Assembly: GCA_026390815.1 (NCBI GenBank)
Contig: JAPLFH010000024.1
Location: 62,001-126,000 of the forward strand
DNA length: 64,000 nt
Origin: Ignavibacteriales bacterium
Lineage (GTDB): Bacteria > Bacteroidota > Ignavibacteria > Ignavibacteriales > SURF-24
Direction of reading: 5' to 3'
Position numbers and translations under genes: made by a program. Below the pieces are notes generated by a model. That model had not been told where the DNA came from. It made no database searches and saw only the letters and a list, made by a program, of their open reading frames with translations. The number at the start of each line of letters is the position of its first letter. Within the stretch, counting starts at the first letter, position 1. Positions 1 through 64,000 of this stretch are shown in pieces.

Positions 1-792
1 AGGAAGTTCGGTTACAATAATATTTTCTCTTTCGTTCTTAAGCGTTTCTACGTTAGCTTTTGCACGAACGATTATTCTGCCTCTACCAGTTGTGTATGCT
101 TCTTTAACTCCTTCGTACCCAAAAATTATTCCTGCTGTTGGAAAATCCGGTGCGGTTATATACTTCATCAATTTTTCTACTGTAATTTCCGGGTTCTTGA
201 TAAGTGCAACTAAACCATCGATAACTTCTGTAAGATTGTGTGGAGGAATATTTGTTGCCATTCCAACTGCAATACCGCTTGCTCCATTTACTAAAAGATT
301 TGGTAAGTAAGATGGAAGAACTGTCGGCTCTTGAAGTGATTCATCAAAGTTATTTGTAAAATCCACCGTGTTTTTTTCAAGATCGCGAAGCATCTCATCT
401 GCAATTCTAGAAAGGCGTGCTTCAGTATAACGCATTGCCGCAGGGGAATCACCATCTACAGAGCCAAAATTTCCCTGCCCATCTACAAGCGGGTAGCGGA
501 GAGAAAATTCCTGAACCATTCTTACCATTGAATCATAAACGGCGGTATCACCATGTGGGTGATATTTACCGAGAACTTCTCCAACTATTCTTGCGGATTT
601 TTTATATGGGCGATTGTATGCCAATCCGAGATCTGTCATTCCGTATAATACTCTGCGGTGCACAGGTTTTAAACCATCTCGTACATCAGGCAAGGCACGG
701 GAAACAATAACAGACATTGCATAATCGATGTATGAGGATTTCATTTCCTCTTCTAACGAAACAGGAACTATCTTTTCAAAAATTGTAGCCAT
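1..792 (-). CDS. gyrA: DNA gyrase subunit A, N-terminal 264 residues (cut by window edge)
   Basis: This is the breakage-reunion subunit of DNA gyrase, which introduces negative supercoils with GyrB. The start is the ATG at 792, and reading continues off the left edge. The translation has the GyrA N-terminal core: [18 protein letters not shown], then [15 protein letters not shown] (the quinolone-resistance region), then [12 protein letters not shown]. The catalytic tyrosine is Y122 in [10 protein letters not shown]. Numbering coincides with E. coli GyrA, and the residue at 83 is Thr where E. coli has Ser; Asp87 is kept. ParC is the alternative identity. Position downstream of gyrB and the close match to GyrA favour gyrase. 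The gene is separated from gyrB by an MNT/HEPN pair on the same strand. Confidence 0.96.
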
Positions 793-820
793 AAAAATTT
801 ACTTTATTCTTATAAATGAA

Positions 821-1216
821 TTAAACTTTATTTGTGATTTTTTTTTCGACGAACAAAAAAAGGTCGTTTACTTTTTCTAATATTTCTCTTCTATTTAATC
901 CTTCTTCTTCAAAGAACAAATCATATCTGTATTCAACTGCAAAATCATTTAGAGCTTGCAAGTCCTCTAAATTGTCTGGAATCTCAAATTTATTTTCAAA
1001 TATTTGATTGAACAATAAACTCAAGTCGTGTGTTTTTCTAAATTCAATTGCATTCAAACAAAGTAGCGCTTTAAGGCTTTTCTCAACAGCCTGTTGGGCA
1101 TGAAACCCAAATACTTCATCATGAAACATCTCTTTGTTTTCCAACATTCCCTTTAATGCAAGAATATCTTTTCTGGCTAAAAGCAGTAGTTGCTCTGAAT
1201 ATTTTTTATCGCTCAT
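821..1216 (-). CDS. HEPN-domain protein of an MNT/HEPN toxin-antitoxin-like pair
   Basis: This all-helical HEPN protein (PF05168-like, about 131 aa) is partner of the nucleotidyltransferase encoded just upstream. Recognition rests on the helix core HAQQAVEKSLKALL, the FRKTHDLSLL segment and the late VEYRYDLFF segment. I chose the ATG at 1216, which gives an 11-nt overlap with the MNT gene; an ATG at 1231 is in frame and also possible. Related pairs are minimal toxin-antitoxin modules in which HEPN may be an RNase and MNT its antitoxin. I do not see the canonical Rx4-6H RNase motif (only RKTH), so nuclease activity is uncertain. The pair sits between gyrB and gyrA in the same direction. Confidence 0.85.
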   Translation of the reverse strand: MSDKKYSEQLLLLARKDILALKGMLENKEMFHDEVFGFHAQQAVEKSLKALLCLNAIEFRKTHDLSLLFNQIFENKFEIPDNLEDLQALNDFAVEYRYDLFFEEEGLNRREILEKVNDLFLFVEKKITNKV

Positions 1217-1529
1217 ATAATATTTTCCCATTTCTCAAACTACTGCCAATAATATGATTCAAGGAATCTTTCCAAAATTCAAATTCCTTTTCATCATATA
1301 TCAAAATGTCTTTGGAAATTTTATATTTTGATAATTTTTCTCTGATTCTTTGAATTTCTTTTCTTCTGGATCTTTTCTTTGAGAAAGGACTTTTTTCAAT
1401 AATCAACAAATCAATGTCAGAATTTTCATTTTCTTCACCTCTGGCAAAAGAACCAAAAAGAATTATTTTCTCGGGTTTTGCTTCGCTGACGATATCTTCA
1501 ACAATATTTTTTAATGTTTCCGAATACAT
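1206..1529 (-). CDS. MNT-type minimal nucleotidyltransferase (putative antitoxin)
   Basis: This is a 107-aa nucleotidyltransferase of the polymerase-beta superfamily, MNT group. The metal-binding signature is visible: LFGSFARGEENENSDIDLLI, with Gly-Ser followed by Asp-x-Asp. These proteins pair with HEPN proteins; in studied cases the MNT partner neutralises the HEPN partner by nucleotidylation (family knowledge). The gene starts 20 nt after the gyrB stop and overlaps the following HEPN gene, so co-transcription with gyrase is likely. The order here is MNT then HEPN, opposite to the second pair at 33216-33898. The catalytic residues look intact. Confidence 0.88.
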   Translation of the reverse strand: MYSETLKNIVEDIVSEAKPEKIILFGSFARGEENENSDIDLLIIEKSPFSKKRSRRKEIQRIREKLSKYKISKDILIYDEKEFEFWKDSLNHIIGSSLRNGKILYER

Positions 1530-1549
1530 AATTTTATACTTTAATTTCT

Positions 1550-3553
<2,004 letters not shown>

Positions 3554-3596
3554 TTATTGAATATGATATTGTTCTAAGTATAATAGAATAATTTAA

Positions 3597-3881
3597 CTAC
3601 GCTAAAAATTTTACGGATTTAACCACGATCTCTCCGTAATGATCATTTATTCTTTCTACAATTATTTTTTGATGAAATTTTAACTCGCTGCGCCAAACAG
3701 AATTTTCAACTCTTAAAAAAAGAATTTCTTTTTCAAGCTTAACGGCACTGGCAATATTTTTTAAATCTGGAAATAAACTACCAAACAGACTTACAATATC
3801 CGACTGCTTTACAAAAATTCTAATATTGGCTAAAGCCTCATCTTTTTTAAACACTTCATTTATACTTCTGAAATCATGCAT
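3597..3881 (-). CDS. dciA: DUF721 / DciA-like protein (putative replicative helicase loader)
   Basis: This is a 94-aa DUF721-family protein. DciA is the ancestral operator or loader of DnaB helicase in bacteria that lack DnaC or DnaI. The fold hint is the stretch from LFPDLKNIASAVKLEKEILFLRV to SVWRSEL, matching the KH-like DUF721 core with its conserved W-x-x-E/Q-L. The start overlaps the recF stop by 8 nt (ATGCATGA), so translation is probably coupled. Position between recF and gyrB in the dnaA operon is classic for this family. Sequence conservation is modest, so the function is inferred mostly from family and position. Confidence 0.8.
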   Translation of the reverse strand: MHDFRSINEVFKKDEALANIRIFVKQSDIVSLFGSLFPDLKNIASAVKLEKEILFLRVENSVWRSELKFHQKIIVERINDHYGEIVVKSVKFLA

Positions 3882-4989
3882 ATGCAGCCGTTCCTGAATA
3901 AACTTTAATTACAAGGTCGCTATCAGATTTTTTTAAAAATGAAAAGTTTGAAAAATCAGTAAGCGTAATAAATGTTTGTCCAAGTTCACTTAAGTGTTGG
4001 CTAATTCTTGCCGATCTATATGCGTCAAGTTCTCCAAATACATCGTCCATTAAAAAAATCGGATTTCTTCCTATAGATTCTTTCAAATAAAAGTATTCAG
4101 CAAAACGCAACATAATTTGAAATGTTTTATGCTGACCTTGTGAACCAAATTTTTTTAAATCCATTTCATTTATTCTAAAAACAAAATCATCCCGATGCGG
4201 ACCAACCAGGTTGGTTCCTCTTCTTATTTCATCTGGTAATTTCTGCTCTAACAATTTTTTATATTTAATATCGATTTCATCTTCAGAAACTAATTCGTTT
4301 AAATACTCGTAAAGAATTATCGGGTTTTCACTTCCTTCCATAATTGATTTGTATGAGTCTTTTACAAATATTGAAAACTCATTAACAAATTTTAATCGGT
4401 GCTTAATTAGTTCTGTTCCTGTTTGGATTAATTTTTCTGACCACGCATCTAATTGTAAAAATAAGTTCTTGTCATTTGTTTCTTTTATTTGATTTAAAAG
4501 CGCCGATCTATGTCTAAGTGTTTTATTATAATCTAAAAGCAGTTGTAAATAAGTTTGACTCGCTTGAGAAATTATTGAATCAACAAATTTTCTTCTTTCT
4601 GCTGGTGCTCCTTGTGTTATGCTGTGATCGGCTGGAGTTAAAATTACTATTGGATATTTTCCGATTATGTCTGCTGTTTTATAAATCTGTTTTCCATCGA
4701 CAAATAAATTTTTTCTACCTTCTGACTGAGAATAAAATATTCTTACTTTATTTTCGGTCAGGTTGCTAAATAAACCGGTCACTTCAAAAAACGAGCTATT
4801 AAAACTAACAAATTCGCCATCAGCATTAGAATTAAAATTTTTTGATGTACACAAATAATAAACTGCTTCCAGAATAGTTGTTTTTCCCTGCCCGTTACCC
4901 CCGATTATGTAATTTATATTTTCAGAAAAATTTAGATTAGTGTCTTTATGTATTCTGAAGTTTTTAAGTACTATATTTTTTAATAACAT
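3874..4989 (-). CDS. recF: DNA replication and repair protein RecF
   Basis: This SMC-like ATPase helps load RecA at gapped DNA and stalled forks. It has 371 aa, the usual length. Walker A is GGNGQGKTTILEAVYYLC near residue 33. The ABC signature region is FGSQGQHKTFQIMLRFAE, preceded by the RecF-typical LVGPHRDDF. Walker B plus D-loop is FLMDDVFGELD. The ATG lies one base after the dnaN stop, so coupling with dnaN is very tight. It overlaps dciA by 8 nt. Confidence 0.96.
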   Translation of the reverse strand: MLLKNIVLKNFRIHKDTNLNFSENINYIIGGNGQGKTTILEAVYYLCTSKNFNSNADGEFVSFNSSFFEVTGLFSNLTENKVRIFYSQSEGRKNLFVDGKQIYKTADIIGKYPIVILTPADHSITQGAPAERRKFVDSIISQASQTYLQLLLDYNKTLRHRSALLNQIKETNDKNLFLQLDAWSEKLIQTGTELIKHRLKFVNEFSIFVKDSYKSIMEGSENPIILYEYLNELVSEDEIDIKYKKLLEQKLPDEIRRGTNLVGPHRDDFVFRINEMDLKKFGSQGQHKTFQIMLRFAEYFYLKESIGRNPIFLMDDVFGELDAYRSARISQHLSELGQTFITLTDFSNFSFLKKSDSDLVIKVYSGTAAYA

Positions 4990-4990
4990 T

Positions 4991-6124
4991 TTAACTATTT
5001 AAACGGACTGGCATTAATAGCATCACCAACTCTTCATCTTCTTTTGTTTTAACTGGTTCAACAATTACTGCTTTAGTTGGGGAGTGAAGTTTGAAAATTA
5101 TTTCCTCTTCACCTTGTAGATGCCCAAGCATATCGTTAACATAAGTTGAATTGAATCCAATCTCCATTGGTTCACCGGCGTATTCGCATAAGATATTTTC
5201 TTTAGCGAACGAACCCTGATCTAAATCTTCTGCAGAAACTTCAACATTATTTTCGGTAATTGTAAATTTAACTTTACGTGAAGTAGTTGGAGAAAATAAA
5301 AGCATTCTTTTAATTGTGGAATGTATTTCTTCAGTTTTAATTTTTAATTTGTTTTCATTTTCAAATGGAATTACGCTGTTATAGTCTGGATATTTCTGAC
5401 CGATTAATCTTGTTATAAATTCAATATCACCAACTTTAAATGAAATATGTGTTTTGCTAAGCAGCATTCTAACATCTTTCTCTTCCAATATTTTTATTAG
5501 TACGGAGATTGCTCTTTCCGGAATAATATATTGTTCTGTTAATTCTGTTTTAACATTTTTCTTTAGCAAATTAACTAATCTGTGTCCATCAGTGGCAACT
5601 ATTCGCACACCTTCTTCAATAAACTCGAACAGTGTACCCATCATAGCAGGGCGCATATCTTCTTTACTCATTGCAAAAGCAGTTTGCTCTATCGCTTTTT
5701 TAAGATCACTACCACTAATAATTACTTCTCCTAAAGATTCTTTTTCGGTTACATTTTCTGGAAAGGTAGGTATGTCCGGAAATTCTTCGGGTAATAAATA
5801 GCTTATTGTGTAATAACCATTTTCTGTTTTAAGATTAATTTTGCCTGCTGGTGTAACTTCAAAATGAATTGTAGTTTCTTTTAACGAACGAACAATATCA
5901 TAAAGTAATCTTGCTGGTATTACAATTTTAATATTTTCTTCGGAAACTACATTAAGCGAAGACTTAAGAGCTATTTCTAGATCAGTAGCTATAATGGCAA
6001 GTAATCCATCTTTCAAATCGAACAAAAAATTCTCTAAAATCGGCATTGGTGTACGAGAAGGAACAGCAGGAATAATTTTAGTTAGAAGTTTTTCAAGAGA
6101 CTTACTGTTAACCTTAAATTCCAT
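4991..6124 (-). CDS. dnaN: DNA polymerase III beta subunit (sliding clamp)
   Basis: This is the processivity clamp of the replicative polymerase, 377 aa from the chosen start. It is the usual three-domain all-alpha/beta clamp; PTPILENFLF-like, TDLEIALKS and GTLFEF...VATDGHRL segments are recognisable, and the C-terminus LVMLLMPVRLNS is the clamp tail. A longer frame opens at 6178. I prefer the ATG at 6124 because it gives the family-typical start MEFKVNSKSLEKLL and has GGAG 8 nt upstream. It follows dnaA after a 307-nt AT-rich spacer and is followed directly by recF. Confidence 0.97.
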   Translation of the reverse strand: MEFKVNSKSLEKLLTKIIPAVPSRTPMPILENFLFDLKDGLLAIIATDLEIALKSSLNVVSEENIKIVIPARLLYDIVRSLKETTIHFEVTPAGKINLKTENGYYTISYLLPEEFPDIPTFPENVTEKESLGEVIISGSDLKKAIEQTAFAMSKEDMRPAMMGTLFEFIEEGVRIVATDGHRLVNLLKKNVKTELTEQYIIPERAISVLIKILEEKDVRMLLSKTHISFKVGDIEFITRLIGQKYPDYNSVIPFENENKLKIKTEEIHSTIKRMLLFSPTTSRKVKFTITENNVEVSAEDLDQGSFAKENILCEYAGEPMEIGFNSTYVNDMLGHLQGEEEIIFKLHSPTKAVIVEPVKTKEDEELVMLLMPVRLNS

Positions 6125-6431
6125 TATATTATCTCCGTTTTGACAGTTAAAATTACCGAATTTAGATAAGACATTCAATTTTTAATTAAGTAAAAACATA
6201 TGAATTTTATACACACCTTTATTAATTTTCTTATATAAAAATATATTTGAATAAAGAATAATTATAAGAATACTGTTAATATGTTGATTGTATAAAATAG
6301 TTAAGTTTTTATTTCCTAAAACGATTTTTCTAACCAACCATTATGTTAGTAACTTGAATAAAAACACTTGGTTATTAACGGTATGTTAACAAGTATGATT
6401 TCTTAACTATTTATCCACTCGTAATTAACAG
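6125..6431. other. dnaA-dnaN spacer: AT-rich, DnaA-box-like sites; possible second origin element
   Basis: This 307-base non-coding spacer lies between the dnaA stop and the dnaN start. It contains TTATCCACT at 6411-6419, one base from the consensus DnaA box, and a weaker TTATTAACG at 6372-6380. An imperfect inverted pair (ACTTGGTTA with TTAACAAGT) spans 6366-6393. The stretch 6186-6300 is extremely AT-rich and could unwind easily. Bipartite origins with one box cluster on each side of dnaA are known in Bacillus and Helicobacter; applying that here is inference. The dnaN promoter may also be here. Confidence 0.4.
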
Positions 6432-7829
6432 TTAACCAACACTCAATTCTATTCTGCTTTTAATTGAGTTAATGGTTTCTTTCAATGTTGCATCTGTCTC
6501 CATCAAGGTTTCTATGCTGTTATATGAGTGAATAACAGTTGAGTGATCTCTTCCACCAAAATGCAATCCAATAGTTTTTAAAGATGATTTTGTTAATTCT
6601 TTTGAAAGATACATTGCAATTTGTCTAGCTAAAGCAACTTCTTTTTTACGATTCTTATCCCGGATTTTATTTTCTTCAACGTTTAGTATCTCACAAACAA
6701 CTTTAGTAATATATTCAATTGAAATATTTACTTTTCTATTGGTGGCTATTTCTTTAACAGTTTTTTTTGCTAATTCAAAATTAATTTCTTTAGAGTTCAA
6801 GGAAGAACTTGCCAATAATTTTATTAAGCAACCTTCCAACTCGCGAATATTGGATGTAATATTAGTCGCTATATATTCTATTATTTCTGAAGATAGAAAT
6901 ATTCCGTAGTTCTCACTTTTCTTTTTTAAAATGGCAATACGTGTTTCAAAATCTGGTGGTTGAATATCAGCTGACAATCCCCATTGAAATCTTGAAATTA
7001 GTCTTTCGTTTAATCCTTTCAGATCTTTTGGGGGTTTATCGCTCGAAAGAATAATTTGCTTGCCTGATTGATGAAGCGTATTAAATATTTGAAAGAATAA
7101 ATCTTGAGTCTTTTCCTTTCCGATAAGAAATTGAATGTCATCAATAATCAAGACATCCATGTTTTTATAAAAGGCGGAAAATTCATTAACAGTATCCGAT
7201 TGAATGGACTCAACAAACTCTACGGTAAAAGTATCAGCAGAAAGGTAGATTGTTTTTTTGTTTGGCAGTGTGTTACAAACTCTGTTTCCAATAGCTTGAA
7301 TTAAATGAGTTTTGCCTAATCCAACACCACCATAAATAAAGAAAGGATTAAAAGACGTTTCTCCAGGATTATCAGCAATAGCTAAAGCAGCAGCTCGTGC
7401 TAATTGATTTCCTTCACCTTTTATGAAATTCTCAAATGTATAACGAGGATTTAGATATGATTCAAATTGTTGTTTATCTTCTATGGGCAACTTAACTAGT
7501 TTAATTTCTGGGGCAGTGGAACGTAGAACTTCATCATCGTTATAAACATGTTCCTGCTCGGTAGAAATTACATAAATGAGTTTTGTTTCTGAACCAAATA
7601 CCTGAAGCAATGTTTTGTTTATTAAAGTATTATAATGTTCATCAATCCATTCAATAAAAAAATTATTAGGAACCTGAATCTTAAATGTACTGTTTTCTAC
7701 TTGAAGCGGTTTAATAGGTAAAAACCAAGTATTATAACTTAAAAAAGGTACGTTTTCTTTTATTATTTTAAGACACTCTTTCCAGACTAATTTGGAATCA
7801 TTACCGCTTACAAGAGAAACATTTTCCAT
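6432..7829 (-). CDS. dnaA: Chromosomal replication initiator protein DnaA
   Basis: This is the AAA+ initiator that binds DnaA boxes and opens the origin. It has about 465 aa from the ATG at 7829; a TTG at 7841 is an alternative in-frame start. Domain I begins at LVWKECLKIIKENVPFLSYN. The AAA+ core has Walker A GGVGLGKTHLIQAIGN, Walker B VLIIDDIQFL and sensor segment LSSDKPPKDL. Domain IV carries the DnaA signature GGRDHSTVIHSYNSI. A DnaA-box-like TTATCAACA lies at 7832-7840, directly against the start codon, suggesting autoregulation. It heads the minus-strand replication operon. Confidence 0.97.
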   Translation of the reverse strand: MENVSLVSGNDSKLVWKECLKIIKENVPFLSYNTWFLPIKPLQVENSTFKIQVPNNFFIEWIDEHYNTLINKTLLQVFGSETKLIYVISTEQEHVYNDDEVLRSTAPEIKLVKLPIEDKQQFESYLNPRYTFENFIKGEGNQLARAAALAIADNPGETSFNPFFIYGGVGLGKTHLIQAIGNRVCNTLPNKKTIYLSADTFTVEFVESIQSDTVNEFSAFYKNMDVLIIDDIQFLIGKEKTQDLFFQIFNTLHQSGKQIILSSDKPPKDLKGLNERLISRFQWGLSADIQPPDFETRIAILKKKSENYGIFLSSEIIEYIATNITSNIRELEGCLIKLLASSSLNSKEINFELAKKTVKEIATNRKVNISIEYITKVVCEILNVEENKIRDKNRKKEVALARQIAMYLSKELTKSSLKTIGLHFGGRDHSTVIHSYNSIETLMETDATLKETINSIKSRIELSVG

Positions 7830-8241
7830 AGTTATCAACAATTAAGTAAAGTATTTCTGATAAAAATCAAGAAAATTTTAGGGACAAATTTATAACAATA
7901 AAATCCGTAAACAAATTGTTAACAATTAACACCAACACATAAACGATAATATTTTAACGGTTTAATTGCCGTCGCTTTTGAATAATCACCACAAAGCCAT
8001 CTCTTAAATGTATTGGAAAAACATTTTTTATAATGTGAAACCGTTCCACATAGCACCAGTATTAACAAGTTATCAACATTGTCTTTGTCGTTTTATATCA
8101 GTAAAAAAATAGAGACAATTAGTTTTGAGAGCAAATTAATTTTGATGTTTTAATTAAAATATTTTTCTTACAAAGAAGAAATGGAGAGACTTTGTTCAAA
8201 CAATGATATATTTTTATGAGAGTAATTATAAGGAAAAATAA
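7830..8241. other. Candidate oriC / divergent promoter region upstream of dnaA
   Basis: This 412-base non-coding stretch separates divergently transcribed dnaA and the epimerase gene. TTATCAACA occurs twice on the plus strand (7832-7840 and 8070-8078), each matching relaxed DnaA-box definitions. A perfect 14-bp palindrome AATTGTTAACAATT is at 7914-7927. The segment 8100-8175 is very AT-rich and could serve as an unwinding element. Gene orientation switches from minus to plus here, as expected at an origin. Which side of dnaA initiates cannot be decided from sequence alone. Confidence 0.6.
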
Positions 8242-9180
8242 TTGGATCGAGTAAAAGTTGTTATAACCGGTGGAGCAGGTTTTATAGGTAGCCATATTGC
8301 TGAATATTGGATGAAAGAAAATGCTTCAGTTCATATAATAGATGATTTAAGATCGGGGTTTAAAAGAAATATTCCCCAATCTTCATTTGTAAAGTTTTAT
8401 CAGGGTAGTATTACAGATAAAAAACTAGTTGAAAAAGTTGTTGAAGGAGCAGATTACATTTTCAACCTTGCGGCATTGGTAAGCGTTCCAGAATCAATTA
8501 TTAAACCAAAAGAATGCATTGAGATTAACGTAATTGGCTTATTAAATATATTAGATGCCGCTAAAGCTGCGGGTGTAAAAAAAGTTGTTCACAGTAGTTC
8601 GGCAGCTGTTTATGGTGATAATTCAGAATCGCCTAAATTCATATTTATGAAACCACAACCAAAAACTCCTTATGGAATAACTAAGTTAGATGGCGAATAT
8701 TATTGCCAAATGTATTTTGAAAATTTTGGCTTACGAACAACATCTTTACGCTATTTTAATGTTTTTGGTCCAAGGCAAGATCCAAAAAGTCAATATGCGG
8801 CTGCAATTCCTATCTTTATAAACAAAGCGCTTAAAAATGATCCTATAGAAATTTTTGGAGATGGTGAACAAACAAGGGACTTTGTTTTTGTTAAAGATGT
8901 AGTTTTTGCAAATGTATTAGCTGCACAAAATGAAATTTTTAATGGGACATTGAATATTGCAAACGGTTCTTCAATATCTATTTTAGAAATTGCAAAATTA
9001 ATTATTAAAGAAACAAACAGTAAAAGCAAAATTGTTTTTAAATCTGAACGCCCGGGAGATATTAAACATAGCCTGGCATCTATTAAAGATACTGCTGAAA
9101 TTCTTAATTTTGTTCCAAAAGTCGATTTAATGCAAGGATTGAAAGAAACGATAAGATATTTTTTACAAGCAACATCATAA
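8242..9180 (+). CDS. NAD-dependent nucleotide-sugar epimerase/dehydratase (UDP-glucose 4-epimerase-like)
   Basis: This is an extended short-chain dehydrogenase of 312 aa. The Rossmann motif GGAGFIGSH is at residues 10-18. The catalytic Ser is in VVHSSSAAVYGD (about 118-120), and the Tyr-x3-Lys pair is Y144/K148 in TPYGITK. The RYFNVFGPRQDP and FGDGEQTRDFVFVKD stretches are typical of UDP-hexose and UDP-N-acetylhexosamine 4-epimerases used for polysaccharide precursors; exact substrate is unknown. The start is TTG with AAGGA about 6 nt upstream. It lies between the origin and rpmH, an unusual place for a sugar gene. Confidence 0.85.
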   Translation: MDRVKVVITGGAGFIGSHIAEYWMKENASVHIIDDLRSGFKRNIPQSSFVKFYQGSITDKKLVEKVVEGADYIFNLAALVSVPESIIKPKECIEINVIGLLNILDAAKAAGVKKVVHSSSAAVYGDNSESPKFIFMKPQPKTPYGITKLDGEYYCQMYFENFGLRTTSLRYFNVFGPRQDPKSQYAAAIPIFINKALKNDPIEIFGDGEQTRDFVFVKDVVFANVLAAQNEIFNGTLNIANGSSISILEIAKLIIKETNSKSKIVFKSERPGDIKHSLASIKDTAEILNFVPKVDLMQGLKETIRYFLQATS

Positions 9181-9286
9181 AACATGAAAGATAGAAAAAT
9201 AAAGTTCTATATGGTAAGTCTTTAAACCTTGTAACTTTACCTGTATATGCGTATTTTTTGAACCTTTAGAAGATAAGGTAAAGATT

Positions 9287-9433
9287 ATGAAGAGAACATT
9301 TCAGCCTAGTAAAAGAAAAAGAGTGAATAAACACGGATTTAGAGAACGAATGAGCACTAAAAATGGACGTGCAGTTCTTTCTAGAAGACGTGCAAAAGGT
9401 AGAAAAAAATTAACAGTAAGTGACGAGAAATAA
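9287..9433 (+). CDS. rpmH: 50S ribosomal protein L34
   Basis: This short 48-aa basic protein of the large ribosomal subunit starts [20 protein letters not shown] and has the [20 protein letters not shown] core that identifies L34. The ATG at 9287 follows AAGGTAAAG. It ends 5 nt before rnpA, and the rpmH-rnpA-yidD-yidC order near dnaA is ancestral in bacteria. Confidence 0.97.
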
Positions 9434-9438
9434 TAGTC

Positions 9439-9837
9439 TTGAAAAATTTTGGTCTTTCTGCTAATGAAAGAATCAAGAAAGCAAAAGACTTTAGAAAAAT
9501 TTATCTTGATGGTAAAATTGTTTACTCAGAAGATCGAAAACTTAAAGTAACATTTTTAATAGAAACCAATCAAGATAAACCAATTGTTAAAATTGTTGCA
9601 GCAGTTTCTAAAAAAGCCGGAAAAGCAGTTTGGAGAAATAGAATTAGGCGGTTAATTAAAGAATCTTACCGTCTTAACAAACACGGATTCCTGGAGGCTT
9701 GCAAAGAAAAAAAATTATCACTCTTTTTAATTTTTACACCTTTAGGTTATTCTCGATTAGTAAATAAGAAAATAAAACTTAGAGAGATAATGCCCGGCGT
9801 AATTGATATTCTTATCAAATTAAAGTCGGGCTTGTAA
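9439..9837 (+). CDS. rnpA: Ribonuclease P protein component
   Basis: This is the protein cofactor of RNase P, which matures tRNA 5' ends together with the rnpB RNA (not seen in this window). It has 132 aa. The RNP signature is clear in [20 protein letters not shown] (about residues 54-73). The early segment [17 protein letters not shown] is the family start. Translation probably begins at TTG 9439, 5 nt after the rpmH stop, indicating an operon. The final [10 protein letters not shown] region is less conserved. Confidence 0.93.
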
Positions 9838-9838
9838 G

Positions 9839-10048
9839 ATGCGTTTCGTTTTTGTTTACTTTATAAAAATATATCAGAAATTAATATCGCCCCTGTTTCC
9901 TCCTTCTTGCCGATTTTATCCTTCTTGTTCTGAATATAGCAGACAAGCATTTGAAAAGTATGGCGTCTTTAAAGGAGGATATAAATCTGTTTGGCGTATT
10001 TTAAGATGTAACCCATTTAACAAAGGTGGTTACGATCCTTTATTATAA
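9839..10048 (+). CDS. yidD: Membrane protein insertion efficiency factor YidD
   Basis: This 69-aa protein belongs to the YidD (DUF37) family, a membrane-associated helper of YidC-dependent insertion. It shows the signature [18 protein letters not shown] with its cysteines, followed by [15 protein letters not shown] and the ending GGYDPLL. The ATG at 9839 is one base after the rnpA stop. The next gene is yidC. Confidence 0.95.
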
Positions 10049-10060
10049 TTTGGAAATCTA

Positions 10061-11914
10061 ATGGATAAACAAACAACCATAGCCTTTGTCATAATTGGTG
10101 CAATCTTAATAATATGGCTTTACTTTAATAATCCTGAGCCTCCAAAGCAGGATATTAAGAAAGGACAAGATACCACACTAATAAATGTTGAAAAACAAGC
10201 GAAGGAAGATTTACTGGTAAAAGATAAACCAATTCCAGCAAATACTGCTGTACAAAAAGATACCTCCTACCTCGGGAAAATTTTCAACCAGTCTGTGGAT
10301 AGTGGAAAAACAATAACGATTGAAAACAGTTTAGTAAAACTGGAATTGAACAGTACCGGTGCGCGCATTAAGAGATATTTCCTAAAAAAATACAGAACCT
10401 GGTACGCAAAAGACGAAAAAGATTTTTACCATAATCATGTTCAGTTAGTTAACGAAAAAAGTGACGGTGACTTTAATCTTGTATTTGTCTCCAAGGATGG
10501 AAAATTAGTAAATACAAGTGAGGCTAACTTTAACACCGATGCAAACAATTTTTATTATAATTTAGGTGAGAAAGATTCTTTAAAAATAGGATTTTCAATT
10601 CAGATAGGAAAGAATAGTTTTATAAAGAAAACGTATTTCTTTAAAGGAAATGATTACGCCTCCAGGTGCGATGTTGAAATGATTAATATGGAAAACATCA
10701 TAAGCAATTACCGGTATGATGTTGTTTGGGGAAATGGAATTAATTTTGTTGAACATAATTCTACTGACGAAGCAAATTATTCTAACTCCAGTTTGTTTTC
10801 TGCTGGTGAAGAAACGATTGTAAATGCATCTAGTCCAAGCGAAACAGTTAATAAAGAAGTTAATGGTAAAGTTGAATGGATCGGTGTTCGAAATAAATAT
10901 TTTGCTGTTATAATCGCTCCGGATAAACCAAACGAAGAGGGTGGCGCTTCAATTGAAGGAAAGCAAAAGCCAGTTGGCGGCGGAGTTATTGAATATTATG
11001 ATACAAGACTTAAAATTCCGTTCGAAAATAAAAGTTACCAGAAAAACTCCTTTTTAATTTATATCGGACCAGTCGAATATGATATCCTAAAAACTTTTGG
11101 TAAAAAATTTGAAGCCATCGTGGACTTTGGAAGTTTTTTTGGTTTAAAATTTCTTATAAGACCAATTTCTGAATATGTACTTTTGCCGCTGTTTAAATTT
11201 CTCCATCTATTTATACCAAATTACGGAATTGTGATTATTGTATTTTCACTGATTATAAAAGTGGCGCTTCATCCTTTAACCAAAAGCAGTTTGAAATCGA
11301 TGAAGAAAATGCAGTTACTGCAACCTAAAATTGCAGAGCTAAAAGAAAAACTTAAAGATGATCCACAAAAATTAAATAAAGAAACGATGAAACTATATTC
11401 CACATACGGAATAAATCCCGCAGGTGGATGTTTGCCAATGGTTTTACAAATGCCAATTCTTGTTGCATTGTGGGGACTGTTCAACGTAGCCATCGAACTG
11501 AGACAAGCTCATTTTATGCTGTGGATAAACAACCTGTCTTCCCCGGACGTTATTGCTACACTACCTTTCAGGTTGCCGATTTTCGGAATAAATCAGATTA
11601 GTGCACTACCGTTAGCGCTTGGAATAACAATGTTTCTCCAGCAGAAAATGTCTATAAAAGATCCAAGCCAGAAGGCGCTTGTTTATATGATGCCCGTGCT
11701 TTTCACTTTAATGTTTATGGGCTTTCCTTCAGGATTAAACCTTTACTATTTTATGTTTAATTTATTTTCGATAGCACAACAGTATTATGTTAACCACCAT
11801 CATTCAAATATTGAATTGGTACCTGTTAAAAATCCTAAAAAGTCTGGTGGATTTATGTCTAAGTTAATGGATGCGGCAGAAAAACAATCGCAAAAGACGG
11901 CTAAGAAAAAATAG
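10061..11914 (+). CDS. yidC: Membrane protein insertase YidC
   Basis: This inner-membrane insertase of the YidC/Oxa1/Alb3 family has 617 aa. An N-terminal signal-anchor (IAFVIIGAILIIWLYF) is followed by a large periplasmic beta-domain (about residues 60-350), the Gram-negative arrangement. The conserved insertase core starts at PNYGIVIIVFSLIIKVALHP. It carries KSMKKMQLLQPKIAELKEKL, then GGCLPMVLQMPILVALWGLF, and a late hydrophobic pair at LVYMMPVLFTLMFMGFPSGL. The C-terminus is Lys-rich, as often in ribosome-binding tails. It is the last gene of the rpmH operon. Confidence 0.96.
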   Translation: MDKQTTIAFVIIGAILIIWLYFNNPEPPKQDIKKGQDTTLINVEKQAKEDLLVKDKPIPANTAVQKDTSYLGKIFNQSVDSGKTITIENSLVKLELNSTGARIKRYFLKKYRTWYAKDEKDFYHNHVQLVNEKSDGDFNLVFVSKDGKLVNTSEANFNTDANNFYYNLGEKDSLKIGFSIQIGKNSFIKKTYFFKGNDYASRCDVEMINMENIISNYRYDVVWGNGINFVEHNSTDEANYSNSSLFSAGEETIVNASSPSETVNKEVNGKVEWIGVRNKYFAVIIAPDKPNEEGGASIEGKQKPVGGGVIEYYDTRLKIPFENKSYQKNSFLIYIGPVEYDILKTFGKKFEAIVDFGSFFGLKFLIRPISEYVLLPLFKFLHLFIPNYGIVIIVFSLIIKVALHPLTKSSLKSMKKMQLLQPKIAELKEKLKDDPQKLNKETMKLYSTYGINPAGGCLPMVLQMPILVALWGLFNVAIELRQAHFMLWINNLSSPDVIATLPFRLPIFGINQISALPLALGITMFLQQKMSIKDPSQKALVYMMPVLFTLMFMGFPSGLNLYYFMFNLFSIAQQYYVNHHHSNIELVPVKNPKKSGGFMSKLMDAAEKQSQKTAKKK

Positions 11915-11991
11915 TATTTTGTGTTTTAAAAAAAAGATTGTTGGGAAATTAAAGCATACTAACTTTGGGCAAATAGGTGTGCTGGTAGTTT

Positions 11992-12000
11992 TGCTATAAT
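11992..12000 (+). promoter_or_regulatory. Candidate extended -10 promoter upstream of the patatin/Omp85 gene
   Basis: The sequence TGCTATAAT is an exact extended -10 element (TG-n-TATAAT). It lies about 120 bases before the start at 12118, in the 203-base gap after yidC. No convincing -35 box is visible, which is acceptable for extended -10 promoters. Bacteroidota-type promoters have a different consensus, so this is only a candidate. Confidence 0.3.
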
Positions 12001-12117
12001 ATAATTTTATCGCTGAGTAAAATAGTTTGCCAAAATATAATCTCAGAAAGCATTGTTGGTTTAAGAAATACTTCGTAAAAAGGGTTCAATAGCAATTCAA
12101 AACTGCTTTTATATTAA

Positions 12118-14823
12118 ATGATAAAACTGTTTAAAATATTTTTATCAACGCTCCTAATAGTTGCCGGTTCAATTTTCCCACAGAATAAAAGTATTATTTC
12201 TTTAGATTATACTTACAAAAAAATCCCTTTCGGGCTAACTCAAAAAGTAATAAAACAAGAGCCAACAGTTTCGTTAGTGCTTAGCGGTGGAGGCGCAAGA
12301 AGTGTTTCTCAAATAGGTATACTCCGTGCTTTTGTAGAAAAAGAAATTCCAATAAATAGAATAGTTGGAACAAGTATGGGTAGCATACTTGGTGGATTCT
12401 ATGCTGCGGGATATAATATAGATGCGTTGGATTCCATAGCCTCGTTAATCCCCTGGGATGAAATTTTAAAAATTAAAAGCTCCTCTAACAGAAAAGATCT
12501 TTTTGTCGATCAGAAAATTACAGAAGACAAAGCTTTATTTGTTTTGCGTCTTGAAGGGTTAAAACCACTACTTCCAACTTCAGTTAATACTGGCGAACTA
12601 TTATCAAGTTATTTGAACCTGCTTACTCTAAACGCACCAATTCATACCAGATCTAACTTTGATGAATTAAAAACAGATTTTAATGCTGTCTGCACCGATT
12701 TAATAACCGGAAAAATGGTTGTATTAAATAAGGGTTCATTAAGTCTGGCAATGCGCGCAAGTTCAAGCATATCGCTATTAGTTGCTCCTGTTAAAATGGA
12801 TACATTACTCCTTGCTGATGGTGGCTTAGTGGCAAATATCCCCGTTAAAGTTGCAAAAGATTTGGGAAGCGATTTTATTATTGTCTTAAATACTACTAGT
12901 CCGTTGAATACAGCCAAAGAATTAGCTTATCCCTGGAATGTTGCAGATCAAATTGTAAGTATTCCAATGCAACTTTTAAGTATACAGCAGCTTCAATACG
13001 CAGATGTAGTTATTGCACCGGACCTGGGGAGGAAAAAGAATAACGATTTTACAAATCTGGATTCTTTAGTTAACGCAGGTTATAAAGCAGCGCAACCGAT
13101 GCTTAATGATATTGAGCAAAAAATAAGGTTGTTATTCAGAAAAAAAATTGACGAAAAAGAGTTTTACTTAAAAAAAGTTTTTTACAATGAAAATGCTCTT
13201 CCTATCGAAAGACCATTTCTTTTAAAATACTCGCATAAAGATTCTGTAAGTAATTATGAAATCCTGGACGACATTTACACTCTCTTTAAGTCGGGCGATT
13301 ATGATGACGTTTTTGTTGAAACACAACCGGTTGGTGAAGGAACAGAAGTAAGATTTATACTTAGAGAAAACACCAAAATAAAAAATACTTTAGTTGATGG
13401 TATATCACTTTTTCCTAAAGAACAAATAGATTCGATTTTAATTGATTTGCAAAATCAACCATATAATGCCGGGAAGATTTCTAAGAAATTAATTGTAATT
13501 CTAAATCTATATCGTAAGCGCGGCTACTCACTTGCAGAAGTTGAAAACATTTTTTTCAATAAAGAAGAAGGTTCACTCGAAATAAAATTTTCAGAAGGAA
13601 AAATTTCAAGGATAGAAGTAGAGGGAAATAAAAAAACGGCATTCTGGGTTATCCGAAGAGAATTACCATTCAATGCGGGTGAACTATTCTCTTATCAGAA
13701 AGTCGAAAAAGGACTTTCTAATTTAAGAAGCATAAATTTGTTTAATGATATAAATCTTGTTGTTGAAAAAGAGGGAGAAGAAAATGCGCTTCACTTTATT
13801 GTTGATGAAAAACCCTCCCAATTAATAAGATTTGGGTTACGTATTGATAACGAAAACCTTACACAGGTAAATGTTGATGTACGAGATGAAAACTTTGCAA
13901 AATCAGGGACTGAACTTGGACTGATGTTTGGTGGTGGTTTAAGAAATCGTTCATTTATTTTGGAACATAAAGCGAATAGAATTTTTGATACGTATCTGAC
14001 TTATAAAGTGAGGGCTTTCTATGAATTTAATGATGTGTTTGTTTATAAAGATGATTCTTCCTTTTCGGATCGGAAATTTTCACGTTCAGAAAATGGGGAA
14101 TATCGTCAGATTTTTAAAGGATTTTCTATTGGTTTAGGCGCCCAGGTTCAGCGGTTTGGAAATCTAATTTTTGAGGGCAGGTACCAGTGGGATGAGATTA
14201 AAAATAAACAAGATTATAAAGGGGATATTTACAAGAAAAAATTAGTCAGTCTTCTAATTTCATCAACCATAGATTCGCAGGATAAATATCCTTTTCCTGG
14301 TAAAGGAATGCTGGTAAAAGCCTTTTACGAAACTGCCCAAAAGCTGCTTGGTGGTGATGTTAGCTATACAAAATTTTATTTTGATTATCATGGTTTTTTA
14401 TCATTATATGACTCGCATACAATAATCCCAAGACTTACAATTGGAGTTGCAGACAACACCCTACCGCTAAGCCAGCAGTTTTCTTTGGGTGGGCAAAATT
14501 CATTTTTTGGTTTGCGGGATTATGATTACAGGGGAAGGCAAATCTTTCTTACATCACTTCAATATCGGTACAAACTTCCCTTCAGCGTTTTCTTTGATTC
14601 ATATATTAGTTTCCGATATGATTTGGGTTCTGTTTGGACAGATAGAAAAGAAATTAGATTTAAAGATCTTAGACATGGTGCCGGTGCAACTTTATCCTTT
14701 GATACACCGCTTGGTCCTGCGGATTTTTCCGTTGGTAGAAGTTTTTTATTTAAAGGAAATTTGAGCGATAGGATAAAATGGGGTACCGCTTATTTCTACT
14801 TTACGATTGGTTATTATTATTAG
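12118..14823 (+). CDS. Outer-membrane patatin-like phospholipase with POTRA and Omp85-type barrel (type Vd-like)
   Basis: This is a 901-aa secreted outer-membrane protein. A signal peptide lies at about 1-22. The patatin lipase domain has the oxyanion loop SGGGARS (56-62), the nucleophile elbow GTSMG with Ser86, and the catalytic Asp234 in ADGG. A POTRA-like stretch follows (about 385-580, including ISRIEVEGNKKTAFWVIRRE). The rest (about 580-901) is a 16-strand-type Omp85 barrel, with a late GGQNSFFGLRDYDYRG segment and an aromatic final strand. The layout resembles the PlpD/FplA type Vd autotransporters, which carry phospholipase A1 activity. It lies alone after yidC. The catalytic dyad is intact. 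Confidence 0.88.
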   Translation: MIKLFKIFLSTLLIVAGSIFPQNKSIISLDYTYKKIPFGLTQKVIKQEPTVSLVLSGGGARSVSQIGILRAFVEKEIPINRIVGTSMGSILGGFYAAGYNIDALDSIASLIPWDEILKIKSSSNRKDLFVDQKITEDKALFVLRLEGLKPLLPTSVNTGELLSSYLNLLTLNAPIHTRSNFDELKTDFNAVCTDLITGKMVVLNKGSLSLAMRASSSISLLVAPVKMDTLLLADGGLVANIPVKVAKDLGSDFIIVLNTTSPLNTAKELAYPWNVADQIVSIPMQLLSIQQLQYADVVIAPDLGRKKNNDFTNLDSLVNAGYKAAQPMLNDIEQKIRLLFRKKIDEKEFYLKKVFYNENALPIERPFLLKYSHKDSVSNYEILDDIYTLFKSGDYDDVFVETQPVGEGTEVRFILRENTKIKNTLVDGISLFPKEQIDSILIDLQNQPYNAGKISKKLIVILNLYRKRGYSLAEVENIFFNKEEGSLEIKFSEGKISRIEVEGNKKTAFWVIRRELPFNAGELFSYQKVEKGLSNLRSINLFNDINLVVEKEGEENALHFIVDEKPSQLIRFGLRIDNENLTQVNVDVRDENFAKSGTELGLMFGGGLRNRSFILEHKANRIFDTYLTYKVRAFYEFNDVFVYKDDSSFSDRKFSRSENGEYRQIFKGFSIGLGAQVQRFGNLIFEGRYQWDEIKNKQDYKGDIYKKKLVSLLISSTIDSQDKYPFPGKGMLVKAFYETAQKLLGGDVSYTKFYFDYHGFLSLYDSHTIIPRLTIGVADNTLPLSQQFSLGGQNSFFGLRDYDYRGRQIFLTSLQYRYKLPFSVFFDSYISFRYDLGSVWTDRKEIRFKDLRHGAGATLSFDTPLGPADFSVGRSFLFKGNLSDRIKWGTAYFYFTIGYYY

Positions 14824-14921
14824 GATCAGCGATTAATGTTCGGTTAATAATTAATCGTAATCACCAAATTATAATTTCTCAATCTCAGTTTCTGCCCGTA
14901 TCCAATTCAACAATTATATGG

Positions 14922-15455
14922 CTACTTTTCTTTCTTAGCAAAGATGGCGGAAAGTGTAAGATATTTCTTCTTTAAAGCAGGTTCCTCTATCTTATCATAA
15001 AAATCTGCAATTGCAACACAAAGTTTACTTTTGGAATTTACTTCTAACAATCCTTTTTCACACAATGGCTCTATATGTATTCTGGGCGGAAAGTCCAAAT
15101 CGTTGTTGTACATTTTTAAAATTGCAAGATAAGAAAAATGTTCCTGGGGATTTACCTGAATTGCCTTTTTATAATATTCAAAAGCGGAATCCAAATTATC
15201 CGTTGTCGGGTCGCTTTCCAGGATGCTCCCTGTCCACATAAAAAGTTCAGAAGAAAGATCAGGAAATTCTTCGCAGAGTTTTTCAGTAAACAGTTTAACT
15301 TCATCAGTTGTAAGGACAATATTACCTAATAAAATTTTATAAGTTTGGGCATCGTGGAGTTTTAGTTGTAGTGCTTTCTGTAATGTATCGAACAATTCAT
15401 TTGAGGAAGTTGATTCTCTAAAAATTTGCTCAATTGCTTTTTTAATTTCTTCCAT
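14922..15455 (-). CDS. Small TPR-like protein of unknown function
   Basis: This is a 177-aa helical protein from the internal ATG at 15455; the frame is open further to 15497, but MEEIKKAIEQIF looks like the natural start. The segment DNLDSAFEYYKKAIQVNPQEHFSYLAILKMY reads as one tetratricopeptide repeat, and the flanking helices could form a second, weaker repeat. There is no signal peptide, so it is cytoplasmic. It lies between two plus-strand genes and is transcribed toward the patatin gene. TPR proteins mediate protein contacts; the partner is unknown. Confidence 0.7.
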   Translation of the reverse strand: MEEIKKAIEQIFRESTSSNELFDTLQKALQLKLHDAQTYKILLGNIVLTTDEVKLFTEKLCEEFPDLSSELFMWTGSILESDPTTDNLDSAFEYYKKAIQVNPQEHFSYLAILKMYNNDLDFPPRIHIEPLCEKGLLEVNSKSKLCVAIADFYDKIEEPALKKKYLTLSAIFAKKEK

Positions 15456-15610
15456 AACAATTATTATTATAGCGGAGTAATTAGACCTAAACCACAAATA
15501 ATATAATCAATTCTTGGTAAATCCAAAACAAATGGATATAATCCTAAACGATAAAAAAATAATTTTTACTGTAACAATTTTAATGTTTATTTCGTCTCTT
15601 ATAATGCAAT

Positions 15611-16141
15611 ATGATTAAATCATTACGATATAAAATAATTCTTCAGCAGTTCAAGAATAAGGTATATAGTTATTCCTACTATATTCTTAGAAACAGAATG
15701 GATGCGGAAGATGTAACCCAGGAAGTTTTGCTGATACTTTGGCAAAATATAGAAGATATAAATCTTAACGCAGTAAAAACTTGGATTATGAGAACAACTT
15801 ACAATAAGTGCATAGATTATTTGAGAAAAAGGAATGTGATGTTCAGAAAAGAAGAGTATTTAGATGATGATCAGGTGGAATTTATTCGCGATTCAAGTGG
15901 CTCCCAACAACCGGACATACTTTTTGAAAAGAAGCTTTTGCAGAGTAAAGTATTAAACGCTATTGATAAATTATCAGAAGAGCAGAAACATATTTTGGTA
16001 TTATATGAAATCCAGGGTATGAAATACAGAGAGATAAGTGAAATTATGAAAATACCCATCAACACAATTAAAGTTTATATTCTACGAGCAAGACAAAATT
16101 TATTAAAAGAATTGAAAAGGGAAGAAGTTTTTAATGTCTGA
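15611..16141 (+). CDS. ECF-type RNA polymerase sigma factor
   Basis: This is a 176-aa sigma-70 family factor of the extracytoplasmic-function group. Region 2 is visible in NRMDAEDVTQEVLLILWQNI plus WIMRTTYNKCIDYLRKR. Region 4 is visible in LSEEQKHILVLYEIQGMKYR and the helix-turn-helix PINTIKVYILRARQNLLKEL. The gene overlaps the following anti-sigma gene by 8 nt, the usual coupling for a sigma/anti-sigma pair. The signal it senses is not evident; the downstream DUF4252 genes are its probable regulon members. Confidence 0.93.
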   Translation: MIKSLRYKIILQQFKNKVYSYSYYILRNRMDAEDVTQEVLLILWQNIEDINLNAVKTWIMRTTYNKCIDYLRKRNVMFRKEEYLDDDQVEFIRDSSGSQQPDILFEKKLLQSKVLNAIDKLSEEQKHILVLYEIQGMKYREISEIMKIPINTIKVYILRARQNLLKELKREEVFNV

Positions 16142-16706
16142 AGAATGCAAACATATTTTTATTCCAATAATTAACACTGCATATGGCGACGCTTCGATTA
16201 TTCAAAGGTTAAAGGTCTTCCATCATTTAAAAAAATGCAGTAATTGTAAATCGTTATATCTCGAGCACAAAATTGCTGCTGAAGCGTTGCATGTACTGCC
16301 AGAAATGGAATGTCCGGATTCTATTATACAAAAAATAGAATCGAGAATTGGAGAAAGGAAATTCGAAGCAACATCATTTCTTGTAGATTTTTATTCTATC
16401 TTCACAAGAGTTTCATATAAAACAGCAATAGTAAGCGTGGTTACTATTGCTGTTTTGGTTGTTTTTGCTATTTCTCTTAGAAACAATAATAAAAGCAATG
16501 ATGCAACAAAATATTCAACTTTAGAAGTTGAGCACGCAAACGAACAAGCAAAGCAGGCACTTGCACTGGTTGGCAAAGTGCTTAACTCAACTCAATCCAG
16601 ATTGGAGAAAGAGATTTTAACAAAACAGGTAGCAAATCCTTTAAATAAAAGTTTAAATGCAATAAATGATTTATTCAAATCAGGAGAAAAAAATGAAAAG
16701 AATTAA
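16134..16706 (+). CDS. Membrane anti-sigma factor (zf-HC2-like)
   Basis: This 190-aa protein is the likely anti-sigma partner of the upstream ECF factor. The N-terminal part has the zinc-binding anti-sigma pattern in FHHLKKCSNCKSLYLEH (His and two Cys). A single transmembrane segment is at about 97-117 (AIVSVVTIAVLVVFAISL). The extracytoplasmic part is short and Gln/Lys-rich. It overlaps the sigma gene by 8 nt and also overlaps the start of the next gene, so four genes appear to form one operon. Assignment rests on context plus the zinc motif. Confidence 0.82.
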   Translation: MSEECKHIFIPIINTAYGDASIIQRLKVFHHLKKCSNCKSLYLEHKIAAEALHVLPEMECPDSIIQKIESRIGERKFEATSFLVDFYSIFTRVSYKTAIVSVVTIAVLVVFAISLRNNNKSNDATKYSTLEVEHANEQAKQALALVGKVLNSTQSRLEKEILTKQVANPLNKSLNAINDLFKSGEKNEKN

Positions 16707-17241
16707 TTTAATTTTTCTAACGATAATATTTTCTTCACTTCTTTTATTTGGGCAGGAAGATTATAAAAAACTTGATGGGTATGTAGATTTTGGCAGCTTC
16801 GAAGGTTTATACAATCCCGAAGAGTTTACGGAGGTAAACATAGAAGCTCCATTACTAAGCTTAGCTTCCAAAGCTTCTAAAAATAAAGATCAGGAATTGG
16901 CAAACTTACTTGGTAATCTAAAGCTGGTAAAGGTTTACACATTTCAAATTGCTGATAGTAAAGAAGCAGATGTAACACAGAAAATGATTCGCATTACAAC
17001 TAAACTTACCTCCGATAATTGGGAAAGAATAGTTAAGGTTAAAGAAAAAGGCGAAGAAGTAAATGTCTATTTGAAAAATGTTAACGAAAATATTGTCGGT
17101 GTTACTGTGCTAACTATGGAGAAAGGCGGACAGGCGACATTTGTAAATATTGTTGGCAATATCGATTTAGAAGCAATAAGCAAGTTATCTGATAAATTTA
17201 ACATTCCGGATTTAGACCAATTTAAAAAGAAAATTAAATAG
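16693..17241 (+). CDS. DUF4252 family secreted protein
   Basis: This 182-aa exported protein has a signal peptide (MKRINLIFLTIIFSSLLLFG). The body matches the DUF4252 pattern: FGSFEGLYNPEEFTEVNIEA, an LLSLASK stretch and a late VNIVGNIDLEAISKL segment. The start at 16693 is preceded by AGGAG, which decides against the longer frame from 16666. DUF4252 proteins are common in Bacteroidota, often beside an ECF sigma/anti-sigma pair, as here. Molecular function is unknown. Confidence 0.82.
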   Translation: MKRINLIFLTIIFSSLLLFGQEDYKKLDGYVDFGSFEGLYNPEEFTEVNIEAPLLSLASKASKNKDQELANLLGNLKLVKVYTFQIADSKEADVTQKMIRITTKLTSDNWERIVKVKEKGEEVNVYLKNVNENIVGVTVLTMEKGGQATFVNIVGNIDLEAISKLSDKFNIPDLDQFKKKIK

Positions 17242-17252
17242 CGGGTGTTTTT

Positions 17253-17783
17253 ATGAATAAGAAAAAAGCTATTAAAATTGTCCTGCTGCTCGCTTTTTCA
17301 TTTCTGCTTTTTGGCTGTTGGGGAGTAGATGGCGAATTTAAGCATATGAGAAATGAAATCTTTGATGAAATGAATTATAAAGATTTTGATAGAGAGTTAG
17401 AATACTCCGTTAGTGGCTTCGAAATTTTATTAGCAAGCAAGTTAGCCAAAATATCAGATCGTACTTTCGATCTTGAAATTTTGCTCGACAAAATTTCCAA
17501 TGCTCAAATTGGTATTTATAATTTAAATGAGAACGAAAAAATTACTTTGAACTCATTTACTTCTTTTGAGGAAAGAATCAGGCAAAGAAACTGGGTTAAA
17601 TTAGTAAAGAGTTGTGACGGGGAAGAACTTTGCTTTGTTTATGTAAACATGAAAAATCCAGATCGTATAAAGGATATTTTGGTTTTATCAGTTGAAAACG
17701 AACAGATGGTTATTGTTCAAGTACATGGCAGACTGGAAGAACTTGTAGAGCAGTTGATTAAAAAAAGGGGAATAAAAGTTTAA
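17253..17783 (+). CDS. DUF4252-like lipoprotein
   Basis: This is a 176-aa lipoprotein. The signal peptide ends in the lipobox LFGC (Cys22), so it is lipid-anchored outside the cytoplasm. The body shares the layout of the preceding DUF4252 protein (a central RQRNWVKLVKSCDGEELCFVYV strand region and a late IVQVHGRLEELVEQL helix), suggesting tandem duplication. It lies 11 bases downstream of its neighbour in the ECF sigma operon. It has two extra internal cysteines in KSCDGEELCF. Function is unknown. Confidence 0.75.
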   Translation: MNKKKAIKIVLLLAFSFLLFGCWGVDGEFKHMRNEIFDEMNYKDFDRELEYSVSGFEILLASKLAKISDRTFDLEILLDKISNAQIGIYNLNENEKITLNSFTSFEERIRQRNWVKLVKSCDGEELCFVYVNMKNPDRIKDILVLSVENEQMVIVQVHGRLEELVEQLIKKRGIKV

Positions 17784-17792
17784 GTACTCAAC

Positions 17793-17842
17793 AACCTTTC
17801 CCATTACTTTTCGTCTAATAAATCAAAAGTAAAAGAAAGGTT
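17793..17842 (+). promoter_or_regulatory. Inverted repeat covering the ribosome-binding site of the DUF5916 gene
   Basis: AACCTTTC (17793-17800) pairs with GAAAGGTT (17835-17842), and ACTTTT (17806-17811) with AAAAGT (17825-17830). The downstream arm contains the AGAAAGG Shine-Dalgarno sequence of the gene starting at 17846, so folding would hide it. No U-run follows, so it is not a standard terminator. It may act as a translational switch or leader structure; this is inference from pairing alone. Confidence 0.4.
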
Positions 17843-17845
17843 CTT

Positions 17846-20500
17846 ATGAGTAAAATTTTTAATGCGGTACTTTTATTTTATTTCTGTTTTTTTCTCCAGT
17901 ATAAATTATTTGCTACTCCTGAAAATACTACCAGGGTACAAGCATACCATACAACAGAAAAAATTACAATTGATGGTAAACTTACTGAGTCAGTCTGGCA
18001 AAATAATCCCATTGAAGATTTTACACAACGGGATCCGAAGGAAGGAGATAAGCCAACTGAAAAATCTTATGTGTGGTTTGCTTACGACGAATCTTATTTT
18101 TATTGTTCAGCAAAATTAAATGACTCTCATCCCGATTCAATCCATGGAAGATTAGCCAGAAGAGATGATATGGAGGATTCGGATTGGTTTGGTATTGCAA
18201 TAGATTCTTACCACGATAGAAGAACAGCTTTTTACTTTGTAGTAAATCCCGCCGGTTCCATAGAAGATGGTTTATATTACAACGATAGCTGGAGCGATGA
18301 TTCCTGGGATGGTATTTGGGATTGCGCTTCCTCAATTGATTCGGAAGGCTGGAATGTTGAAATGAAAATCCCATTTTCGCAGTTACGTTTTAATAAAGCC
18401 GAAGAAATGGTTTGGGGAATTAATATTGCCCGCAAGATTGTTCGCAAAAACGAAGAAGATCATTTTGTAATGGTTCCAAAGAAAGAGAGCGGATACGTTT
18501 CTCACTTTGCACAATTGGTTGGATTAAAAGGTATAGAACCGAAACAGCGAGTAGAAGTTTTACCTTACCTTGTACAGAAAGCGCAATATTTAGTTCATGA
18601 TATAAATGATCCATTCTATAAAAGCAACCAATACAGGACGATGCTTGGAGCGGATATTAAACTTGGCTTGGGAAGTAATTTAACATTGGATGCAACAATT
18701 AATCCTGACTTTGGACAAGTAGAAGTTGACCCTGCTGTAGTTAATTTATCCGCGTTCGAAACATATTTTGAAGAGAAGCGCCCGTTCTTTATAGAAGGAT
18801 TGAACATTTTTAATTTTGGCACTAACGGGGCAAATAGTAACTGGAATTTTAACTGGGGGAATCCGGAATTCTTTTATTCCAGAAGAATTGGACGAACTCC
18901 GGAAGGAGATGCCGGTGAAAATGATTATGTTAATTTTCCAACCGAGACTCGAATACTTGGCGCAGCTAAAGTTAGCGGTAAGATAGGCGATACTTGGTCG
19001 TTTGGTGCTGTTGATGCTGTTACCGAAAGAACTTTTGCAAAAACTGATTTACTGGGCAATAGAGCAGAAGTAGAAGTTGAACCATTGACTAATTATGGAA
19101 TTCTACGGGTTCAAAATGAATTTAATTCCGGCAAACAATCTCTCGGATTTATAGTCACTTCTGTAAACAGAGATCTGCAAAGCCCCGAATTGAAAAATAA
19201 TCTTAGTAAACAAGCATATGCATTTGGAGTTGATGGGTGGTCTTTTCTTGATAGTTCGGAGACTTATGTTTTAACCGGATATGCAGCCGGCACATATGTG
19301 CAAGGTTCTAAAGATTATTTGATCAAATTACAAGAAGCACCTCTAAGATATATGCAGAGACCAGATGCCAGGTATGCAAAGCTGGATAGTAATCGTACTT
19401 CGCTTTCTGGATTTATAACACGGTTTGCGTTAAACAAACAGAAAGGGAATTTTTATATAAATAGTGGAATTGGGGTTGTGTCGCCTGGATTTGAATCCAA
19501 TGATGCTGGTTTTCAGTGGCGGGCAAATACAATAAACTCACATTTGGTGATTGGATATAAATGGTTTGAGCCGGATAATATTTTCAGGAATAAAAATGTT
19601 TTTGTTTCGCATGCAAGAAATTATGATTTTGATGGCAATATTGAAAACAATTTTTGGGGCTTATTTACCAACGTCCAATTTTTGAATTATTATGGATTTA
19701 GTTTGCAGATGTTTTATGGTTTGGAAAATTTTTCTTCCCGCTTAACACGTGGGGGACCTTTAGCCAAAAATCCACCTGGTTATGAACTTAGCTTTAATGG
19801 CTATAGCGATAGCAGAAAGCCAATTGTCTCTGAGGTTTTCGGTTATTATTCCGGCGATGATTTTGGAAGCAAATATTTTAATGCAGGTTTGAATATTGAA
19901 TGGAAACCAACTTCAGCGTTAAACATTACTATCGGTCCGTCAATGGATAGGAATCTTGAAAAAGTGCAATGGGTAACTGAAATTGATGACCCGGTAGCAA
20001 CTGCAACATATGGCAAAAGATATATTTTTGCAGAGATGAATCAAAAAACTGTTGCCGGAAATATTAGAGTAAATTGGACGTTTACCCCAAAACTTACTTT
20101 GCAGCTTTATCTTCAGCCATTAGTTTCTGTTGGGGATTATAAAAACTTTAAACAGTTGGCGAAACCTAAAACAAAAGAATATAATGTGTTTGAAAAAAAT
20201 GGTGCAACCATAAATTATAATAAAGATACAGAGGAGTATACCATTGATCCTGATGGTTCCGGTAGTGCGGCAAATTTTAGCTTCAACAATCCAAATTTTA
20301 ATTTCAAATCCATTAGGGCAAATTTAGTTTTACGCTGGGAGTTTCTCCCCGGTTCTGCTTTCTATTTTGTATGGCAGAATTTCAAAGAAAACTATGACAA
20401 TCCGGGAGAGTTCTCCTTCCGTAGAGATTTTAATAATTTGTTTAAGTCACAACCAAATAATATTTACCTGGTTAAATTTACGTATTGGCTGGATGTTTAA
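17846..20500 (+). CDS. DUF5916 outer-membrane protein with N-terminal CBM9-like domain
   Basis: This 884-aa secreted protein has a signal peptide at about 1-24. The first roughly 200 residues match the carbohydrate-binding family 9-like fold used by DUF5916 proteins: IDGKLTESVWQNNPIEDFTQ, then VWFAYDESYFYCSAKL, then YHDRRTAFYFVVNPAGS. The following DUF5916 region includes TLDATINPDFGQVEVDPAVV and EKRPFFIEGLNIF. The rest is a long series of amphipathic strands ending in YLVKFTYWLDV, typical of a beta-barrel. The family is widespread in Bacteroidota; the substrate is unknown. The 3' end overlaps the convergent DUF3667 gene by 4 bases. Confidence 0.86.
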   Translation: MSKIFNAVLLFYFCFFLQYKLFATPENTTRVQAYHTTEKITIDGKLTESVWQNNPIEDFTQRDPKEGDKPTEKSYVWFAYDESYFYCSAKLNDSHPDSIHGRLARRDDMEDSDWFGIAIDSYHDRRTAFYFVVNPAGSIEDGLYYNDSWSDDSWDGIWDCASSIDSEGWNVEMKIPFSQLRFNKAEEMVWGINIARKIVRKNEEDHFVMVPKKESGYVSHFAQLVGLKGIEPKQRVEVLPYLVQKAQYLVHDINDPFYKSNQYRTMLGADIKLGLGSNLTLDATINPDFGQVEVDPAVVNLSAFETYFEEKRPFFIEGLNIFNFGTNGANSNWNFNWGNPEFFYSRRIGRTPEGDAGENDYVNFPTETRILGAAKVSGKIGDTWSFGAVDAVTERTFAKTDLLGNRAEVEVEPLTNYGILRVQNEFNSGKQSLGFIVTSVNRDLQSPELKNNLSKQAYAFGVDGWSFLDSSETYVLTGYAAGTYVQGSKDYLIKLQEAPLRYMQRPDARYAKLDSNRTSLSGFITRFALNKQKGNFYINSGIGVVSPGFESNDAGFQWRANTINSHLVIGYKWFEPDNIFRNKNVFVSHARNYDFDGNIENNFWGLFTNVQFLNYYGFSLQMFYGLENFSSRLTRGGPLAKNPPGYELSFNGYSDSRKPIVSEVFGYYSGDDFGSKYFNAGLNIEWKPTSALNITIGPSMDRNLEKVQWVTEIDDPVATATYGKRYIFAEMNQKTVAGNIRVNWTFTPKLTLQLYLQPLVSVGDYKNFKQLAKPKTKEYNVFEKNGATINYNKDTEEYTIDPDGSGSAANFSFNNPNFNFKSIRANLVLRWEFLPGSAFYFVWQNFKENYDNPGEFSFRRDFNNLFKSQPNNIYLVKFTYWLDV

Positions 20501-21387
20501 TAATTAAAAATTGCTATACTTAAAACTACAGTTGCCAGAAAAAATGCAAGCAGAGAAAAGAAATATAAAATGGATAGGAAAAAAGATTTTATAACAGCAG
20601 AAAATCGTTTTTGAGTAAATACTTTTCTGAGCGACTTATAAAGATATATGAGCATCCAAAGTAAAAAGCAAATCAAAACATAAATATTTATTCCTGCCAT
20701 AGAAATTAGAATGAAAATAAAAAGCGCAAGGAAAAGAAAGCTGTGAAAATGTATAGAATAGATTAAGTATTCAAAATAATAGCTTTTTCTTTTCTTGTGA
20801 AAAAGAAAAACCAGCCAGCCAAAGAAAGGCATTAATATAAAAATCATGTACGAAATATTTTTAACCAGGGAGTGTCCAAACTCCTTGCCACTGTCATTAG
20901 AGAGATTCCAAAGTTTATGGATAAGGTATTCCGCAAATCCCCCTTTCTCTATTTTCCTTATAGTAAGCAGGGAATCAAGTTTCGATTCTTTTAATCCAGT
21001 CAGTTCGAGAGAGGTTATTGAATAAATCTCGAAATCAAATTTTGATGTGCTTTGATTTGAGGGGGATTTACTCGGAAGGATGCTGATGGTAATAAGAAAT
21101 AAAAAACTGATAAAAACATATAACCGCAAGGGGGGAACATAACGAACTCTTTTTCCCTGGTTATACTGTAAGGTTAAATGCCCAGGTTTAAATAGCAGTA
21201 CCAGAAATGTCTGGAATGATTTTGTGTCAAAATGAATTGTTCCTTCGAGCAGCTCTAGAAACATATGCTTAAGAGGAATATTATAATTGTTATTTTCTTG
21301 ACCGCAATGAGGGCAATAATTATTTGCATCGTTAAAAACATAACCACAATTAAGACAATCTTTTGATTTATTTTTTATATGCGCCAT
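20497..21387 (-). CDS. DUF3667 membrane protein with N-terminal zinc ribbon
   Basis: This is a 296-aa integral membrane protein. A zinc ribbon opens the protein (CLNCGYVFNDANNYCPHCGQ, about residues 12-31). The DUF3667 core follows (FLELLEGTIHFDTKSFQTFL, then LLFKPGHLTLQYNQGKRVRY, then PPLRLYVFISFLFL). I see about five hydrophobic segments, including two near the C-terminus. The function of the family is unknown; it is typical of Bacteroidota. It converges on the DUF5916 gene with a 4-base overlap and lies 27 bases downstream of the cation-efflux gene, so it may be co-transcribed with it. Confidence 0.83.
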   Translation of the reverse strand: MAHIKNKSKDCLNCGYVFNDANNYCPHCGQENNNYNIPLKHMFLELLEGTIHFDTKSFQTFLVLLFKPGHLTLQYNQGKRVRYVPPLRLYVFISFLFLITISILPSKSPSNQSTSKFDFEIYSITSLELTGLKESKLDSLLTIRKIEKGGFAEYLIHKLWNLSNDSGKEFGHSLVKNISYMIFILMPFFGWLVFLFHKKRKSYYFEYLIYSIHFHSFLFLALFIFILISMAGINIYVLICFLLWMLIYLYKSLRKVFTQKRFSAVIKSFFLSILYFFSLLAFFLATVVLSIAIFNY

Positions 21388-21414
21388 TTTTTAGTGCTGG
21401 GTTGTGCAAAATTA

Positions 21415-22302
21415 TTATAATTGCTCTTTTTCTACTTCCGGTTCGATGTGAACGGTTACATTTATGTTTTCTATTTTTTGAAGGATAGCCTCTTCCACTT
21501 TGTGAGATATTTTATGAGCTTGATCGATACTTAATTGTTTATCAACATGAATATTCAGTTCAACAAATTTATATGGACCACTTTCTCTAACACGAACATT
21601 GTGAAATTTGATCACTTCTGGAATTTCATTTATTATTGATGAAATCCTTTCATTCAAACCTTCCGGAGCTTTATCAATTAAAGTATCAAACGAGCGCTTT
21701 CCTAAACGAAAGCTAATTACCAAAACAATTATTGCAACGATTAATGCAGAAATGGAATCAGCATAATAAAACTGAAAAGCGGCTCCTACTAATCCAATAA
21801 GAACTACACTGGAACTCCAGATATCAGTTGAAAAGTGTAGTGCGTCTGCTTCCAAAGCCTGGCTGTTGTGCTTCTTTGCAACCCGGTAAAGCGCCTTTGA
21901 TCTGGAAACATCAATAATAATTGAAGTAATTATAACAATGAAACTCCAGATAGTAACTTCAATTTCAACTTTACCCGTAACTAATCTTTTAACTGCTTCA
22001 TATATAATCCAGGCACAGGTTAATAAAAGTAAAAGAGTTTCAATTAGTGCCGAATAATTCTCAATCTTTCCATGTCCGTAGTTATGATCGCTGTCGGCTG
22101 GTTTATCGGCAAACTTAACGGCAAATAGAGTAATTGTTGCGGCGACAAGATCCAGACCCGAATGCATGGCTTCGGATAATATTCCCAAGCTTCCGGTTAG
22201 AAAACCAATCAACAGTTTAAATGAAGTTAAAAATACCGCTGCAATAACTGAAGTTAATGCAATCTTTCTTTTTTCGTAAGCGGCTATTTTTTCAGTTGTC
22301 AT
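21415..22302 (-). CDS. Cation diffusion facilitator family metal efflux transporter
   Basis: This 295-aa inner-membrane proton/metal antiporter belongs to the CDF family. TM2 carries the metal site HSGLDLVAA (H-x3-D) and TM5 carries HFSTDIWSS (H-x3-D). The interhelical loop DHNYGHGKIENYSALIE is characteristic. The C-terminal cytoplasmic domain (about 205-295) ends with the ferredoxin-like fold including KISHKVEEAILQKI and NVTVHIEPE. The H/D site suggests Zn, Cd or Fe transport; the specific metal is not decidable. It starts just past the hairpin terminating the preceding operon. Confidence 0.93.
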   Translation of the reverse strand: MTTEKIAAYEKRKIALTSVIAAVFLTSFKLLIGFLTGSLGILSEAMHSGLDLVAATITLFAVKFADKPADSDHNYGHGKIENYSALIETLLLLLTCAWIIYEAVKRLVTGKVEIEVTIWSFIVIITSIIIDVSRSKALYRVAKKHNSQALEADALHFSTDIWSSSVVLIGLVGAAFQFYYADSISALIVAIIVLVISFRLGKRSFDTLIDKAPEGLNERISSIINEIPEVIKFHNVRVRESGPYKFVELNIHVDKQLSIDQAHKISHKVEEAILQKIENINVTVHIEPEVEKEQL

Positions 22303-22311
22303 AAATTAAAA

Positions 22312-22339
22312 TGGTCGGATATATTTTTTTATCCGACCA
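22312..22339 (-). terminator. Intrinsic terminator of the flx-hdr operon
   Basis: A 10-bp stem (TGGTCGGATA at 22312-22321 with its complement at 22330-22339) and an 8-base loop lie downstream of the flavin reductase gene on the minus strand. The minus strand continues with TTTTAATTTAT, a moderate U-run. Confidence 0.7.
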
Positions 22340-22424
22340 ATTCCTAAAAAATAGTATAAGTGAAAAATGTTTTTATACTTTACTTAATCAAACTTAGCAA
22401 TATTGAAATACTAATACAACAAGA

Positions 22425-23258
22425 CTAAAAATCATCCGGAAGCTCTGCAAGCTGAGCGGCAGTATAAACCGGTCCATCAATACATACGTAAGTGTTGCCA
22501 ACATTGCATCTACCGCATTTACCCAACCCGCACTTCATTCTGTTTTCAAGCGTTGTAACAACCTGGTTTTGTTTAAAGCCAAGCTTTTCTAAATTTTGAA
22601 TAGTATACTTTATCATAATTGGCGGACCGCATGTAATTGCAACTGCGTTGTCTGGCGATGGAGCAATCTCATTTAATATTGTGGGAACAAAACCAACTTT
22701 ACCATCCCACTCTCCATTTTCTCCGCCAGGATCAACAGTCTTAACAAATTTTATATCGGTTCTTCCTTCCCACTCTTTCAATTCATTTTTATAACAGAGA
22801 TCAGAAATAGAACGGGCGCCGTATAAAATAGTTATGTCTTTGAATTTATCACGTAAGTCTAAACAGTTCCAGATTAAAGAACGCAGCGGAGCCAATCCAA
22901 TTCCACCGCCAATAAAAATTAAATTCTTATCAAACATATCTTCTATCGGGAACCAGTTTCCGTATGGTCCGCGGAAGCCAACAACATCGCCAACATCTTT
23001 TTGGTTAAGGGATTTTGTTACTTTGCCAACAACTTTAAAACTGCATTCTATATATCCTTTGCGCGTAGGTGATGATGAAATACAAAATGTAGATTCTCCT
23101 TCACCGAATGCGGAGTACTCTCCAAATTGTCCAGCACGGAATGTAAACTTTTCTGAAACTTCCGGATCAATAAACTTTAGTTTAAAAGTTTTTGTATCCG
23201 GCGTTTCCCAAATTGATTCTTCAATTTTTGCAAGGAATGGTTTATAAATATTTTCCAT
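22425..23258 (-). CDS. FAD/NAD(P)H oxidoreductase subunit with C-terminal 2Fe-2S site (FlxA / sulfhydrogenase gamma type)
   Basis: This 277-aa flavoprotein of the ferredoxin-NADP reductase superfamily probably links NAD(P)H to the Hdr complex. The FAD-binding half has FRAGQFGEYSAFGEGESTFC and FRGPYGNWFP. The NAD-binding half has FIGGGIGLAPLRSLI, ILYGARSISDL and AITCGPPIMIKYT. The C-terminus carries four cysteines in RMKCGLGKCGRCNVGNTYVC, the 2Fe-2S site of dihydroorotate dehydrogenase electron-transfer subunits. In HdrABC-FlxABCD complexes the equivalent subunit is FlxA. It is the last gene of the cluster, 92 bases after the HydB-like gene, and a terminator follows. Confidence 0.87.
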   Translation of the reverse strand: MENIYKPFLAKIEESIWETPDTKTFKLKFIDPEVSEKFTFRAGQFGEYSAFGEGESTFCISSSPTRKGYIECSFKVVGKVTKSLNQKDVGDVVGFRGPYGNWFPIEDMFDKNLIFIGGGIGLAPLRSLIWNCLDLRDKFKDITILYGARSISDLCYKNELKEWEGRTDIKFVKTVDPGGENGEWDGKVGFVPTILNEIAPSPDNAVAITCGPPIMIKYTIQNLEKLGFKQNQVVTTLENRMKCGLGKCGRCNVGNTYVCIDGPVYTAAQLAELPDDF

Positions 23259-23393
23259 AGCCTACTCCCAACCATCTCCCAAAGGGAGAGGATTTAGAAT
23301 TAATTTTAGTTTATAAATATCTATCATTCATTTTAAAATACAGCTTTGATTTAAAAGTCCCCTTCCTTGGGAAGGGGATTTAGGGGTAGGCTC
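23259..23393. repeat. Pair of short palindromic dispersed-repeat copies in opposite orientation
   Basis: The plus strand from 23259 begins AGCCTACTCCCAACC and contains a TCTCCC/GGGAGA hairpin (23275-23289). The minus strand from 23393 begins AGCCTACCCCTAAATCC and contains a CCCCTTCC/GGAAGGGG hairpin (23359-23377). Shared heads, hairpin position and spacing indicate two members of one family facing outward. The second copy overlaps the end of the upstream gene and encodes its C-terminal tail. Confidence 0.65.
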
Positions 23394-24400
23394 TTAACTA
23401 CCTCATATATATCTAAATTAACCGGACAAGCACGAATACATCTTCCGCAGCCGGTACAAAGCGTTTTGTTAAATCTATCGCTGTAATATTTAAACTTGTG
23501 CATCACTCTCTGTCTGTATCGCTTTGATTGATCAGAGCGTGGATTGTGTCCCGATGCATGCAACGTGAATGAATTGAATTGACATACATCCCAATTTTTT
23601 CTGCGCAAACCATGATCGTATTTCATCTCGTCAACAATATCAAAACAGTGGCAGGTTGGACACAAGTAAGCGCAGCTTGCACAACCAAGGCAGCGGGCGC
23701 CGTATTCATCCCACGCCGGATTATCAAAATTTTTATCGAGCCAATCTTTAATCTTATCAACTTCAAGTGGTGTTCTTATTTTCTCTGCGGTTTGTTTGTA
23801 AACAGGATTTTCATCAACTAATTCTATCACTTCTTCCAGAACAGTTTTTAATTGATCGGCTAACCGCTCACCTTTTTCGGTGTGTGCATAAGCGAAAAAA
23901 TTTCCGGATTTATTTTTTTTCAGGAAGAGATCACTTCCCTGAAGGCTATCAGGAGAAACGCCAACCGACGTACAGAAACAACTTTCATCCGAATTCTCGC
24001 AAGCGACTCCAACTAAGGTGGTATCCTCTCTGCGACTGTTATAAAAATTATCTTTGTATTCGAAATTAAAAATATTATCTATTACCGGAAACGCAGCGGC
24101 ATCGCAGGGACGAAGCCCGACAATAATTTTTTGTTTTATCTCCGGAGTATAATCATCCAATTGAATTTCTTTATTCTTGTAAGAGAATTCAATAATCGGT
24201 TCGGTTATAGGAAACACAAACTCCTTTGCCGAACGAACGGTGTTAATATAATTTTCTGGTTCAACAACTTCGTCAACGGAAGTTATTTTTCTAAAGAGAA
24301 GAGTGTTTTGGTAATTTACTGGAGCAACAACCTCTTTCCCTTGTTGCAGAAGAGTTTTAATAAAATCTTTATAACTGGTTTTAAGTTTGTAAATTTTCAT
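23351..24400 (-). CDS. 4Fe-4S ferredoxin-type subunit, sulfhydrogenase beta (HydB)-like
   Basis: This 349-aa iron-sulfur protein belongs to the family of the sulfhydrogenase/Flx beta subunit. The N-terminal half is the family-specific domain (VGLRPCDAAAFPVIDNIF, then ACENSDESCFCTSVG). The C-terminal half has two cluster motifs, CLGCASCAYLCPTCHC and CTGCGRCIRACPVNLD. The start ATG at 24400 has GGAG about 9 nt upstream and is better than the open frame to 24406. The last dozen residues (LPLNPLPKEGDF) are encoded by a dispersed palindromic repeat, so the native stop was probably displaced. It should pass electrons between the NAD(P)H flavin subunit and HdrA. Confidence 0.85.
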   Translation of the reverse strand: MKIYKLKTSYKDFIKTLLQQGKEVVAPVNYQNTLLFRKITSVDEVVEPENYINTVRSAKEFVFPITEPIIEFSYKNKEIQLDDYTPEIKQKIIVGLRPCDAAAFPVIDNIFNFEYKDNFYNSRREDTTLVGVACENSDESCFCTSVGVSPDSLQGSDLFLKKNKSGNFFAYAHTEKGERLADQLKTVLEEVIELVDENPVYKQTAEKIRTPLEVDKIKDWLDKNFDNPAWDEYGARCLGCASCAYLCPTCHCFDIVDEMKYDHGLRRKNWDVCQFNSFTLHASGHNPRSDQSKRYRQRVMHKFKYYSDRFNKTLCTGCGRCIRACPVNLDIYEVVKSLPLNPLPKEGDF

Positions 24401-24416
24401 TATCAATCTCCATTGC

Positions 24417-25280
24417 CTATCGGATAAAGTGTTGATCGTCTTCCATCTTGTAATCTGTTAACGGTGGTTTTGCTTCGGCATCAACACCTGCAACATAACC
24501 ATACTCTTCAAAAATTTCTTTTGCCATTTTCATATTCAATAATCCAAGCGGAATATTCTGATGGCAAACTCTTTCGCACTCGCCACATCCAATGCACCTT
24601 CCGGCAAGATGAAATGCGCGAATGAAATGCCAGCTTAAATTGCCAACTTGGTGAGCGCTTGATTCAATCCACCGCGGCTGAGTTTTATCTACTATACATT
24701 GTTCGCAGTAACACAGTGGACAAGCCTGGCGGCAAGCGTAACAGCGAACGCATTTATCAAATTCTTTCATCCAGAAATCCCAGCGCTGTTCAATCGGCAT
24801 TTGTTCTATCATATCAAGCCGTGCAAATTTCTTGCTTGTGTCCACTGGGGATTCTGTTATTGCTTCACCGGCTAAAACATCATATATTTTTGGTATATGA
24901 ACATTACAAAATCGGCACTTGCCAAGAACTTCACCATTAACCTGCTCTGTAACACCTTCACAAGGAAGACCTATTATATAAACATCTTCCCGGTTGATTT
25001 GGTGTTCTTGGATTAATCCTACTATTGTTTTAGCATCGCAGCCTTTAACAAAAATCCCAATTGGTTTTGGAAGTTTGTATGATTTATTTAAATATGTTGC
25101 CAGGTTGTTAACACAGTATTTGTTGAAAACAAATTTTTCTGCCTGCTGCGGAGTTTTGGCAATTAGCGTTTGTGTTTTGCCGGGGATCGTTCCGCTGGCA
25201 TAACCAACCACAACAGCAACCTTGCCGGATTCCAGTAATTCTTTTGCTATTTGATTAGGCGATAACATATTCTCTCTCAT
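24417..25280 (-). CDS. 4Fe-4S dicluster protein of the Flx/Hdr complex (FlxB/FlxC- or FrhB-like)
   Basis: This is a 287-aa iron-sulfur protein. Residues to about 160 form a domain with FVKGCDAKTIVGLIQEHQ, IIGLPCEGV and GKCRFCNVHIPK, recalling F420-hydrogenase beta-type proteins. Two cluster motifs follow: CVRCYACRQACPLCYCEQC (about 172-190) and CIGCGECERVCHQNIPLG (about 227-244). It ends 10-17 bases before the HydB-like gene, so the two are coupled. The ATG at 25268 is an alternative start. I cannot separate FlxB from FlxC reliably, so no symbol is given. Confidence 0.82.
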   Translation of the reverse strand: MRENMLSPNQIAKELLESGKVAVVVGYASGTIPGKTQTLIAKTPQQAEKFVFNKYCVNNLATYLNKSYKLPKPIGIFVKGCDAKTIVGLIQEHQINREDVYIIGLPCEGVTEQVNGEVLGKCRFCNVHIPKIYDVLAGEAITESPVDTSKKFARLDMIEQMPIEQRWDFWMKEFDKCVRCYACRQACPLCYCEQCIVDKTQPRWIESSAHQVGNLSWHFIRAFHLAGRCIGCGECERVCHQNIPLGLLNMKMAKEIFEEYGYVAGVDAEAKPPLTDYKMEDDQHFIR

Positions 25281-25297
25281 TTTTTATTAAGACAATA

Positions 25298-25318
25298 GAA
25301 CGCGGATAACGCGGATTA
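25298..25318 (+). repeat. Left arm of inverted repeat flanking the YhcG-type nuclease gene
   Basis: The 21 bases starting GAACGCGGATAACGCGG match the reverse complement of 26480-26500 at 18 of 21 positions; all three differences are transitions. A related partial unit (ACAGATTA) follows to 25328. The arms lie 1203 bases apart end to end and enclose one complete gene. Confidence 0.7.
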
Positions 25319-25383
25319 ATACAGATTAAACCGCGCTCCATTGAACTTTCTTTCATTCTTTTTAAAAATTTATTTGAGTTCAT

Positions 25384-26406
25384 TTATTGTATTTCAATCT
25401 CCGTAATTATTCCAGCTATTTCTTTTGGTGATGGTAAAAGATTTTTAAATTCCTTTGGTAGGGATTTAGTTATTTTATAAGTAGCCACGCCAATTGGCTG
25501 CGATAAATCTTTCAAAGCATATTCAACTATTAATCGTTTTTTATCTTTACAAAGTATAATTCCGATTGAAGGATTCTCGCCCTCCAGCTTTACTTTATCA
25601 TTAAGAACGGACAAATAGAATTGCATTTTACCTGCATACTCTGGTTTGAATTCTCCAATTTTTAGTTCAACAGCAACTAATGCTTTTAACTTTCGATGAT
25701 ACAAAAGAAGATCCAGAAAGAACTCTTCTTCTTCAACTTCAATTTTATATTGATTGCCAATAAAAGCAAAATAGCCGCCCATTTCCGTTAGAAAGTTCCT
25801 GATGTTATTTACCATCTCAGTCTCAAGTTCTTTTTCAGAGTGTTCTTCCCCCAATTCAAGAAAGTCGAAAGTATACTCATCTTTAACAGCAAGCTTAGCC
25901 TGGTGTTTATTTTTTTCGGGTACAGTTTTATCAAAATTGGTTTGGTTAAGTAAATACTTTTCGTAAGATTGATTTTCAATTTGGTGAATGAGAACATTTT
26001 TAGACCACCCAAATTTTTTAGTCATACGAATATAAAATTCTCGTTCGAGATCATCTTTACATTTGTCTAACACAACAAGATTTTTCACCCAACTAATTTC
26101 TGCAACCAATGGTTGCAGAATTAAATTTTCTTTATAGGTAAAATAGAAATTTCGCATATACCAAAGATTTCGAGACGAAAAGCCAGTTATACCTGGGAAT
26201 TCTTTTCGAAGATCGATTGATAATTGCTCAACTATCGATTTTCCCCAACTGGTAGTTGCCTGTTTTTCAACAATCATTTTGCCAAGGTCCCAGTAAAGAG
26301 TAATCAATTCCTTATTAACATTTTTAAGTGCTTGATACTGGGCTTCAGAAATTCTTTCTTTTACCTGAAGTAAAAAATTTTTATATGTTGAAGATAATTT
26401 AGCCAT
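25384..26406 (-). CDS. YhcG/DUF1016-type PD-(D/E)XK nuclease family protein
   Basis: This is a 340-aa protein of the DUF1016 (YhcG) family. The N-terminal DUF1016 helical domain is evident in LITLYWDLGKMIVEKQ, SWGKSIVEQLSIDLRKEFPG and FSSRNLWYMRNFYF. The C-terminal nuclease-like half shows FAFIGNQYKIEVEEEEFFLD and LLLYHRKLKALVAVELKIG, where D-(x)n-E-x-K gives the PD-(D/E)XK core, then PEYAGKMQFYLSVL. Homologues are scattered accessory genes, some proposed to act with restriction systems or in repair; no restriction genes are nearby. It interrupts the flx-hdr operon in the same direction and is enclosed by inverted repeats. Confidence 0.9.
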   Translation of the reverse strand: MAKLSSTYKNFLLQVKERISEAQYQALKNVNKELITLYWDLGKMIVEKQATTSWGKSIVEQLSIDLRKEFPGITGFSSRNLWYMRNFYFTYKENLILQPLVAEISWVKNLVVLDKCKDDLEREFYIRMTKKFGWSKNVLIHQIENQSYEKYLLNQTNFDKTVPEKNKHQAKLAVKDEYTFDFLELGEEHSEKELETEMVNNIRNFLTEMGGYFAFIGNQYKIEVEEEEFFLDLLLYHRKLKALVAVELKIGEFKPEYAGKMQFYLSVLNDKVKLEGENPSIGIILCKDKKRLIVEYALKDLSQPIGVATYKITKSLPKEFKNLLPSPKEIAGIITEIEIQ

Positions 26407-26479
26407 CATCTATTTTTTGAATGCTTACCTTGGAAGCGAACTAAAATTAATAAAAAGGAATAATCTGCGAACATCCGCT

Positions 26480-26500
26480 TAATCTGTGTCATCCGCGTTC
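26480..26500 (-). repeat. Right arm of inverted repeat flanking the YhcG-type nuclease gene
   Basis: Reading the minus strand gives GAACGCGGATGACACAG and on, 18/21 identical to the arm at 25298. The arm overlaps the stop codon and last codons of the mvhD-type gene (stop at 26489-26491), so the tail LERG is repeat-encoded. A second related unit (ATCTGCGAACATCCGCTT) lies at 26463-26480. Confidence 0.7.
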
Positions 26501-26983
26501 CAATTCATTTTCTTTCTCAAAGTTTCTGAACGGAAAAGATTCTTTAATAATTTCCCTATAATTTGTAAACGGACCAAGAGCGCGTATTTCATCAGTAACA
26601 CAATTTACAACATCTCTCCACTTTCCACCTTCGGCTGCCGAGACCCAGCTAAATTGAATGCGTCGGGAATCTATTCCAACAAATTCAAGCAGCTTGCGGA
26701 ATATTGCAAATCGTCTGCGTGCGTGGAAGTTACCGGCATTATAATGGCAATCGTTTGGGTGGCACCCACTAATCAGGACCCCGTCAGCCCCGTTCTCAAA
26801 TGCTTTTATGATAAATGAAAAATCAATTCGTCCAGTGCAGGGCAGACGTAGAACCCGAACATTTGATTCGTATTTTAATCTGCTTGTGCCGGCTAAATCT
26901 GCACCGGTATAAGTACACCACTGGCAGACAAAAGCGGCAACTTTGGGCTCGAATACTTCTTGATTATTTTCTGGTTTATTCAT
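26489..26983 (-). CDS. flxD: MvhD/FlxD-type iron-sulfur electron-transfer subunit
   Basis: This 164-aa member of the methyl-viologen-reducing hydrogenase delta family docks on HdrA and delivers electrons to it. The 2Fe-2S cysteines are in FVCQWCTYTGADLAG, RLPCTGRIDFSFI and SGCHPNDCHYNAGN. No hydrogenase large or small subunit is present in the window, so a flavin reductase (the FlxA-type gene) rather than H2 is the likely electron source. It lies between hdrA and the nuclease insertion. The symbol mvhD would be equally valid in a hydrogenase context. Confidence 0.9.
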   Translation of the reverse strand: MNKPENNQEVFEPKVAAFVCQWCTYTGADLAGTSRLKYESNVRVLRLPCTGRIDFSFIIKAFENGADGVLISGCHPNDCHYNAGNFHARRRFAIFRKLLEFVGIDSRRIQFSWVSAAEGGKWRDVVNCVTDEIRALGPFTNYREIIKESFPFRNFEKENELERG

Positions 26984-27061
26984 CAGTGTACCTGTTGTTA
27001 AATCCTAAATACTAATTTCTATTTACAAAACAATGTCAAAATATAAATTCTAATATCTAAA

Positions 27062-27167
27062 CACTAAATTCTAAACAAACTCAAAGCACCAATTTCTAAT
27101 CCCTAAACAAAACGTAAGCTCAAAACTCTTTTGAAATTTGATATTCGAATTTGTTTAGAGTTTAGGG
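27062..27167. repeat. Imperfect inverted repeat in the hdrA-mvhD gap
   Basis: Arms of 24 bases (27062-27085 and 27144-27167) match at 20 of 24 positions around a 58-base spacer. The surrounding 27000-27180 stretch is a degenerate run of CTAAAT/CTAAAC-like words. No gene is visible between the arms. It could be an empty relative of the repeat-bounded insertions at the other junctions. Confidence 0.5.
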
Positions 27168-27182
27168 TTTTTCATTTAGTAT

Positions 27183-29195
27183 TTAAACAAACATTGCATT
27201 AATTTCCGAGTAAACCTGCTCATCTGTAAATCCAGCAAGATCGAGAGATTTTGATCTGCAGATTGAAACGCATGTTCCGCAGCCCTGGCATTTGCCTTCA
27301 TTAACGTTGGCAACAATACGAATTACTTCGCCCACACGATTTTTAATTTCCTTTCTTGCAATGGCAGCGTAAGGACAAGCGATCATACAAAATTCGCAAT
27401 CAACACAAGTGGTTTCATTTACTCTTGCAACATAAGGCTCACGTTCAAGATCGAAAGAGCTGAATAATCCTAAAACTTTTGCCGCGGCGGCAGATGCTTG
27501 CGCAACTGCTTCAGGAATATCTTTAGGCGCCTGGCAAGCACCAGCCAAGAAAATTCCAGCACTGTTGGTTTCAACCGGACGAAGTTTAGGATGAGCTTCT
27601 GACAAGAAATGATATTGATCGTATCCAACACCAAGTTTTTGTGCAAGTGGAACAATGTCTTGTTGCGCAGCAACTGCCGTTGCAAGAACAACTAAGTCGG
27701 CGGCAATTTCCACTTGAGCACCACTCAAGGTATCGGCACCTTTAACAATAAGCTTATCACCTTCCTGCGAAATTTTGGATACTCTTCCGCGCAAATAAAT
27801 TGCGCCATCTTCTTCAATTGCACGACGGACAAACTCGTCATAATTTTTTCCAGCCGCGCGGATATCCATATAAAAAACAAATGCTTTTCCATTATGAACT
27901 TTATGCTTGTATAGCATCGTATGCTTCGCGGTATACATACAGCAAATCTTGCTGCAGTAACTAACACCTTTTGCCGCATCACGTGAACCAACGCATTGAA
28001 TAAACACAACTGTTTCCGGCACTTTCCCATCTGATGGTCTTTTTACTTCGCCAAAGGTTGGACCAGATGCGCTTACCAATCTTTCAAATTGAAGTCCGTC
28101 AATTACATCAGGATATTTTCCGTAACCATATTCACCGTAACCTTTAATCCCGCTAGGCGAGACACTTTCAGTCTTCTTGTTGATATTATAAAGATCGTAA
28201 CCAGTTGCAACTACTATAGCTCCTATTTGTTCTTTTATAAATTGATCAGTCTGATCCCACCTGATTGCTTTTGGTCCGCACATTTTTTCGCACAGTCCGC
28301 ATTTCCCCGTTTTGAAATGCGTGCAATGTTCAGCGTCTATTACGGGTTTGTTTGGAACAGCCTGAGGGAAAGGGACATAAATAGCTTTGCGCGTTCCGAG
28401 TCCTTCATTAAACTCGCTTGGAATTTTTTTGATAGGACATTTTTCCTGACAAATACCACAACCAGTACAGACCGAATTATCAACGTAGCTTGCTTTTCTT
28501 TTTATAGTAACTTCAAAATTTCCAATATAGCCGGCAACATTTTCAACTTCGCTGTAAGCATAAACTTTAATGTTCTTGTGAGTATTTGCGCTTACCATTT
28601 TTGGAGTTAAGATACATTGAGAACAATCGAGTGTTGGGAACGTTTCCGAAAGCTGAGCCATATGTCCGCCGATTGATGGCGATTTTTCCAGCAGAATTAC
28701 TTCCTGCCCGCCATCTGCAATGTCTAATGCAGCCTGAATGCCGGCAACTCCACCACCAATTACAAGCGCTCTTTTGGTTACTGGAATTCGGATTGGTTCA
28801 AGTGGAACATTGCGCTTAACTTTTTCAACCATAATGCGGATAAGGTCTAAAGCTTTTTCGGTCGCGGCAACTTTATCTTCGTGAACCCAGGAACAATGCT
28901 CGCGAATGTTTGCTATCTCGCAAAGGAATGGATTCATTCCAGCGGTTTCCACTGCGCGACGGAAAGTTTTTTCGTGCATCAACGGGCTGCAGCTTCCAAT
29001 AACAACTCCGCTAAGTTTATGCTGCTTGATTGCATCTTTTATAATCGTTTGTCCTGGATCTGAACAGATATATTTATAATCTGTAGCGAAGACAACATCG
29101 CGCAATAAGGCAGCTCTTTGTGCAACCGTTGGGCAATCAACAGTTCTTCCAATATTTTCGCCGCAGTGGCAAACGAAGACTCCAATTCGAGCCAT
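27183..29195 (-). CDS. hdrA: Heterodisulfide reductase subunit A-like FAD/4Fe-4S protein
   Basis: This 670-aa flavoprotein is the electron-distributing, potentially bifurcating subunit of Hdr complexes. It opens with RIGVFVCHCGENIG. FAD binding is at ALVIGGGVAGIQAALDIA (about 144-160). An internal cluster motif CTGCGICQEKCP lies at 243-254, and DCSQCILTPKM at 190-200 is the HdrA-typical Cys pair. The C-terminus has two ferredoxin-type motifs, CVDCEFCMIACP and CQGCGTCVSICRSKSL. Length fits stand-alone HdrA without fusions. The ATG at 29195 has AAGGAGA upstream. A lone HdrA with flx genes suggests NAD(P)H as donor and ferredoxin plus a disulfide as acceptors (inference). Confidence 0.93.
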   Translation of the reverse strand: MARIGVFVCHCGENIGRTVDCPTVAQRAALLRDVVFATDYKYICSDPGQTIIKDAIKQHKLSGVVIGSCSPLMHEKTFRRAVETAGMNPFLCEIANIREHCSWVHEDKVAATEKALDLIRIMVEKVKRNVPLEPIRIPVTKRALVIGGGVAGIQAALDIADGGQEVILLEKSPSIGGHMAQLSETFPTLDCSQCILTPKMVSANTHKNIKVYAYSEVENVAGYIGNFEVTIKRKASYVDNSVCTGCGICQEKCPIKKIPSEFNEGLGTRKAIYVPFPQAVPNKPVIDAEHCTHFKTGKCGLCEKMCGPKAIRWDQTDQFIKEQIGAIVVATGYDLYNINKKTESVSPSGIKGYGEYGYGKYPDVIDGLQFERLVSASGPTFGEVKRPSDGKVPETVVFIQCVGSRDAAKGVSYCSKICCMYTAKHTMLYKHKVHNGKAFVFYMDIRAAGKNYDEFVRRAIEEDGAIYLRGRVSKISQEGDKLIVKGADTLSGAQVEIAADLVVLATAVAAQQDIVPLAQKLGVGYDQYHFLSEAHPKLRPVETNSAGIFLAGACQAPKDIPEAVAQASAAAAKVLGLFSSFDLEREPYVARVNETTCVDCEFCMIACPYAAIARKEIKNRVGEVIRIVANVNEGKCQGCGTCVSICRSKSLDLAGFTDEQVYSEINAMFV

Positions 29196-29209
29196 TTAAT
29201 TCTCCTTGT

Positions 29210-29281
29210 GAGTTTAGAACGTAGAGTGTAGAACGAAGAATGAAATTTAATTCTTCGTTCTGCACCATGAGTTCTTAGCTC
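29210..29281. repeat. Long imperfect hairpin between hdrA and the ORF6N gene
   Basis: Two 32-base arms (29210-29241 and 29250-29281) match at 25 of 32 positions around an 8-base loop. The inner 11 pairs (GAACGAAGAAT with ATTCTTCGTTC) are perfect. It lies just upstream of the hdrA ribosome-binding site. No strong U-run follows, so a repeat or processing element is more likely than a terminator. Confidence 0.6.
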
Positions 29282-29333
29282 TAATCCTTATACTTTAAAA
29301 ACTTTATTCTGAATCAACAATTTTCTTTTTATT

Positions 29334-29840
29334 CTAGAAACCAATTCTGTTCCTTTCCGGTTCGGGCGGAGTCATTAATTCTTTTAGTATTTCAAATACT
29401 GTAGCAATTTGTTCATCGTGTTTAAAAATTCTGTGCTCTATTTCTTTTAGCTTGGATGCAAATTCTTTATTCGTATCTATCAGCCGTCTTAGACTTATAA
29501 AAGCACGCATAATTTCTATATTTACTTTTATTGCTTTAGAACTCCTTAAAATGCTTGAAAGCATAGCAACGCCTTGTTCGGTAAAAGCAAACGGAGTTGC
29601 GGGGCTGAATTTGTATTTCTTAAGGTTATCACAATTTGTGATAAGCTCATTCCATTCAATTTTATTTAATTGGAATAAAAAATCCGAAGGAAACCGACTT
29701 AGGTTTCTTCTTACAGATTGTTTTAATACGCGATTTTCAACTCCATAAAGCAAGGCAAGATCGAAATCAAGGATTACCTTTTCTGCTCGAATCAGATAAA
29801 TGATTTGGACAATATTTTCTTGCTTTAAAATTTGTTTCAT
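29334..29840 (-). CDS. ORF6N-domain DNA-binding protein
   Basis: This is a 168-aa protein with an ORF6N (KilA-N related) domain at about 10-100. Diagnostic segments are VILDFDLALLYGVENRVLKQ, NLSRFPSDFLFQL, and PFAFTEQGVAMLSSILRS. The C-terminal 60 residues are helical (REIEHRIFKHDEQIATVF-like coil). The domain is known from phages and as scattered single genes in bacterial chromosomes; DNA binding is presumed, target unknown. It lies between hdrB and hdrA, same strand, 42 bases after hdrB, with no functional link to electron transfer. Confidence 0.9.
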   Translation of the reverse strand: MKQILKQENIVQIIYLIRAEKVILDFDLALLYGVENRVLKQSVRRNLSRFPSDFLFQLNKIEWNELITNCDNLKKYKFSPATPFAFTEQGVAMLSSILRSSKAIKVNIEIMRAFISLRRLIDTNKEFASKLKEIEHRIFKHDEQIATVFEILKELMTPPEPERNRIGF

Positions 29841-29882
29841 CTTATTTAAGAATTTATTCCGAACACTTTCTATTTCTAAAAC

Positions 29883-30755
29883 TTAATTTAGATTGTATTT
29901 CTTGAGTACATCTATTGGACTTACAAAATGTGAATTCATTCCCAATTCTTTTGTCGGAATATCAATTGCGAGACCAAGCAATTGAGTAATGTAAAGAATC
30001 GGAAATTTAAAGTTCGTCCCATATTTTATATTAATCTGATCCTGCCGCATATCAAGATTAGCCTGACAGAGCGGACACGCAACTGCAATACAATCCGCCC
30101 CAACATTTTGTGCAGAAGTAAGAATTTTTTTAACAAGGTCCAACACAATTCCTTTCATTGGAATTGCATGGCTGCCTCCGCAGCATTCGGTTTTGCATGA
30201 CCATTCAACCGGGGTTCCACCCAAAGCAGAAATTAATTCATCCATAGAAGTTGGATCTTCTTCATCATCAAACTGTAAAATTTTTCCAGGACGAACAAGC
30301 AGACAACCATAGTAACTTGCAACCTTTAAATCTTTTAATGGTTTTTTAACTGCAGCTTTTACTTTATCCAATCCATAAACATCTTTAAAAAACTCCAGGA
30401 TATTAATAATTCTTAAATCTTTCTCGGCTGTTTCACCTATGATAAAGTTCATTCTTTCTTTCATACTGCTAGAATGATGAACTTCATAATCCGCAACTTT
30501 TAATCTATTATAGCAGGCGGCGCAAGGAGCAATGATGTTTTCGAGTCCCTGTTTGGAAGCATTAACAATGTTTGCATATGGAAGTGCAACCCCAAGTTCT
30601 TCTTTTGTTGTGTGGGCGGGAGTGGCGCCGCAGCAATTCCAATCTTCAACTTCTTCAAGTTGAATGTTGAACGCATTGCAAACTGCACGCATAGACATAC
30701 CATATTCTTTTGCTGTTGCGTGGGCAGAACAACCAGGGTAATATCCAAAACTCAT
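29883..30755 (-). CDS. hdrB: Heterodisulfide reductase subunit B-like protein
   Basis: This is a 290-aa catalytic subunit type with two CCG domains that hold non-cubane 4Fe-4S clusters. First motif: YYPGCSAHATAKEYG, WNCCGATPAHT and APCAACYNRL. Second motif: YYGCLLVRPGKI, KTECCGGSHAIPM and VACPLCQANLDMRQ. Both are complete, so the protein should bind both clusters and reduce a disulfide (perhaps DsrC-like or another thiol carrier, inference). The ATG at 30755 has AAAGGAG upstream. The upstream four-helix-bundle frame runs 101 bases into this gene. Confidence 0.93.
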   Translation of the reverse strand: MSFGYYPGCSAHATAKEYGMSMRAVCNAFNIQLEEVEDWNCCGATPAHTTKEELGVALPYANIVNASKQGLENIIAPCAACYNRLKVADYEVHHSSSMKERMNFIIGETAEKDLRIINILEFFKDVYGLDKVKAAVKKPLKDLKVASYYGCLLVRPGKILQFDDEEDPTSMDELISALGGTPVEWSCKTECCGGSHAIPMKGIVLDLVKKILTSAQNVGADCIAVACPLCQANLDMRQDQINIKYGTNFKFPILYITQLLGLAIDIPTKELGMNSHFVSPIDVLKKYNLN

Positions 30756-31197
30756 TTATAATCTCCTTTGTTCTTAAGAACTCAGAACACAGAAAACAGA
30801 ATTTTTTTAACGTCTGTTTTTTATATTCCGAATTTTGAATTCTATCTACTTGAATTTTATTCGAATATGAAGCAAGTAGTTTACTTACTTCTTCGATTAA
30901 CACTTCTAACTCAACCGAGAAACCGTAATTTAAATCGTTAGCAAGTATAAGGTAATACCGGCACTCTTCCACAGAACCTTGTGCTATATTCAGAAAACGA
31001 ATTTTATCTTGTTTACCAAATTTTTTAAATCCGTCTGCAATATTTGCCGCAATAGATATAGCTGCTCTACGAAACTGAGAAGTCAGACCATAGACGTCAC
31101 TTTTTGGAAAATTATCTGTAAGCTTATAAACACCAACAACAAACGCATGTGCTTTTTGCCAAACTATCAATTCTTTAAAATTCTTTGCTCCGTTCAT
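30655..31197 (-). CDS. Four-helix-bundle protein (23S rRNA intervening-sequence family), probably with lost stop
   Basis: The first 115 or so residues match the S23/four-helix-bundle family: FKELIVWQKAHAFVVGVYKL, PKSDVYGLTSQFRRAAISIA, NIADGFKKFGKQDKIRFLNI and SVEECRYYLILANDL. These genes occur inside 23S intervening sequences and as scattered single genes, and related proteins assist diversity-generating retroelements. Function is unknown. The frame then runs through its flanking repeat (QNSEYKKQTLKKF) and 101 bases into hdrB, giving a C-terminus with no family resemblance. The natural end is expected near 30840. It sits between hdrC and hdrB on the same strand. Confidence 0.82.
   Translation of the reverse strand: MNGAKNFKELIVWQKAHAFVVGVYKLTDNFPKSDVYGLTSQFRRAAISIAANIADGFKKFGKQDKIRFLNIAQGSVEECRYYLILANDLNYGFSVELEVLIEEVSKLLASYSNKIQVDRIQNSEYKKQTLKKFCFLCSEFLRTKEIINEFWILPWLFCPRNSKRIWYVYACSLQCVQHST
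30785..30803 (-). repeat. Left arm of inverted repeat flanking the four-helix-bundle gene
   Basis: The minus strand reads AATTCTGTTTTCTGTGTTC, matching the plus-strand arm at 31202-31220 at 18 of 19 positions, with 15 identical bases in a row. The element is A/C- or T/G-simple but the match exceeds its background. It lies directly before the hdrB ribosome-binding site and inside the run-on frame of the four-helix-bundle gene. Confidence 0.6.
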
Positions 31198-31201
31198 ACT
31201 T

Positions 31202-31220
31202 AATTCTGTTTTCTGTATTC
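31202..31220 (+). repeat. Right arm of inverted repeat flanking the four-helix-bundle gene
   Basis: AATTCTGTTTTCTGTATTC starts 5 bases beyond the ATG of the four-helix-bundle gene. The partner is at 30785-30803 on the opposite strand. The pair encloses the whole conserved part of that gene, 436 bases end to end. Confidence 0.6.
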
Positions 31221-31239
31221 AGTCTTCTGTTTTCTTTTT

Positions 31240-31821
31240 CTAGTGTTTATTCTTTTCAGAATGTTCTTTTGGTTCAAAATATTCTGATCTATCGAAAATA
31301 TTCTTAATTCTTTTTCTGTTTTTAATTGTTGTTGGAAAGAACGGAAGCTTTTGATTTAATAGCATTGTTGGTCCTAGTTCTGCATCGGTAAATGGTGTAA
31401 GTGTTTTTATCTTGTAACCAACCATCATCCCAAGTTCAAAAGATTTTCCATTCGCTTTAATCGGCGCAAGGAATGCTTCCGCAAATGCAGGGACTTCCTT
31501 TACCGGAGGTTCTATTCCATTCTTCTTTGCCGATATTCTAATCGATTCCATTATTTTTACTACATCAATTTCCATTGGGCACCTTGATGAACAGGTGATA
31601 CAGCTTGCGCAAAGGTATGGAGTCTTTGATTTGTAAACTATTTCTTTTTGCCCAAGTTGAATTAGCCGGATTAACCGGGTTGGTGATTCATCAATAAAAG
31701 ATGAAACTGTGCATCCGGCGGAGCATTTACCGCATTGATAACAATCGTATACATTTATTCCAGAACAACTATGTATTTCTTTGGCAAAGGCATCAACTGA
31801 GTTGTCAAGTTTGATTTGCAT
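31240..31821 (-). CDS. hdrC: Heterodisulfide reductase subunit C-like ferredoxin protein
   Basis: This 193-aa iron-sulfur subunit connects HdrA to HdrB. Two 4Fe-4S motifs are seen: CYQCGKCSAGCTVSS (about 27-41) and CASCITCSSRCPMEIDV (about 72-88). The helical C-terminus (about 100-193) is typical of HdrC. It is the first gene of the minus-strand hdr-flx operon, so the promoter should lie in the 503-base gap above 31821. The following gene is the inserted four-helix-bundle gene, then hdrB. Confidence 0.92.
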   Translation of the reverse strand: MQIKLDNSVDAFAKEIHSCSGINVYDCYQCGKCSAGCTVSSFIDESPTRLIRLIQLGQKEIVYKSKTPYLCASCITCSSRCPMEIDVVKIMESIRISAKKNGIEPPVKEVPAFAEAFLAPIKANGKSFELGMMVGYKIKTLTPFTDAELGPTMLLNQKLPFFPTTIKNRKRIKNIFDRSEYFEPKEHSEKNKH

Positions 31822-32324
31822 TTGAACACCTGCAGATTATAGTTTTAGTTTACCGCAATTAGACGCGGCATAAAGCAAAGTCAAATTATTTGCCACGAAA
31901 AATAAGGTGAAAACATCTGAATAGAAAGAATTTTCTGATTAAAACAATAAGTGAGAGCGGCTTTTTCTCATCCTTGGTTAGAAAGTTTATTCTTTTTGAG
32001 AAGTAAAAACGAAAAAGAGGAATCCAGACTAACATAATAATTGGTGAAGCAAATCTTTGCGTTAAATTTAACAAGGCAATTTTGAAATCCGGGGTAATCT
32101 ATTTTAACAATGGATAATTGAGTTTGGAAATTTCAACTTCTACAGAATTTATGGGAACAATTCCAACTGTTCGGAAATAAAAGGTAAGACATATAAAAGT
32201 ATGGGTCACTTAGAAAATAGTTATCAGGATTAGCTTTGATTTATAACCAATGAGTTTTGAATTCTTGATGGTTTCCCCTAATTTTGAAGGCAAATTTATA
32301 ATTAAAATCTATTAAGGAGAATAA
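31822..32324. other. Intergenic region between divergent hdrC and the FKBP gene
   Basis: These 503 bases should hold the promoters for the hdr-flx operon (minus) and the FKBP gene (plus). I see no convincing coding sequence; a 62-codon minus frame at 31886-32074 is rich in Phe/Lys/Leu, lacks a ribosome-binding site and matches nothing I know. An AAGGAG at 32313-32318 belongs to the FKBP gene. No RNA gene or clear operator was recognised. Confidence 0.5.
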
Positions 32325-33032
32325 ATGAAATATCGATTAGTTCTTGTCTTTGCACTTTTGTGTTTTGGAGTATCTGCCTGCCAGCAAGGTGAAGTAAAAA
32401 AATCTGATTTGAAAACACAGAAAGATAGCGTGAGTTATTCAATTGGAATTAGCATTGGAAAAAGTTTAAAGAAAGATGCTATTGAAACAGAACCAGCAGT
32501 TCTCTTGCAGGGTATTAAAGATGCCGTTGCAAAAGACAGTCTTTATTTATTAACAGATGCAGAAATGCAAAAAACAATGATGAATCTTCAATCATTAATG
32601 ATGAAAAAACAGATGGAAAAAATGAAAGCAGAAGGTGATAAGAATAAAAAAGAAGGTGATGAATTCCTTGCAAAGAACGGAAAAGAGCAAGGCGTAATAA
32701 CATTACCAAGCGGTTTACAATACAAAGTTCTTCAAACCGGAACAGGTGTACAACCTAAACTTACGGATAAAGTATCCTGCAATTACAAAGGCACTTTATT
32801 AAATGGAACCGAGTTCGACAACTCGATTAAAAGAGGGAAGCCGGCTATATTTGAATGTGGTAAGGTTATTAAAGGATGGACCGAAGCACTTCAAATGATG
32901 CATGTGGGTGATAAGTGGCAATTGTTTATTCCTGGTGCTTTAGCTTATGGCGAACAAGGTGCGGGACAAGGACAGATTCCACCAAATGCTACTTTGATTT
33001 TTGAAGTTGAACTTTTAGGGATTGAAAAATAA
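32325..33032 (+). CDS. FKBP-type peptidyl-prolyl cis-trans isomerase, lipoprotein (Mip/FkpA-like)
   Basis: This 235-aa folding catalyst is exported as a lipoprotein (VSACQQG, Cys19). An FKBP_N dimerisation domain with a long helix occupies about 25-120 (SYSIGISIGKSL, then ADAEMQKTMMNLQSLMMKK-like). The FKBP domain follows at about 125-235 (LPSGLQYKVLQTGTG, VSCNYKGTLLNGTEFDNS, GWTEALQMMHVGDKWQLFIP, PPNATLIFEVELLGI). Conserved active-site aromatic and Asp residues appear present. It has a strong AAGGAG ribosome-binding site and is followed by a long hairpin. Confidence 0.93.
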   Translation: MKYRLVLVFALLCFGVSACQQGEVKKSDLKTQKDSVSYSIGISIGKSLKKDAIETEPAVLLQGIKDAVAKDSLYLLTDAEMQKTMMNLQSLMMKKQMEKMKAEGDKNKKEGDEFLAKNGKEQGVITLPSGLQYKVLQTGTGVQPKLTDKVSCNYKGTLLNGTEFDNSIKRGKPAIFECGKVIKGWTEALQMMHVGDKWQLFIPGALAYGEQGAGQGQIPPNATLIFEVELLGIEK

Positions 33033-33038
33033 CCTAAA

Positions 33039-33070
33039 GACCTTCAAGGTTCTTCAAAACCTTGAAGGTC
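33039..33070 (+). terminator. Perfect 13-bp hairpin after the FKBP gene
   Basis: GACCTTCAAGGTT (33039-33051) and AACCTTGAAGGTC (33058-33070) enclose a 6-base loop, starting 7 bases after the stop codon. The following CTTCTTAAAA is only weakly U-rich, so termination may be partial. Hairpins of this exact type are dispersed in Bacteroidota genomes (family knowledge), so it may be a repeat element as well. Confidence 0.6.
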
Positions 33071-33076
33071 CTTCTT

Positions 33077-33104
33077 AAAATCTATTCCTCAAACATTTTT
33101 CTAA
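33077..33104 (+). repeat. 28-bp direct repeat, copy 1 (duplicate of the asparaginase gene 3' end)
   Basis: Starting AAAATCTATTCCTCAAAC and ending TTTTTCTAA, this segment is identical over 28 bases to 33986-34013. The second copy includes the last 23 bases and the stop codon of the asparaginase gene. The two copies bracket the HEPN/MNT pair. Confidence 0.9.
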
Positions 33105-33215
33105 AATAACCGACTTATTAAAACCCGACAGTATAATTTGGGCATCTAGTTTAATTTGAGAAATAGGAAAAAATCCGTTAATTTAAATCAGCAATTTTGA
33201 AATACAAAAAATAAA

Positions 33216-33617
33216 ATGACAGATAAAATTCGTGGAAGAATTGGGTACTGGTTAGACTTAGCGGAATATGATTTAATTACTGCTGAATCGATGTTAAAGT
33301 CAAAGCGGTACCTTTATGTTGGGTTTATGTGTCACCAGGTTGTTGAAAAAAGTATTAAAGCATTTCACTGGTTTATTCAAAAACAAGAACCTCCGTATAC
33401 GCACAACTTAAACATTCTCTCCTCTAAATCAGGGCTTGATAAAATAAGCGGCTTTAAGAATGAGTTATTACTCGAAGAACTTATGCCGTTAAATATTAAA
33501 GCTCGTTATCCTGATGATAAAACAAGTCTTTTAAAGGAGTTAAATTACAACCGATGCCGGTCTTTACTAAAACAAACCAAAGAGTTTTACGATTGGATAA
33601 AAAAGTTGTTAAAATAG
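33216..33617 (+). CDS. HEPN-domain protein of the second HEPN/MNT pair
   Basis: This is a 133-aa helical HEPN protein (PF05168-like). Supporting segments are LDLAEYDLITAESMLKSKRY, YVGFMCHQVVEKSIKAFHW, the YTHNLNILSS motif and the late IKARYPDDKTSLLKE region. As in the first pair, I see no Rx4-6H motif. It overlaps the downstream MNT gene by 64 bases, so the two are surely co-translated. It lies inside an 881-bp segment between perfect 28-bp direct repeats, suggesting acquisition as a unit. Confidence 0.87.
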   Translation: MTDKIRGRIGYWLDLAEYDLITAESMLKSKRYLYVGFMCHQVVEKSIKAFHWFIQKQEPPYTHNLNILSSKSGLDKISGFKNELLLEELMPLNIKARYPDDKTSLLKELNYNRCRSLLKQTKEFYDWIKKLLK

Positions 33618-33898
33618 CACAAGAATTTTCTCGAATAGTTGTTGAAAATCTTGAGGTTCGATTTGTAATACTTTTTGGCTCTTTTGCCAAGGGAACACAA
33701 AAGGAAGAGAGTGATATAGACATTGCTGTTGTTGTTGAAAAAGCAAATGGCAAATATTTGGATATAAGTACGCTGCTTTTCCATTTAGTGAAAAAAGTGG
33801 ATTTAAGAATTGAACCGTTATTGATTGAGATTGAAAATGACAAGAGTGGTTTTCTTGAAAGTTTATTAAAGAGTGGAAAAATTATTTATAAAAATTAA
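33554..33898 (+). CDS. MNT-type nucleotidyltransferase of the second HEPN/MNT pair
   Basis: This 114-aa minimal nucleotidyltransferase has the catalytic motif ILFGSFAKGTQKEESDIDIA (Gly-Ser plus Asp-x-Asp) at about 38-57 and a late RIEPLLIEIEND with a third candidate acidic residue. Its start overlaps the HEPN gene by 64 bases; a later start would shorten the overlap, but no better ribosome-binding site is obvious. Order is HEPN then MNT, the reverse of the gyrase-locus pair. It probably acts as antitoxin or modifier of its HEPN partner (family inference). Confidence 0.87.
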   Translation: MPVFTKTNQRVLRLDKKVVKIAQEFSRIVVENLEVRFVILFGSFAKGTQKEESDIDIAVVVEKANGKYLDISTLLFHLVKKVDLRIEPLLIEIENDKSGFLESLLKSGKIIYKN

Positions 33899-33985
33899 AA
33901 AAAATTGTCTTGTCTCTTTTCCTTTTCCTGATTAAGATGATAAATATTTGCAAGTATGATCTCTTGTTTATTATAAAGCGAATTG

Positions 33986-34013
33986 AAAATCTATTCCTCA
34001 AACATTTTTCTAA
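33986..34013 (+). repeat. 28-bp direct repeat, copy 2 (native 3' end of the asparaginase gene)
   Basis: This is identical over 28 bases to 33077-33104 in the same orientation. It includes the asparaginase stop codon (33991-33993) and the codons for the tail RKMFEE. This is presumably the original copy, because it belongs to an intact gene. Confidence 0.9.
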
Positions 34014-34965
34014 TCTGATTTATATCTTTTGTTATTCCTAAAACAAGCATCAATTTTATTCTTGCTTTCTGCCCATTTAGATAATCCGAAAAAACAACTC
34101 CCATTTTGTGCAACCATTTTCCAGCACCGGGATAACTGTAAATATCAAGTGTTTCACCAGCCGGGCATCTGGAAACCAAAACAACCGGAATTCCTTTTTC
34201 AACAGCGTATTTAATTCCTTCAAAAGATAACGGTGGTACATTGCCCACACCCATTGCCTCAACAACAATTCCTTCTGTTCCGCTATCAACAGAAAATTTG
34301 AAAAACTTTTCATTCATTCCAGCGTAAACTTTAATCAAATCAACATTGGAATTAATCATTTCCGTTGTAATTGTTTCAAGCTTCCGCGGCATTCGGTTGA
34401 TAAAAACTCTTCCTCTATCAACAAAACCCAGCGCACCAAAATCCAAACTATGGAAAGTTTCTATATTATCCGTGTGAGTTTTAGTAACTTCGCTTGCAGC
34501 ATTTATTTCTCCATTAAGGCATACAAGCACGCCAAGATTTCTGCTGTTTGGATTCAGGCAGGTTTGGATTGCATCTTTTAAATTTCTTGGTCCATCCCAA
34601 TCCGGTTCGGAACTGTTCTTCATCGAACCAATTAGAATTATAGGAATTGGTGTTTGAATTGTAAGGTCGAGTAGATAAGCAGTTTCTTCAAGAGTGTCTG
34701 TTCCGTGGGTTACAATAATTCCATCGTAAGAAGTTTCAATTAAGAATTCCTGAATTTTTTTTGAAAGAGATAACATCAATTCAGGTGTCATATGTGGTCC
34801 CGGGAATTTACCAAAGTCATAGATCGATATATTTGCAAGTGCTTTAATTTCCGGCATCATATCAATTAAATCATTGCCGGAAAAGTGTGGAATAGCTCCA
34901 CCTGTAGTTTCATCAATTTTCATAGAGAAAGTACCGCCGGTAAAAACCACTAATATATTTTTCAT
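33991..34965 (-). CDS. Asparaginase / glutaminase-type L-asparaginase
   Basis: This is a 324-aa amidohydrolase that converts L-asparagine to aspartate and ammonia. The first active-site Thr is in FTGGTFSMKIDE (near residue 12), and the second motif is IIVTHGTDTLEETAYLLDL. Later family segments are ILIGSMKNSSEPDWDGPRNL, HSLDFGALGFVDRGRVFIN and VPVVLVSRCPAGETLDIY-like. I chose ATG 34965; the frame open to 35022 lacks family resemblance. There is no signal peptide, so it is the cytoplasmic type. Its 3' end is duplicated 909 bp away. Confidence 0.9.
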   Translation of the reverse strand: MKNILVVFTGGTFSMKIDETTGGAIPHFSGNDLIDMMPEIKALANISIYDFGKFPGPHMTPELMLSLSKKIQEFLIETSYDGIIVTHGTDTLEETAYLLDLTIQTPIPIILIGSMKNSSEPDWDGPRNLKDAIQTCLNPNSRNLGVLVCLNGEINAASEVTKTHTDNIETFHSLDFGALGFVDRGRVFINRMPRKLETITTEMINSNVDLIKVYAGMNEKFFKFSVDSGTEGIVVEAMGVGNVPPLSFEGIKYAVEKGIPVVLVSRCPAGETLDIYSYPGAGKWLHKMGVVFSDYLNGQKARIKLMLVLGITKDINQIRKMFEE

Positions 34966-35163
34966 TTTATTAGCCTTAGATAAATTGTGCTCAATCTTTT
35001 TCCAGCAATTAAACAATTTCACAACGAAATTTAGTTAATGGCTTTGCTTTCTAAGTGTAAATTAAAACTTTATTGGTTTGAAGTCAAAATGAGATTCAAC
35101 TTTCCTCTTGATTATTAGATAGTATAATGAATAGATTTCCGAAAGTAATTTTTGGAGGTTCAG

Positions 35164-36384
35164 TTGAAACGATTTTTGTTTTTACTAATCGCATTATTAA
35201 TCTTTAATTCTTTATCTGTTGCCTGCACATCAATTATAATTTCAGGAAAAGTTTCTGCAGATGGCAGACCCATAATGTGGAAACACCGAGACTCTGATTA
35301 TGAACAAAATAAATTAATGTATTTCCAAGGAGTGAAATATTATTTTATTGCCGTAGTTAATTCTATAGATGCAGAAGGAAAAGAAGTCTGGATGGGAAGC
35401 AACAACTCCGGTTTTTCTATAATCAATACAGCTTCTTATAACCTGAATGATTACTCAGTTTGTAATGTTCCTTCTGATCAGGAAGGACTATTAATGAAAG
35501 CAGCGTTAGGTAAATGTTCATCAGTTAAAGAGTTTGAAGAATTTCTACATAAAGAAAAAGGGAAATGGGGAGTTGAAGCTAACTTTGGAGTTATTGATGC
35601 TACGGGTGCCGCTGCTTATTTTGAAGTCGACTGCAAATCTGTAACCAAGTATGATGTTAATGATCCAACTGTCGCACCAAACGGATATCTTATTCGTACA
35701 AATTATTCCTGTAGTGGAAAAGAGGGTGAAGGTTATGGTTATTTCAGATATCAAACTGCAGAAAAGATTTTTGATGCGGCATATAAGAATAAAAACCTAT
35801 CTGTTAATTTTATTCTGGATGTGGCAGATAGAAATCTTCAACACGCAGTTTTAAATAACGATTTATATAAAACAGATTTACCAAAAGATACTTCAGAAAA
35901 AAAGTTTATTCTCTTTAGAGATTATATTGTTCGGAATTCCTCAACATCAACGATGATTATTCAAGGAGTAAAACCGAATGAAGATCCTGCTCTAACAACA
36001 CTCTGGACTGTTTTAGGCTGGCAGCTTACTACAATTGTTACTCCAGTTTGGGTTGCTGCTGGAAAAGAATTACCGAAAGTAACGGTAGCTGATAATAAAG
36101 AGACTGCTTCGATAAACAAAAAAGCGTTAAAATTAAAAGCCAGGTGTTATCCATTAGATTATGATAACAGCAAAGATTATTTAAATCTTTCGGCTGTGGT
36201 TAATCAAAAGGGAAGTGGAATAGCACAAAAACTTCTTCCAAAAGAAAAAGCAATTGTTGAAAAAGCGACGAACTTGATTGAAGACTGGCGAAAGAATAAA
36301 TTCAATAAAGAAGAAGCAAAGAAATTTTATAATTGGTTGGATGAATATGTGAATAGTGTTTACATGAACGAGTTTGGAATTTGA
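35164..36384 (+). CDS. Secreted Ntn-hydrolase (choloylglycine hydrolase / acyltransferase-like)
   Basis: This 406-aa exported protein probably belongs to the Ntn-hydrolase peptidase C45/C59/C69-type group. The signal peptide MKRFLFLLIALLIFNSLSVA is directly followed by CTSIIISGKVSADGRPI. Cleavage would therefore expose Cys21 as the N-terminal nucleophile. The WKHRDSD, GSNNSGFSIINTAS and NFGVIDATGAAAYFEVD segments match penicillin-acylase and bile-salt-hydrolase relatives. The TTG at 35164 is set by GGAGG 5 nt upstream, ruling out the TTG at 35152. Substrate unknown. A degraded copy of its 3' end lies near 42310. Confidence 0.75.
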   Translation: MKRFLFLLIALLIFNSLSVACTSIIISGKVSADGRPIMWKHRDSDYEQNKLMYFQGVKYYFIAVVNSIDAEGKEVWMGSNNSGFSIINTASYNLNDYSVCNVPSDQEGLLMKAALGKCSSVKEFEEFLHKEKGKWGVEANFGVIDATGAAAYFEVDCKSVTKYDVNDPTVAPNGYLIRTNYSCSGKEGEGYGYFRYQTAEKIFDAAYKNKNLSVNFILDVADRNLQHAVLNNDLYKTDLPKDTSEKKFILFRDYIVRNSSTSTMIIQGVKPNEDPALTTLWTVLGWQLTTIVTPVWVAAGKELPKVTVADNKETASINKKALKLKARCYPLDYDNSKDYLNLSAVVNQKGSGIAQKLLPKEKAIVEKATNLIEDWRKNKFNKEEAKKFYNWLDEYVNSVYMNEFGI

Positions 36385-36913
36385 TCTGTATCTCCAAAGT
36401 TTATATTGTGTACAGAACCACGGTTAAGACTCCCGGTAAAAAAATCGGGACAGGCTGTAGTTCTCAAGAATAACTTTAGCGAAGCAATATCATCTTTCTT
36501 GTCTCCTAAAAACTTCCGCTTGTAATTTGATAAAAATATAATCCACTTGGTAATTTACTTGCTCCGTCTCTGGCGGAAAATTTAACTTCATACGTTCCGA
36601 CATCTTTATATTCATCTACTAATGTTTATACTTCCTTTCCTAAAACATCATAAACTTTCAGAGTTTGCCTTGTCCTGAAATAAGTTGCCCTGGAAAGAAC
36701 AAAAGGCGCAACAATGTACGAACTCGAAGACTCTTACGCTGATTAACCAATCAAAGGAACATCTATGCGGCTTTGCAAAGGTTTCGTTAATTATTTTCTG
36801 ACCTGTCCGCCCATTGCGGACTCCTTTATTATCGTAATAATCTCCCGATAGATCTGACACGCAGTTACGGTCAGGGAATCCATTTATTTGTTTTTAACCA
36901 CTTATATAGCAAA
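36385..36913. other. Gene-remnant region without intact genes
   Basis: This 529-base stretch holds a T9SS-tail pseudogene (36474-36670, entered separately). It also has a CCCGGTAAAAAAATCGGG inverted repeat near 36432-36449 and about 240 bases (36671-36913) with no recognisable coding content. It lies between the Ntn hydrolase and a truncated esterase. Confidence 0.6.
36474..36670 (-). pseudogene. Remnant of a T9SS type A C-terminal sorting domain
   Basis: The minus strand encodes KDVGTYEVKFSARDG, then SKLPSGLYFYQITSGSF, a TAG stop, then ETRKMILLR and the final stop. A second in-frame stop (TAA) lies upstream, between the GKEV and TLVDEYKDV codons. The segment aligns almost base for base with 38842-39039, the 3' end of the intact T9SS cargo gene. 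No upstream coding part remains. It is the leftover 3' end of a lost secreted protein. Confidence 0.85.
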
Positions 36914-37297
36914 TCAGACCACAGCAGTTTGAGCATCTTTCAAAGGAATTTCCGGGTGTTGGTTTGGCATACGATAATAAAGAACGAATGCTGAAACTCC
37001 TATTGAGTTGAGCCAGGTTGCAAACATTGATCCTTCATGTTCAATTGCAAGGCCTCCATATCCACCTCCTGGACTAATTAACACAGCAGTACCATTGGCA
37101 GTTTCTTTCGGGGCTATATAGGCGTACATCCGTGCCTCTGTTACATTTACAACCCAGGAAGTACCGTATTGTGTTTCTTTTTCAGTAATTCCACTTTTTT
37201 CTGCAGGCCTGTTCTTGTATAACTTTATTTCTTCCTGAGCCTGCAAATAGCTGCATATAAGTAGTAACGCAAAACATGAAAGCATTAATTTTTTCAT
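36914..37297 (-). pseudogene. Truncated alpha/beta-hydrolase (acetylxylan-esterase-like), N-terminal fragment
   Basis: This 127-aa fragment has a signal peptide (MKKLMLSCFALLLICSYLQAQ). It then shows the esterase/lipase start: RMYAYIAPKETANGTAVLIS, PGGGYGGLAIEHEGSMFATW and VLYYRMPNQHPEIPLKDAQT. Family members run to about 280-300 aa with the GxSxG nucleophile and catalytic Asp/His further on. All of these are missing because the frame stops right after KDAQTAVV. The sequence past 36914 does not continue the domain, so this is a 3' deletion rather than a point frameshift. It could still be expressed, but not as an active enzyme. Confidence 0.75.
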
Positions 37298-37388
37298 AGC
37301 AATTATTTTTATTGTCACCATTATTAAATTTCAAAATGCATTTTAATTAATCACCATTTTCGGAACTCCTCTTGTCGGTATGAATTAT

Positions 37389-37445
37389 TACTCCTTAACT
37401 AAATTAATAGTCACGGAATGATCCGGAACGAGCAGTGAATTGTGA
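37389..37445 (-). pseudogene. Possible 3' remnant of a secreted glycoside hydrolase
   Basis: The minus strand reads GFHNSLLVPDHSVTINLVKE then stop. The P-x-HSVT-x-N ending resembles C-termini of arabinofuranosidase- or galactosidase-like enzymes. An in-frame stop lies immediately upstream, so only about 20 codons remain. Low confidence; it fits the decayed polysaccharide-degradation theme of the region. Confidence 0.25.
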
Positions 37446-37460
37446 AATCCTTATCGATGA

Positions 37461-38564
37461 TTAAACTTTAATGAAAGTCTTATTTCTATACAGATACCAT
37501 AGGATCGTGTACAGGATACAAAAGCCACCGATTACCAGAACCAGGTAATTAAAATTTCCAACATATTGTTTTAATCCATATAAAACCTGTTCAGCAATCA
37601 GGTGAAAGTTGAATACATGTGAAAGTACATAAGCAACAATTGCATTCATCCCAATAACCCTTAAGGGGTATGCCCATTTTACTTTTCCTTTTACATCTAT
37701 TACCCAATAGAAAAGTGCCAACAGAAGAAAACAAACACCAGATGATGCAAGGACAAAAGAACTTGTCCAAAGTTTTTTAATGATTGGATGCCAAATGCCT
37801 AACAATAAACCAAGCAGAACTCCCGCCACACCGATGATAAATAGGTACAATGCTACTTTCTTTCGTGGAAGATTTGATTTTATAAGTTCGCCGGCAAATA
37901 CACCAGACAATGTGGTAGCAATAAAACCAAATCCACTAAGCAGCCATGTGTATTGTGTTCCATCCTGAAATTTTCCAAGAACCAGTTGGTCAAAATACCA
38001 GGCAAAGCTGCTTTCAGGCAATAATACTCCACTGCCAACTCCTGGAACATTCGGAATGGTAAGAAGTAAAATATAAGCTATTAAACACGAAGCGAAAATA
38101 ATCAACCTTCCATTTCTTCCGAAATGAATGTAGGCTATACTGGAGAATAAATATCCAACTGCGATGGCTTGTAATGTGTTACTGAAGACACTAAAAGTCT
38201 CAATGTTGAATTCCAGTAAATGACCCTGTACAATCCACCCCAGGATAAAGAGTATCACAAAACGCCGGATCAGCTTTTTATATATGGAGAACAAACTTGA
38301 GTCTTGCTGCTTTTGTTTTGATAAAGAATACGGTATAGCTGCACCAACAATAAACAAGAATAGGGGCATTACAATATCGTAAATGGTTGAGCCGAACCAT
38401 TCAGGATGATCAAACTGCTTTGCAACTGCCATTGTAAAGGGTGAACCAACCCCAACATTCAGTGCATTGAAAAAATGGTCGAGAAGAATAATGAATAACA
38501 TATCAAATCCCCTCAAAGCATCAATTGAAGCTATTCGGGTGGGTTTGGTTACTTCTTTGTTCAT
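37461..38564 (-). CDS. DUF5009 / heparan-alpha-glucosaminide N-acetyltransferase-like membrane protein
   Basis: This 367-aa integral membrane acyltransferase family protein has about ten hydrophobic segments. The N-terminal signature is RIASIDALRGFDMLFIILLD, with YDIVMPLFLFIVGAAIPYSL following. Late segments WAYPLRVIGMNAIVAYVLSH and a short tail fit the NagX/DUF5009 group, which is related to lysosomal HGSNAT. A role in transferring acyl groups to amino sugars across the membrane is inferred from the family only. It is flanked on both sides by gene remnants but appears intact itself. Confidence 0.86.
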   Translation of the reverse strand: MNKEVTKPTRIASIDALRGFDMLFIILLDHFFNALNVGVGSPFTMAVAKQFDHPEWFGSTIYDIVMPLFLFIVGAAIPYSLSKQKQQDSSLFSIYKKLIRRFVILFILGWIVQGHLLEFNIETFSVFSNTLQAIAVGYLFSSIAYIHFGRNGRLIIFASCLIAYILLLTIPNVPGVGSGVLLPESSFAWYFDQLVLGKFQDGTQYTWLLSGFGFIATTLSGVFAGELIKSNLPRKKVALYLFIIGVAGVLLGLLLGIWHPIIKKLWTSSFVLASSGVCFLLLALFYWVIDVKGKVKWAYPLRVIGMNAIVAYVLSHVFNFHLIAEQVLYGLKQYVGNFNYLVLVIGGFCILYTILWYLYRNKTFIKV

Positions 38565-38590
38565 TTCAGTATTGTTTAAATGATCGATAA

Positions 38591-38773
38591 TTAATTCTTA
38601 ATGACGGCTATATTGCCACTATCGGAGCGGAATATCGCCGGCTGCTGCGTAATCTCTTCAGGCAGCCGTGTAAATTTACCTTTTGGTAGAAACAAAACCA
38701 AGCCTCTTGGTAATGGAATTTTTCGAACTGAAAATTTACGCTCTGCATCTGGTGAAGAGTTCCTGCCTGTCAC
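38591..38773 (-). pseudogene. Unrecognised short frame, possibly a gene remnant
   Basis: Sixty codons encode RKFSVRKIPLPRGLVLFLPK and end TQQPAIFRSDSGNIAVIKN. There is no ribosome-binding site and no known domain. Base composition is richer in G+C than neighbouring intergenic DNA, and the overlapping plus-strand frame is also open. It lies between the DUF5009 gene and the T9SS cargo gene, in a zone of decayed genes. Confidence 0.2.
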
Positions 38774-38843
38774 GCTCCATCGGCAAATGATTCCGTGGCA
38801 GTAAATATGGATTTACCCCAACAATACTTGTCCACTGAAGCCT

Positions 38844-40082
38844 TTAGCGAAGCAGGATCATCTTTCTTGTCTCCGAAAAACCTCCGCTTGTAATTTGATA
38901 AAAATATAATCCGCTTGGTAATTCACTTGCCCCGTCTCTGGTGGAAAATTCTACTTCATAAGTTCCGGCATCTTTATATTCGTCCAACAATGTTATTACT
39001 TTATTGCCTAAAACATTATAAACTTTCAGAGCTTGCCTGCTGCCAACTGGTGACCACCATCTGATTTTTGTTATTGGATTAAACGGATTCGGATAATTTT
39101 GGTAAAGCTGAATTTCATTTGGCATTTCAGTTTTATTCTCTTTTACGTCAACGGTTGGTCTTAGAGAATTTATTGCATCATCAATCCTTGCCCAATAAAT
39201 ATCTCCTTTTTCCTTTATATCATTATAACGGGAAAAGAAAATATATTTTCCATCCGGCGATAAACTTGAACAACCTTCCCAATAACTTGTATTGATTTGA
39301 CTGCCTAATTTAATTGGAACGCCGAATTTTCCATCAGTCATAATAAATGCTATAAAAATGTCTCCATTGTAATCGAATAAAACCAAATCTTCATCTGGAG
39401 AAATAAACGGATGGTAAGAACCATTTGGTAAGCCAACAGCTTTAATTTCTTTATACTTTCCATCTACCAACTCCGATTTGTAAATTTCCCGAAGTGTAAA
39501 ATTAGTGAAGTACATTGTATTGTTTTTAGAAAGTGTGCTCCAAAAAACACTATAACTATTAATTGGGGAATCACTCATATCTACCGGCGTTGAGTATCCA
39601 TCGGAAGTTTTTTCAACATAAGTGATTTTGGAATCATATTCTCCGACCATGTAAGAAAAAAATACTTTACTGCCATCATATGTATAAAACGCCTCAAACT
39701 CTTCGCTATTGTTTCTTCTTAAATTAGCAACCTTTGGTGTTGACCACGAACCATCTGGTTGTTTATTCATTACCATTAATCCATAACCTGTTCCGCTTGC
39801 AGTATAAAATATTTCTGATAAATCCGGAGATACTGCCAGCCCATATTCATCTCTATCCTTAAGAGTAATGATTCCCTTTCCAAAGATAACTGCATTTGCA
39901 TCCGGTGGATTACCAAAAAGCGTATCATCCTGGGCAAAATTATTTTTGTGGTTTTCTAAATCTTTTTGCAAATCAGTTATTTCATTCCTGTTAAAAGAAA
40001 ATGTGGAATTGGTAAATAACAAAAACAGGACCACTGTTTTTAGCATACTCTCAACAATTACAGGTTGGTAAAATAATTTCAT
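38844..40082 (-). CDS. Secreted PD40/TolB-like beta-propeller protein with T9SS type A sorting domain
   Basis: This is a 412-aa secreted protein. A hydrophobic export signal lies at about 14-32. The middle shows WD40-like PD40 repeats: GLAVSPDLSEIFYTASG, HPFISPDEDLVLFDYNGDIF and CSSLSPDGKYIFFSRYND. The C-terminal 80 residues are a type A T9SS sorting domain: LYQNYPNPFNPITKIRW, ALKVYNVLGNKVITLLDEYK and LPSGLYFYQITSGGFSETRK. It should therefore leave the cell through the type IX system. I prefer the ATG at 40082 (GAGAG upstream) over 40049. Substrate or partner unknown. Confidence 0.87.
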   Translation of the reverse strand: MKLFYQPVIVESMLKTVVLFLLFTNSTFSFNRNEITDLQKDLENHKNNFAQDDTLFGNPPDANAVIFGKGIITLKDRDEYGLAVSPDLSEIFYTASGTGYGLMVMNKQPDGSWSTPKVANLRRNNSEEFEAFYTYDGSKVFFSYMVGEYDSKITYVEKTSDGYSTPVDMSDSPINSYSVFWSTLSKNNTMYFTNFTLREIYKSELVDGKYKEIKAVGLPNGSYHPFISPDEDLVLFDYNGDIFIAFIMTDGKFGVPIKLGSQINTSYWEGCSSLSPDGKYIFFSRYNDIKEKGDIYWARIDDAINSLRPTVDVKENKTEMPNEIQLYQNYPNPFNPITKIRWWSPVGSRQALKVYNVLGNKVITLLDEYKDAGTYEVEFSTRDGASELPSGLYFYQITSGGFSETRKMILLR

Positions 40083-40284
40083 AATCAAGTCTCTCTTTTT
40101 TATTGTTCGGGTATTTCTTAATACAGATTATGTTTTGAAATAAACAGGAGTATCAATGCTCTTAATTAGTCGTTCGCAAATTTAGGAGGTAGTAATAAAA
40201 ACGACTAATGTTTTTAATTAAACGGTAGAATTATTAAGCGAGCGGTAACTCAATTTGGCAAGAACCTATAAGAATTATTGAATC

Positions 40285-41001
40285 CTAAAGTTGGATTATA
40301 AATTTTGCTTTCAAATCAGAAGCATATCTTCTACTAATTTCAATTGAGCCATTAGTACTTAAAAAAAATACTTCGTAAGTGCTGTTGTTTTTTTTCTTAA
40401 TTTCTTTTACCTGGTTGATATTAATAATGTACGAGCGATGAACTCTAATAAATTCTTCCCGTGGCAATAAGTCTTCCCATCTTTTCAAAGTTTGTGGTAA
40501 AACTTTGGTGTTTGTTCCTGAAAGAACGACTTTAGAATAACAACTATCTGCTTCAATAAAGCAAATGTCTTTTAGCTTAATAAATGAAGCGCGGTTACCA
40601 TTGGATAAAAATATGGTGTCCGTAATAGTATAGTTCGGGCGATTGGTTGTTTCTGTTTTTTCTTTAAGCAATCGATTAACAGCTTTATCAACCCTCTCTT
40701 TTTTCAATGGTTTTAATATGTAATCCAGTGCATTCACTTCAAAAGCTCTTATTGCATATTCATCATAAGCTGTAACAAAAATGGTTTTAAAACCAGTATC
40801 AATTTTATCCAGCAATTCAAAACCATTTTCTCCAGATAAATTGATATCAAGGAAAACAACATCAGGCTTATTTTTCTTGATTAGTTCAATTGCCTCGGGA
40901 ATTCTGGATACTGCACCAATTATTTCAATTGGATAATCCTTTAAATAGAACATCAAATTTTCTATTGCTAAAGGTTCATCTTCTACTATTAAAGCTCTCA
41001 T
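40285..41001 (-). CDS. LytTR-family response regulator
   Basis: This 238-aa transcription factor has an N-terminal receiver domain (MRALIVEDEPLAIENL, phospho-acceptor D52 in VVFLDINLSGENG, Lys in FEVNALDYILKPL). A C-terminal LytTR DNA-binding domain follows (about 135-238; IKLKDICFIEADSCYSKVVL, then EEFIRVHRSYIININQVKEI). It lies two bases downstream of the histidine kinase gene, so the two form a two-component system. Targets are unknown. Confidence 0.94.
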   Translation of the reverse strand: MRALIVEDEPLAIENLMFYLKDYPIEIIGAVSRIPEAIELIKKNKPDVVFLDINLSGENGFELLDKIDTGFKTIFVTAYDEYAIRAFEVNALDYILKPLKKERVDKAVNRLLKEKTETTNRPNYTITDTIFLSNGNRASFIKLKDICFIEADSCYSKVVLSGTNTKVLPQTLKRWEDLLPREEFIRVHRSYIININQVKEIKKKNNSTYEVFFLSTNGSIEISRRYASDLKAKFIIQL

Positions 41002-41003
41002 TG

Positions 41004-42113
41004 TTATGCCAGGTTTATTGATATTTGCGCGTGAACAAATCCATCTTTTTCATATAGATTAAATTCATGAATAGAAGGATAAAAAAGGGCAAGTCTTTTT
41101 CGAATATTCTCAATGCCTGTTTTAGTGCTCTGTTTTTCATTGATTTCTGAAGTCTCTACTTGAACTAATTTGCCGGAGTTACTAATTAGTATGGAAAGCT
41201 TTTCATCTTTTAATTCAATTTTTATTTTAAGCTGAAGTATTTCCATTTTTGATGCGAACCCATATTTAAGAGCGTTTTCTACCAATGGATGAATTAGAAA
41301 AAATGGGATTCTGATTTTAAGAACATCGGGATCAATTTGCATACTTGTTTCAAGTCGATTTCCAAATCTATCTTTTTGAATTGCCAAATATTTTTTTACG
41401 GCTTCAATTTCTTCACGTATTGTTACAAGCATTTGATTGTTTTTTGATAAAGTATATCGAAAAAAATCAGCCAAATCTCCAATCATTTCTTTTGCGTGCG
41501 ATTTATCTTTCTCAATCATAGATTGAATTGCATTTAAGGAGTTAAAAAGGAAATGAGGATTAATTTGATAACGAAGCATCAACAGTTGAGCTTCATTAGC
41601 CAGCGCTTGTGCTTCAGCAATTTGCTGTTCCTGTTTGTTTATAACAGTACGGTAATAAATAATATAGAACAAACTGGTTGTACCTATAAAGGTTACAAAA
41701 CTATTTATAGCCGCTTGAAATATTGCTTGAACACTTATTTTCCATGCTGCGGCATTCACCCAAAAATTAAAATTAACTATATACAACGAGGCATCAGCAA
41801 TTGATAAAAGCATCGTAGAAATTATTATAAATACCATTAATAGAAATGACCTGTTAGAGTATTTATTCAATAGCTTCATCTGAATGTTGAATAGTAAGAA
41901 GCAAATCAGAAATCCTGGTAATAATCTGGTTAAATTGGAACCAATAAAGATGACAGTGCTTTTAGGAAAAGATGCCACCCAAAATATTGAATCGAGAAGC
42001 ATCCAAAAAAAATAAATAGAAAACATTAAAAGGATTGATCTGGTTTTCCGAATCGTAACTTTATAATTCAGCGCTTCTGATAATCTATCGTTCTTTTTCT
42101 GCAATAATTCCAC
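41004..42113 (-). CDS. LytS-type membrane sensor histidine kinase
   Basis: This is a 369-aa kinase. About four to five membrane helices occupy residues 25-155. The His_kinase domain (PF06580) has the phospho-acceptor H187 in RYQINPHFLFNSLNAIQSMI. The ATPase part shows FFLIHPLVENALKYGF (N-box) and a late GIENIRKRLALFYPS segment. It is directly followed by its LytTR regulator. No separate extracellular sensor domain is visible, so sensing is probably within the membrane. Confidence 0.93.
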   Translation of the reverse strand: MELLQKKNDRLSEALNYKVTIRKTRSILLMFSIYFFWMLLDSIFWVASFPKSTVIFIGSNLTRLLPGFLICFLLFNIQMKLLNKYSNRSFLLMVFIIISTMLLSIADASLYIVNFNFWVNAAAWKISVQAIFQAAINSFVTFIGTTSLFYIIYYRTVINKQEQQIAEAQALANEAQLLMLRYQINPHFLFNSLNAIQSMIEKDKSHAKEMIGDLADFFRYTLSKNNQMLVTIREEIEAVKKYLAIQKDRFGNRLETSMQIDPDVLKIRIPFFLIHPLVENALKYGFASKMEILQLKIKIELKDEKLSILISNSGKLVQVETSEINEKQSTKTGIENIRKRLALFYPSIHEFNLYEKDGFVHAQISINLA

Positions 42114-42421
42114 TCGATATTTGTAAAAGCTTGAAGCTGGTATTTATTCATATAACCCATGCTCGGCTCAAAGATAGTTGAATCATGAAAAAAATCAAAG
42201 TTAGGAATTTGATAATACATAACAATCATTCCAAACCAATCTTAAAATTATTCCTGCTTAGCTATAAGAATCCCCATGTGTAAGGCAGAAGAAAAATGTT
42301 TTAATAAGATGAAGCTGAAATATTTTATTAATTGGTTGGATAAATATGTGAATAATGTTTATAAGAAACAATTCGGAATATAAACTCCGATTATGAAATT
42401 AAATCCCATTTGAAAATAAAA
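42114..42421. other. Intergenic region with a gene remnant
   Basis: These 308 bases separate two minus-strand genes. Apart from the plus-strand remnant at about 42304-42382, I see no coding sequence. The kinase promoter should lie here, but no clear motif was found. Confidence 0.5.
42304..42382 (+). pseudogene. Degraded 3' end of an Ntn-hydrolase paralogue
   Basis: The plus strand encodes NWLDKYVNNVYKKQFGI then stop, closely matching NWLDEYVNSVYMNEFGI at the end of the Ntn hydrolase gene (36333-36384). DNA similarity extends about 78 bases, including AATTGGTTGGATAAATATGT. No upstream part of the gene remains. Confidence 0.7.
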
Positions 42422-43867
42422 TTATTTTTCCATCAAGGCTACATTTTCTATATGATAAGTATGCGGGAACATATCAACTGGTTTTATCTTTAATAATTTA
42501 TACCCGGCGGATTCAAATAATTTTAAATCCCGCACTTGAGTTGTTGGATTGCAGCTTACATAAACAATCCTTTTTGGATTTAATTCGATAACATCATTTA
42601 CAGTAGCCGGATTCATTCCCGTTCGTGGAGGATCAATAATAATTGTATCCGGTTTAGGCAGTTCTTTTTCTTTCGCAATTCCTAAGAATGATTTATTTAA
42701 ATCGGCTGAAATGAATTGAACATTCTTTGTGTTATTCAACTTACTGTTTTCCTGTGCGTCTGCAATTGAAGAATCTATCATCTCGAAAGCGAAAACCTTT
42801 TTGCAGTTATCCGAAATAAAAATTGAAATTGTTCCGGAGCCAGAATATAAATCGTACACAATTTCACTTCCGGCAAGCTCGGTAAAATCTAAAGTTGTTT
42901 GATATAGATTTTCAGCTTGCAGAGTGTTGGTTTGGAAAAATGAATTTGGACTAATTCTAAATTTGTATTTACCGATTGAATCATAAATAAATCCATTTCC
43001 AAAAAAAATCTTTTCATAATCGCCAAGGGCAATTGCAGCTTTTTTGGTGCTGATGTTATTTACTACTGTTGTAATCTCCGGAATTCGCTTAATGATTGAT
43101 TTGGTGTATTCTTCTATAAGATCGTCATTCTCTTCTGACGTAACAAGGTTAACCATTAAATCATTTGTAGTGCGGGATTGTTTAACAACTAAGTTTCTTA
43201 AATATCCGCTGTGTGTGTAGGTTGAGTAGATGGTAGAGTTCCGTGTTTTAAAAAATTCTCTTGTGAAGTTGAGTATTTGATTGCTTTCCTCGGACTGCAG
43301 GTGACAAGATTCAATATCAAGCACCTTGTTGAATATTCTTGGAACATGAAACCCGAGAGCAAAATTGTTATCGGGAATGATTCTTTCCATATCAAGATTG
43401 GTAAGCCATTTTTTATCGGCAAAAGAAAACTCGAGTTTGTTTCTATAAAAAAATTGTTTTTTTGACGGAACAACAGTTAGCATTTCATAATTTTCAAATC
43501 CCCCAAGTCTATCAAAAATGTCTTTAACCTGTTCTTGTTTATATTTCAACTGTGTCAGATAATTTAGATCTTGTTGTTTACATCCACCGCAAATGCCAAA
43601 GTGCTTACATTCTGCAATTATTCTTTCGGGTGATGGAGATAAAATATTTTCAATTTTCGCTTCAGCATACGAGCTTTTTACTTTAATGATTTTTGCAATA
43701 ACTTTATCGCCGGGATATGAACCATTAACAAATATTACAAAGTTTTTTTTCTCTTGTGTGTCTTCTACAGAAAAAGGTTTGTTATTTTCTAAATCGATTC
43801 GGGCAATTCCCTTCCCTTCAAAAGCATATTTAGAAATTTCTAATTCAAGCAACTCACCTTTTTTCAA
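42422..43867 (-). CDS. rlmD: 23S rRNA (uracil-5-)-methyltransferase, RlmD/RumA type
   Basis: This 481-aa SAM-dependent RNA methyltransferase of the TrmA/RumA family has an N-terminal TRAM domain (about 1-65). The 4Fe-4S cysteines are in CKHFGICGGCKQQDL (about 87-101, last Cys in the methylase part). The SAM site is VYDLYSGSGTISIFIS, followed by DPPRTGMNP and the catalytic Cys in IVYVSCNPTTQVRDL. The start is TTG preceded by GAGAGG. RlmD and RlmC are not separable with certainty, and in Bacteroidota the target uridine is inferred only. Confidence 0.86.
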   Translation of the reverse strand: MKKGELLELEISKYAFEGKGIARIDLENNKPFSVEDTQEKKNFVIFVNGSYPGDKVIAKIIKVKSSYAEAKIENILSPSPERIIAECKHFGICGGCKQQDLNYLTQLKYKQEQVKDIFDRLGGFENYEMLTVVPSKKQFFYRNKLEFSFADKKWLTNLDMERIIPDNNFALGFHVPRIFNKVLDIESCHLQSEESNQILNFTREFFKTRNSTIYSTYTHSGYLRNLVVKQSRTTNDLMVNLVTSEENDDLIEEYTKSIIKRIPEITTVVNNISTKKAAIALGDYEKIFFGNGFIYDSIGKYKFRISPNSFFQTNTLQAENLYQTTLDFTELAGSEIVYDLYSGSGTISIFISDNCKKVFAFEMIDSSIADAQENSKLNNTKNVQFISADLNKSFLGIAKEKELPKPDTIIIDPPRTGMNPATVNDVIELNPKRIVYVSCNPTTQVRDLKLFESAGYKLLKIKPVDMFPHTYHIENVALMEK

Positions 43868-43891
43868 ACAATCCTCTCGATTTTAAAAAAT

Positions 43892-43912
43892 AGGCGAATC
43901 ATAGATTCGCCT
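43892..43912 (-). terminator. Intrinsic terminator after murQ
   Basis: AGGCGAATC and GATTCGCCT form a perfect 9-bp stem with a 3-base loop. On the minus strand it is followed by TATTTTTTAAAA, a good U-run. It ends the mnmE-mnmG-rsmG-murQ transcription unit. Confidence 0.85.
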
Positions 43913-43936
43913 TTAAAGAATAATTATAAATTTTAC

Positions 43937-44872
43937 TTATTCGTATTTCCCTTCAATGGCTTTACGAACAAAACCATCTGCTTTAATTAATCTTTGGTGA
44001 GCCTCATCCGCTGTTACATTTGCTCTAATCATAACAAGCGCTGTTTTTACATGACCGCCTGCCTGCTTTAAGTAATCTTCGGCTTTGTCATAAGGAACAC
44101 CGGTAATTGTCATTACAATTCTTTTTGATCTTTCTACTAATTTTTTATTTGTCATTTGAAGATCGATCATCATATTCTCATAAACTTTTCCCAGTCTAAT
44201 CATAGCTGTTGTTGTTAACATATTAAGGACTAATTTTTGTGCGGTTCCGCTTTTCATTCTTGTTGAACCCATAATTACTTCAGGACCTATATAGGGACAA
44301 ATTGCGACATCAACTTCTTTAATATCAAAATTTTCCCTAGGATTGCAAGTTATATACAAAGTTACAGCACCCAATTCTTTTGCCTTTTTAACTGCTCCAA
44401 CAACATATGGGGTTCGCCTGCTAGCAGCAATACCACAAACAACATCTTTTCCTGTTACTTTTGCTTTAACAACATCAGCGGCACCATTTTCTTCGTAATC
44501 CTCTGCCCCTTCTTGTGCTTTAAACATTGCCTCCTTACCCCCAGCGATATATCCATCAATTAAACCTGGTGGTGTTCCAAATGTTGGTGGGCATTCTGAA
44601 GCGTCTACAACACCAAGTCTTCCACTTGTACCAGCCCCAAAGTATAAAAGTCGCCCCCCGTTTTTAAAAGCTTTTACTATTAACTCAACCGCTTGCGCAA
44701 TATATGGAAGTTCTTTCTCAACAGCATAAGGAACCGTTTTATCTTCGTTATTTATTATTTTTAAAATATCCGCAGTAGACTTAGCATCAATATCCATCGA
44801 GTGCGGATTTCTTTGTTCGGTTGTAAGATTTGCTATTTCATTAAAAAGCTTTTTAGTATTTATATCCGTCAT
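43937..44872 (-). CDS. murQ: N-acetylmuramic acid 6-phosphate etherase
   Basis: This 311-aa SIS-domain enzyme cleaves the lactyl ether of MurNAc-6-phosphate to give GlcNAc-6-phosphate in cell-wall recycling. Recognisable segments are TEQRNPHSMDIDAKSTADIL, RLLYFGAGTSGRLGVVDASE, CPPTFGTPPGLIDGYIAGG, GVVCGIAASRRTPYV-like, and EVIMGSTRMKSGTAQKLVLN. The start overlaps the rsmG stop (ATGA), so translation is coupled. Association with rsmG is a local arrangement, not a functional one. Length is normal. Confidence 0.95.
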   Translation of the reverse strand: MTDINTKKLFNEIANLTTEQRNPHSMDIDAKSTADILKIINNEDKTVPYAVEKELPYIAQAVELIVKAFKNGGRLLYFGAGTSGRLGVVDASECPPTFGTPPGLIDGYIAGGKEAMFKAQEGAEDYEENGAADVVKAKVTGKDVVCGIAASRRTPYVVGAVKKAKELGAVTLYITCNPRENFDIKEVDVAICPYIGPEVIMGSTRMKSGTAQKLVLNMLTTTAMIRLGKVYENMMIDLQMTNKKLVERSKRIVMTITGVPYDKAEDYLKQAGGHVKTALVMIRANVTADEAHQRLIKADGFVRKAIEGKYE

Positions 44873-45561
44873 TTATTTAATTCCAGTAGTAATAATTTTT
44901 TCCCTTTTTCGTTTCTTATATTGTTTGGCTTATATGATAATTCAAAAACAGTTAATTTTTTGATGACGGTTTTATATTTTAATTCCGCTTTTTTTATTTC
45001 ATCACCAAGGTCTCCCCCTTTTATAGAAGCTAAGAATGCTTTCTCTTTAATCAGCGGTAGAGAATAACTGATTAACATAATGAGTGGTACCGTAGCCCGG
45101 CTTACTACCAAGTCGAAGGAATTTGAATATTTTATAATAAATTCAGGGTTTTCAACTCGCGAGTTTTCCGCCGTAACATTACTTATTTTAAGTTTATTAA
45201 TAAACTCGTTCACTGCAGTAACCTTTTTTTTGATAGAATCAACCAAGAGCCCTTTTGCTGTTGGTCGAACGATGGCTAAAGGGAGCCCTGGCAATCCGCC
45301 CCCCGTTCCAATATCCAAAAAGTTATTAATCTTATCTGGTAAAAAAACATTTAAATAAGCGGAAATAAATATGTGGTTTTCTACAACCGAATTAATATCT
45401 TTACGGGAAATTAAATTTAGGGTGAGATTTTTTTTAGAAATTAATGAAGTGAAAATAGAAAGTCTTTCAAGTTGATTTTCTTCAGGATTATGTCCGTTTT
45501 CCCGAAAGAGTGATGTAAGCTGACGAAGATACTGTTCTTGAGCATCCAATGAATTTTCCAA
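44869..45561 (-). CDS. rsmG: 16S rRNA (guanine-527-N7)-methyltransferase
   Basis: This 230-aa SAM-dependent methyltransferase modifies G527 of 16S rRNA (formerly GidB). The SAM motif is FLDIGTGGGLPGLPLAIVRP at about 82-101, followed by GLLVDSIKKKVTAVNEFI and FDLVVSRATVPL. The likely start is TTG at 45561. It lies 12 bases after mnmG and overlaps murQ by 4 bases. Confidence 0.94.
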   Translation of the reverse strand: MENSLDAQEQYLRQLTSLFRENGHNPEENQLERLSIFTSLISKKNLTLNLISRKDINSVVENHIFISAYLNVFLPDKINNFLDIGTGGGLPGLPLAIVRPTAKGLLVDSIKKKVTAVNEFINKLKISNVTAENSRVENPEFIIKYSNSFDLVVSRATVPLIMLISYSLPLIKEKAFLASIKGGDLGDEIKKAELKYKTVIKKLTVFELSYKPNNIRNEKGKKLLLLELNK

Positions 45562-45573
45562 ACAATAATGAAA

Positions 45574-47451
45574 TTATCGTTTCAAATATACTAATAAAAC
45601 TGATATATCTGAAGGAGTTAATCCAGAAATCCGGGTGGCTTGACCAATTGATCGTGGTTTTATCTTAGACAATTTTTCTTTTGCTTCAGAAGAAAGGGAT
45701 GCCACTGCTCGATAGTTGAAATTTAAAGGTATTGCAAAGAACTCATATCTTTCCAACTTATCTATTTGATCTTTTTGTCGTTTGATATAACCTTCATATT
45801 TTAGCTCAATTTCTACTTGCATCAATGCTGTTTCATCATTTAGCAAATCAGCGAGGTTATTTCCATTTTCTTCTTTTATACACATCAATAATTTTTTCAA
45901 AGATATTTCCGATCTCTTACATAATTTTGAAACAGTTTCATTTGATATTATTTGATTTGTATTTTGCTGATTAAGTAGTGGATTTACAGAATCTGCGGTC
46001 AACTTTGTTTTATTACAAATATCAATAGATTTTTGTATTAATATTTCTCTTTTCTTAAAATATTCAAATAATTCTTTGGTGATGAGTCCAAAATTGTAAC
46101 CATATTCCAAAAGTCTTCTATCTGTATTATCCTGTCTTAGTATTAATCTGTGTTCAGCTCTTGAAGTAAACATTCTGTATGGCTCATCGGTTGATTTTGT
46201 AACAAGGTCATCAATTAAAACTCCTATATATGCTTCACTTCTTTTTAAAGTAAAATCTTTTTCTTTCCGAATTTTTAGGCCAGCGTTAATTCCTGCGATT
46301 ATTCCTTGAGCCGCAGCCTCTTCATAACCGGATGTTCCATTTATTTGACCGGCAAAATATAGGTTCTTTATCAGTTTTGTTTCCATCGTAAGGTCAACTT
46401 GATAGGGCGGAAAGTAATCGTATTCAACTGCGTATCCAGGACGCACCATTACTGCATCTTCAAGTCCAGGTACTGTATGAATTGCCTCAAGTTGAATTTC
46501 TTCTGGAAGCGATGAAGAAAATCCATTAAGATAGATCAAATCACTATTTAAGCCTTCTGGTTCTAAGAAAAGTTGATGTCGTGTTTTATCTTTAAACCTT
46601 ACAATTTTATCCTCAATTGAAGGACAATATCTAGGACCGGCTCCCTTTATTAAACCGGTAAATAGTGGTGATTCAGAAAAGCCCTTTTCCAATATTTTAT
46701 GTGTTAGAAGATTAGTGTATGTTAAATGACAACTTACTTGCGGTTGAAAAGGAAAGCTCGATTTATCTGTTCTTAACGAAAAAGGTTGAATTTGTTCATC
46801 TCCAGCTTGCTCTTCTAGTATTTTAAAATTTATTGATTTTTTTAAAAGTCTTGGTGGTGTTCCAGTTTTTAATCTTCCAGACTGAAATCCCAAATTAATT
46901 AGCGAGTCTGTTAGTCCAAGTGAGGGCTTTTCGCCAAAACGCCCGCCCGCCGTACTTTTCATCCCAGTATGCATTAATCCATTCATAAAAGTACCAGAAC
47001 ATACTATCACAGATTTGCAAAAAATATGTTCATTATTAGAAATTAAGACACCAATTACTTTTTGATTTTCTATAATAAGGTCTTTAACAGAAGTTTCGAT
47101 TACACTTAAATTTTTTGTTGAAAAGACAACATTTATTGCTTCATTAGAATATAGTTCGCGATCCGACTGACATCTGTGAGCCCATACTGCCGGACCTTTT
47201 GATTGGTTGAGTGTTCTAAACTGAATTCCGGTTCTATCAGCAATTAAACCCATAACACCACCAAGAGCATCAACTTCATGAACTAAATGTCCTTTTGCAC
47301 TACCGCCTATTGCAGGATTGCATGACATCCTTCCAATTGCTTTTTTATCCATTGTAATTAGTAAAACAGAACAACCCATATTGGCACTAGCTACGGCGGC
47401 TTCAATGCCAGCATGACCGCCCCCGATTACCAAGACATCAAAATTTTCCAT
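45574..47451 (-). CDS. mnmG: tRNA uridine 5-carboxymethylaminomethyl modification enzyme MnmG
   Basis: This is a 625-aa FAD protein (GidA) that works with MnmE to modify the wobble uridine of certain tRNAs. The FAD motif is VLVIGGGHAGIEAAVASANMG at the N-terminus. Other signatures are MSCNPAIGGSAKGHLVHEVDAL, GTFMNGLMHTG, LKTGTPPRL, RPGYAVEYDYFPP and GQINGTSGYEEAAAQG. The C-terminal helical domain ends near the SRIGLTPSDISVLLVYL-like end. ATG 47451 has AAAGGGA upstream. A parS-like palindrome lies between it and mnmE. Confidence 0.97.
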   Translation of the reverse strand: MENFDVLVIGGGHAGIEAAVASANMGCSVLLITMDKKAIGRMSCNPAIGGSAKGHLVHEVDALGGVMGLIADRTGIQFRTLNQSKGPAVWAHRCQSDRELYSNEAINVVFSTKNLSVIETSVKDLIIENQKVIGVLISNNEHIFCKSVIVCSGTFMNGLMHTGMKSTAGGRFGEKPSLGLTDSLINLGFQSGRLKTGTPPRLLKKSINFKILEEQAGDEQIQPFSLRTDKSSFPFQPQVSCHLTYTNLLTHKILEKGFSESPLFTGLIKGAGPRYCPSIEDKIVRFKDKTRHQLFLEPEGLNSDLIYLNGFSSSLPEEIQLEAIHTVPGLEDAVMVRPGYAVEYDYFPPYQVDLTMETKLIKNLYFAGQINGTSGYEEAAAQGIIAGINAGLKIRKEKDFTLKRSEAYIGVLIDDLVTKSTDEPYRMFTSRAEHRLILRQDNTDRRLLEYGYNFGLITKELFEYFKKREILIQKSIDICNKTKLTADSVNPLLNQQNTNQIISNETVSKLCKRSEISLKKLLMCIKEENGNNLADLLNDETALMQVEIELKYEGYIKRQKDQIDKLERYEFFAIPLNFNYRAVASLSSEAKEKLSKIKPRSIGQATRISGLTPSDISVLLVYLKR

Positions 47452-47471
47452 ATTCCCTTTTCAAATTGAAT

Positions 47472-47487
47472 CGTTTCACGTGAAATA
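47472..47487. promoter_or_regulatory. parS-like ParB-binding palindrome between mnmE and mnmG
   Basis: CGTTTCACGTGAAATA matches the chromosomal parS consensus TGTTTCACGTGAAACA at 14 of 16 positions, with the 12-bp TTTCACGTGAAA core perfect. parS sites cluster near the origin, often around gidA/gidB/parAB; this one lies about 40 kb from the candidate oriC. No parA or parB gene is in the window. Confidence 0.65.
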
Positions 47488-47489
47488 TA

Positions 47490-48848
47490 TTACTTCCCAA
47501 TGCAGAATTTAGAAAAAATATTATTCAATATATCGTCAGAAGTTATTAAACCAATTATTTCATTTAGACAGTTTTCTGCGATTCTGAGATCTGCCGCTAT
47601 ATATTCCCCGCTAAAATTGTTTTTCAATGACAAACCTGCCTCTAACAAATGAGTTTTTGTTTGTTCTAATGCAGAATAATGTCTTACATTTGTCAGTATC
47701 GCTGTATTTTCACTATATGTAAATTCTCCGAATGATCTTTCGCGTACAAGATTAATGAGATTTTGAATGCCCGCGCCGGTTAAAGAGGAAATTCTAACAT
47801 CAGCAATAAAATTTGGATCATCTTTCAAATCAATTTTATTAAGAACCGTAATAATTCTTTCTTTATTAGATAGGTTTATTATTTCTTCATATAAATTTTT
47901 TGAAAAACCTTGCTGGCTATCGAAAAGAAAAAGAATCAAATCTGCTTCACGGGTAACTTGTCGACTTCTTTCCACACCCTCAATTTCTATTTTATTTTCG
48001 GTCAATCTTATGCCGGCAGTATCATAAAGCTTATACAAGATGCCATCAATGCTAATATCCTCATGAATAATATCACGAGTTGTTCCTGGAATTTCACTTA
48101 CAATCGCTCTTGATTCTTTTAACAAATAATTTAGTAATGAAGATTTCCCTACATTTGGTGCACCAACTATTGCAACATTCAATCCATCGGTTATTATTTT
48201 TCCAAAGGAATAAGATTTAAGAAGTAAATCAATTTCTTTAGTAAGCGAATTAATTTTTTCGCCGATGTTCTTTTTGGTTATTAATTCTATATCTTCTTCT
48301 GCAAAATCCAATTCTAATTCTATTATGGAAGATATTTCCAACAATGAATTTCTTAAATATTTTATTTTTGCTGAGAGGATACCATCAAGTTGATTTCTTG
48401 CACCTTTTAAAGCTGCTTCAGTTCGGGAATTGATCAGATCAACAACTGCTTCAGCTTGAGCCAAATCTATTTTCCCATTTAAAAAAGCTCTTTTAGTAAA
48501 CTCTCCTGGTTCAGCCATTCGAATATCTTGTTCAAGTAGAGAAGAAATAATTCTTTGTGAAATTATCTGGCTTCCATGGCAGCTAATTTCAATACAATCC
48601 TCACCGGTATAAGAATTAGGTGATCTAAAAACTGAAACCAAAACATCGTCAATATAAGCGCTATTTGCTGTTTTAATTTTACCATAGTGGATTGTGTGAG
48701 AAGCGGAGTTTTGTAAGTCTGCTTTTCCATAAAAGAGATTATTTGCGACTTTAATGCTTTGCTTTCCGCTAAGACGAATTACGGCAATTGCCCCAGAACC
48801 TGGCGGCGTTGCTATTGCTACTATGGTATCTTCGTTATTATTATTCAT
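47490..48848 (-). CDS. mnmE: tRNA modification GTPase MnmE
   Basis: This 452-aa protein is the GTPase partner of MnmG in wobble-uridine modification. The N-terminal folate-binding domain starts at DTIVAIATPPGSGAIAVIRL and includes GEFTKRAFLNGKIDLAQAEA. The G domain has P-loop IVGAPNVGKSSLLNYLL, G2/G3 GTTRDIIHEDIS and DTAGIR, and NKID. The C-terminus FCIGK carries the catalytic Cys. It heads the minus-strand mnmE-mnmG-rsmG-murQ unit, diverging from clpB. Confidence 0.97.
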   Translation of the reverse strand: MNNNNEDTIVAIATPPGSGAIAVIRLSGKQSIKVANNLFYGKADLQNSASHTIHYGKIKTANSAYIDDVLVSVFRSPNSYTGEDCIEISCHGSQIISQRIISSLLEQDIRMAEPGEFTKRAFLNGKIDLAQAEAVVDLINSRTEAALKGARNQLDGILSAKIKYLRNSLLEISSIIELELDFAEEDIELITKKNIGEKINSLTKEIDLLLKSYSFGKIITDGLNVAIVGAPNVGKSSLLNYLLKESRAIVSEIPGTTRDIIHEDISIDGILYKLYDTAGIRLTENKIEIEGVERSRQVTREADLILFLFDSQQGFSKNLYEEIINLSNKERIITVLNKIDLKDDPNFIADVRISSLTGAGIQNLINLVRERSFGEFTYSENTAILTNVRHYSALEQTKTHLLEAGLSLKNNFSGEYIAADLRIAENCLNEIIGLITSDDILNNIFSKFCIGK

Positions 48849-48932
48849 TATAAAAAATTACGTATATTCCAAAGTAATCTCAATGAACAAAAAAATACTT
48901 AAAAACAAGGAGAAATATTTATTCTTTAGTGC

Positions 48933-48948
48933 AGTTTCACGTGAAAGT
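48933..48948. promoter_or_regulatory. Second parS-like palindrome in the mnmE-clpB divergent region
   Basis: AGTTTCACGTGAAAGT matches the parS consensus at 13 of 16 positions and again has the intact TTTCACGTGAAA core. It lies in the 181-base gap between the divergent mnmE and clpB starts. Two cores within 1.5 kb flanking mnmE are unlikely by chance. Confidence 0.6.
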
Positions 48949-49029
48949 GTGCGATTCAAATTTAAAGCAATATATTGGATCTGAATAATTAAGTTTGATG
49001 TATAACCAAATGAAGTAATAAGGATTTAC

Positions 49030-51648
49030 ATGGCATTTAATTTTAACAAACTAACTGTAAAATCACAAGAATTAGTTCAATATTCTATTGAAATCGCTCA
49101 AAATTATAATAATCAACTAGTAGAGCCCGAACATTTTCTTGCAGCAATGATCCAGGATGAAGGAAATATTGTTGTTTCCATGCTAAAAAAAGTTGAAGCA
49201 AATATCAACCATCTTAAAATTAAAATAAATGAAGTTTTGGAAAAATTACCAAAAGTAAGTGGTGCTGGAATCGGTAATCAACAACTTTCTCAAAACACAG
49301 CGAAGCTTCTTGATAATGCTGCAGAAGAAGCGGGGAAACTAAAGGATGAATTTGTTTCTACCGAACATATTTTATTATCATTAATCTCAGTGACTGGAAA
49401 AGCCAGCCAAATATTAAAAGATAACGGATTAAACCGGGAAATAATTCTTTCAGCATTAAAGGATATTCGGGGCAATCAAAGAATAATTTCTCAGACAGCA
49501 GAGGATACATATCAGTCTTTAAAAAAATATGGAAGAGATTTAAATGAATTGGCTCAAACCGGAAAATTAGATCCTGTAATTGGAAGAGATGAAGAAATAA
49601 GACGTGTCTTACAAGTACTTTCCAGAAGAACTAAAAACAATCCAGTTATAATTGGTGATCCAGGAGTTGGTAAAACAGCAATTGCAGAAGGAATAGCACA
49701 TAGAATAGTAAGTGGAGACATTCCGGAAAATCTAAAAACAAAAAGAATTGTTGCTCTGGACATCGGTGCATTGGTAGCCGGAACTCAGTTTAGAGGACAG
49801 TTTGAAGAACGTATAAAAGCAGTTATAAAAGAAGTGCAAGATTCAAATGGTGAAATAATTTTATTTATAGATGAACTTCATACATTAGTTGGTGCTGGTT
49901 CAGCTCAAGGTTCAATTGACGCAGCAAATATATTAAAGCCAGCACTTGCACGGGGTGAACTGCATGCCATTGGTGCTACTACCTTAGATGAATATAGAAA
50001 ATATATTGAAAAGGACGCTGCATTAGAAAGAAGATTTCAACCGGTATACGTTGGTGAACCAACTGAAGAAGATGCAATTTCCATATTAAGAGGATTAAAA
50101 GAAAGATATGAAATACACCATGGAGTTAGAATTACAGACGGAGCCATTATCGCAGCGGTTAAATTGTCTAAACGATATATAGCCGATAGATTTCTTCCGG
50201 ATAAAGCAATTGATCTGATTGATGAAGCAGCATCCAAACTTAGAATTGAAATTGATTCAATGCCAGAAGAGCTTGATACTATTGAGCGAAAGCTAAAACA
50301 ATTAGAAATTGAAAAAGAAGCTTTACTTCGTGAAAAGGAAGAAGAATCTGGTAAAAGGATTAACGAATTGAATAAAGAACTTGTTGGATTGATTGAAGAA
50401 CGAAATAGGTTGAAAAGTCACTGGGAATTAGAAAAAGGAAAAATCCAAAATATACAAAAAATGAAAAGTGAAATAGAGAATGCAAAAATGCAATCTGAAC
50501 AACTGGAACGGGATGGTAATTTGGCTAAAGTTGCAGAACTTAGATATGGAACAATAATTTCTTTGGAAAAAAAATTAAAACTTGAGTCCGATCAATTAAA
50601 TGAAATACAAAAATACCACAAGATGTTAAAAGAAGAAGTGGACCCTGAGGATATTGCAGAAATTGTAGCTAAGTGGACGGGTATTCCGGTAAGTAAAATG
50701 ATGGAGAGTGAAAGAACTAAATTAGTTCGGATGGAAGATGAATTGCATAAACGTATTATCGGTCAGGATGATGCGGTGGTGGCTGTCGCTAATGCAATCA
50801 GAAGATCGCGTGCTGGTTTGCAAGACTCAAATCGCCCCATCGGATCATTTATCTTTTTAGGAACAACGGGTGTTGGAAAAACAGAATTGGCTCGGGCGTT
50901 AGCAGAATTTTTATTTGATGATGAACATTCATTAGTCCGGATTGATATGTCAGAGTATATGGAAAAATTTTCAGTATCAAGATTAATAGGAGCACCTCCT
51001 GGATATGTAGGTTATGAAGAAGGTGGACAATTAACTGAAGCAGTAAGGAGAAGACCATATTCGGTTGTTCTTTTAGATGAAATTGAAAAAGCTCATCATG
51101 ATGTATTCAATATTTTGCTTCAGGTACTTGATGATGGACGTTTAACTGATAACCAGGGAAGAACAGTTGATTTTAAAAATACTATTATTGTAATGACTTC
51201 AAACATTGGCTCGCAGTTAATTCACGATAAACTTGAATCATTTACTGAAGAAAATGCAAGTGATATTCTGGACGATCTGAGAGTGAAATTAATAGAGATG
51301 TTAAGAAAAACAATCCGACCAGAGTTCTTAAACAGAATTGATGAAGTAATAATTTTTAAACCATTGCTTAAAAATGAACTTAGAGAAATAGTCGATTTAC
51401 AGCTTCAAAAATTAGTTAGATCACTTGGTGAAAAAAACATATTGCTTAAAGTTGATGATGAAGCGAAAGATTGGCTCGCAAAAATTGGTTATGATGTAAC
51501 TTATGGTGCCAGACCATTAAAACGAACTATCCAGAAATATTTAGTTAACCCACTCTCCCAGGAAATATTAATGAATAATTTTAGAAGCGGAGATTCAATA
51601 GTTGTTCGGGTTGGCGAAAATGGAAAATTTAGTTTTATCAAGCAGTAA
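49030..51648 (+). CDS. clpB: ATP-dependent disaggregase ClpB
   Basis: This 872-aa hexameric AAA+ chaperone rescues aggregated proteins with DnaK. The Clp-N repeat domain spans about 1-150. NBD1 has Walker [17 protein letters not shown] (about 207-222) and Walker [15 protein letters not shown]. The coiled-coil middle domain at about 410-530 separates ClpB from ClpA and ClpC. NBD2 has [20 protein letters not shown] and [11 protein letters not shown]. The C-terminus has [20 protein letters not shown]. It is monocistronic or followed by the SRPBCC gene 19 bases later. Confidence 0.97.
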
Positions 51649-51666
51649 TATTTTTGTGGAGATTAT

Positions 51667-52062
51667 ATGTTAGAAAAAATTAAAACTTCAGTAACAATTT
51701 CTACTACGCCGGAAATATTATATAAAGCCTGGTTAAACAGTAAAGAGCACAGTGCATTCACTGGTGGAAAAGCAGTTGTTAGTTCTAAAGTCGGAGCAGG
51801 TTATACCGCCTGGAATGGTTACATTTCTGGAAAAAATATTTTACTCTATTCAAATAAAAAAATTATTCAATCATGGCGGTCAACAGATTTTCCTGCTGGT
51901 TGTCCGGATTCAAGGTTAGAAATAATTTTTGGTGCCACAAAAACCGGAACAAAAATTACTTTAATTCATTCTGATTTACCGGAAGGACAAGGGAATGATT
52001 ATAAAAAAGGTTGGAAAGATTTTTATTTCCAACCAATGAAGAAATATTATAAGAAAAAATAG
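51667..52062 (+). CDS. SRPBCC / AHSA1-like domain protein
   Basis: This 131-aa protein is of the START-like SRPBCC superfamily, close to activator of Hsp90 ATPase homologue 1-like proteins. Supporting segments are TPEILYKAWLNSKEHSAFTG, ILLYSNKKIIQSWRSTDFPA and TLIHSDLPEGQGNDYKKGWK, with the usual late Trp. It follows clpB by 19 bases with a GGAG upstream and may be co-transcribed. The fold binds hydrophobic ligands or clients; the specific role is unknown. Confidence 0.85.
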   Translation: MLEKIKTSVTISTTPEILYKAWLNSKEHSAFTGGKAVVSSKVGAGYTAWNGYISGKNILLYSNKKIIQSWRSTDFPAGCPDSRLEIIFGATKTGTKITLIHSDLPEGQGNDYKKGWKDFYFQPMKKYYKKK

Positions 52063-52195
52063 ATCCCAGCATAGAAATATTTTTGTGAAAACAAATGGTT
52101 GTTGCCAATTGCAATCCTATCTTGGAGTAGTTGTTTATTTGTTTCCCGCTAATTTTTTATATTTGTTTTGCAAATAAATAACCCGGGAGTTCGTT

Positions 52196-52468
52196 ATGAA
52201 AAAATCAGTTTTAATTCTTCTTATAGGAAGCAGAAAAGAATCAGCAATCAATGTTCAAAAAGTGCTTACTGGCTGGGGATGCCTAATCAAAACGCGTCTT
52301 GGTATACACGACGGTGTTCTGGATAATTGTTCTGACCAGGGTCTTTTAATATTGGAATTAGTAGGTGAGCCGACACAAAAAGAAGAACTTGCCAGAAAAG
52401 TTGCCGTAATTAAAGGGGTTAGTTCTAAATTAATTGAATTAGAAGTACCCGAAGAAAAAACGGTTTAA
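52196..52468 (+). CDS. TM1266-like small ferredoxin-fold regulator (iron-only hydrogenase system regulator type)
   Basis: This 90-aa protein resembles the NikR-C/ACT-like TM1266 family, proposed regulators found beside FeFe-hydrogenase maturation genes. Segments supporting this are VLILLIGSRKESAINVQKVL, KTRLGIHDGVLDNC and LLILELVGEPTQKEELARKV. The ATG at 52196 has GGGAG 8 nt upstream. No hydrogenase gene is near, so the target is unknown. It lies between clpB-linked genes and a methyltransferase. Confidence 0.65.
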   Translation: MKKSVLILLIGSRKESAINVQKVLTGWGCLIKTRLGIHDGVLDNCSDQGLLILELVGEPTQKEELARKVAVIKGVSSKLIELEVPEEKTV

Positions 52469-52560
52469 TTTGAAGATTACACCTAGAACACAAAGTCGAA
52501 AATAATTATCAGAGATCTCACCGATCTCACAATCCTTTTTTAACTCAAGTATAATTTTTG

Positions 52561-53292
52561 ATGAACACAAAACTTTTTTTTATTCGTAAAACAAAAAATC
52601 TTTTTGAAAGATTTAAGCTGCACATTTTTATCAATCCTTTTAGCAACATCTTTTTGCAATTAGTTTATCTTTCAAAACTATCCAAATGGATCAATGACGC
52701 ACCAAAACCATCCTATAATGATTTCTATTGTAAAAAAGTTGATTACGGTAAACGGATGTTGATGCATAAATACATTTTGGAAAAAGAAGAACTTGAAAAT
52801 GATATTGACTATTTGGAATTCGGTGTAGCAAGCGGAGTATCTTTTAAGTGGTGGGTAGAAAATAATAAAAATACTAAATCGAAATTTTATGGCTTTGATA
52901 CTTTTACTGGTTTACCAGAAGATTTTGGCGTGTTCAAAAAAAACGATTATTCCCAGAATGGAAAATTCCCACCGATCAATGATGAACGTGTTGAATTTTG
53001 GAGCGGAATGTTTCAAAAATCTTTACCGAAATTTTTGAACAAGTTTTCTTGGAATCGTAAAGTTGTAATTCATATGGATGCCGACCTGTATTCATCGACT
53101 CTTTATGTGTTAACCTCCGTTGCAAGATATTTAAAGGAGGGAGATATTATTATTTTTGATGAGTTTGGAGTGCCAACACATGAGTTCCGCGCATTTGTAG
53201 ATTTTTTTAGCGCATATCCAATGAAATATGAATTACTTGCTGCTACAAATAATTATTTGCAGATTGCGATAAAAATTATTGAAGTTAAATAA
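52561..53292 (+). CDS. TylF/MtfD-family SAM-dependent methyltransferase-like protein
   Basis: This is a 243-aa class I methyltransferase-like protein. The SAM motif is DYLEFGVASGVSFKWWVE, followed by KFYGFDTFTGLPEDFGVF, a TylF-family hallmark. A metal site is seen in VIHMDADLYSSTLYVLT and IIIFDEFGVPTHEFRAF. Relatives methylate sugars of macrolides or cell-surface glycans; the substrate here is unknown. The start is ATG 52561, immediately after a TTG. It stands alone between unrelated genes. Confidence 0.8.
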   Translation: MNTKLFFIRKTKNLFERFKLHIFINPFSNIFLQLVYLSKLSKWINDAPKPSYNDFYCKKVDYGKRMLMHKYILEKEELENDIDYLEFGVASGVSFKWWVENNKNTKSKFYGFDTFTGLPEDFGVFKKNDYSQNGKFPPINDERVEFWSGMFQKSLPKFLNKFSWNRKVVIHMDADLYSSTLYVLTSVARYLKEGDIIIFDEFGVPTHEFRAFVDFFSAYPMKYELLAATNNYLQIAIKIIEVK

Positions 53293-53341
53293 TTTTTACC
53301 GGGAACCATCTTCCAAAAGAAAGTTAGCCGCCAGAGCAGCT

Positions 53342-55219
53342 TTAATTTTTTCTAACTAAAATCGCCGCCCATTTGGAATTAAGTTTAATTTTAATTTCGG
53401 AAGTATCAGAATTAAATTGCTCTCCATTTAGTACATCATAATACTCTTCTTTTATTGTAACCGGAATGCGAACACTTTTCTTCAACCTGCTATTATTTAT
53501 AACAACAATAACTTTTTGGCTCTCATAATTTCTGGAGAAGACGTAGACTTCATTTTTATTATCAGCCAACACAGTGTGGAAATCGCCAAGTTGCAATACC
53601 GGCAAACTGTTTCGTATTTCAATTAATTTTTTATAATGTTTGAAAATGTCTTTGTTGAATTCAACTTTATCAGGGTTAAACTTTTTTGTTTGATCGGGTA
53701 GAAATATTTCATCTTCATATTTATTGTCTTCCCACACCATTGGTTTGCGGCAGCAGGGATCATTAGCGCCCCACATACCAGCTTCGTCTCCATAATAAAT
53801 CATAGGCGCACCAAGATAAGTCATCTGAAAAATCGCCATCAGCTTTTGAATTTGGATTTCATCTCCATTCGGTTTTCTTGTATTGTATTTTGTATTTTCC
53901 GCTTTCGATTTTTGGAAGAAGTCCGGCCAGTTGCTGTAAGAAGCTAAATCCCGGTTTACAATATGGGAAAGTAATCTGTTTGTATCGTGGCTATCGAATA
54001 AATTCTGCTGAACAAATGAAACTCCTGTAATAAATGATTCGCGCAATTCTTTCAACTTCTTATCAAACTCAGAGGTTTTCAATCTATTATTTTCATCAAT
54101 AAAATATTCGGAAGAAATAAAAGCGAAGTTATAATTCATAACTGCATCAAACTCGTCTCCTTCAAGATATGGTTGGATTGCTTTTATCGAATCTATAACC
54201 TCGGCAGTTAAGTATGCTTCCGGATTTATCGACTTAACAACTTTCCGCCAGTCTTTCCAGAATGCGTGCTTCACACAGAACGCTACATCAAGGCGCCAGC
54301 CATCTATACCTACTAAAGTGTTTCCATTGCCAGCCGGATCCATCCATCTTTTTGTTGCAGCAAAAATATATTCTCTGGGACCCTTTACAATTCCGTTTTC
54401 ATCTTCTCTTAATTCTGGAAGATCTTTTACTCCAAACCAGCCTTCATAATCAAATTTTTCTCCTTTGGCTGGATTATTCCAGGACTTGATTGTGAACCAA
54501 TCCTTGAATCGTGACTTTTGTTGATTCTTCAAAACATCCTTAAATGCAAAAGAGTTAATCCCCATATGATTAAAAACGCCATCGAATATTATTCTCATTC
54601 CTCTTTTATGAATTTCTTCAATTAACTTTAAAACAAGTTTATCTGCCTGGGTCCAATTCCACGTTGATGGATCGTCGGGGATTTCTGAAGCAATTAACTT
54701 TCTATCACCATCCGGATCTGGACCAAAATTTGGATCGACGTGGTGATAAGTTGCGCCATCATATTTATGAAGAGAGGGAGCTTCAAAAACAGGATTGAGA
54801 TAAATGGCGTTTACACCAAGCTCCTGTAGATAATCAAGTTTGTCTATTATTCCTTTAATATCTCCGCCGTATCGTCTTCGCTGGATGTTGTACCAAACAT
54901 TCTTTCCGTTTTGCTTTTCCCAGGGTTGAAGCTCATACCAATCCGATGTCCACGGGCTGATTTGCCATGGTGAAGTTGTATCGTGAGGCCAGCATCCGCG
55001 AATGTTTTCAAATATTGGATCATTTGATGGATCACCATTCCTAAATCTTTCCGGAAAGATTTGATACCAGACTGCTTTCTTTGCCCACAGCGGAACAAAT
55101 TCTTCTGTGTTTTTTAATTGATCAGGATTCATTTGAACATCCTTTGTAAATTGAGACAAAAGATTTGATGAAAGAAAAATTAATATTATTAAATAGGATA
55201 GAAATATTTGATAAATCAT
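53342..55219 (-). CDS. Secreted GH13 alpha-amylase-family glycosidase (neopullulanase/maltogenic type)
   Basis: This 625-aa exported glycoside hydrolase is probably active on alpha-glucans. The signal peptide spans about 1-22. Conserved region I is DGVFNHMG (213-220). The nucleophile is D311 in GIDGWRLDVAF, the acid/base E340 in YLTAEVIDS, and D412 follows H411 in FDSHDTNRLL. The N-terminal AVWYQIFPERFRNGDPSNDP start lacks the extra N domain of cytoplasmic cyclomaltodextrinases. Early motif YGGDIKGIIDKLDYLQELGV is typical of GH13. The C-terminal beta-domain is about 540-625. Stand-alone gene. Confidence 0.93.
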   Translation of the reverse strand: MIYQIFLSYLIILIFLSSNLLSQFTKDVQMNPDQLKNTEEFVPLWAKKAVWYQIFPERFRNGDPSNDPIFENIRGCWPHDTTSPWQISPWTSDWYELQPWEKQNGKNVWYNIQRRRYGGDIKGIIDKLDYLQELGVNAIYLNPVFEAPSLHKYDGATYHHVDPNFGPDPDGDRKLIASEIPDDPSTWNWTQADKLVLKLIEEIHKRGMRIIFDGVFNHMGINSFAFKDVLKNQQKSRFKDWFTIKSWNNPAKGEKFDYEGWFGVKDLPELREDENGIVKGPREYIFAATKRWMDPAGNGNTLVGIDGWRLDVAFCVKHAFWKDWRKVVKSINPEAYLTAEVIDSIKAIQPYLEGDEFDAVMNYNFAFISSEYFIDENNRLKTSEFDKKLKELRESFITGVSFVQQNLFDSHDTNRLLSHIVNRDLASYSNWPDFFQKSKAENTKYNTRKPNGDEIQIQKLMAIFQMTYLGAPMIYYGDEAGMWGANDPCCRKPMVWEDNKYEDEIFLPDQTKKFNPDKVEFNKDIFKHYKKLIEIRNSLPVLQLGDFHTVLADNKNEVYVFSRNYESQKVIVVINNSRLKKSVRIPVTIKEEYYDVLNGEQFNSDTSEIKIKLNSKWAAILVRKN

Positions 55220-55319
55220 ATTATTATTTGTTTTCTGAAAATATAATTATAATGATTCTAAGATGGTAGGATTTGTTTGGTGATTTGGATGAAGATAAAT
55301 TTAAAATAAGAAAATGATG

Positions 55320-55350
55320 GAATGGTGAATATAGATTTCATTCACCATTC
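55320..55350 (-). terminator. Hairpin downstream of the FmdB-type gene
   Basis: GAATGGTGAAT (55320-55330) and ATTCACCATTC (55340-55350) form a perfect 11-bp stem with a 9-base loop. On the minus strand it is followed by CATCATTTTCTTATTTT, a loose U-rich tail. It probably ends the fmdB transcript upstream of the amylase gene. Confidence 0.6.
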
Positions 55351-55366
55351 AGCAAAAGGTTACCAG

Positions 55367-55612
55367 CTAATTCAACCCGCACATTCCAGTAGAACAACCG
55401 CCGGATGGTAAACCACAATTTCCGCTTGCACAGCTATCATTATAGGAAGATCCTGAAGATTCATTCATTGATGCGCTGAAAGTAGATAAAAGTTTTTTTG
55501 CATTGGCTGAGCTGCATTTTGGACAAGATACTTCCGATAAATTAGCACTGGATTTATGGAGTACTTCGTATTTTGTATTGCAGTCATTACATTTATATTC
55601 GAAAATAGGCAT
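55367..55612 (-). CDS. FmdB-type zinc-ribbon protein
   Basis: This 81-aa protein starts with MPIFEYKCNDCNTKYEVLHK and has four cysteines (CNDC and CPKC) forming a single zinc ribbon. The C-terminus is low-complexity Ser/Gly/Cys-rich (SSGSSYNDSCASGNCG region), also family-typical. The start at 55612 is set by GGAG 6-8 nt upstream, not the ATG at 55624. FmdB was named as a putative regulator; the true function is not known. Confidence 0.88.
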   Translation of the reverse strand: MPIFEYKCNDCNTKYEVLHKSSANLSEVSCPKCSSANAKKLLSTFSASMNESSGSSYNDSCASGNCGLPSGGCSTGMCGLN

Positions 55613-55764
55613 ACAATTCTCCAATTTTTTTAATTTATATTGTTATGTGATGAATCGTTTTGCGAATGGTTTCAGCAAAACAAGAAAAATATAATCGGCA
55701 ATTCCAAAAGTTTTAAATGACAACTATTGTAGAGTAAATCAATTTATGATTGAAATATTGTTAA

Positions 55765-55998
55765 CTATTCTTTCAGACCAAGAAAAGAAATCAGCCGGTT
55801 ATGAGCTTCGTCCGGAAGATTAACATTATATTTTTTATAAAAGTCGATTGTCGTTTCAACACTTTTGAAATAACTCTGGCAGGCAGAACAGCTATCAAGA
55901 TGGTTTTTAATTGCAACGCATCTTGGAGAATTTAGCTGTTCGCCGAGATTATCACAAATGTGACTCATCACTTCTTTACAAGTTATATTATTTTCCAT
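55765..55998 (-). CDS. Anti-sigma factor (zf-HC2-type, short)
   Basis: This 77-aa protein has a putative zinc site: CKEVMSHICDNLGEQL, then IKNHLDSCSACQSYFKS (H-x3-C-x2-C). There is no membrane segment, so it is a soluble anti-sigma. It overlaps the upstream ECF sigma gene by 11 bases, implying a co-regulated pair. The stress it senses is unknown; soluble zinc anti-sigmas often sense redox change (inference). Confidence 0.82.
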   Translation of the reverse strand: MENNITCKEVMSHICDNLGEQLNSPRCVAIKNHLDSCSACQSYFKSVETTIDFYKKYNVNLPDEAHNRLISFLGLKE

Positions 55999-56554
55999 AT
56001 TGCATTGTTTTGTTTAGTTCGTTTCTTAAAAAGGCTCTTGCTCTGTGTAACCGAGATTTTACAGCAGGCACAGAAAGCCCCACAATTTTACCAGTTTCCT
56101 CAGTGGATAATCCCTCAACATCCCTAAGCATAAAAACAATTCTATAATCAGCGGGCAATTTTTCAATCGCACCATCCAGTAAATTTTTTAGCTCGTTGTT
56201 ATCAGTAATTCGTTCTGGAGAAATATTCCAATCTGTAATACTGCTTTCATCAATTAAAGCGTCATCGTCATCAAACGATGCAAACATTTCTCTTTTACTT
56301 GCTCTCGCAAGCATCAGGCAGTGGTTGGAAACTATTGTGTAAAGCCAGGTTGATAACTTCGATTTACCATCAAATTGATTAAGATTTTTTACCATACTCA
56401 GAAATGTTTCCTGCATGGTATGTTCGGCTTTATCTTTATTCCTGCAAATCTTAAAAGCAAAGTTGAATATCGTCTGCTCGTAATTTTTTACAAGTTCTGT
56501 CAGCGCTTTTCTATCGCCGTTCTTTGCCTGATTTATTAATTCACTTTCTTCCAT
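55988..56554 (-). CDS. ECF-type RNA polymerase sigma factor
   Basis: This is a 188-aa sigma-70 family protein. Region 2 is visible in YEQTIFNFAFKICRNKDKAE, HTMQETFLSMVKNLNQFDG and STWLYTIVSNHCLMLARASK. Region 4 is visible in LPADYRIVFMLRDVEGLSTE and VGLSVPAVKSRLHRARAFLR. It is distinct from the factor at 15611: its anti-sigma partner is soluble and there are no adjacent DUF4252 genes. The first four codons of its anti-sigma gene overlap its 3' end. Confidence 0.93.
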   Translation of the reverse strand: MEESELINQAKNGDRKALTELVKNYEQTIFNFAFKICRNKDKAEHTMQETFLSMVKNLNQFDGKSKLSTWLYTIVSNHCLMLARASKREMFASFDDDDALIDESSITDWNISPERITDNNELKNLLDGAIEKLPADYRIVFMLRDVEGLSTEETGKIVGLSVPAVKSRLHRARAFLRNELNKTMQYGK

Positions 56555-56643
56555 TTTATGTGATGCTCTTTCTTTATTAAAGATTCGTCCTTTATTTTAT
56601 GTCTAAGGGTTTTACTTGGTGGTACAATACCGACATTTATTTT

Positions 56644-57258
56644 TTATTTAATTTCCAGGCTTTTCCATAAATACCAACTTGCCACCGAACTAAAAGGACT
56701 CCAATTGTTTTCTTTAGAAATTTTTATGATCCTCTTTTCATCGGGCAATTTCTTTAGATTGTAAATTAACATAATTGCACGCTTTAATCCAAGATCACCA
56801 GTGGGTAAAACATCTGATCTTCCTAAAGTAAAAATAAGAAACATGTGTACTGTCCAGGTTCCAATCCCTTTTACTTTTATTAGCTCGTTTGTAATCTCTT
56901 CATTTGATTTGATCTGTATTTTTCTAAAACTTATTTCTTTACTAATAATTTTTTCAGACAGATCTTTTACAAACTTTACCTTAGAATTTGATAAACCAAG
57001 AGCACGAATATCAGTATGTTCGGCATCTAAAATTTTCTTTGGTTTAGGATCCTGGTTAAAGTAATCCATAAATCGCCTGTAAATTGAGTCCGCCGCTTTA
57101 AGTGATAATTGTTGTTGAATGATTGAACCCAACAAAGAAATGTAATAATCATTATGCGGCTGCAAATTGCATTTACCAATCTTTTTTATTAAAGTTGAGA
57201 GGCGTTTATCGTTCCTTGAAAGATGAACAATTCCTTTTTCAATTTCTTGCTTTGTCAT
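56644..57258 (-). CDS. DNA-3-methyladenine glycosylase, AlkA/HhH-GPD type
   Basis: This 204-aa base-excision enzyme removes alkylated bases. The HhH-GPD core is evident: LGSIIQQQLSLKAADSIYRR, the helix-hairpin-helix LIKVKGIGTWTVHMFLIF, and the catalytic Asp in LPTGDLGLKRAIMLIY. The end SPFSSVASWYLWKSLE is AlkA-typical. It lacks the N-terminal AlkA domain, like the short archaeal and Bacillus forms. It diverges from the cNMP-GAF-kinase gene, 36 bases away. Confidence 0.9.
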   Translation of the reverse strand: MTKQEIEKGIVHLSRNDKRLSTLIKKIGKCNLQPHNDYYISLLGSIIQQQLSLKAADSIYRRFMDYFNQDPKPKKILDAEHTDIRALGLSNSKVKFVKDLSEKIISKEISFRKIQIKSNEEITNELIKVKGIGTWTVHMFLIFTLGRSDVLPTGDLGLKRAIMLIYNLKKLPDEKRIIKISKENNWSPFSSVASWYLWKSLEIK

Positions 57259-57294
57259 AGTAAAAATCGCGTATTAAAAATCAATTAAAAATTT

Positions 57295-59109
57295 ATGCTC
57301 GCACAAACACTAAAAAATATAAAAGAAAATAAGTTATTCAAAAATATAAAAGAAGAAGAATTTAATCTTCATTTAAGTCCGGATAATTTGCTTTATAAGT
57401 TACGAGGTGATGTAATTTATAGAGAGGGCGATGTTGCGGAAAACATTTTCCTTATTATTAATGGTGAGGCAAGGATAGTTAAAGAGCGGCTACTTGGAAT
57501 GGCGAAAAGGGTTATTAGAAGTGAAAACGATTTTTTAGGCGAGGAAGATTTTTTGGAAAATATGCCGCGTAGCTCCACCGCATTTGCACTTAAAGATTGC
57601 AAACTTGTTGTTCTTGAAAGAGCCGAGATTGATTTTTTGATTAGCGATAACGAAAAAATTCTTGAAAACCTTAAAAGAGAGTCAGATGAAATTATTGATT
57701 TAGTAAAACCGGCTTCATCAAATGAATTAAAAGAAGCAGAATTAAAACAAAAAGAACTTGAAAAGGATATTAACGGTACTGATTTTATAAAGGAAAAAGA
57801 TTTTGATTTTAATAAAATGGAAGCGCCGGTAATTGAAAACGAGGGAAGCGTTGAGCAAAAACCGGTACACATTGAATTGGGAACTAATGCTGAAGCTATT
57901 TCTAAGGAAGAAGCTGAACCGGTTGACAAGATAGAATCAAAACAGCTTTCGGACGAACAACTGCATTTAATTATTCGCGCAGCACAATCGGTAAATAGTA
58001 ACATAAAACTTGAGGATGTTCTTAAGTCCATTTTAGACTCCGCGCAGCGCCTAACACATGCAGAAAGAGGAACTCTTTATTTGGTTGATAGAGCGAAGGA
58101 AGAAATATGGTCGAAGGTTTTGGATGGTGATAATATTACCGAAGTTAGATTAAGAATTGGAGAGGGAATTGCCGGATGGGTTGCACAAAATAAAGAAGTA
58201 GTTAACATTGGTGATGTTAAGAACGATGCAAGGTTTAACCAGGATTATGATAAAACAAGCGGCTTTCAAACTAGAAATATGTTGTGCTTTCCTATCAAAA
58301 ATAAATCTGATGAAGTTGTTGGAGTTCTTCAATTATTAAACTGCAAGTATGGCGAATTTACAAAATTTGATGAACGGTATTTAGAAATGCTTTCTGTTCA
58401 CGCCGCGCTTGCATTGGAAAATGCTGAACTTGTTGAAAAACTTTTACAGACAGAAAGAATAAGCTCGCTTGGTAAAATGGCTAACTTTCTTATCCAGGAT
58501 ATTAAGAAACCGATTCTTGTTAGCAAACGATATGCTGAGCATATGAAATCAAAAAATCCTCCGCCTGAGTATAGCCAGGTTTTAGATATGATGTTGGAAC
58601 AGTTGAATCATGTAGCCGATCTTGTCCAAACAACTTCAAGTTACTCTGAAGGAAATTCAATTGTTCAATCAATAACTTACAAATTAAATGAAACATTAAA
58701 TGAAATTCTTGCAAAGCAGGAATCTATTGTACGGATTAGGAACTGCGCGATTGTTAAAAGTTTTGATAATGATACTACTGTAAAAATAGACAAGAAAGAA
58801 TTTTCAATTGCATGTATGCACATCATCAGAAATGCCTGCGATGCAATGCCGGATGGAGGAAAAATTCTTGTTACAACAAAAATAGTAAAGAGCTACGTTG
58901 AAATTTCCTTTAAAGATAATGGCTTGGGAATTCCGGACAGCATTAAAGAAAAAATATTCGATCCATTTATGTCTCATGGAAAGAAAGAGGGAACCGGGCT
59001 CGGCTTATCAATTACCCGCAGCATTATTGAAAACCACAACGGCAAGATTGATGTTGAAAGCGATCTTGGCGAAGGAGCAACTTTTATTATTACACTTCCA
59101 ACATTTTAG
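57295..59109 (+). CDS. cNMP-binding / GAF / histidine-kinase-like protein with Gln at the phospho-acceptor site
   Basis: This 604-aa cytoplasmic signalling protein has a cyclic-nucleotide-binding domain at about 10-130 (GDVIYREGDVAENIFLIING). An acidic linker spans 140-220. A GAF domain spans about 235-375 (ERGTLYLVDRAKEEIWSKVL, GEGIAGWVAQNKEVVNIGDV). The dimerisation segment follows: SSLGKMANFLIQDIKKPI. The alignment expects His where Q401 lies. The ATPase is complete: N513 in NACDAM, DNGLGIP (541-547), GTGLGLSI. Without His it may signal by other means or be a pseudokinase. No response regulator is adjacent. miaA follows by 64 bases. Confidence 0.88.
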   Translation: MLAQTLKNIKENKLFKNIKEEEFNLHLSPDNLLYKLRGDVIYREGDVAENIFLIINGEARIVKERLLGMAKRVIRSENDFLGEEDFLENMPRSSTAFALKDCKLVVLERAEIDFLISDNEKILENLKRESDEIIDLVKPASSNELKEAELKQKELEKDINGTDFIKEKDFDFNKMEAPVIENEGSVEQKPVHIELGTNAEAISKEEAEPVDKIESKQLSDEQLHLIIRAAQSVNSNIKLEDVLKSILDSAQRLTHAERGTLYLVDRAKEEIWSKVLDGDNITEVRLRIGEGIAGWVAQNKEVVNIGDVKNDARFNQDYDKTSGFQTRNMLCFPIKNKSDEVVGVLQLLNCKYGEFTKFDERYLEMLSVHAALALENAELVEKLLQTERISSLGKMANFLIQDIKKPILVSKRYAEHMKSKNPPPEYSQVLDMMLEQLNHVADLVQTTSSYSEGNSIVQSITYKLNETLNEILAKQESIVRIRNCAIVKSFDNDTTVKIDKKEFSIACMHIIRNACDAMPDGGKILVTTKIVKSYVEISFKDNGLGIPDSIKEKIFDPFMSHGKKEGTGLGLSITRSIIENHNGKIDVESDLGEGATFIITLPTF

Positions 59110-59173
59110 TAAATATGGTTGCTGATTAAGTGAAACAAATTCATTTTTCATTCAACCATTAATTTTTATTGTT

Positions 59174-60088
59174 ATGCAAAAGTATAACCTGATCACTATC
59201 CTTGGTGCAACTGCTGTGGGTAAAACCTTTCTTGCCTCGCAGCTTGCCAAAGTATTTAATGGGGAAATTATATCTGCGGATTCCCGCCAGGTTTATAGAG
59301 GAATGGATATAGGCACTGGAAAAGATTTGCAGGATTATGTGGTTGATGATTTTCATGTTCCATTTCATTTAATTGATGTTGCTGAACCAACAGAAGAGTA
59401 TAATCTTTTTCAATTCGTAAAGGATTTTACTGCTGCATTTCAAATAATAAAATCGCACAACAAAATTCCATTTCTTGTTGGAGGCACCGGTCTTTATCTT
59501 GACGCTGTTCTTAAAAATTATTTGCTAAAAGAATCGTTACCAGATAAAGATTACCAGGATTATCTTCGTACTTATTCTCTGGAAGAGCTTCAGAATAAAT
59601 TATTGAAACTTAATCCGGCACTACATAATACCACAGATTTGTTAGACAAAGAAAGAGTAATAAGGGCAATTGAAATTGCAGTAAATGCAAGCAAGGAAAT
59701 TGAAAAGCCGGAAATAAATTCGATTGTTATTGGTGTTAGGTTAGAGCGCACTGCTGTTAAGGAAAGAATTACAACCAGGCTTAAGATCCGCCTTGACTCC
59801 GGTATGATTGAAGAAGTTGCCCGCCTTGTTGAAAACGGATTGAGTTATGATAAATTAAGTTTCTTTGGTTTGGAGTATAGATATATTGGATTGTACCTGC
59901 AAGGCAAGTTGAGTTTTAATGACATGTTCCAAAAATTAAATAGTTCGATTCAAAGTTTTTCAAAAAGGCAAGGAACCTGGTTTAGAAAAATAGAGAGGGA
60001 AGGAATTTTTATTAATTGGATTGATGGTGCCGATTTTGAAAAAGCAGCCAGGATTATCAAAGAAAAATATTTTTTGGAATTTTTTTAA
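59174..60088 (+). CDS. miaA: tRNA dimethylallyltransferase
   Basis: This 304-aa enzyme adds dimethylallyl to A37 of tRNAs reading UNN codons. The P-loop is ILGATAVGKTFLASQLA, followed by GEIISADSRQVYRGMDIGTG. Other signatures are PFLVGGTGLYLDAVLKNYL, DKERVIRAIEIA and the late SKRQGTWFRKI segment (S-x-RQ-x-TWF-R). Length and motifs are normal. A weak ribosome-binding site precedes the ATG. It has no obvious operon partner; the frameshifted glycosyltransferase follows. Confidence 0.95.
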   Translation: MQKYNLITILGATAVGKTFLASQLAKVFNGEIISADSRQVYRGMDIGTGKDLQDYVVDDFHVPFHLIDVAEPTEEYNLFQFVKDFTAAFQIIKSHNKIPFLVGGTGLYLDAVLKNYLLKESLPDKDYQDYLRTYSLEELQNKLLKLNPALHNTTDLLDKERVIRAIEIAVNASKEIEKPEINSIVIGVRLERTAVKERITTRLKIRLDSGMIEEVARLVENGLSYDKLSFFGLEYRYIGLYLQGKLSFNDMFQKLNSSIQSFSKRQGTWFRKIEREGIFINWIDGADFEKAARIIKEKYFLEFF

Positions 60089-60160
60089 TTCACGCCAGTG
60101 CATTAACAGAATCATTCATCAACATATCAAACCACGCATTAAATTATCAACAATTAAACA

Positions 60161-61515
60161 ATGCAGCAATTAAACAATAGCAATCTAAAAACAAATTTAC
60201 CGTCAGAAGTAGAGCGGTACTTAAATAAATACTCACTCACAACCTGGCAAATGGAAGGCTGTGCGCTTGATAATATTAATTGCATTGTTGTAATTCCTGC
60301 AATTGCAGAATACGAAAACATTCGTACGCTTATTTCTTCACTTGCTGAAAATGAAAATTTTTTTTTGAAGAAACATTAATTCTTTTTGTCATAAATAATC
60401 TTCAATCTTCTTCTGAAGAAGTTAAAAGTGATAATTGGAAATCGATTCAGCTTCTTAAAGAGGTTCTGCTTGGTAAAGCAAAGGATGAGTTAGAAAAAAA
60501 AGTATTTGCAGCTAAACTAAAAATTGGTTTTATAGATGCTTCTTCAAAAGGAAAGGAACTTCCGGAAAAGGATGGCGGAGTTGGGCTTGCAAGAAAGATT
60601 GGGTTGGATTTATCTCTTAAAGTATTTAATTACAATTCTTCCAGAAAAAAAATTCTTGTTTGTCTTGATGCAGATTGCACTGTTGATAAAAATTATCTTA
60701 CTGAAATTCATCAGTCATTCAAACAAAAAAATATTTCAACCGCATATGTAAACTTTAATCATCCATTAAAAGGGAACGCAGAAGATAACCTTGCAATTAT
60801 CTGTTATGAAATTTTTCTCCGGTATTATGTTCTTGGTTTGCAACTTGCAAACTCGCATTTTGCTTTCCATACTGTTGGTTCAACCATGGTTTGTGATTAT
60901 TTAAGCTACATAAAAGTTGAGGGAATGAACAAGCAAAAAGCCGCAGAAGATTTTTATTTTATGGAAAAACTTGCAAAGAATTATAAAATAGAAAAGATAG
61001 AAACTACAAATATTTATCCTTCAGCAAGACCATCGTGGCGGGTTCCATTTGGAACCGGGCAGCGGATTAGCCGGTTTCTATCTAACGCGCAGAATGAATA
61101 CTTGCTTTACTCGCCGGAAGCATTCATCATCTTAAAAAAATGGTTAGAGATTTTTAATAACTCATCAATCAAATCATCAATGGAATATTTGGAAGAAGCC
61201 CGGGATATTCATCAATCACTTTATGATTTTTTAATTGAACAGAAGTTCGACTCAAATTGGGAAAAAATCAGGAATAATTATAAAAATTCAGAGACACTTC
61301 AAAAGCAAAAAATTTTTTGGTTTGATGGATTCAAAACCTTGAAGTTAATTCACTATCTGCGGGACGCAGCCTTTCCATTAGTTCCAATGTTTACAGCAAT
61401 TGATGAGTTGTTGAAATTATATGATTCTTCCAAGGTTATCGGCTGGGGTGATTCCAAGATTCCACCGATTGATATTCAAAAAAAATATTTGGAAGCATTA
61501 AGGATTGTGGCTTAA
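60161..61515 (+). pseudogene. Glycosyltransferase-like gene with a frameshift at a 9-T run
   Basis: Two frames join into one protein of about 450 aa. The first (60161-60379) has MEGCALDNINCIVVIPAIAE and stops soon after a run of nine T at 60358-60366. The next frame is open from that run and continues FFEETLILFVINN, then KKILVCLDADCTVDKNYLTE (DxD-like) to the stop at 61515. Ten T would restore one frame. The fold resembles GT-A/GT2 glycosyltransferases (PAIAE start, DADCTV core, AAEDFYFMEKLAKNYK-like). Either a real one-base loss, a homopolymer sequencing error, or polymerase slippage explains it. Confidence 0.75.
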
Positions 61516-61616
61516 AAAACAATCGCCAAATTTTTCCATAACCAGAGCCTTAGCTTATTACTTAGTTTTTCTTTTTTCACTTTGCTATATTTACACTCCA
61601 ATTTATAAGGATATTA

Positions 61617-62696
61617 ATGGCGCTAATAGACAAATTAAGATTGATAAAAGAAAGGTACGACAGAGTTATTAATCAACTTGAAGACCCGAACAATTTAAGT
61701 AACCAGGAAAAGCTAATCTCTTTAAGTAGAGAAAGAAGCGAACTTCTTACCATAGTTGATGCATATAATAAATACAATGAAGTTCTCAAAAACATCGATG
61801 GCAATAAAGAAATAATTGAAAGCGAAACCGACAAAGAACTTGTGGATTTTGCCGATGCCGAACTGACGGAATTAAAAAAAAGGAAAGAAGAACTTGAAGA
61901 TGAAATTAAAGTAATCTTAATTCCGAAAGATCCAAACGATAATAAAGATGTGATTGTAGAAATCCGTGCGGGGACAGGCGGGGATGAAGCTGGATTGTTT
62001 GCTGCCGATTTGTACAGAATGTACTCCCGATTTTCTGAAATGAAAGGATGGAAGAAAGAAGTAATTGATATTAATGAATCGGGTTTAGGCGGATTAAAAG
62101 AAGTTGTTTTCTCTTTAAATGGGCAGGGAGTTTACGGCGATTTGAAATTTGAAAATGGTGTTCATCGCGTGCAGAGAGTACCTTTGACAGAAACACAGGG
62201 TAGAGTTCACACTTCTGCGGCTTCTGTTGTAGTTATGCCGGAGGTTGAAGAAGTTCAGATAGATATCGATATGAACGAATTACGAATTGATGTTTACAGA
62301 AGCGGTGGCGCTGGTGGACAGAATGTAAATAAAGTTGAAACTGCAATTAGAATAACTCACATTCCAACCGGAATAGTTGTTCAATGCCAGGATGAAAGAT
62401 CGCAGTTAAAAAACAGGCAGAAGGCGATGAAGGTTTTACGAGCACGACTTTATGATGCAAAGCAAAAAGAAAGAACAGATGAAATTGCCGCTACCAGAAA
62501 ATCAATTGTAAGAAGCGGCGACAGAAGTGATAAAATTAGAACGTACAACTTTCCGCAAAACAGAGTTACAGATCACCGGATTGGTTTAACTCTTTATAAC
62601 CTTTCCAACATCATGGAAGGTGATGTAAAGGATTTAATCGAAGCGCTAAAAATGGCTGATAGAGCAGAGAAGCTAAACAGCAGTGTCGAAGCATAA
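61617..62696 (+). CDS. prfA: Peptide chain release factor 1
   Basis: This 359-aa release factor recognises UAA and UAG and triggers peptide hydrolysis. The GGQ motif is at 233-235 ([16 protein letters not shown]), and the codon-recognition loop has PLT at 189-191 in [18 protein letters not shown] (PxT type, so RF1 rather than RF2 with SPF). The N-terminal helical domain and the C-terminal [20 protein letters not shown] segment are standard. AAGGA precedes the ATG at 61617. Confidence 0.96.
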
Positions 62697-62895
62697 TCTT
62701 AAACTTCTCTTGCTTTGTGCTTGTAACAACCAATCCAAAATCCCACGAGTTGGTACAAACAAAAATGGACTAGCATCAATAAAATTCTATTTCTTTATAA
62801 TAAAAACAAAAATTATATTAATATTGAAAATAGTATTGCCATCCTGAAATTCCCGGGTGGCTTTTCTATAAGCCAAAATTTCAAAGAGGTTTTAA

Positions 62896-64000
62896 ATGAT
62901 TAGCTTTAGAAAATTAATGTTCGCATTATTCTTCCTGGTTTTTCTTTGTGGAAATTTTTATAGTCAGAACCTAAGAGTTATTCAAAATGGAAACAGATAT
63001 TATTTATCAAATAAAGTAATTGTAAAATTAAAAACAGCGGCGGTAGACAATTTAAATAAAAGCATTTCACTTTCTTCTTCGCTTTCCAGTAAATTAATCT
63101 TATATAAAGTTCAGAAAGTAAGTAAGACTTTCTTAATCAATTCGTCTTCCTCAAACTCATTAAATAATATTGTAACAATAGAATATTCATCAGAAGTTGA
63201 TCCGATGATTGTTGCTGCAAAAGTCCGCAGTCTTGAAGGAGTGCTTTGGGCAGAGCCGCATTATGTTTATAAAATCAATTTTGTTCCAAATGATCCATCA
63301 TATTCATTACAATGGAGTTTATCAAAAATAAAAGCTCAGGAAGCCTGGGATATTTCAAAAGGAGATACTTCGGTTATTATTGCGATTGTAGATACGGGCA
63401 TAGATTGGGATCATCCGGATTTAGCAGCCAACATCTGGATCAACAGAAATGAAAATCCGAATAACGGAGTAGATGATGACCACAATGGTTTTGTTGATGA
63501 TTACAGAGGCTGGGATTTTGGTGGACTGAGCGGTTCGCCGGATAATAATCCAATGGAAGACCGTCCGGACCACGGAACACATGTTGCCGGTATTGCTTCG
63601 GCGGTTACAGATAATAGTGTAGGTGTTGCATCCATCGGAAGTAAGTGTAAATTGATGGCTGTAAAAACTTCACAAGATAATTACCGGGATGGAAATGGCA
63701 ATCCTTATATAGCGTACGGGTACGAAGGAATTGTTTATGCTGCCGATAATGGAGCTAAAGTAATAAATTGTAGTTGGGGTGGGTCGGGATTTTCTATGCT
63801 ATCGCAGGCGGTTATAAATTACACTTTATCTAAAGGGGCGCTTGTAGTTGCTGGCTCTGGTAATAATGGTGTTTCTGAAACAGAGTTTCCCGCAGGTTAT
63901 GATGGAGTACTTTCAGTTGCTTCAACTGGAACGAGCGATATAAAATCTTCATTTTCAAACTATGGCTATACTGTGGACGTTTGCGCACCCGGAGAAAGTA
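62896..64000 (+). CDS. Secreted subtilisin-like serine protease (S8), N-terminal part
   Basis: This partial gene of at least 368 codons is cut by the right window edge. The signal peptide is about 1-23 (KLMFALFFLVFLCGNFYS). A pro-domain with QWSLSKIKAQEAWDISKGDT follows near the catalytic start. The catalytic Asp is in IAIVDTGIDWDHPDLAANIW and the His in PDHGTHVAGIASAVTDNSVG. The oxyanion-side NCSWGGSG and VAGSGNNGVSETEFPAGYDG are present. The active Ser (GTSMA) is expected just beyond the window. The fervidolysin-like layout and group context suggest a T9SS tail, not visible here. AGAGG precedes the ATG. Confidence 0.9.
   Translation, partial: MISFRKLMFALFFLVFLCGNFYSQNLRVIQNGNRYYLSNKVIVKLKTAAVDNLNKSISLSSSLSSKLILYKVQKVSKTFLINSSSSNSLNNIVTIEYSSEVDPMIVAAKVRSLEGVLWAEPHYVYKINFVPNDPSYSLQWSLSKIKAQEAWDISKGDTSVIIAIVDTGIDWDHPDLAANIWINRNENPNNGVDDDHNGFVDDYRGWDFGGLSGSPDNNPMEDRPDHGTHVAGIASAVTDNSVGVASIGSKCKLMAVKTSQDNYRDGNGNPYIAYGYEGIVYAADNGAKVINCSWGGSGFSMLSQAVINYTLSKGALVVAGSGNNGVSETEFPAGYDGVLSVASTGTSDIKSSFSNYGYTVDVCAPGES

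Follow-up and report, generated by a model that had tools for sequence, protein, structure and literature searches.

The asparaginase gene of an Ignavibacteriales bacterium carries a two-gene insertion at its 3′ end. In the window, the 64,000-nucleotide stretch of DNA analysed here, a HEPN-domain gene and a minimal nucleotidyltransferase (MNT) gene now separate the genes for asparaginase and an FKBP-type peptidyl-prolyl isomerase, which were originally direct convergent neighbours. The scar of this insertion is genuine, and its empty site is clear. The HEPN/MNT pair is probably a horizontally acquired module that entered the asparaginase 3′ end in an ancestor, with no dedicated recombinase involved. 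This is a mechanism of the ordinary recombination type and not a new mobile element.

The FKBP-asparaginase junction

The window sequence displays an exact 28 bp direct repeat that brackets the two genes. The features of the junction are as follows.

32325-33032, + strand: FKBP-type peptidyl-prolyl isomerase gene (Pfam), the ancestral convergent neighbour of asparaginase
33039-33070, no strand assigned: hairpin ACCTTCAAGGTT...AACCTTGAAGGT, the terminator shared by FKBP and the displaced asparaginase end
33077-33104, - strand: left repeat copy, the displaced original 3′ end of asparaginase, with terminator and FKBP adjoining as in empty sites; it holds the last 23 nt of asparaginase, with the stop as CTA at 33082-33084 (+ strand), plus 5 nt
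33105-33985, no strand assigned: inserted segment, 881 bp between the repeat copies, absent in G002, G003 and G004
33216-33617, + strand: HEPN-domain gene, 133 aa, PF05168, HEPN-T type
33554-33898, + strand: MNT gene, open reading frame of 114 aa, PF18765/PF01909, overlapping the HEPN gene
33986-34013, - strand: right repeat copy, the present 3′ end of the intact asparaginase gene
33991-35022, - strand: asparaginase, the target gene, PF00710 and PF17763

The right copy consists of the last 23 nt of asparaginase including the stop, with 5 nt beyond, and the left copy lies outside any gene, with the HEPN gene on one side and the FKBP terminator hairpin on the other. The asparaginase and FKBP identities are confirmed by Pfam. 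HEPN and MNT are the sole genes of the 881 bp insert according to the open reading frame list and Pfam, and no integrase or transposase reading frame is found within it. No inverted repeat bounds the insert among the 25 longest listed. The sequence-only reading had described the two identical copies in the same orientation, their relation to the asparaginase stop and the FKBP hairpin, and the content of the interval, and it was accurate on each.

Allowing up to 3 mismatches, a search of the whole 4.52-Mb assembly finds the 28-mer exactly twice and a reversed control pattern not at all. With just these two copies it is not a dispersed repeat, and the suspicion that it might be a genome-wide sequence does not hold. 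As a chance control, the left flank of one HEPN locus was compared with the right flank of another. An exact match of at least 18 bp appeared in 2 of 802 comparisons and the longest was 22 bp, so the 28 bp repeat is far beyond chance.

Of 59 related genomes, 58 have an asparaginase gene. Four other genomes belong to the same family, and in three of these (G002, G003 and G004) the convergent FKBP and asparaginase genes are separated by 62-77 bp, with no insertion; the closest relatives' asparaginase shares at most 83% protein identity, and the empty site is thereby known at the level of genes and not base by base. The gap in these three genomes holds a terminator hairpin. Joining the window flanks with the insert removed leaves an FKBP-asparaginase gap of 49 bp. 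Because the FKBP-side 28-mer is directly adjoined by the terminator and then the FKBP stop, it is the gene's original end, now displaced. Among the asparaginase neighbourhoods examined, none but the window's holds the HEPN/MNT pair. The empty site that had been proposed as a check on the insertion therefore exists in relatives, and the contrary picture, in which all relatives carry the pair at this place without the repeat, is not what they display. Insertion at the asparaginase 3′ end is supported. What stands of the earlier idea of an integration at a gene end is the reconstituted end; its suggestion of an att-like or fixed boundary is not supported.

The fourth same-family relative, G001, has a different 200-aa open reading frame at the FKBP-asparaginase junction (L039), with a terminator motif on both sides. 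The 15 bp repeat found there is this terminator motif and has other matches in the genome, and for this reason the junction is ambiguous and is not counted as a second clean insertion.

Several other features are found near the locus. At 30777-31228, a 23S-IVP (PF05635) gene lies between hdrC and hdrB and has the arms of a 27-nt inverted repeat on its two sides (30777-30803 and 31202-31228, 85% complementary). The family has 15 matches in the window's genome, and this gene is at the same place in G001. At 29210-29840, an ORF6N-domain gene that adjoins a 72-nt palindrome (29210-29281) lies between hdrA and hdrB; it is absent there in G001. A 159-nt direct repeat of 89% identity is present at 36474-36632 and 38842-39000, 2.4 kb apart. 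The second copy encodes the C-terminal tail of a 414-aa protein and the first is in no listed open reading frame; this is possibly another displaced gene end, or a paralogous tail.

The HEPN/MNT cargo

The two neighbouring, overlapping open reading frames have family matches, the HEPN gene to PF05168 (Pfam, E 3e-20) and the MNT gene to Polbeta/NTP_transf_2 (Pfam, E 3e-16). The MNT sequence has an intact GSF...DID motif and weakly resembles the solved Mnt antitoxin 5yep (E 0.0015). The HEPN sequence displays ARYPDDK in the place of the Rx4-6H motif and has no H at that spacing, but a conserved H is present in PPYTHNL. In PF05168 members the H is often replaced by D while another position holds a conserved H, and Rx4-6H is not required (PMC3710099); the window HEPN is a known variant. 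By inference from the families, HEPN is a predicted toxin and MNT a predicted antitoxin that modifies it.

The pair is similar to HEPN/MNT toxin-antitoxin modules (PMC7641770, PMC11586414, PMC3710099) in its paired, overlapping HEPN and minimal nucleotidyltransferase genes and in the likeness of its MNT to the solved antitoxin. It differs in the HEPN-T type without the Rx4-6H spacing and in gene order, HEPN being first and MNT second, the reverse of the usual order in PMC3710099. Relatives of the HEPN were not found in phages or viral contigs and are nearly absent from plasmids, with one weak plasmid match.

Flanking repeats at other loci

HEPN/MNT loci were collected from 146 relatives, and a survey that took a single genome for each species added its 80 best matches. 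Repeats were sought by blastn between 800 bp flanks at E 1e-5, with the same test for all sets; the control was a set of 255 randomly chosen gene units, taken from 400 kb of sequence of the same order. Direct repeats bracket 17/67 HEPN/MNT pairs in the same order and 23/76 elsewhere (best survey matches), compared with 3/255 random units (Fisher p 1e-16). These HEPN counts drop by about two when duplicates are considered, since L063 and L158, whose results are identical, probably represent a single locus, and L125 and L126 look like one shared insertion. The repeats around related loci are 20-334 bp long and 72-100% identical, and the inserts start at 688 bp with a median of 919 bp.

By a strict criterion, a repeat edge within 25 nt of the stop of a module-facing gene, 10 of 42 flanked HEPN loci are at gene ends, and 2 are at gene starts; a tRNA-Lys 3′ end is used in one further case. 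Most of the other repeats, about 30 of the 42, are intergenic or unassigned, and some of them could be dispersed repeats. Examples of the gene ends used are those of yajC, an lptG-like gene and a legC-like gene (presumptive names, assigned by eye from the sequences), a 481-aa gene and a tRNA-Lys gene. At the tRNA locus (L202, 1029-2191), the HEPN/MNT pair lies directly behind the tRNA-Lys gene and a 56 bp copy of the tRNA 3′ end is found on the far side. The 481-aa gene is in the window's own genome (L119, contig C9), where a second HEPN/MNT pair is bracketed by a 68 bp repeat (98.5%) of the gene's 3′ end. The last residues of this gene differ from those of the G001 ortholog, and the displaced tail resembles the ortholog in length. 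Two cases with T9SS tails (L177, L180) may be paralogous ends.

The sequence-only reading had suggested that the repeat might be a defined mobile boundary for a HEPN/MNT unit. This part of it is not supported, as related pairs sit in different genes with repeats that differ in sequence and length, and unrelated accessory genes carry the same kind of flank. Flanking repeats were detected around 7/27 VapC, 5/30 ParE and 3/28 23S-IVP genes and around 9/29 genes of AAA_14, a non-toxin ATPase. Since VapC, ParE and the ATPase are flanked likewise, the repeats are not specific to HEPN/MNT or to toxin-antitoxin genes. A toxin-antitoxin-specific cause, with addiction protecting the duplication from loss, was rejected on the AAA_14 rate, which is the same.

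Routes of insertion and known systems

Comparison of diverged copies with sister species offers a view of where the second gene end comes from. In G050, a genome of a different genus in another family of the same order, the 3′-terminal 92 bp of asparaginase are present twice, 1137 bp apart and with 91% identity. The insert has two open reading frames, which we take, from their sequences alone, to be lipocalin-like and DNA-glycosylase-like. The cargo thus differs from HEPN/MNT. Whether the 28-mer accompanies other cargo had also been asked: the 28-mer itself does not, in the genome or in viral contigs, but the asparaginase end has been struck in another genus with a different cargo. In a sister species of G050 (G093, 95% protein identity) the site is empty and its terminator matches. 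At the 10 sites that differ between the G050 copies, the alignment shows G093 sharing 6 with the displaced copy, 3 with the intact gene's tail and 1 with neither; the intact tail carries six changes that read as foreign to the lineage. By this reading, the displaced copy is native and the intact gene's tail came in with the insert. An lptG-like case in G050 agrees with an imported end: at 6 sites the sister has the bases of the displaced copy, and at 2 those of the intact gene's tail.

A different history is read from an AAA_14 gene at the ychF 3′ end in G020 (L393), with a 168 bp duplication of 95.8% identity. Here the intact copy is the ancestral, native one and the displaced copy has decayed, which is duplication followed by decay and not import. 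Both import and duplication of gene ends seem to occur. Polarisation of L151 was set aside, because the insertion is also present in one sister and the outgroups conflict, and for L126 no usable ortholog was found in the sister genomes.

Mismatches between copies fall at codon positions 1/2/3 in the numbers 41/31/92 (13 gene-end cases pooled, the ychF case left out). The bias to position 3 (92/164) has p 3e-9, and p 0.001 against a decay-only expectation of 44%, which is our rough estimate. Displaced copies in the gene-end cases are mostly in frame, with similar protein sequence and the stop present. Together, the bias and the preserved frames suggest that some copies diverged as functional genes before they came together.

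In the favoured reading of the window, insertion without a recombinase, the incoming DNA would join on one side by homologous pairing within the asparaginase 3′ end. The other side might close by Campbell-type crossing over, the module arriving as a circle that carries a piece of the gene end, or the joining there might be illegitimate (homology-facilitated illegitimate recombination). What the locus itself shows is the outcome: the asparaginase end that was there first has been pushed to the far side of the module together with the terminator and FKBP, to which it is still joined, and the intact gene carries a second copy of that end.

The nearest rival belongs to the same class and differs solely in the origin of the second copy: in a pure target duplication, a 28 bp staggered break in the asparaginase end would be filled in around a captured fragment. 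This has a substantial chance of being correct, though somewhat below even. The window copies are identical, those of L119 and L060 are 98-99% identical, and the ychF case has its native intact copy and decayed displaced one. The class is also described for restriction-modification systems (PMC3874152, PMC3031569). It is opposed by the two G050 cases decided by a sister species, which show an imported, diverged end. In the window, homologous import and target duplication cannot be separated because the two 28 bp copies are identical.

Integrases enter the 3′ ends of tRNA or protein genes, as in elements at icd. As in the present cases, incoming DNA rebuilds the target 3′ end, sometimes with synonymous differences, and the icd elements carry diverged gene ends. 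On this view the 28-mer might serve as att core, and the module might be either a small integrative element or what is left of a larger one, with the integrase acting in trans; the reconstituted asparaginase end and the related pair at the tRNA-Lys 3′ end are in keeping with this. Site-specific integration is nevertheless unlikely. The insert has no integrase, and related modules use different genes and repeats of very different length, with no constant att core and no constant target. Insert sizes are concentrated close to the minimum that the pair needs, a distribution that serial decay of large islands would not give. The near absence of HEPN relatives from plasmids, and the failure to find any in phages or viral contigs, also count against it. 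As a phage att site specifically, the 28-mer was rejected, since it is present in no viral contig.

An unseen transposase that makes a long target-site duplication would account for compact cargo bracketed by direct repeats, but such transposition is very improbable given a duplication length that is not constant between loci and an insert with neither a transposase nor, among the 25 longest listed, a bounding inverted repeat. An assembly artefact joining two strain variants is barely credible: the assembly is in 59 contigs, but its completeness is 99.96% and its contamination 0.39%, and the same pattern is found in many independent assemblies with diverged copies.

The locus, with its empty site and direct duplication, fits a class already described. 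Restriction-modification genes insert with long, variable target duplications (Nobusato et al., 2000; Furuta et al., 2010; work of Kobayashi and colleagues, reviewed in PMC3874152 and cited in PMC3031569 and PMC1643837). The likeness is a small module of selfish type without its own recombinase, flanked by long target duplications of variable length. The differences are that the cargo here is HEPN/MNT, and elsewhere VapC, ParE, AAA_14 and others; that some repeats end at gene stop codons; and that in two cases the second copy is a diverged gene end of imported origin. For Vibrio cholerae T6SS effector-immunity modules that displace older gene parts, homology-facilitated illegitimate recombination was proposed by Kirchberger et al. 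(PMC5361080). The likeness to that proposal lies in an old gene part displaced downstream of the new module and, on the presumed mechanism, in homologous anchoring at one junction with non-homologous joining at the second. There, effector genes are replaced at dedicated loci, whereas here a housekeeping gene keeps its full frame and a short end is displaced. No report of such an insertion for HEPN/MNT pairs was found in the literature searched, which covered few subscription papers.

Toxin-antitoxin pairs and small accessory genes are patchily distributed, and their movement without a transposon or integrase is rarely seen. Flanking copies of a gene end form a readable scar by which the empty site is identified, and copies that differ reveal an imported end. 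With a roughly 20-fold excess of scars around accessory modules compared with random genes, the route is measurable across genomes. The scars point to ordinary recombination as a way in which small genes move, and a mechanism known from restriction-modification genes is extended to other cargo. A more speculative and rather doubtful proposal is that small accessory modules in these bacteria travel as recombinase-free cassettes, with a short stretch from the 3′ end of a neighbouring gene as their address. By homologous pairing with this gene in a new host, the module would be inserted, the gene would receive the imported end and the native end would be displaced. If this were true, it would be a general route of acquisition and would explain the positions of a sizeable fraction of accessory genes in several phyla. 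The broader pattern of flanking gene-end scars is worth a dedicated survey.
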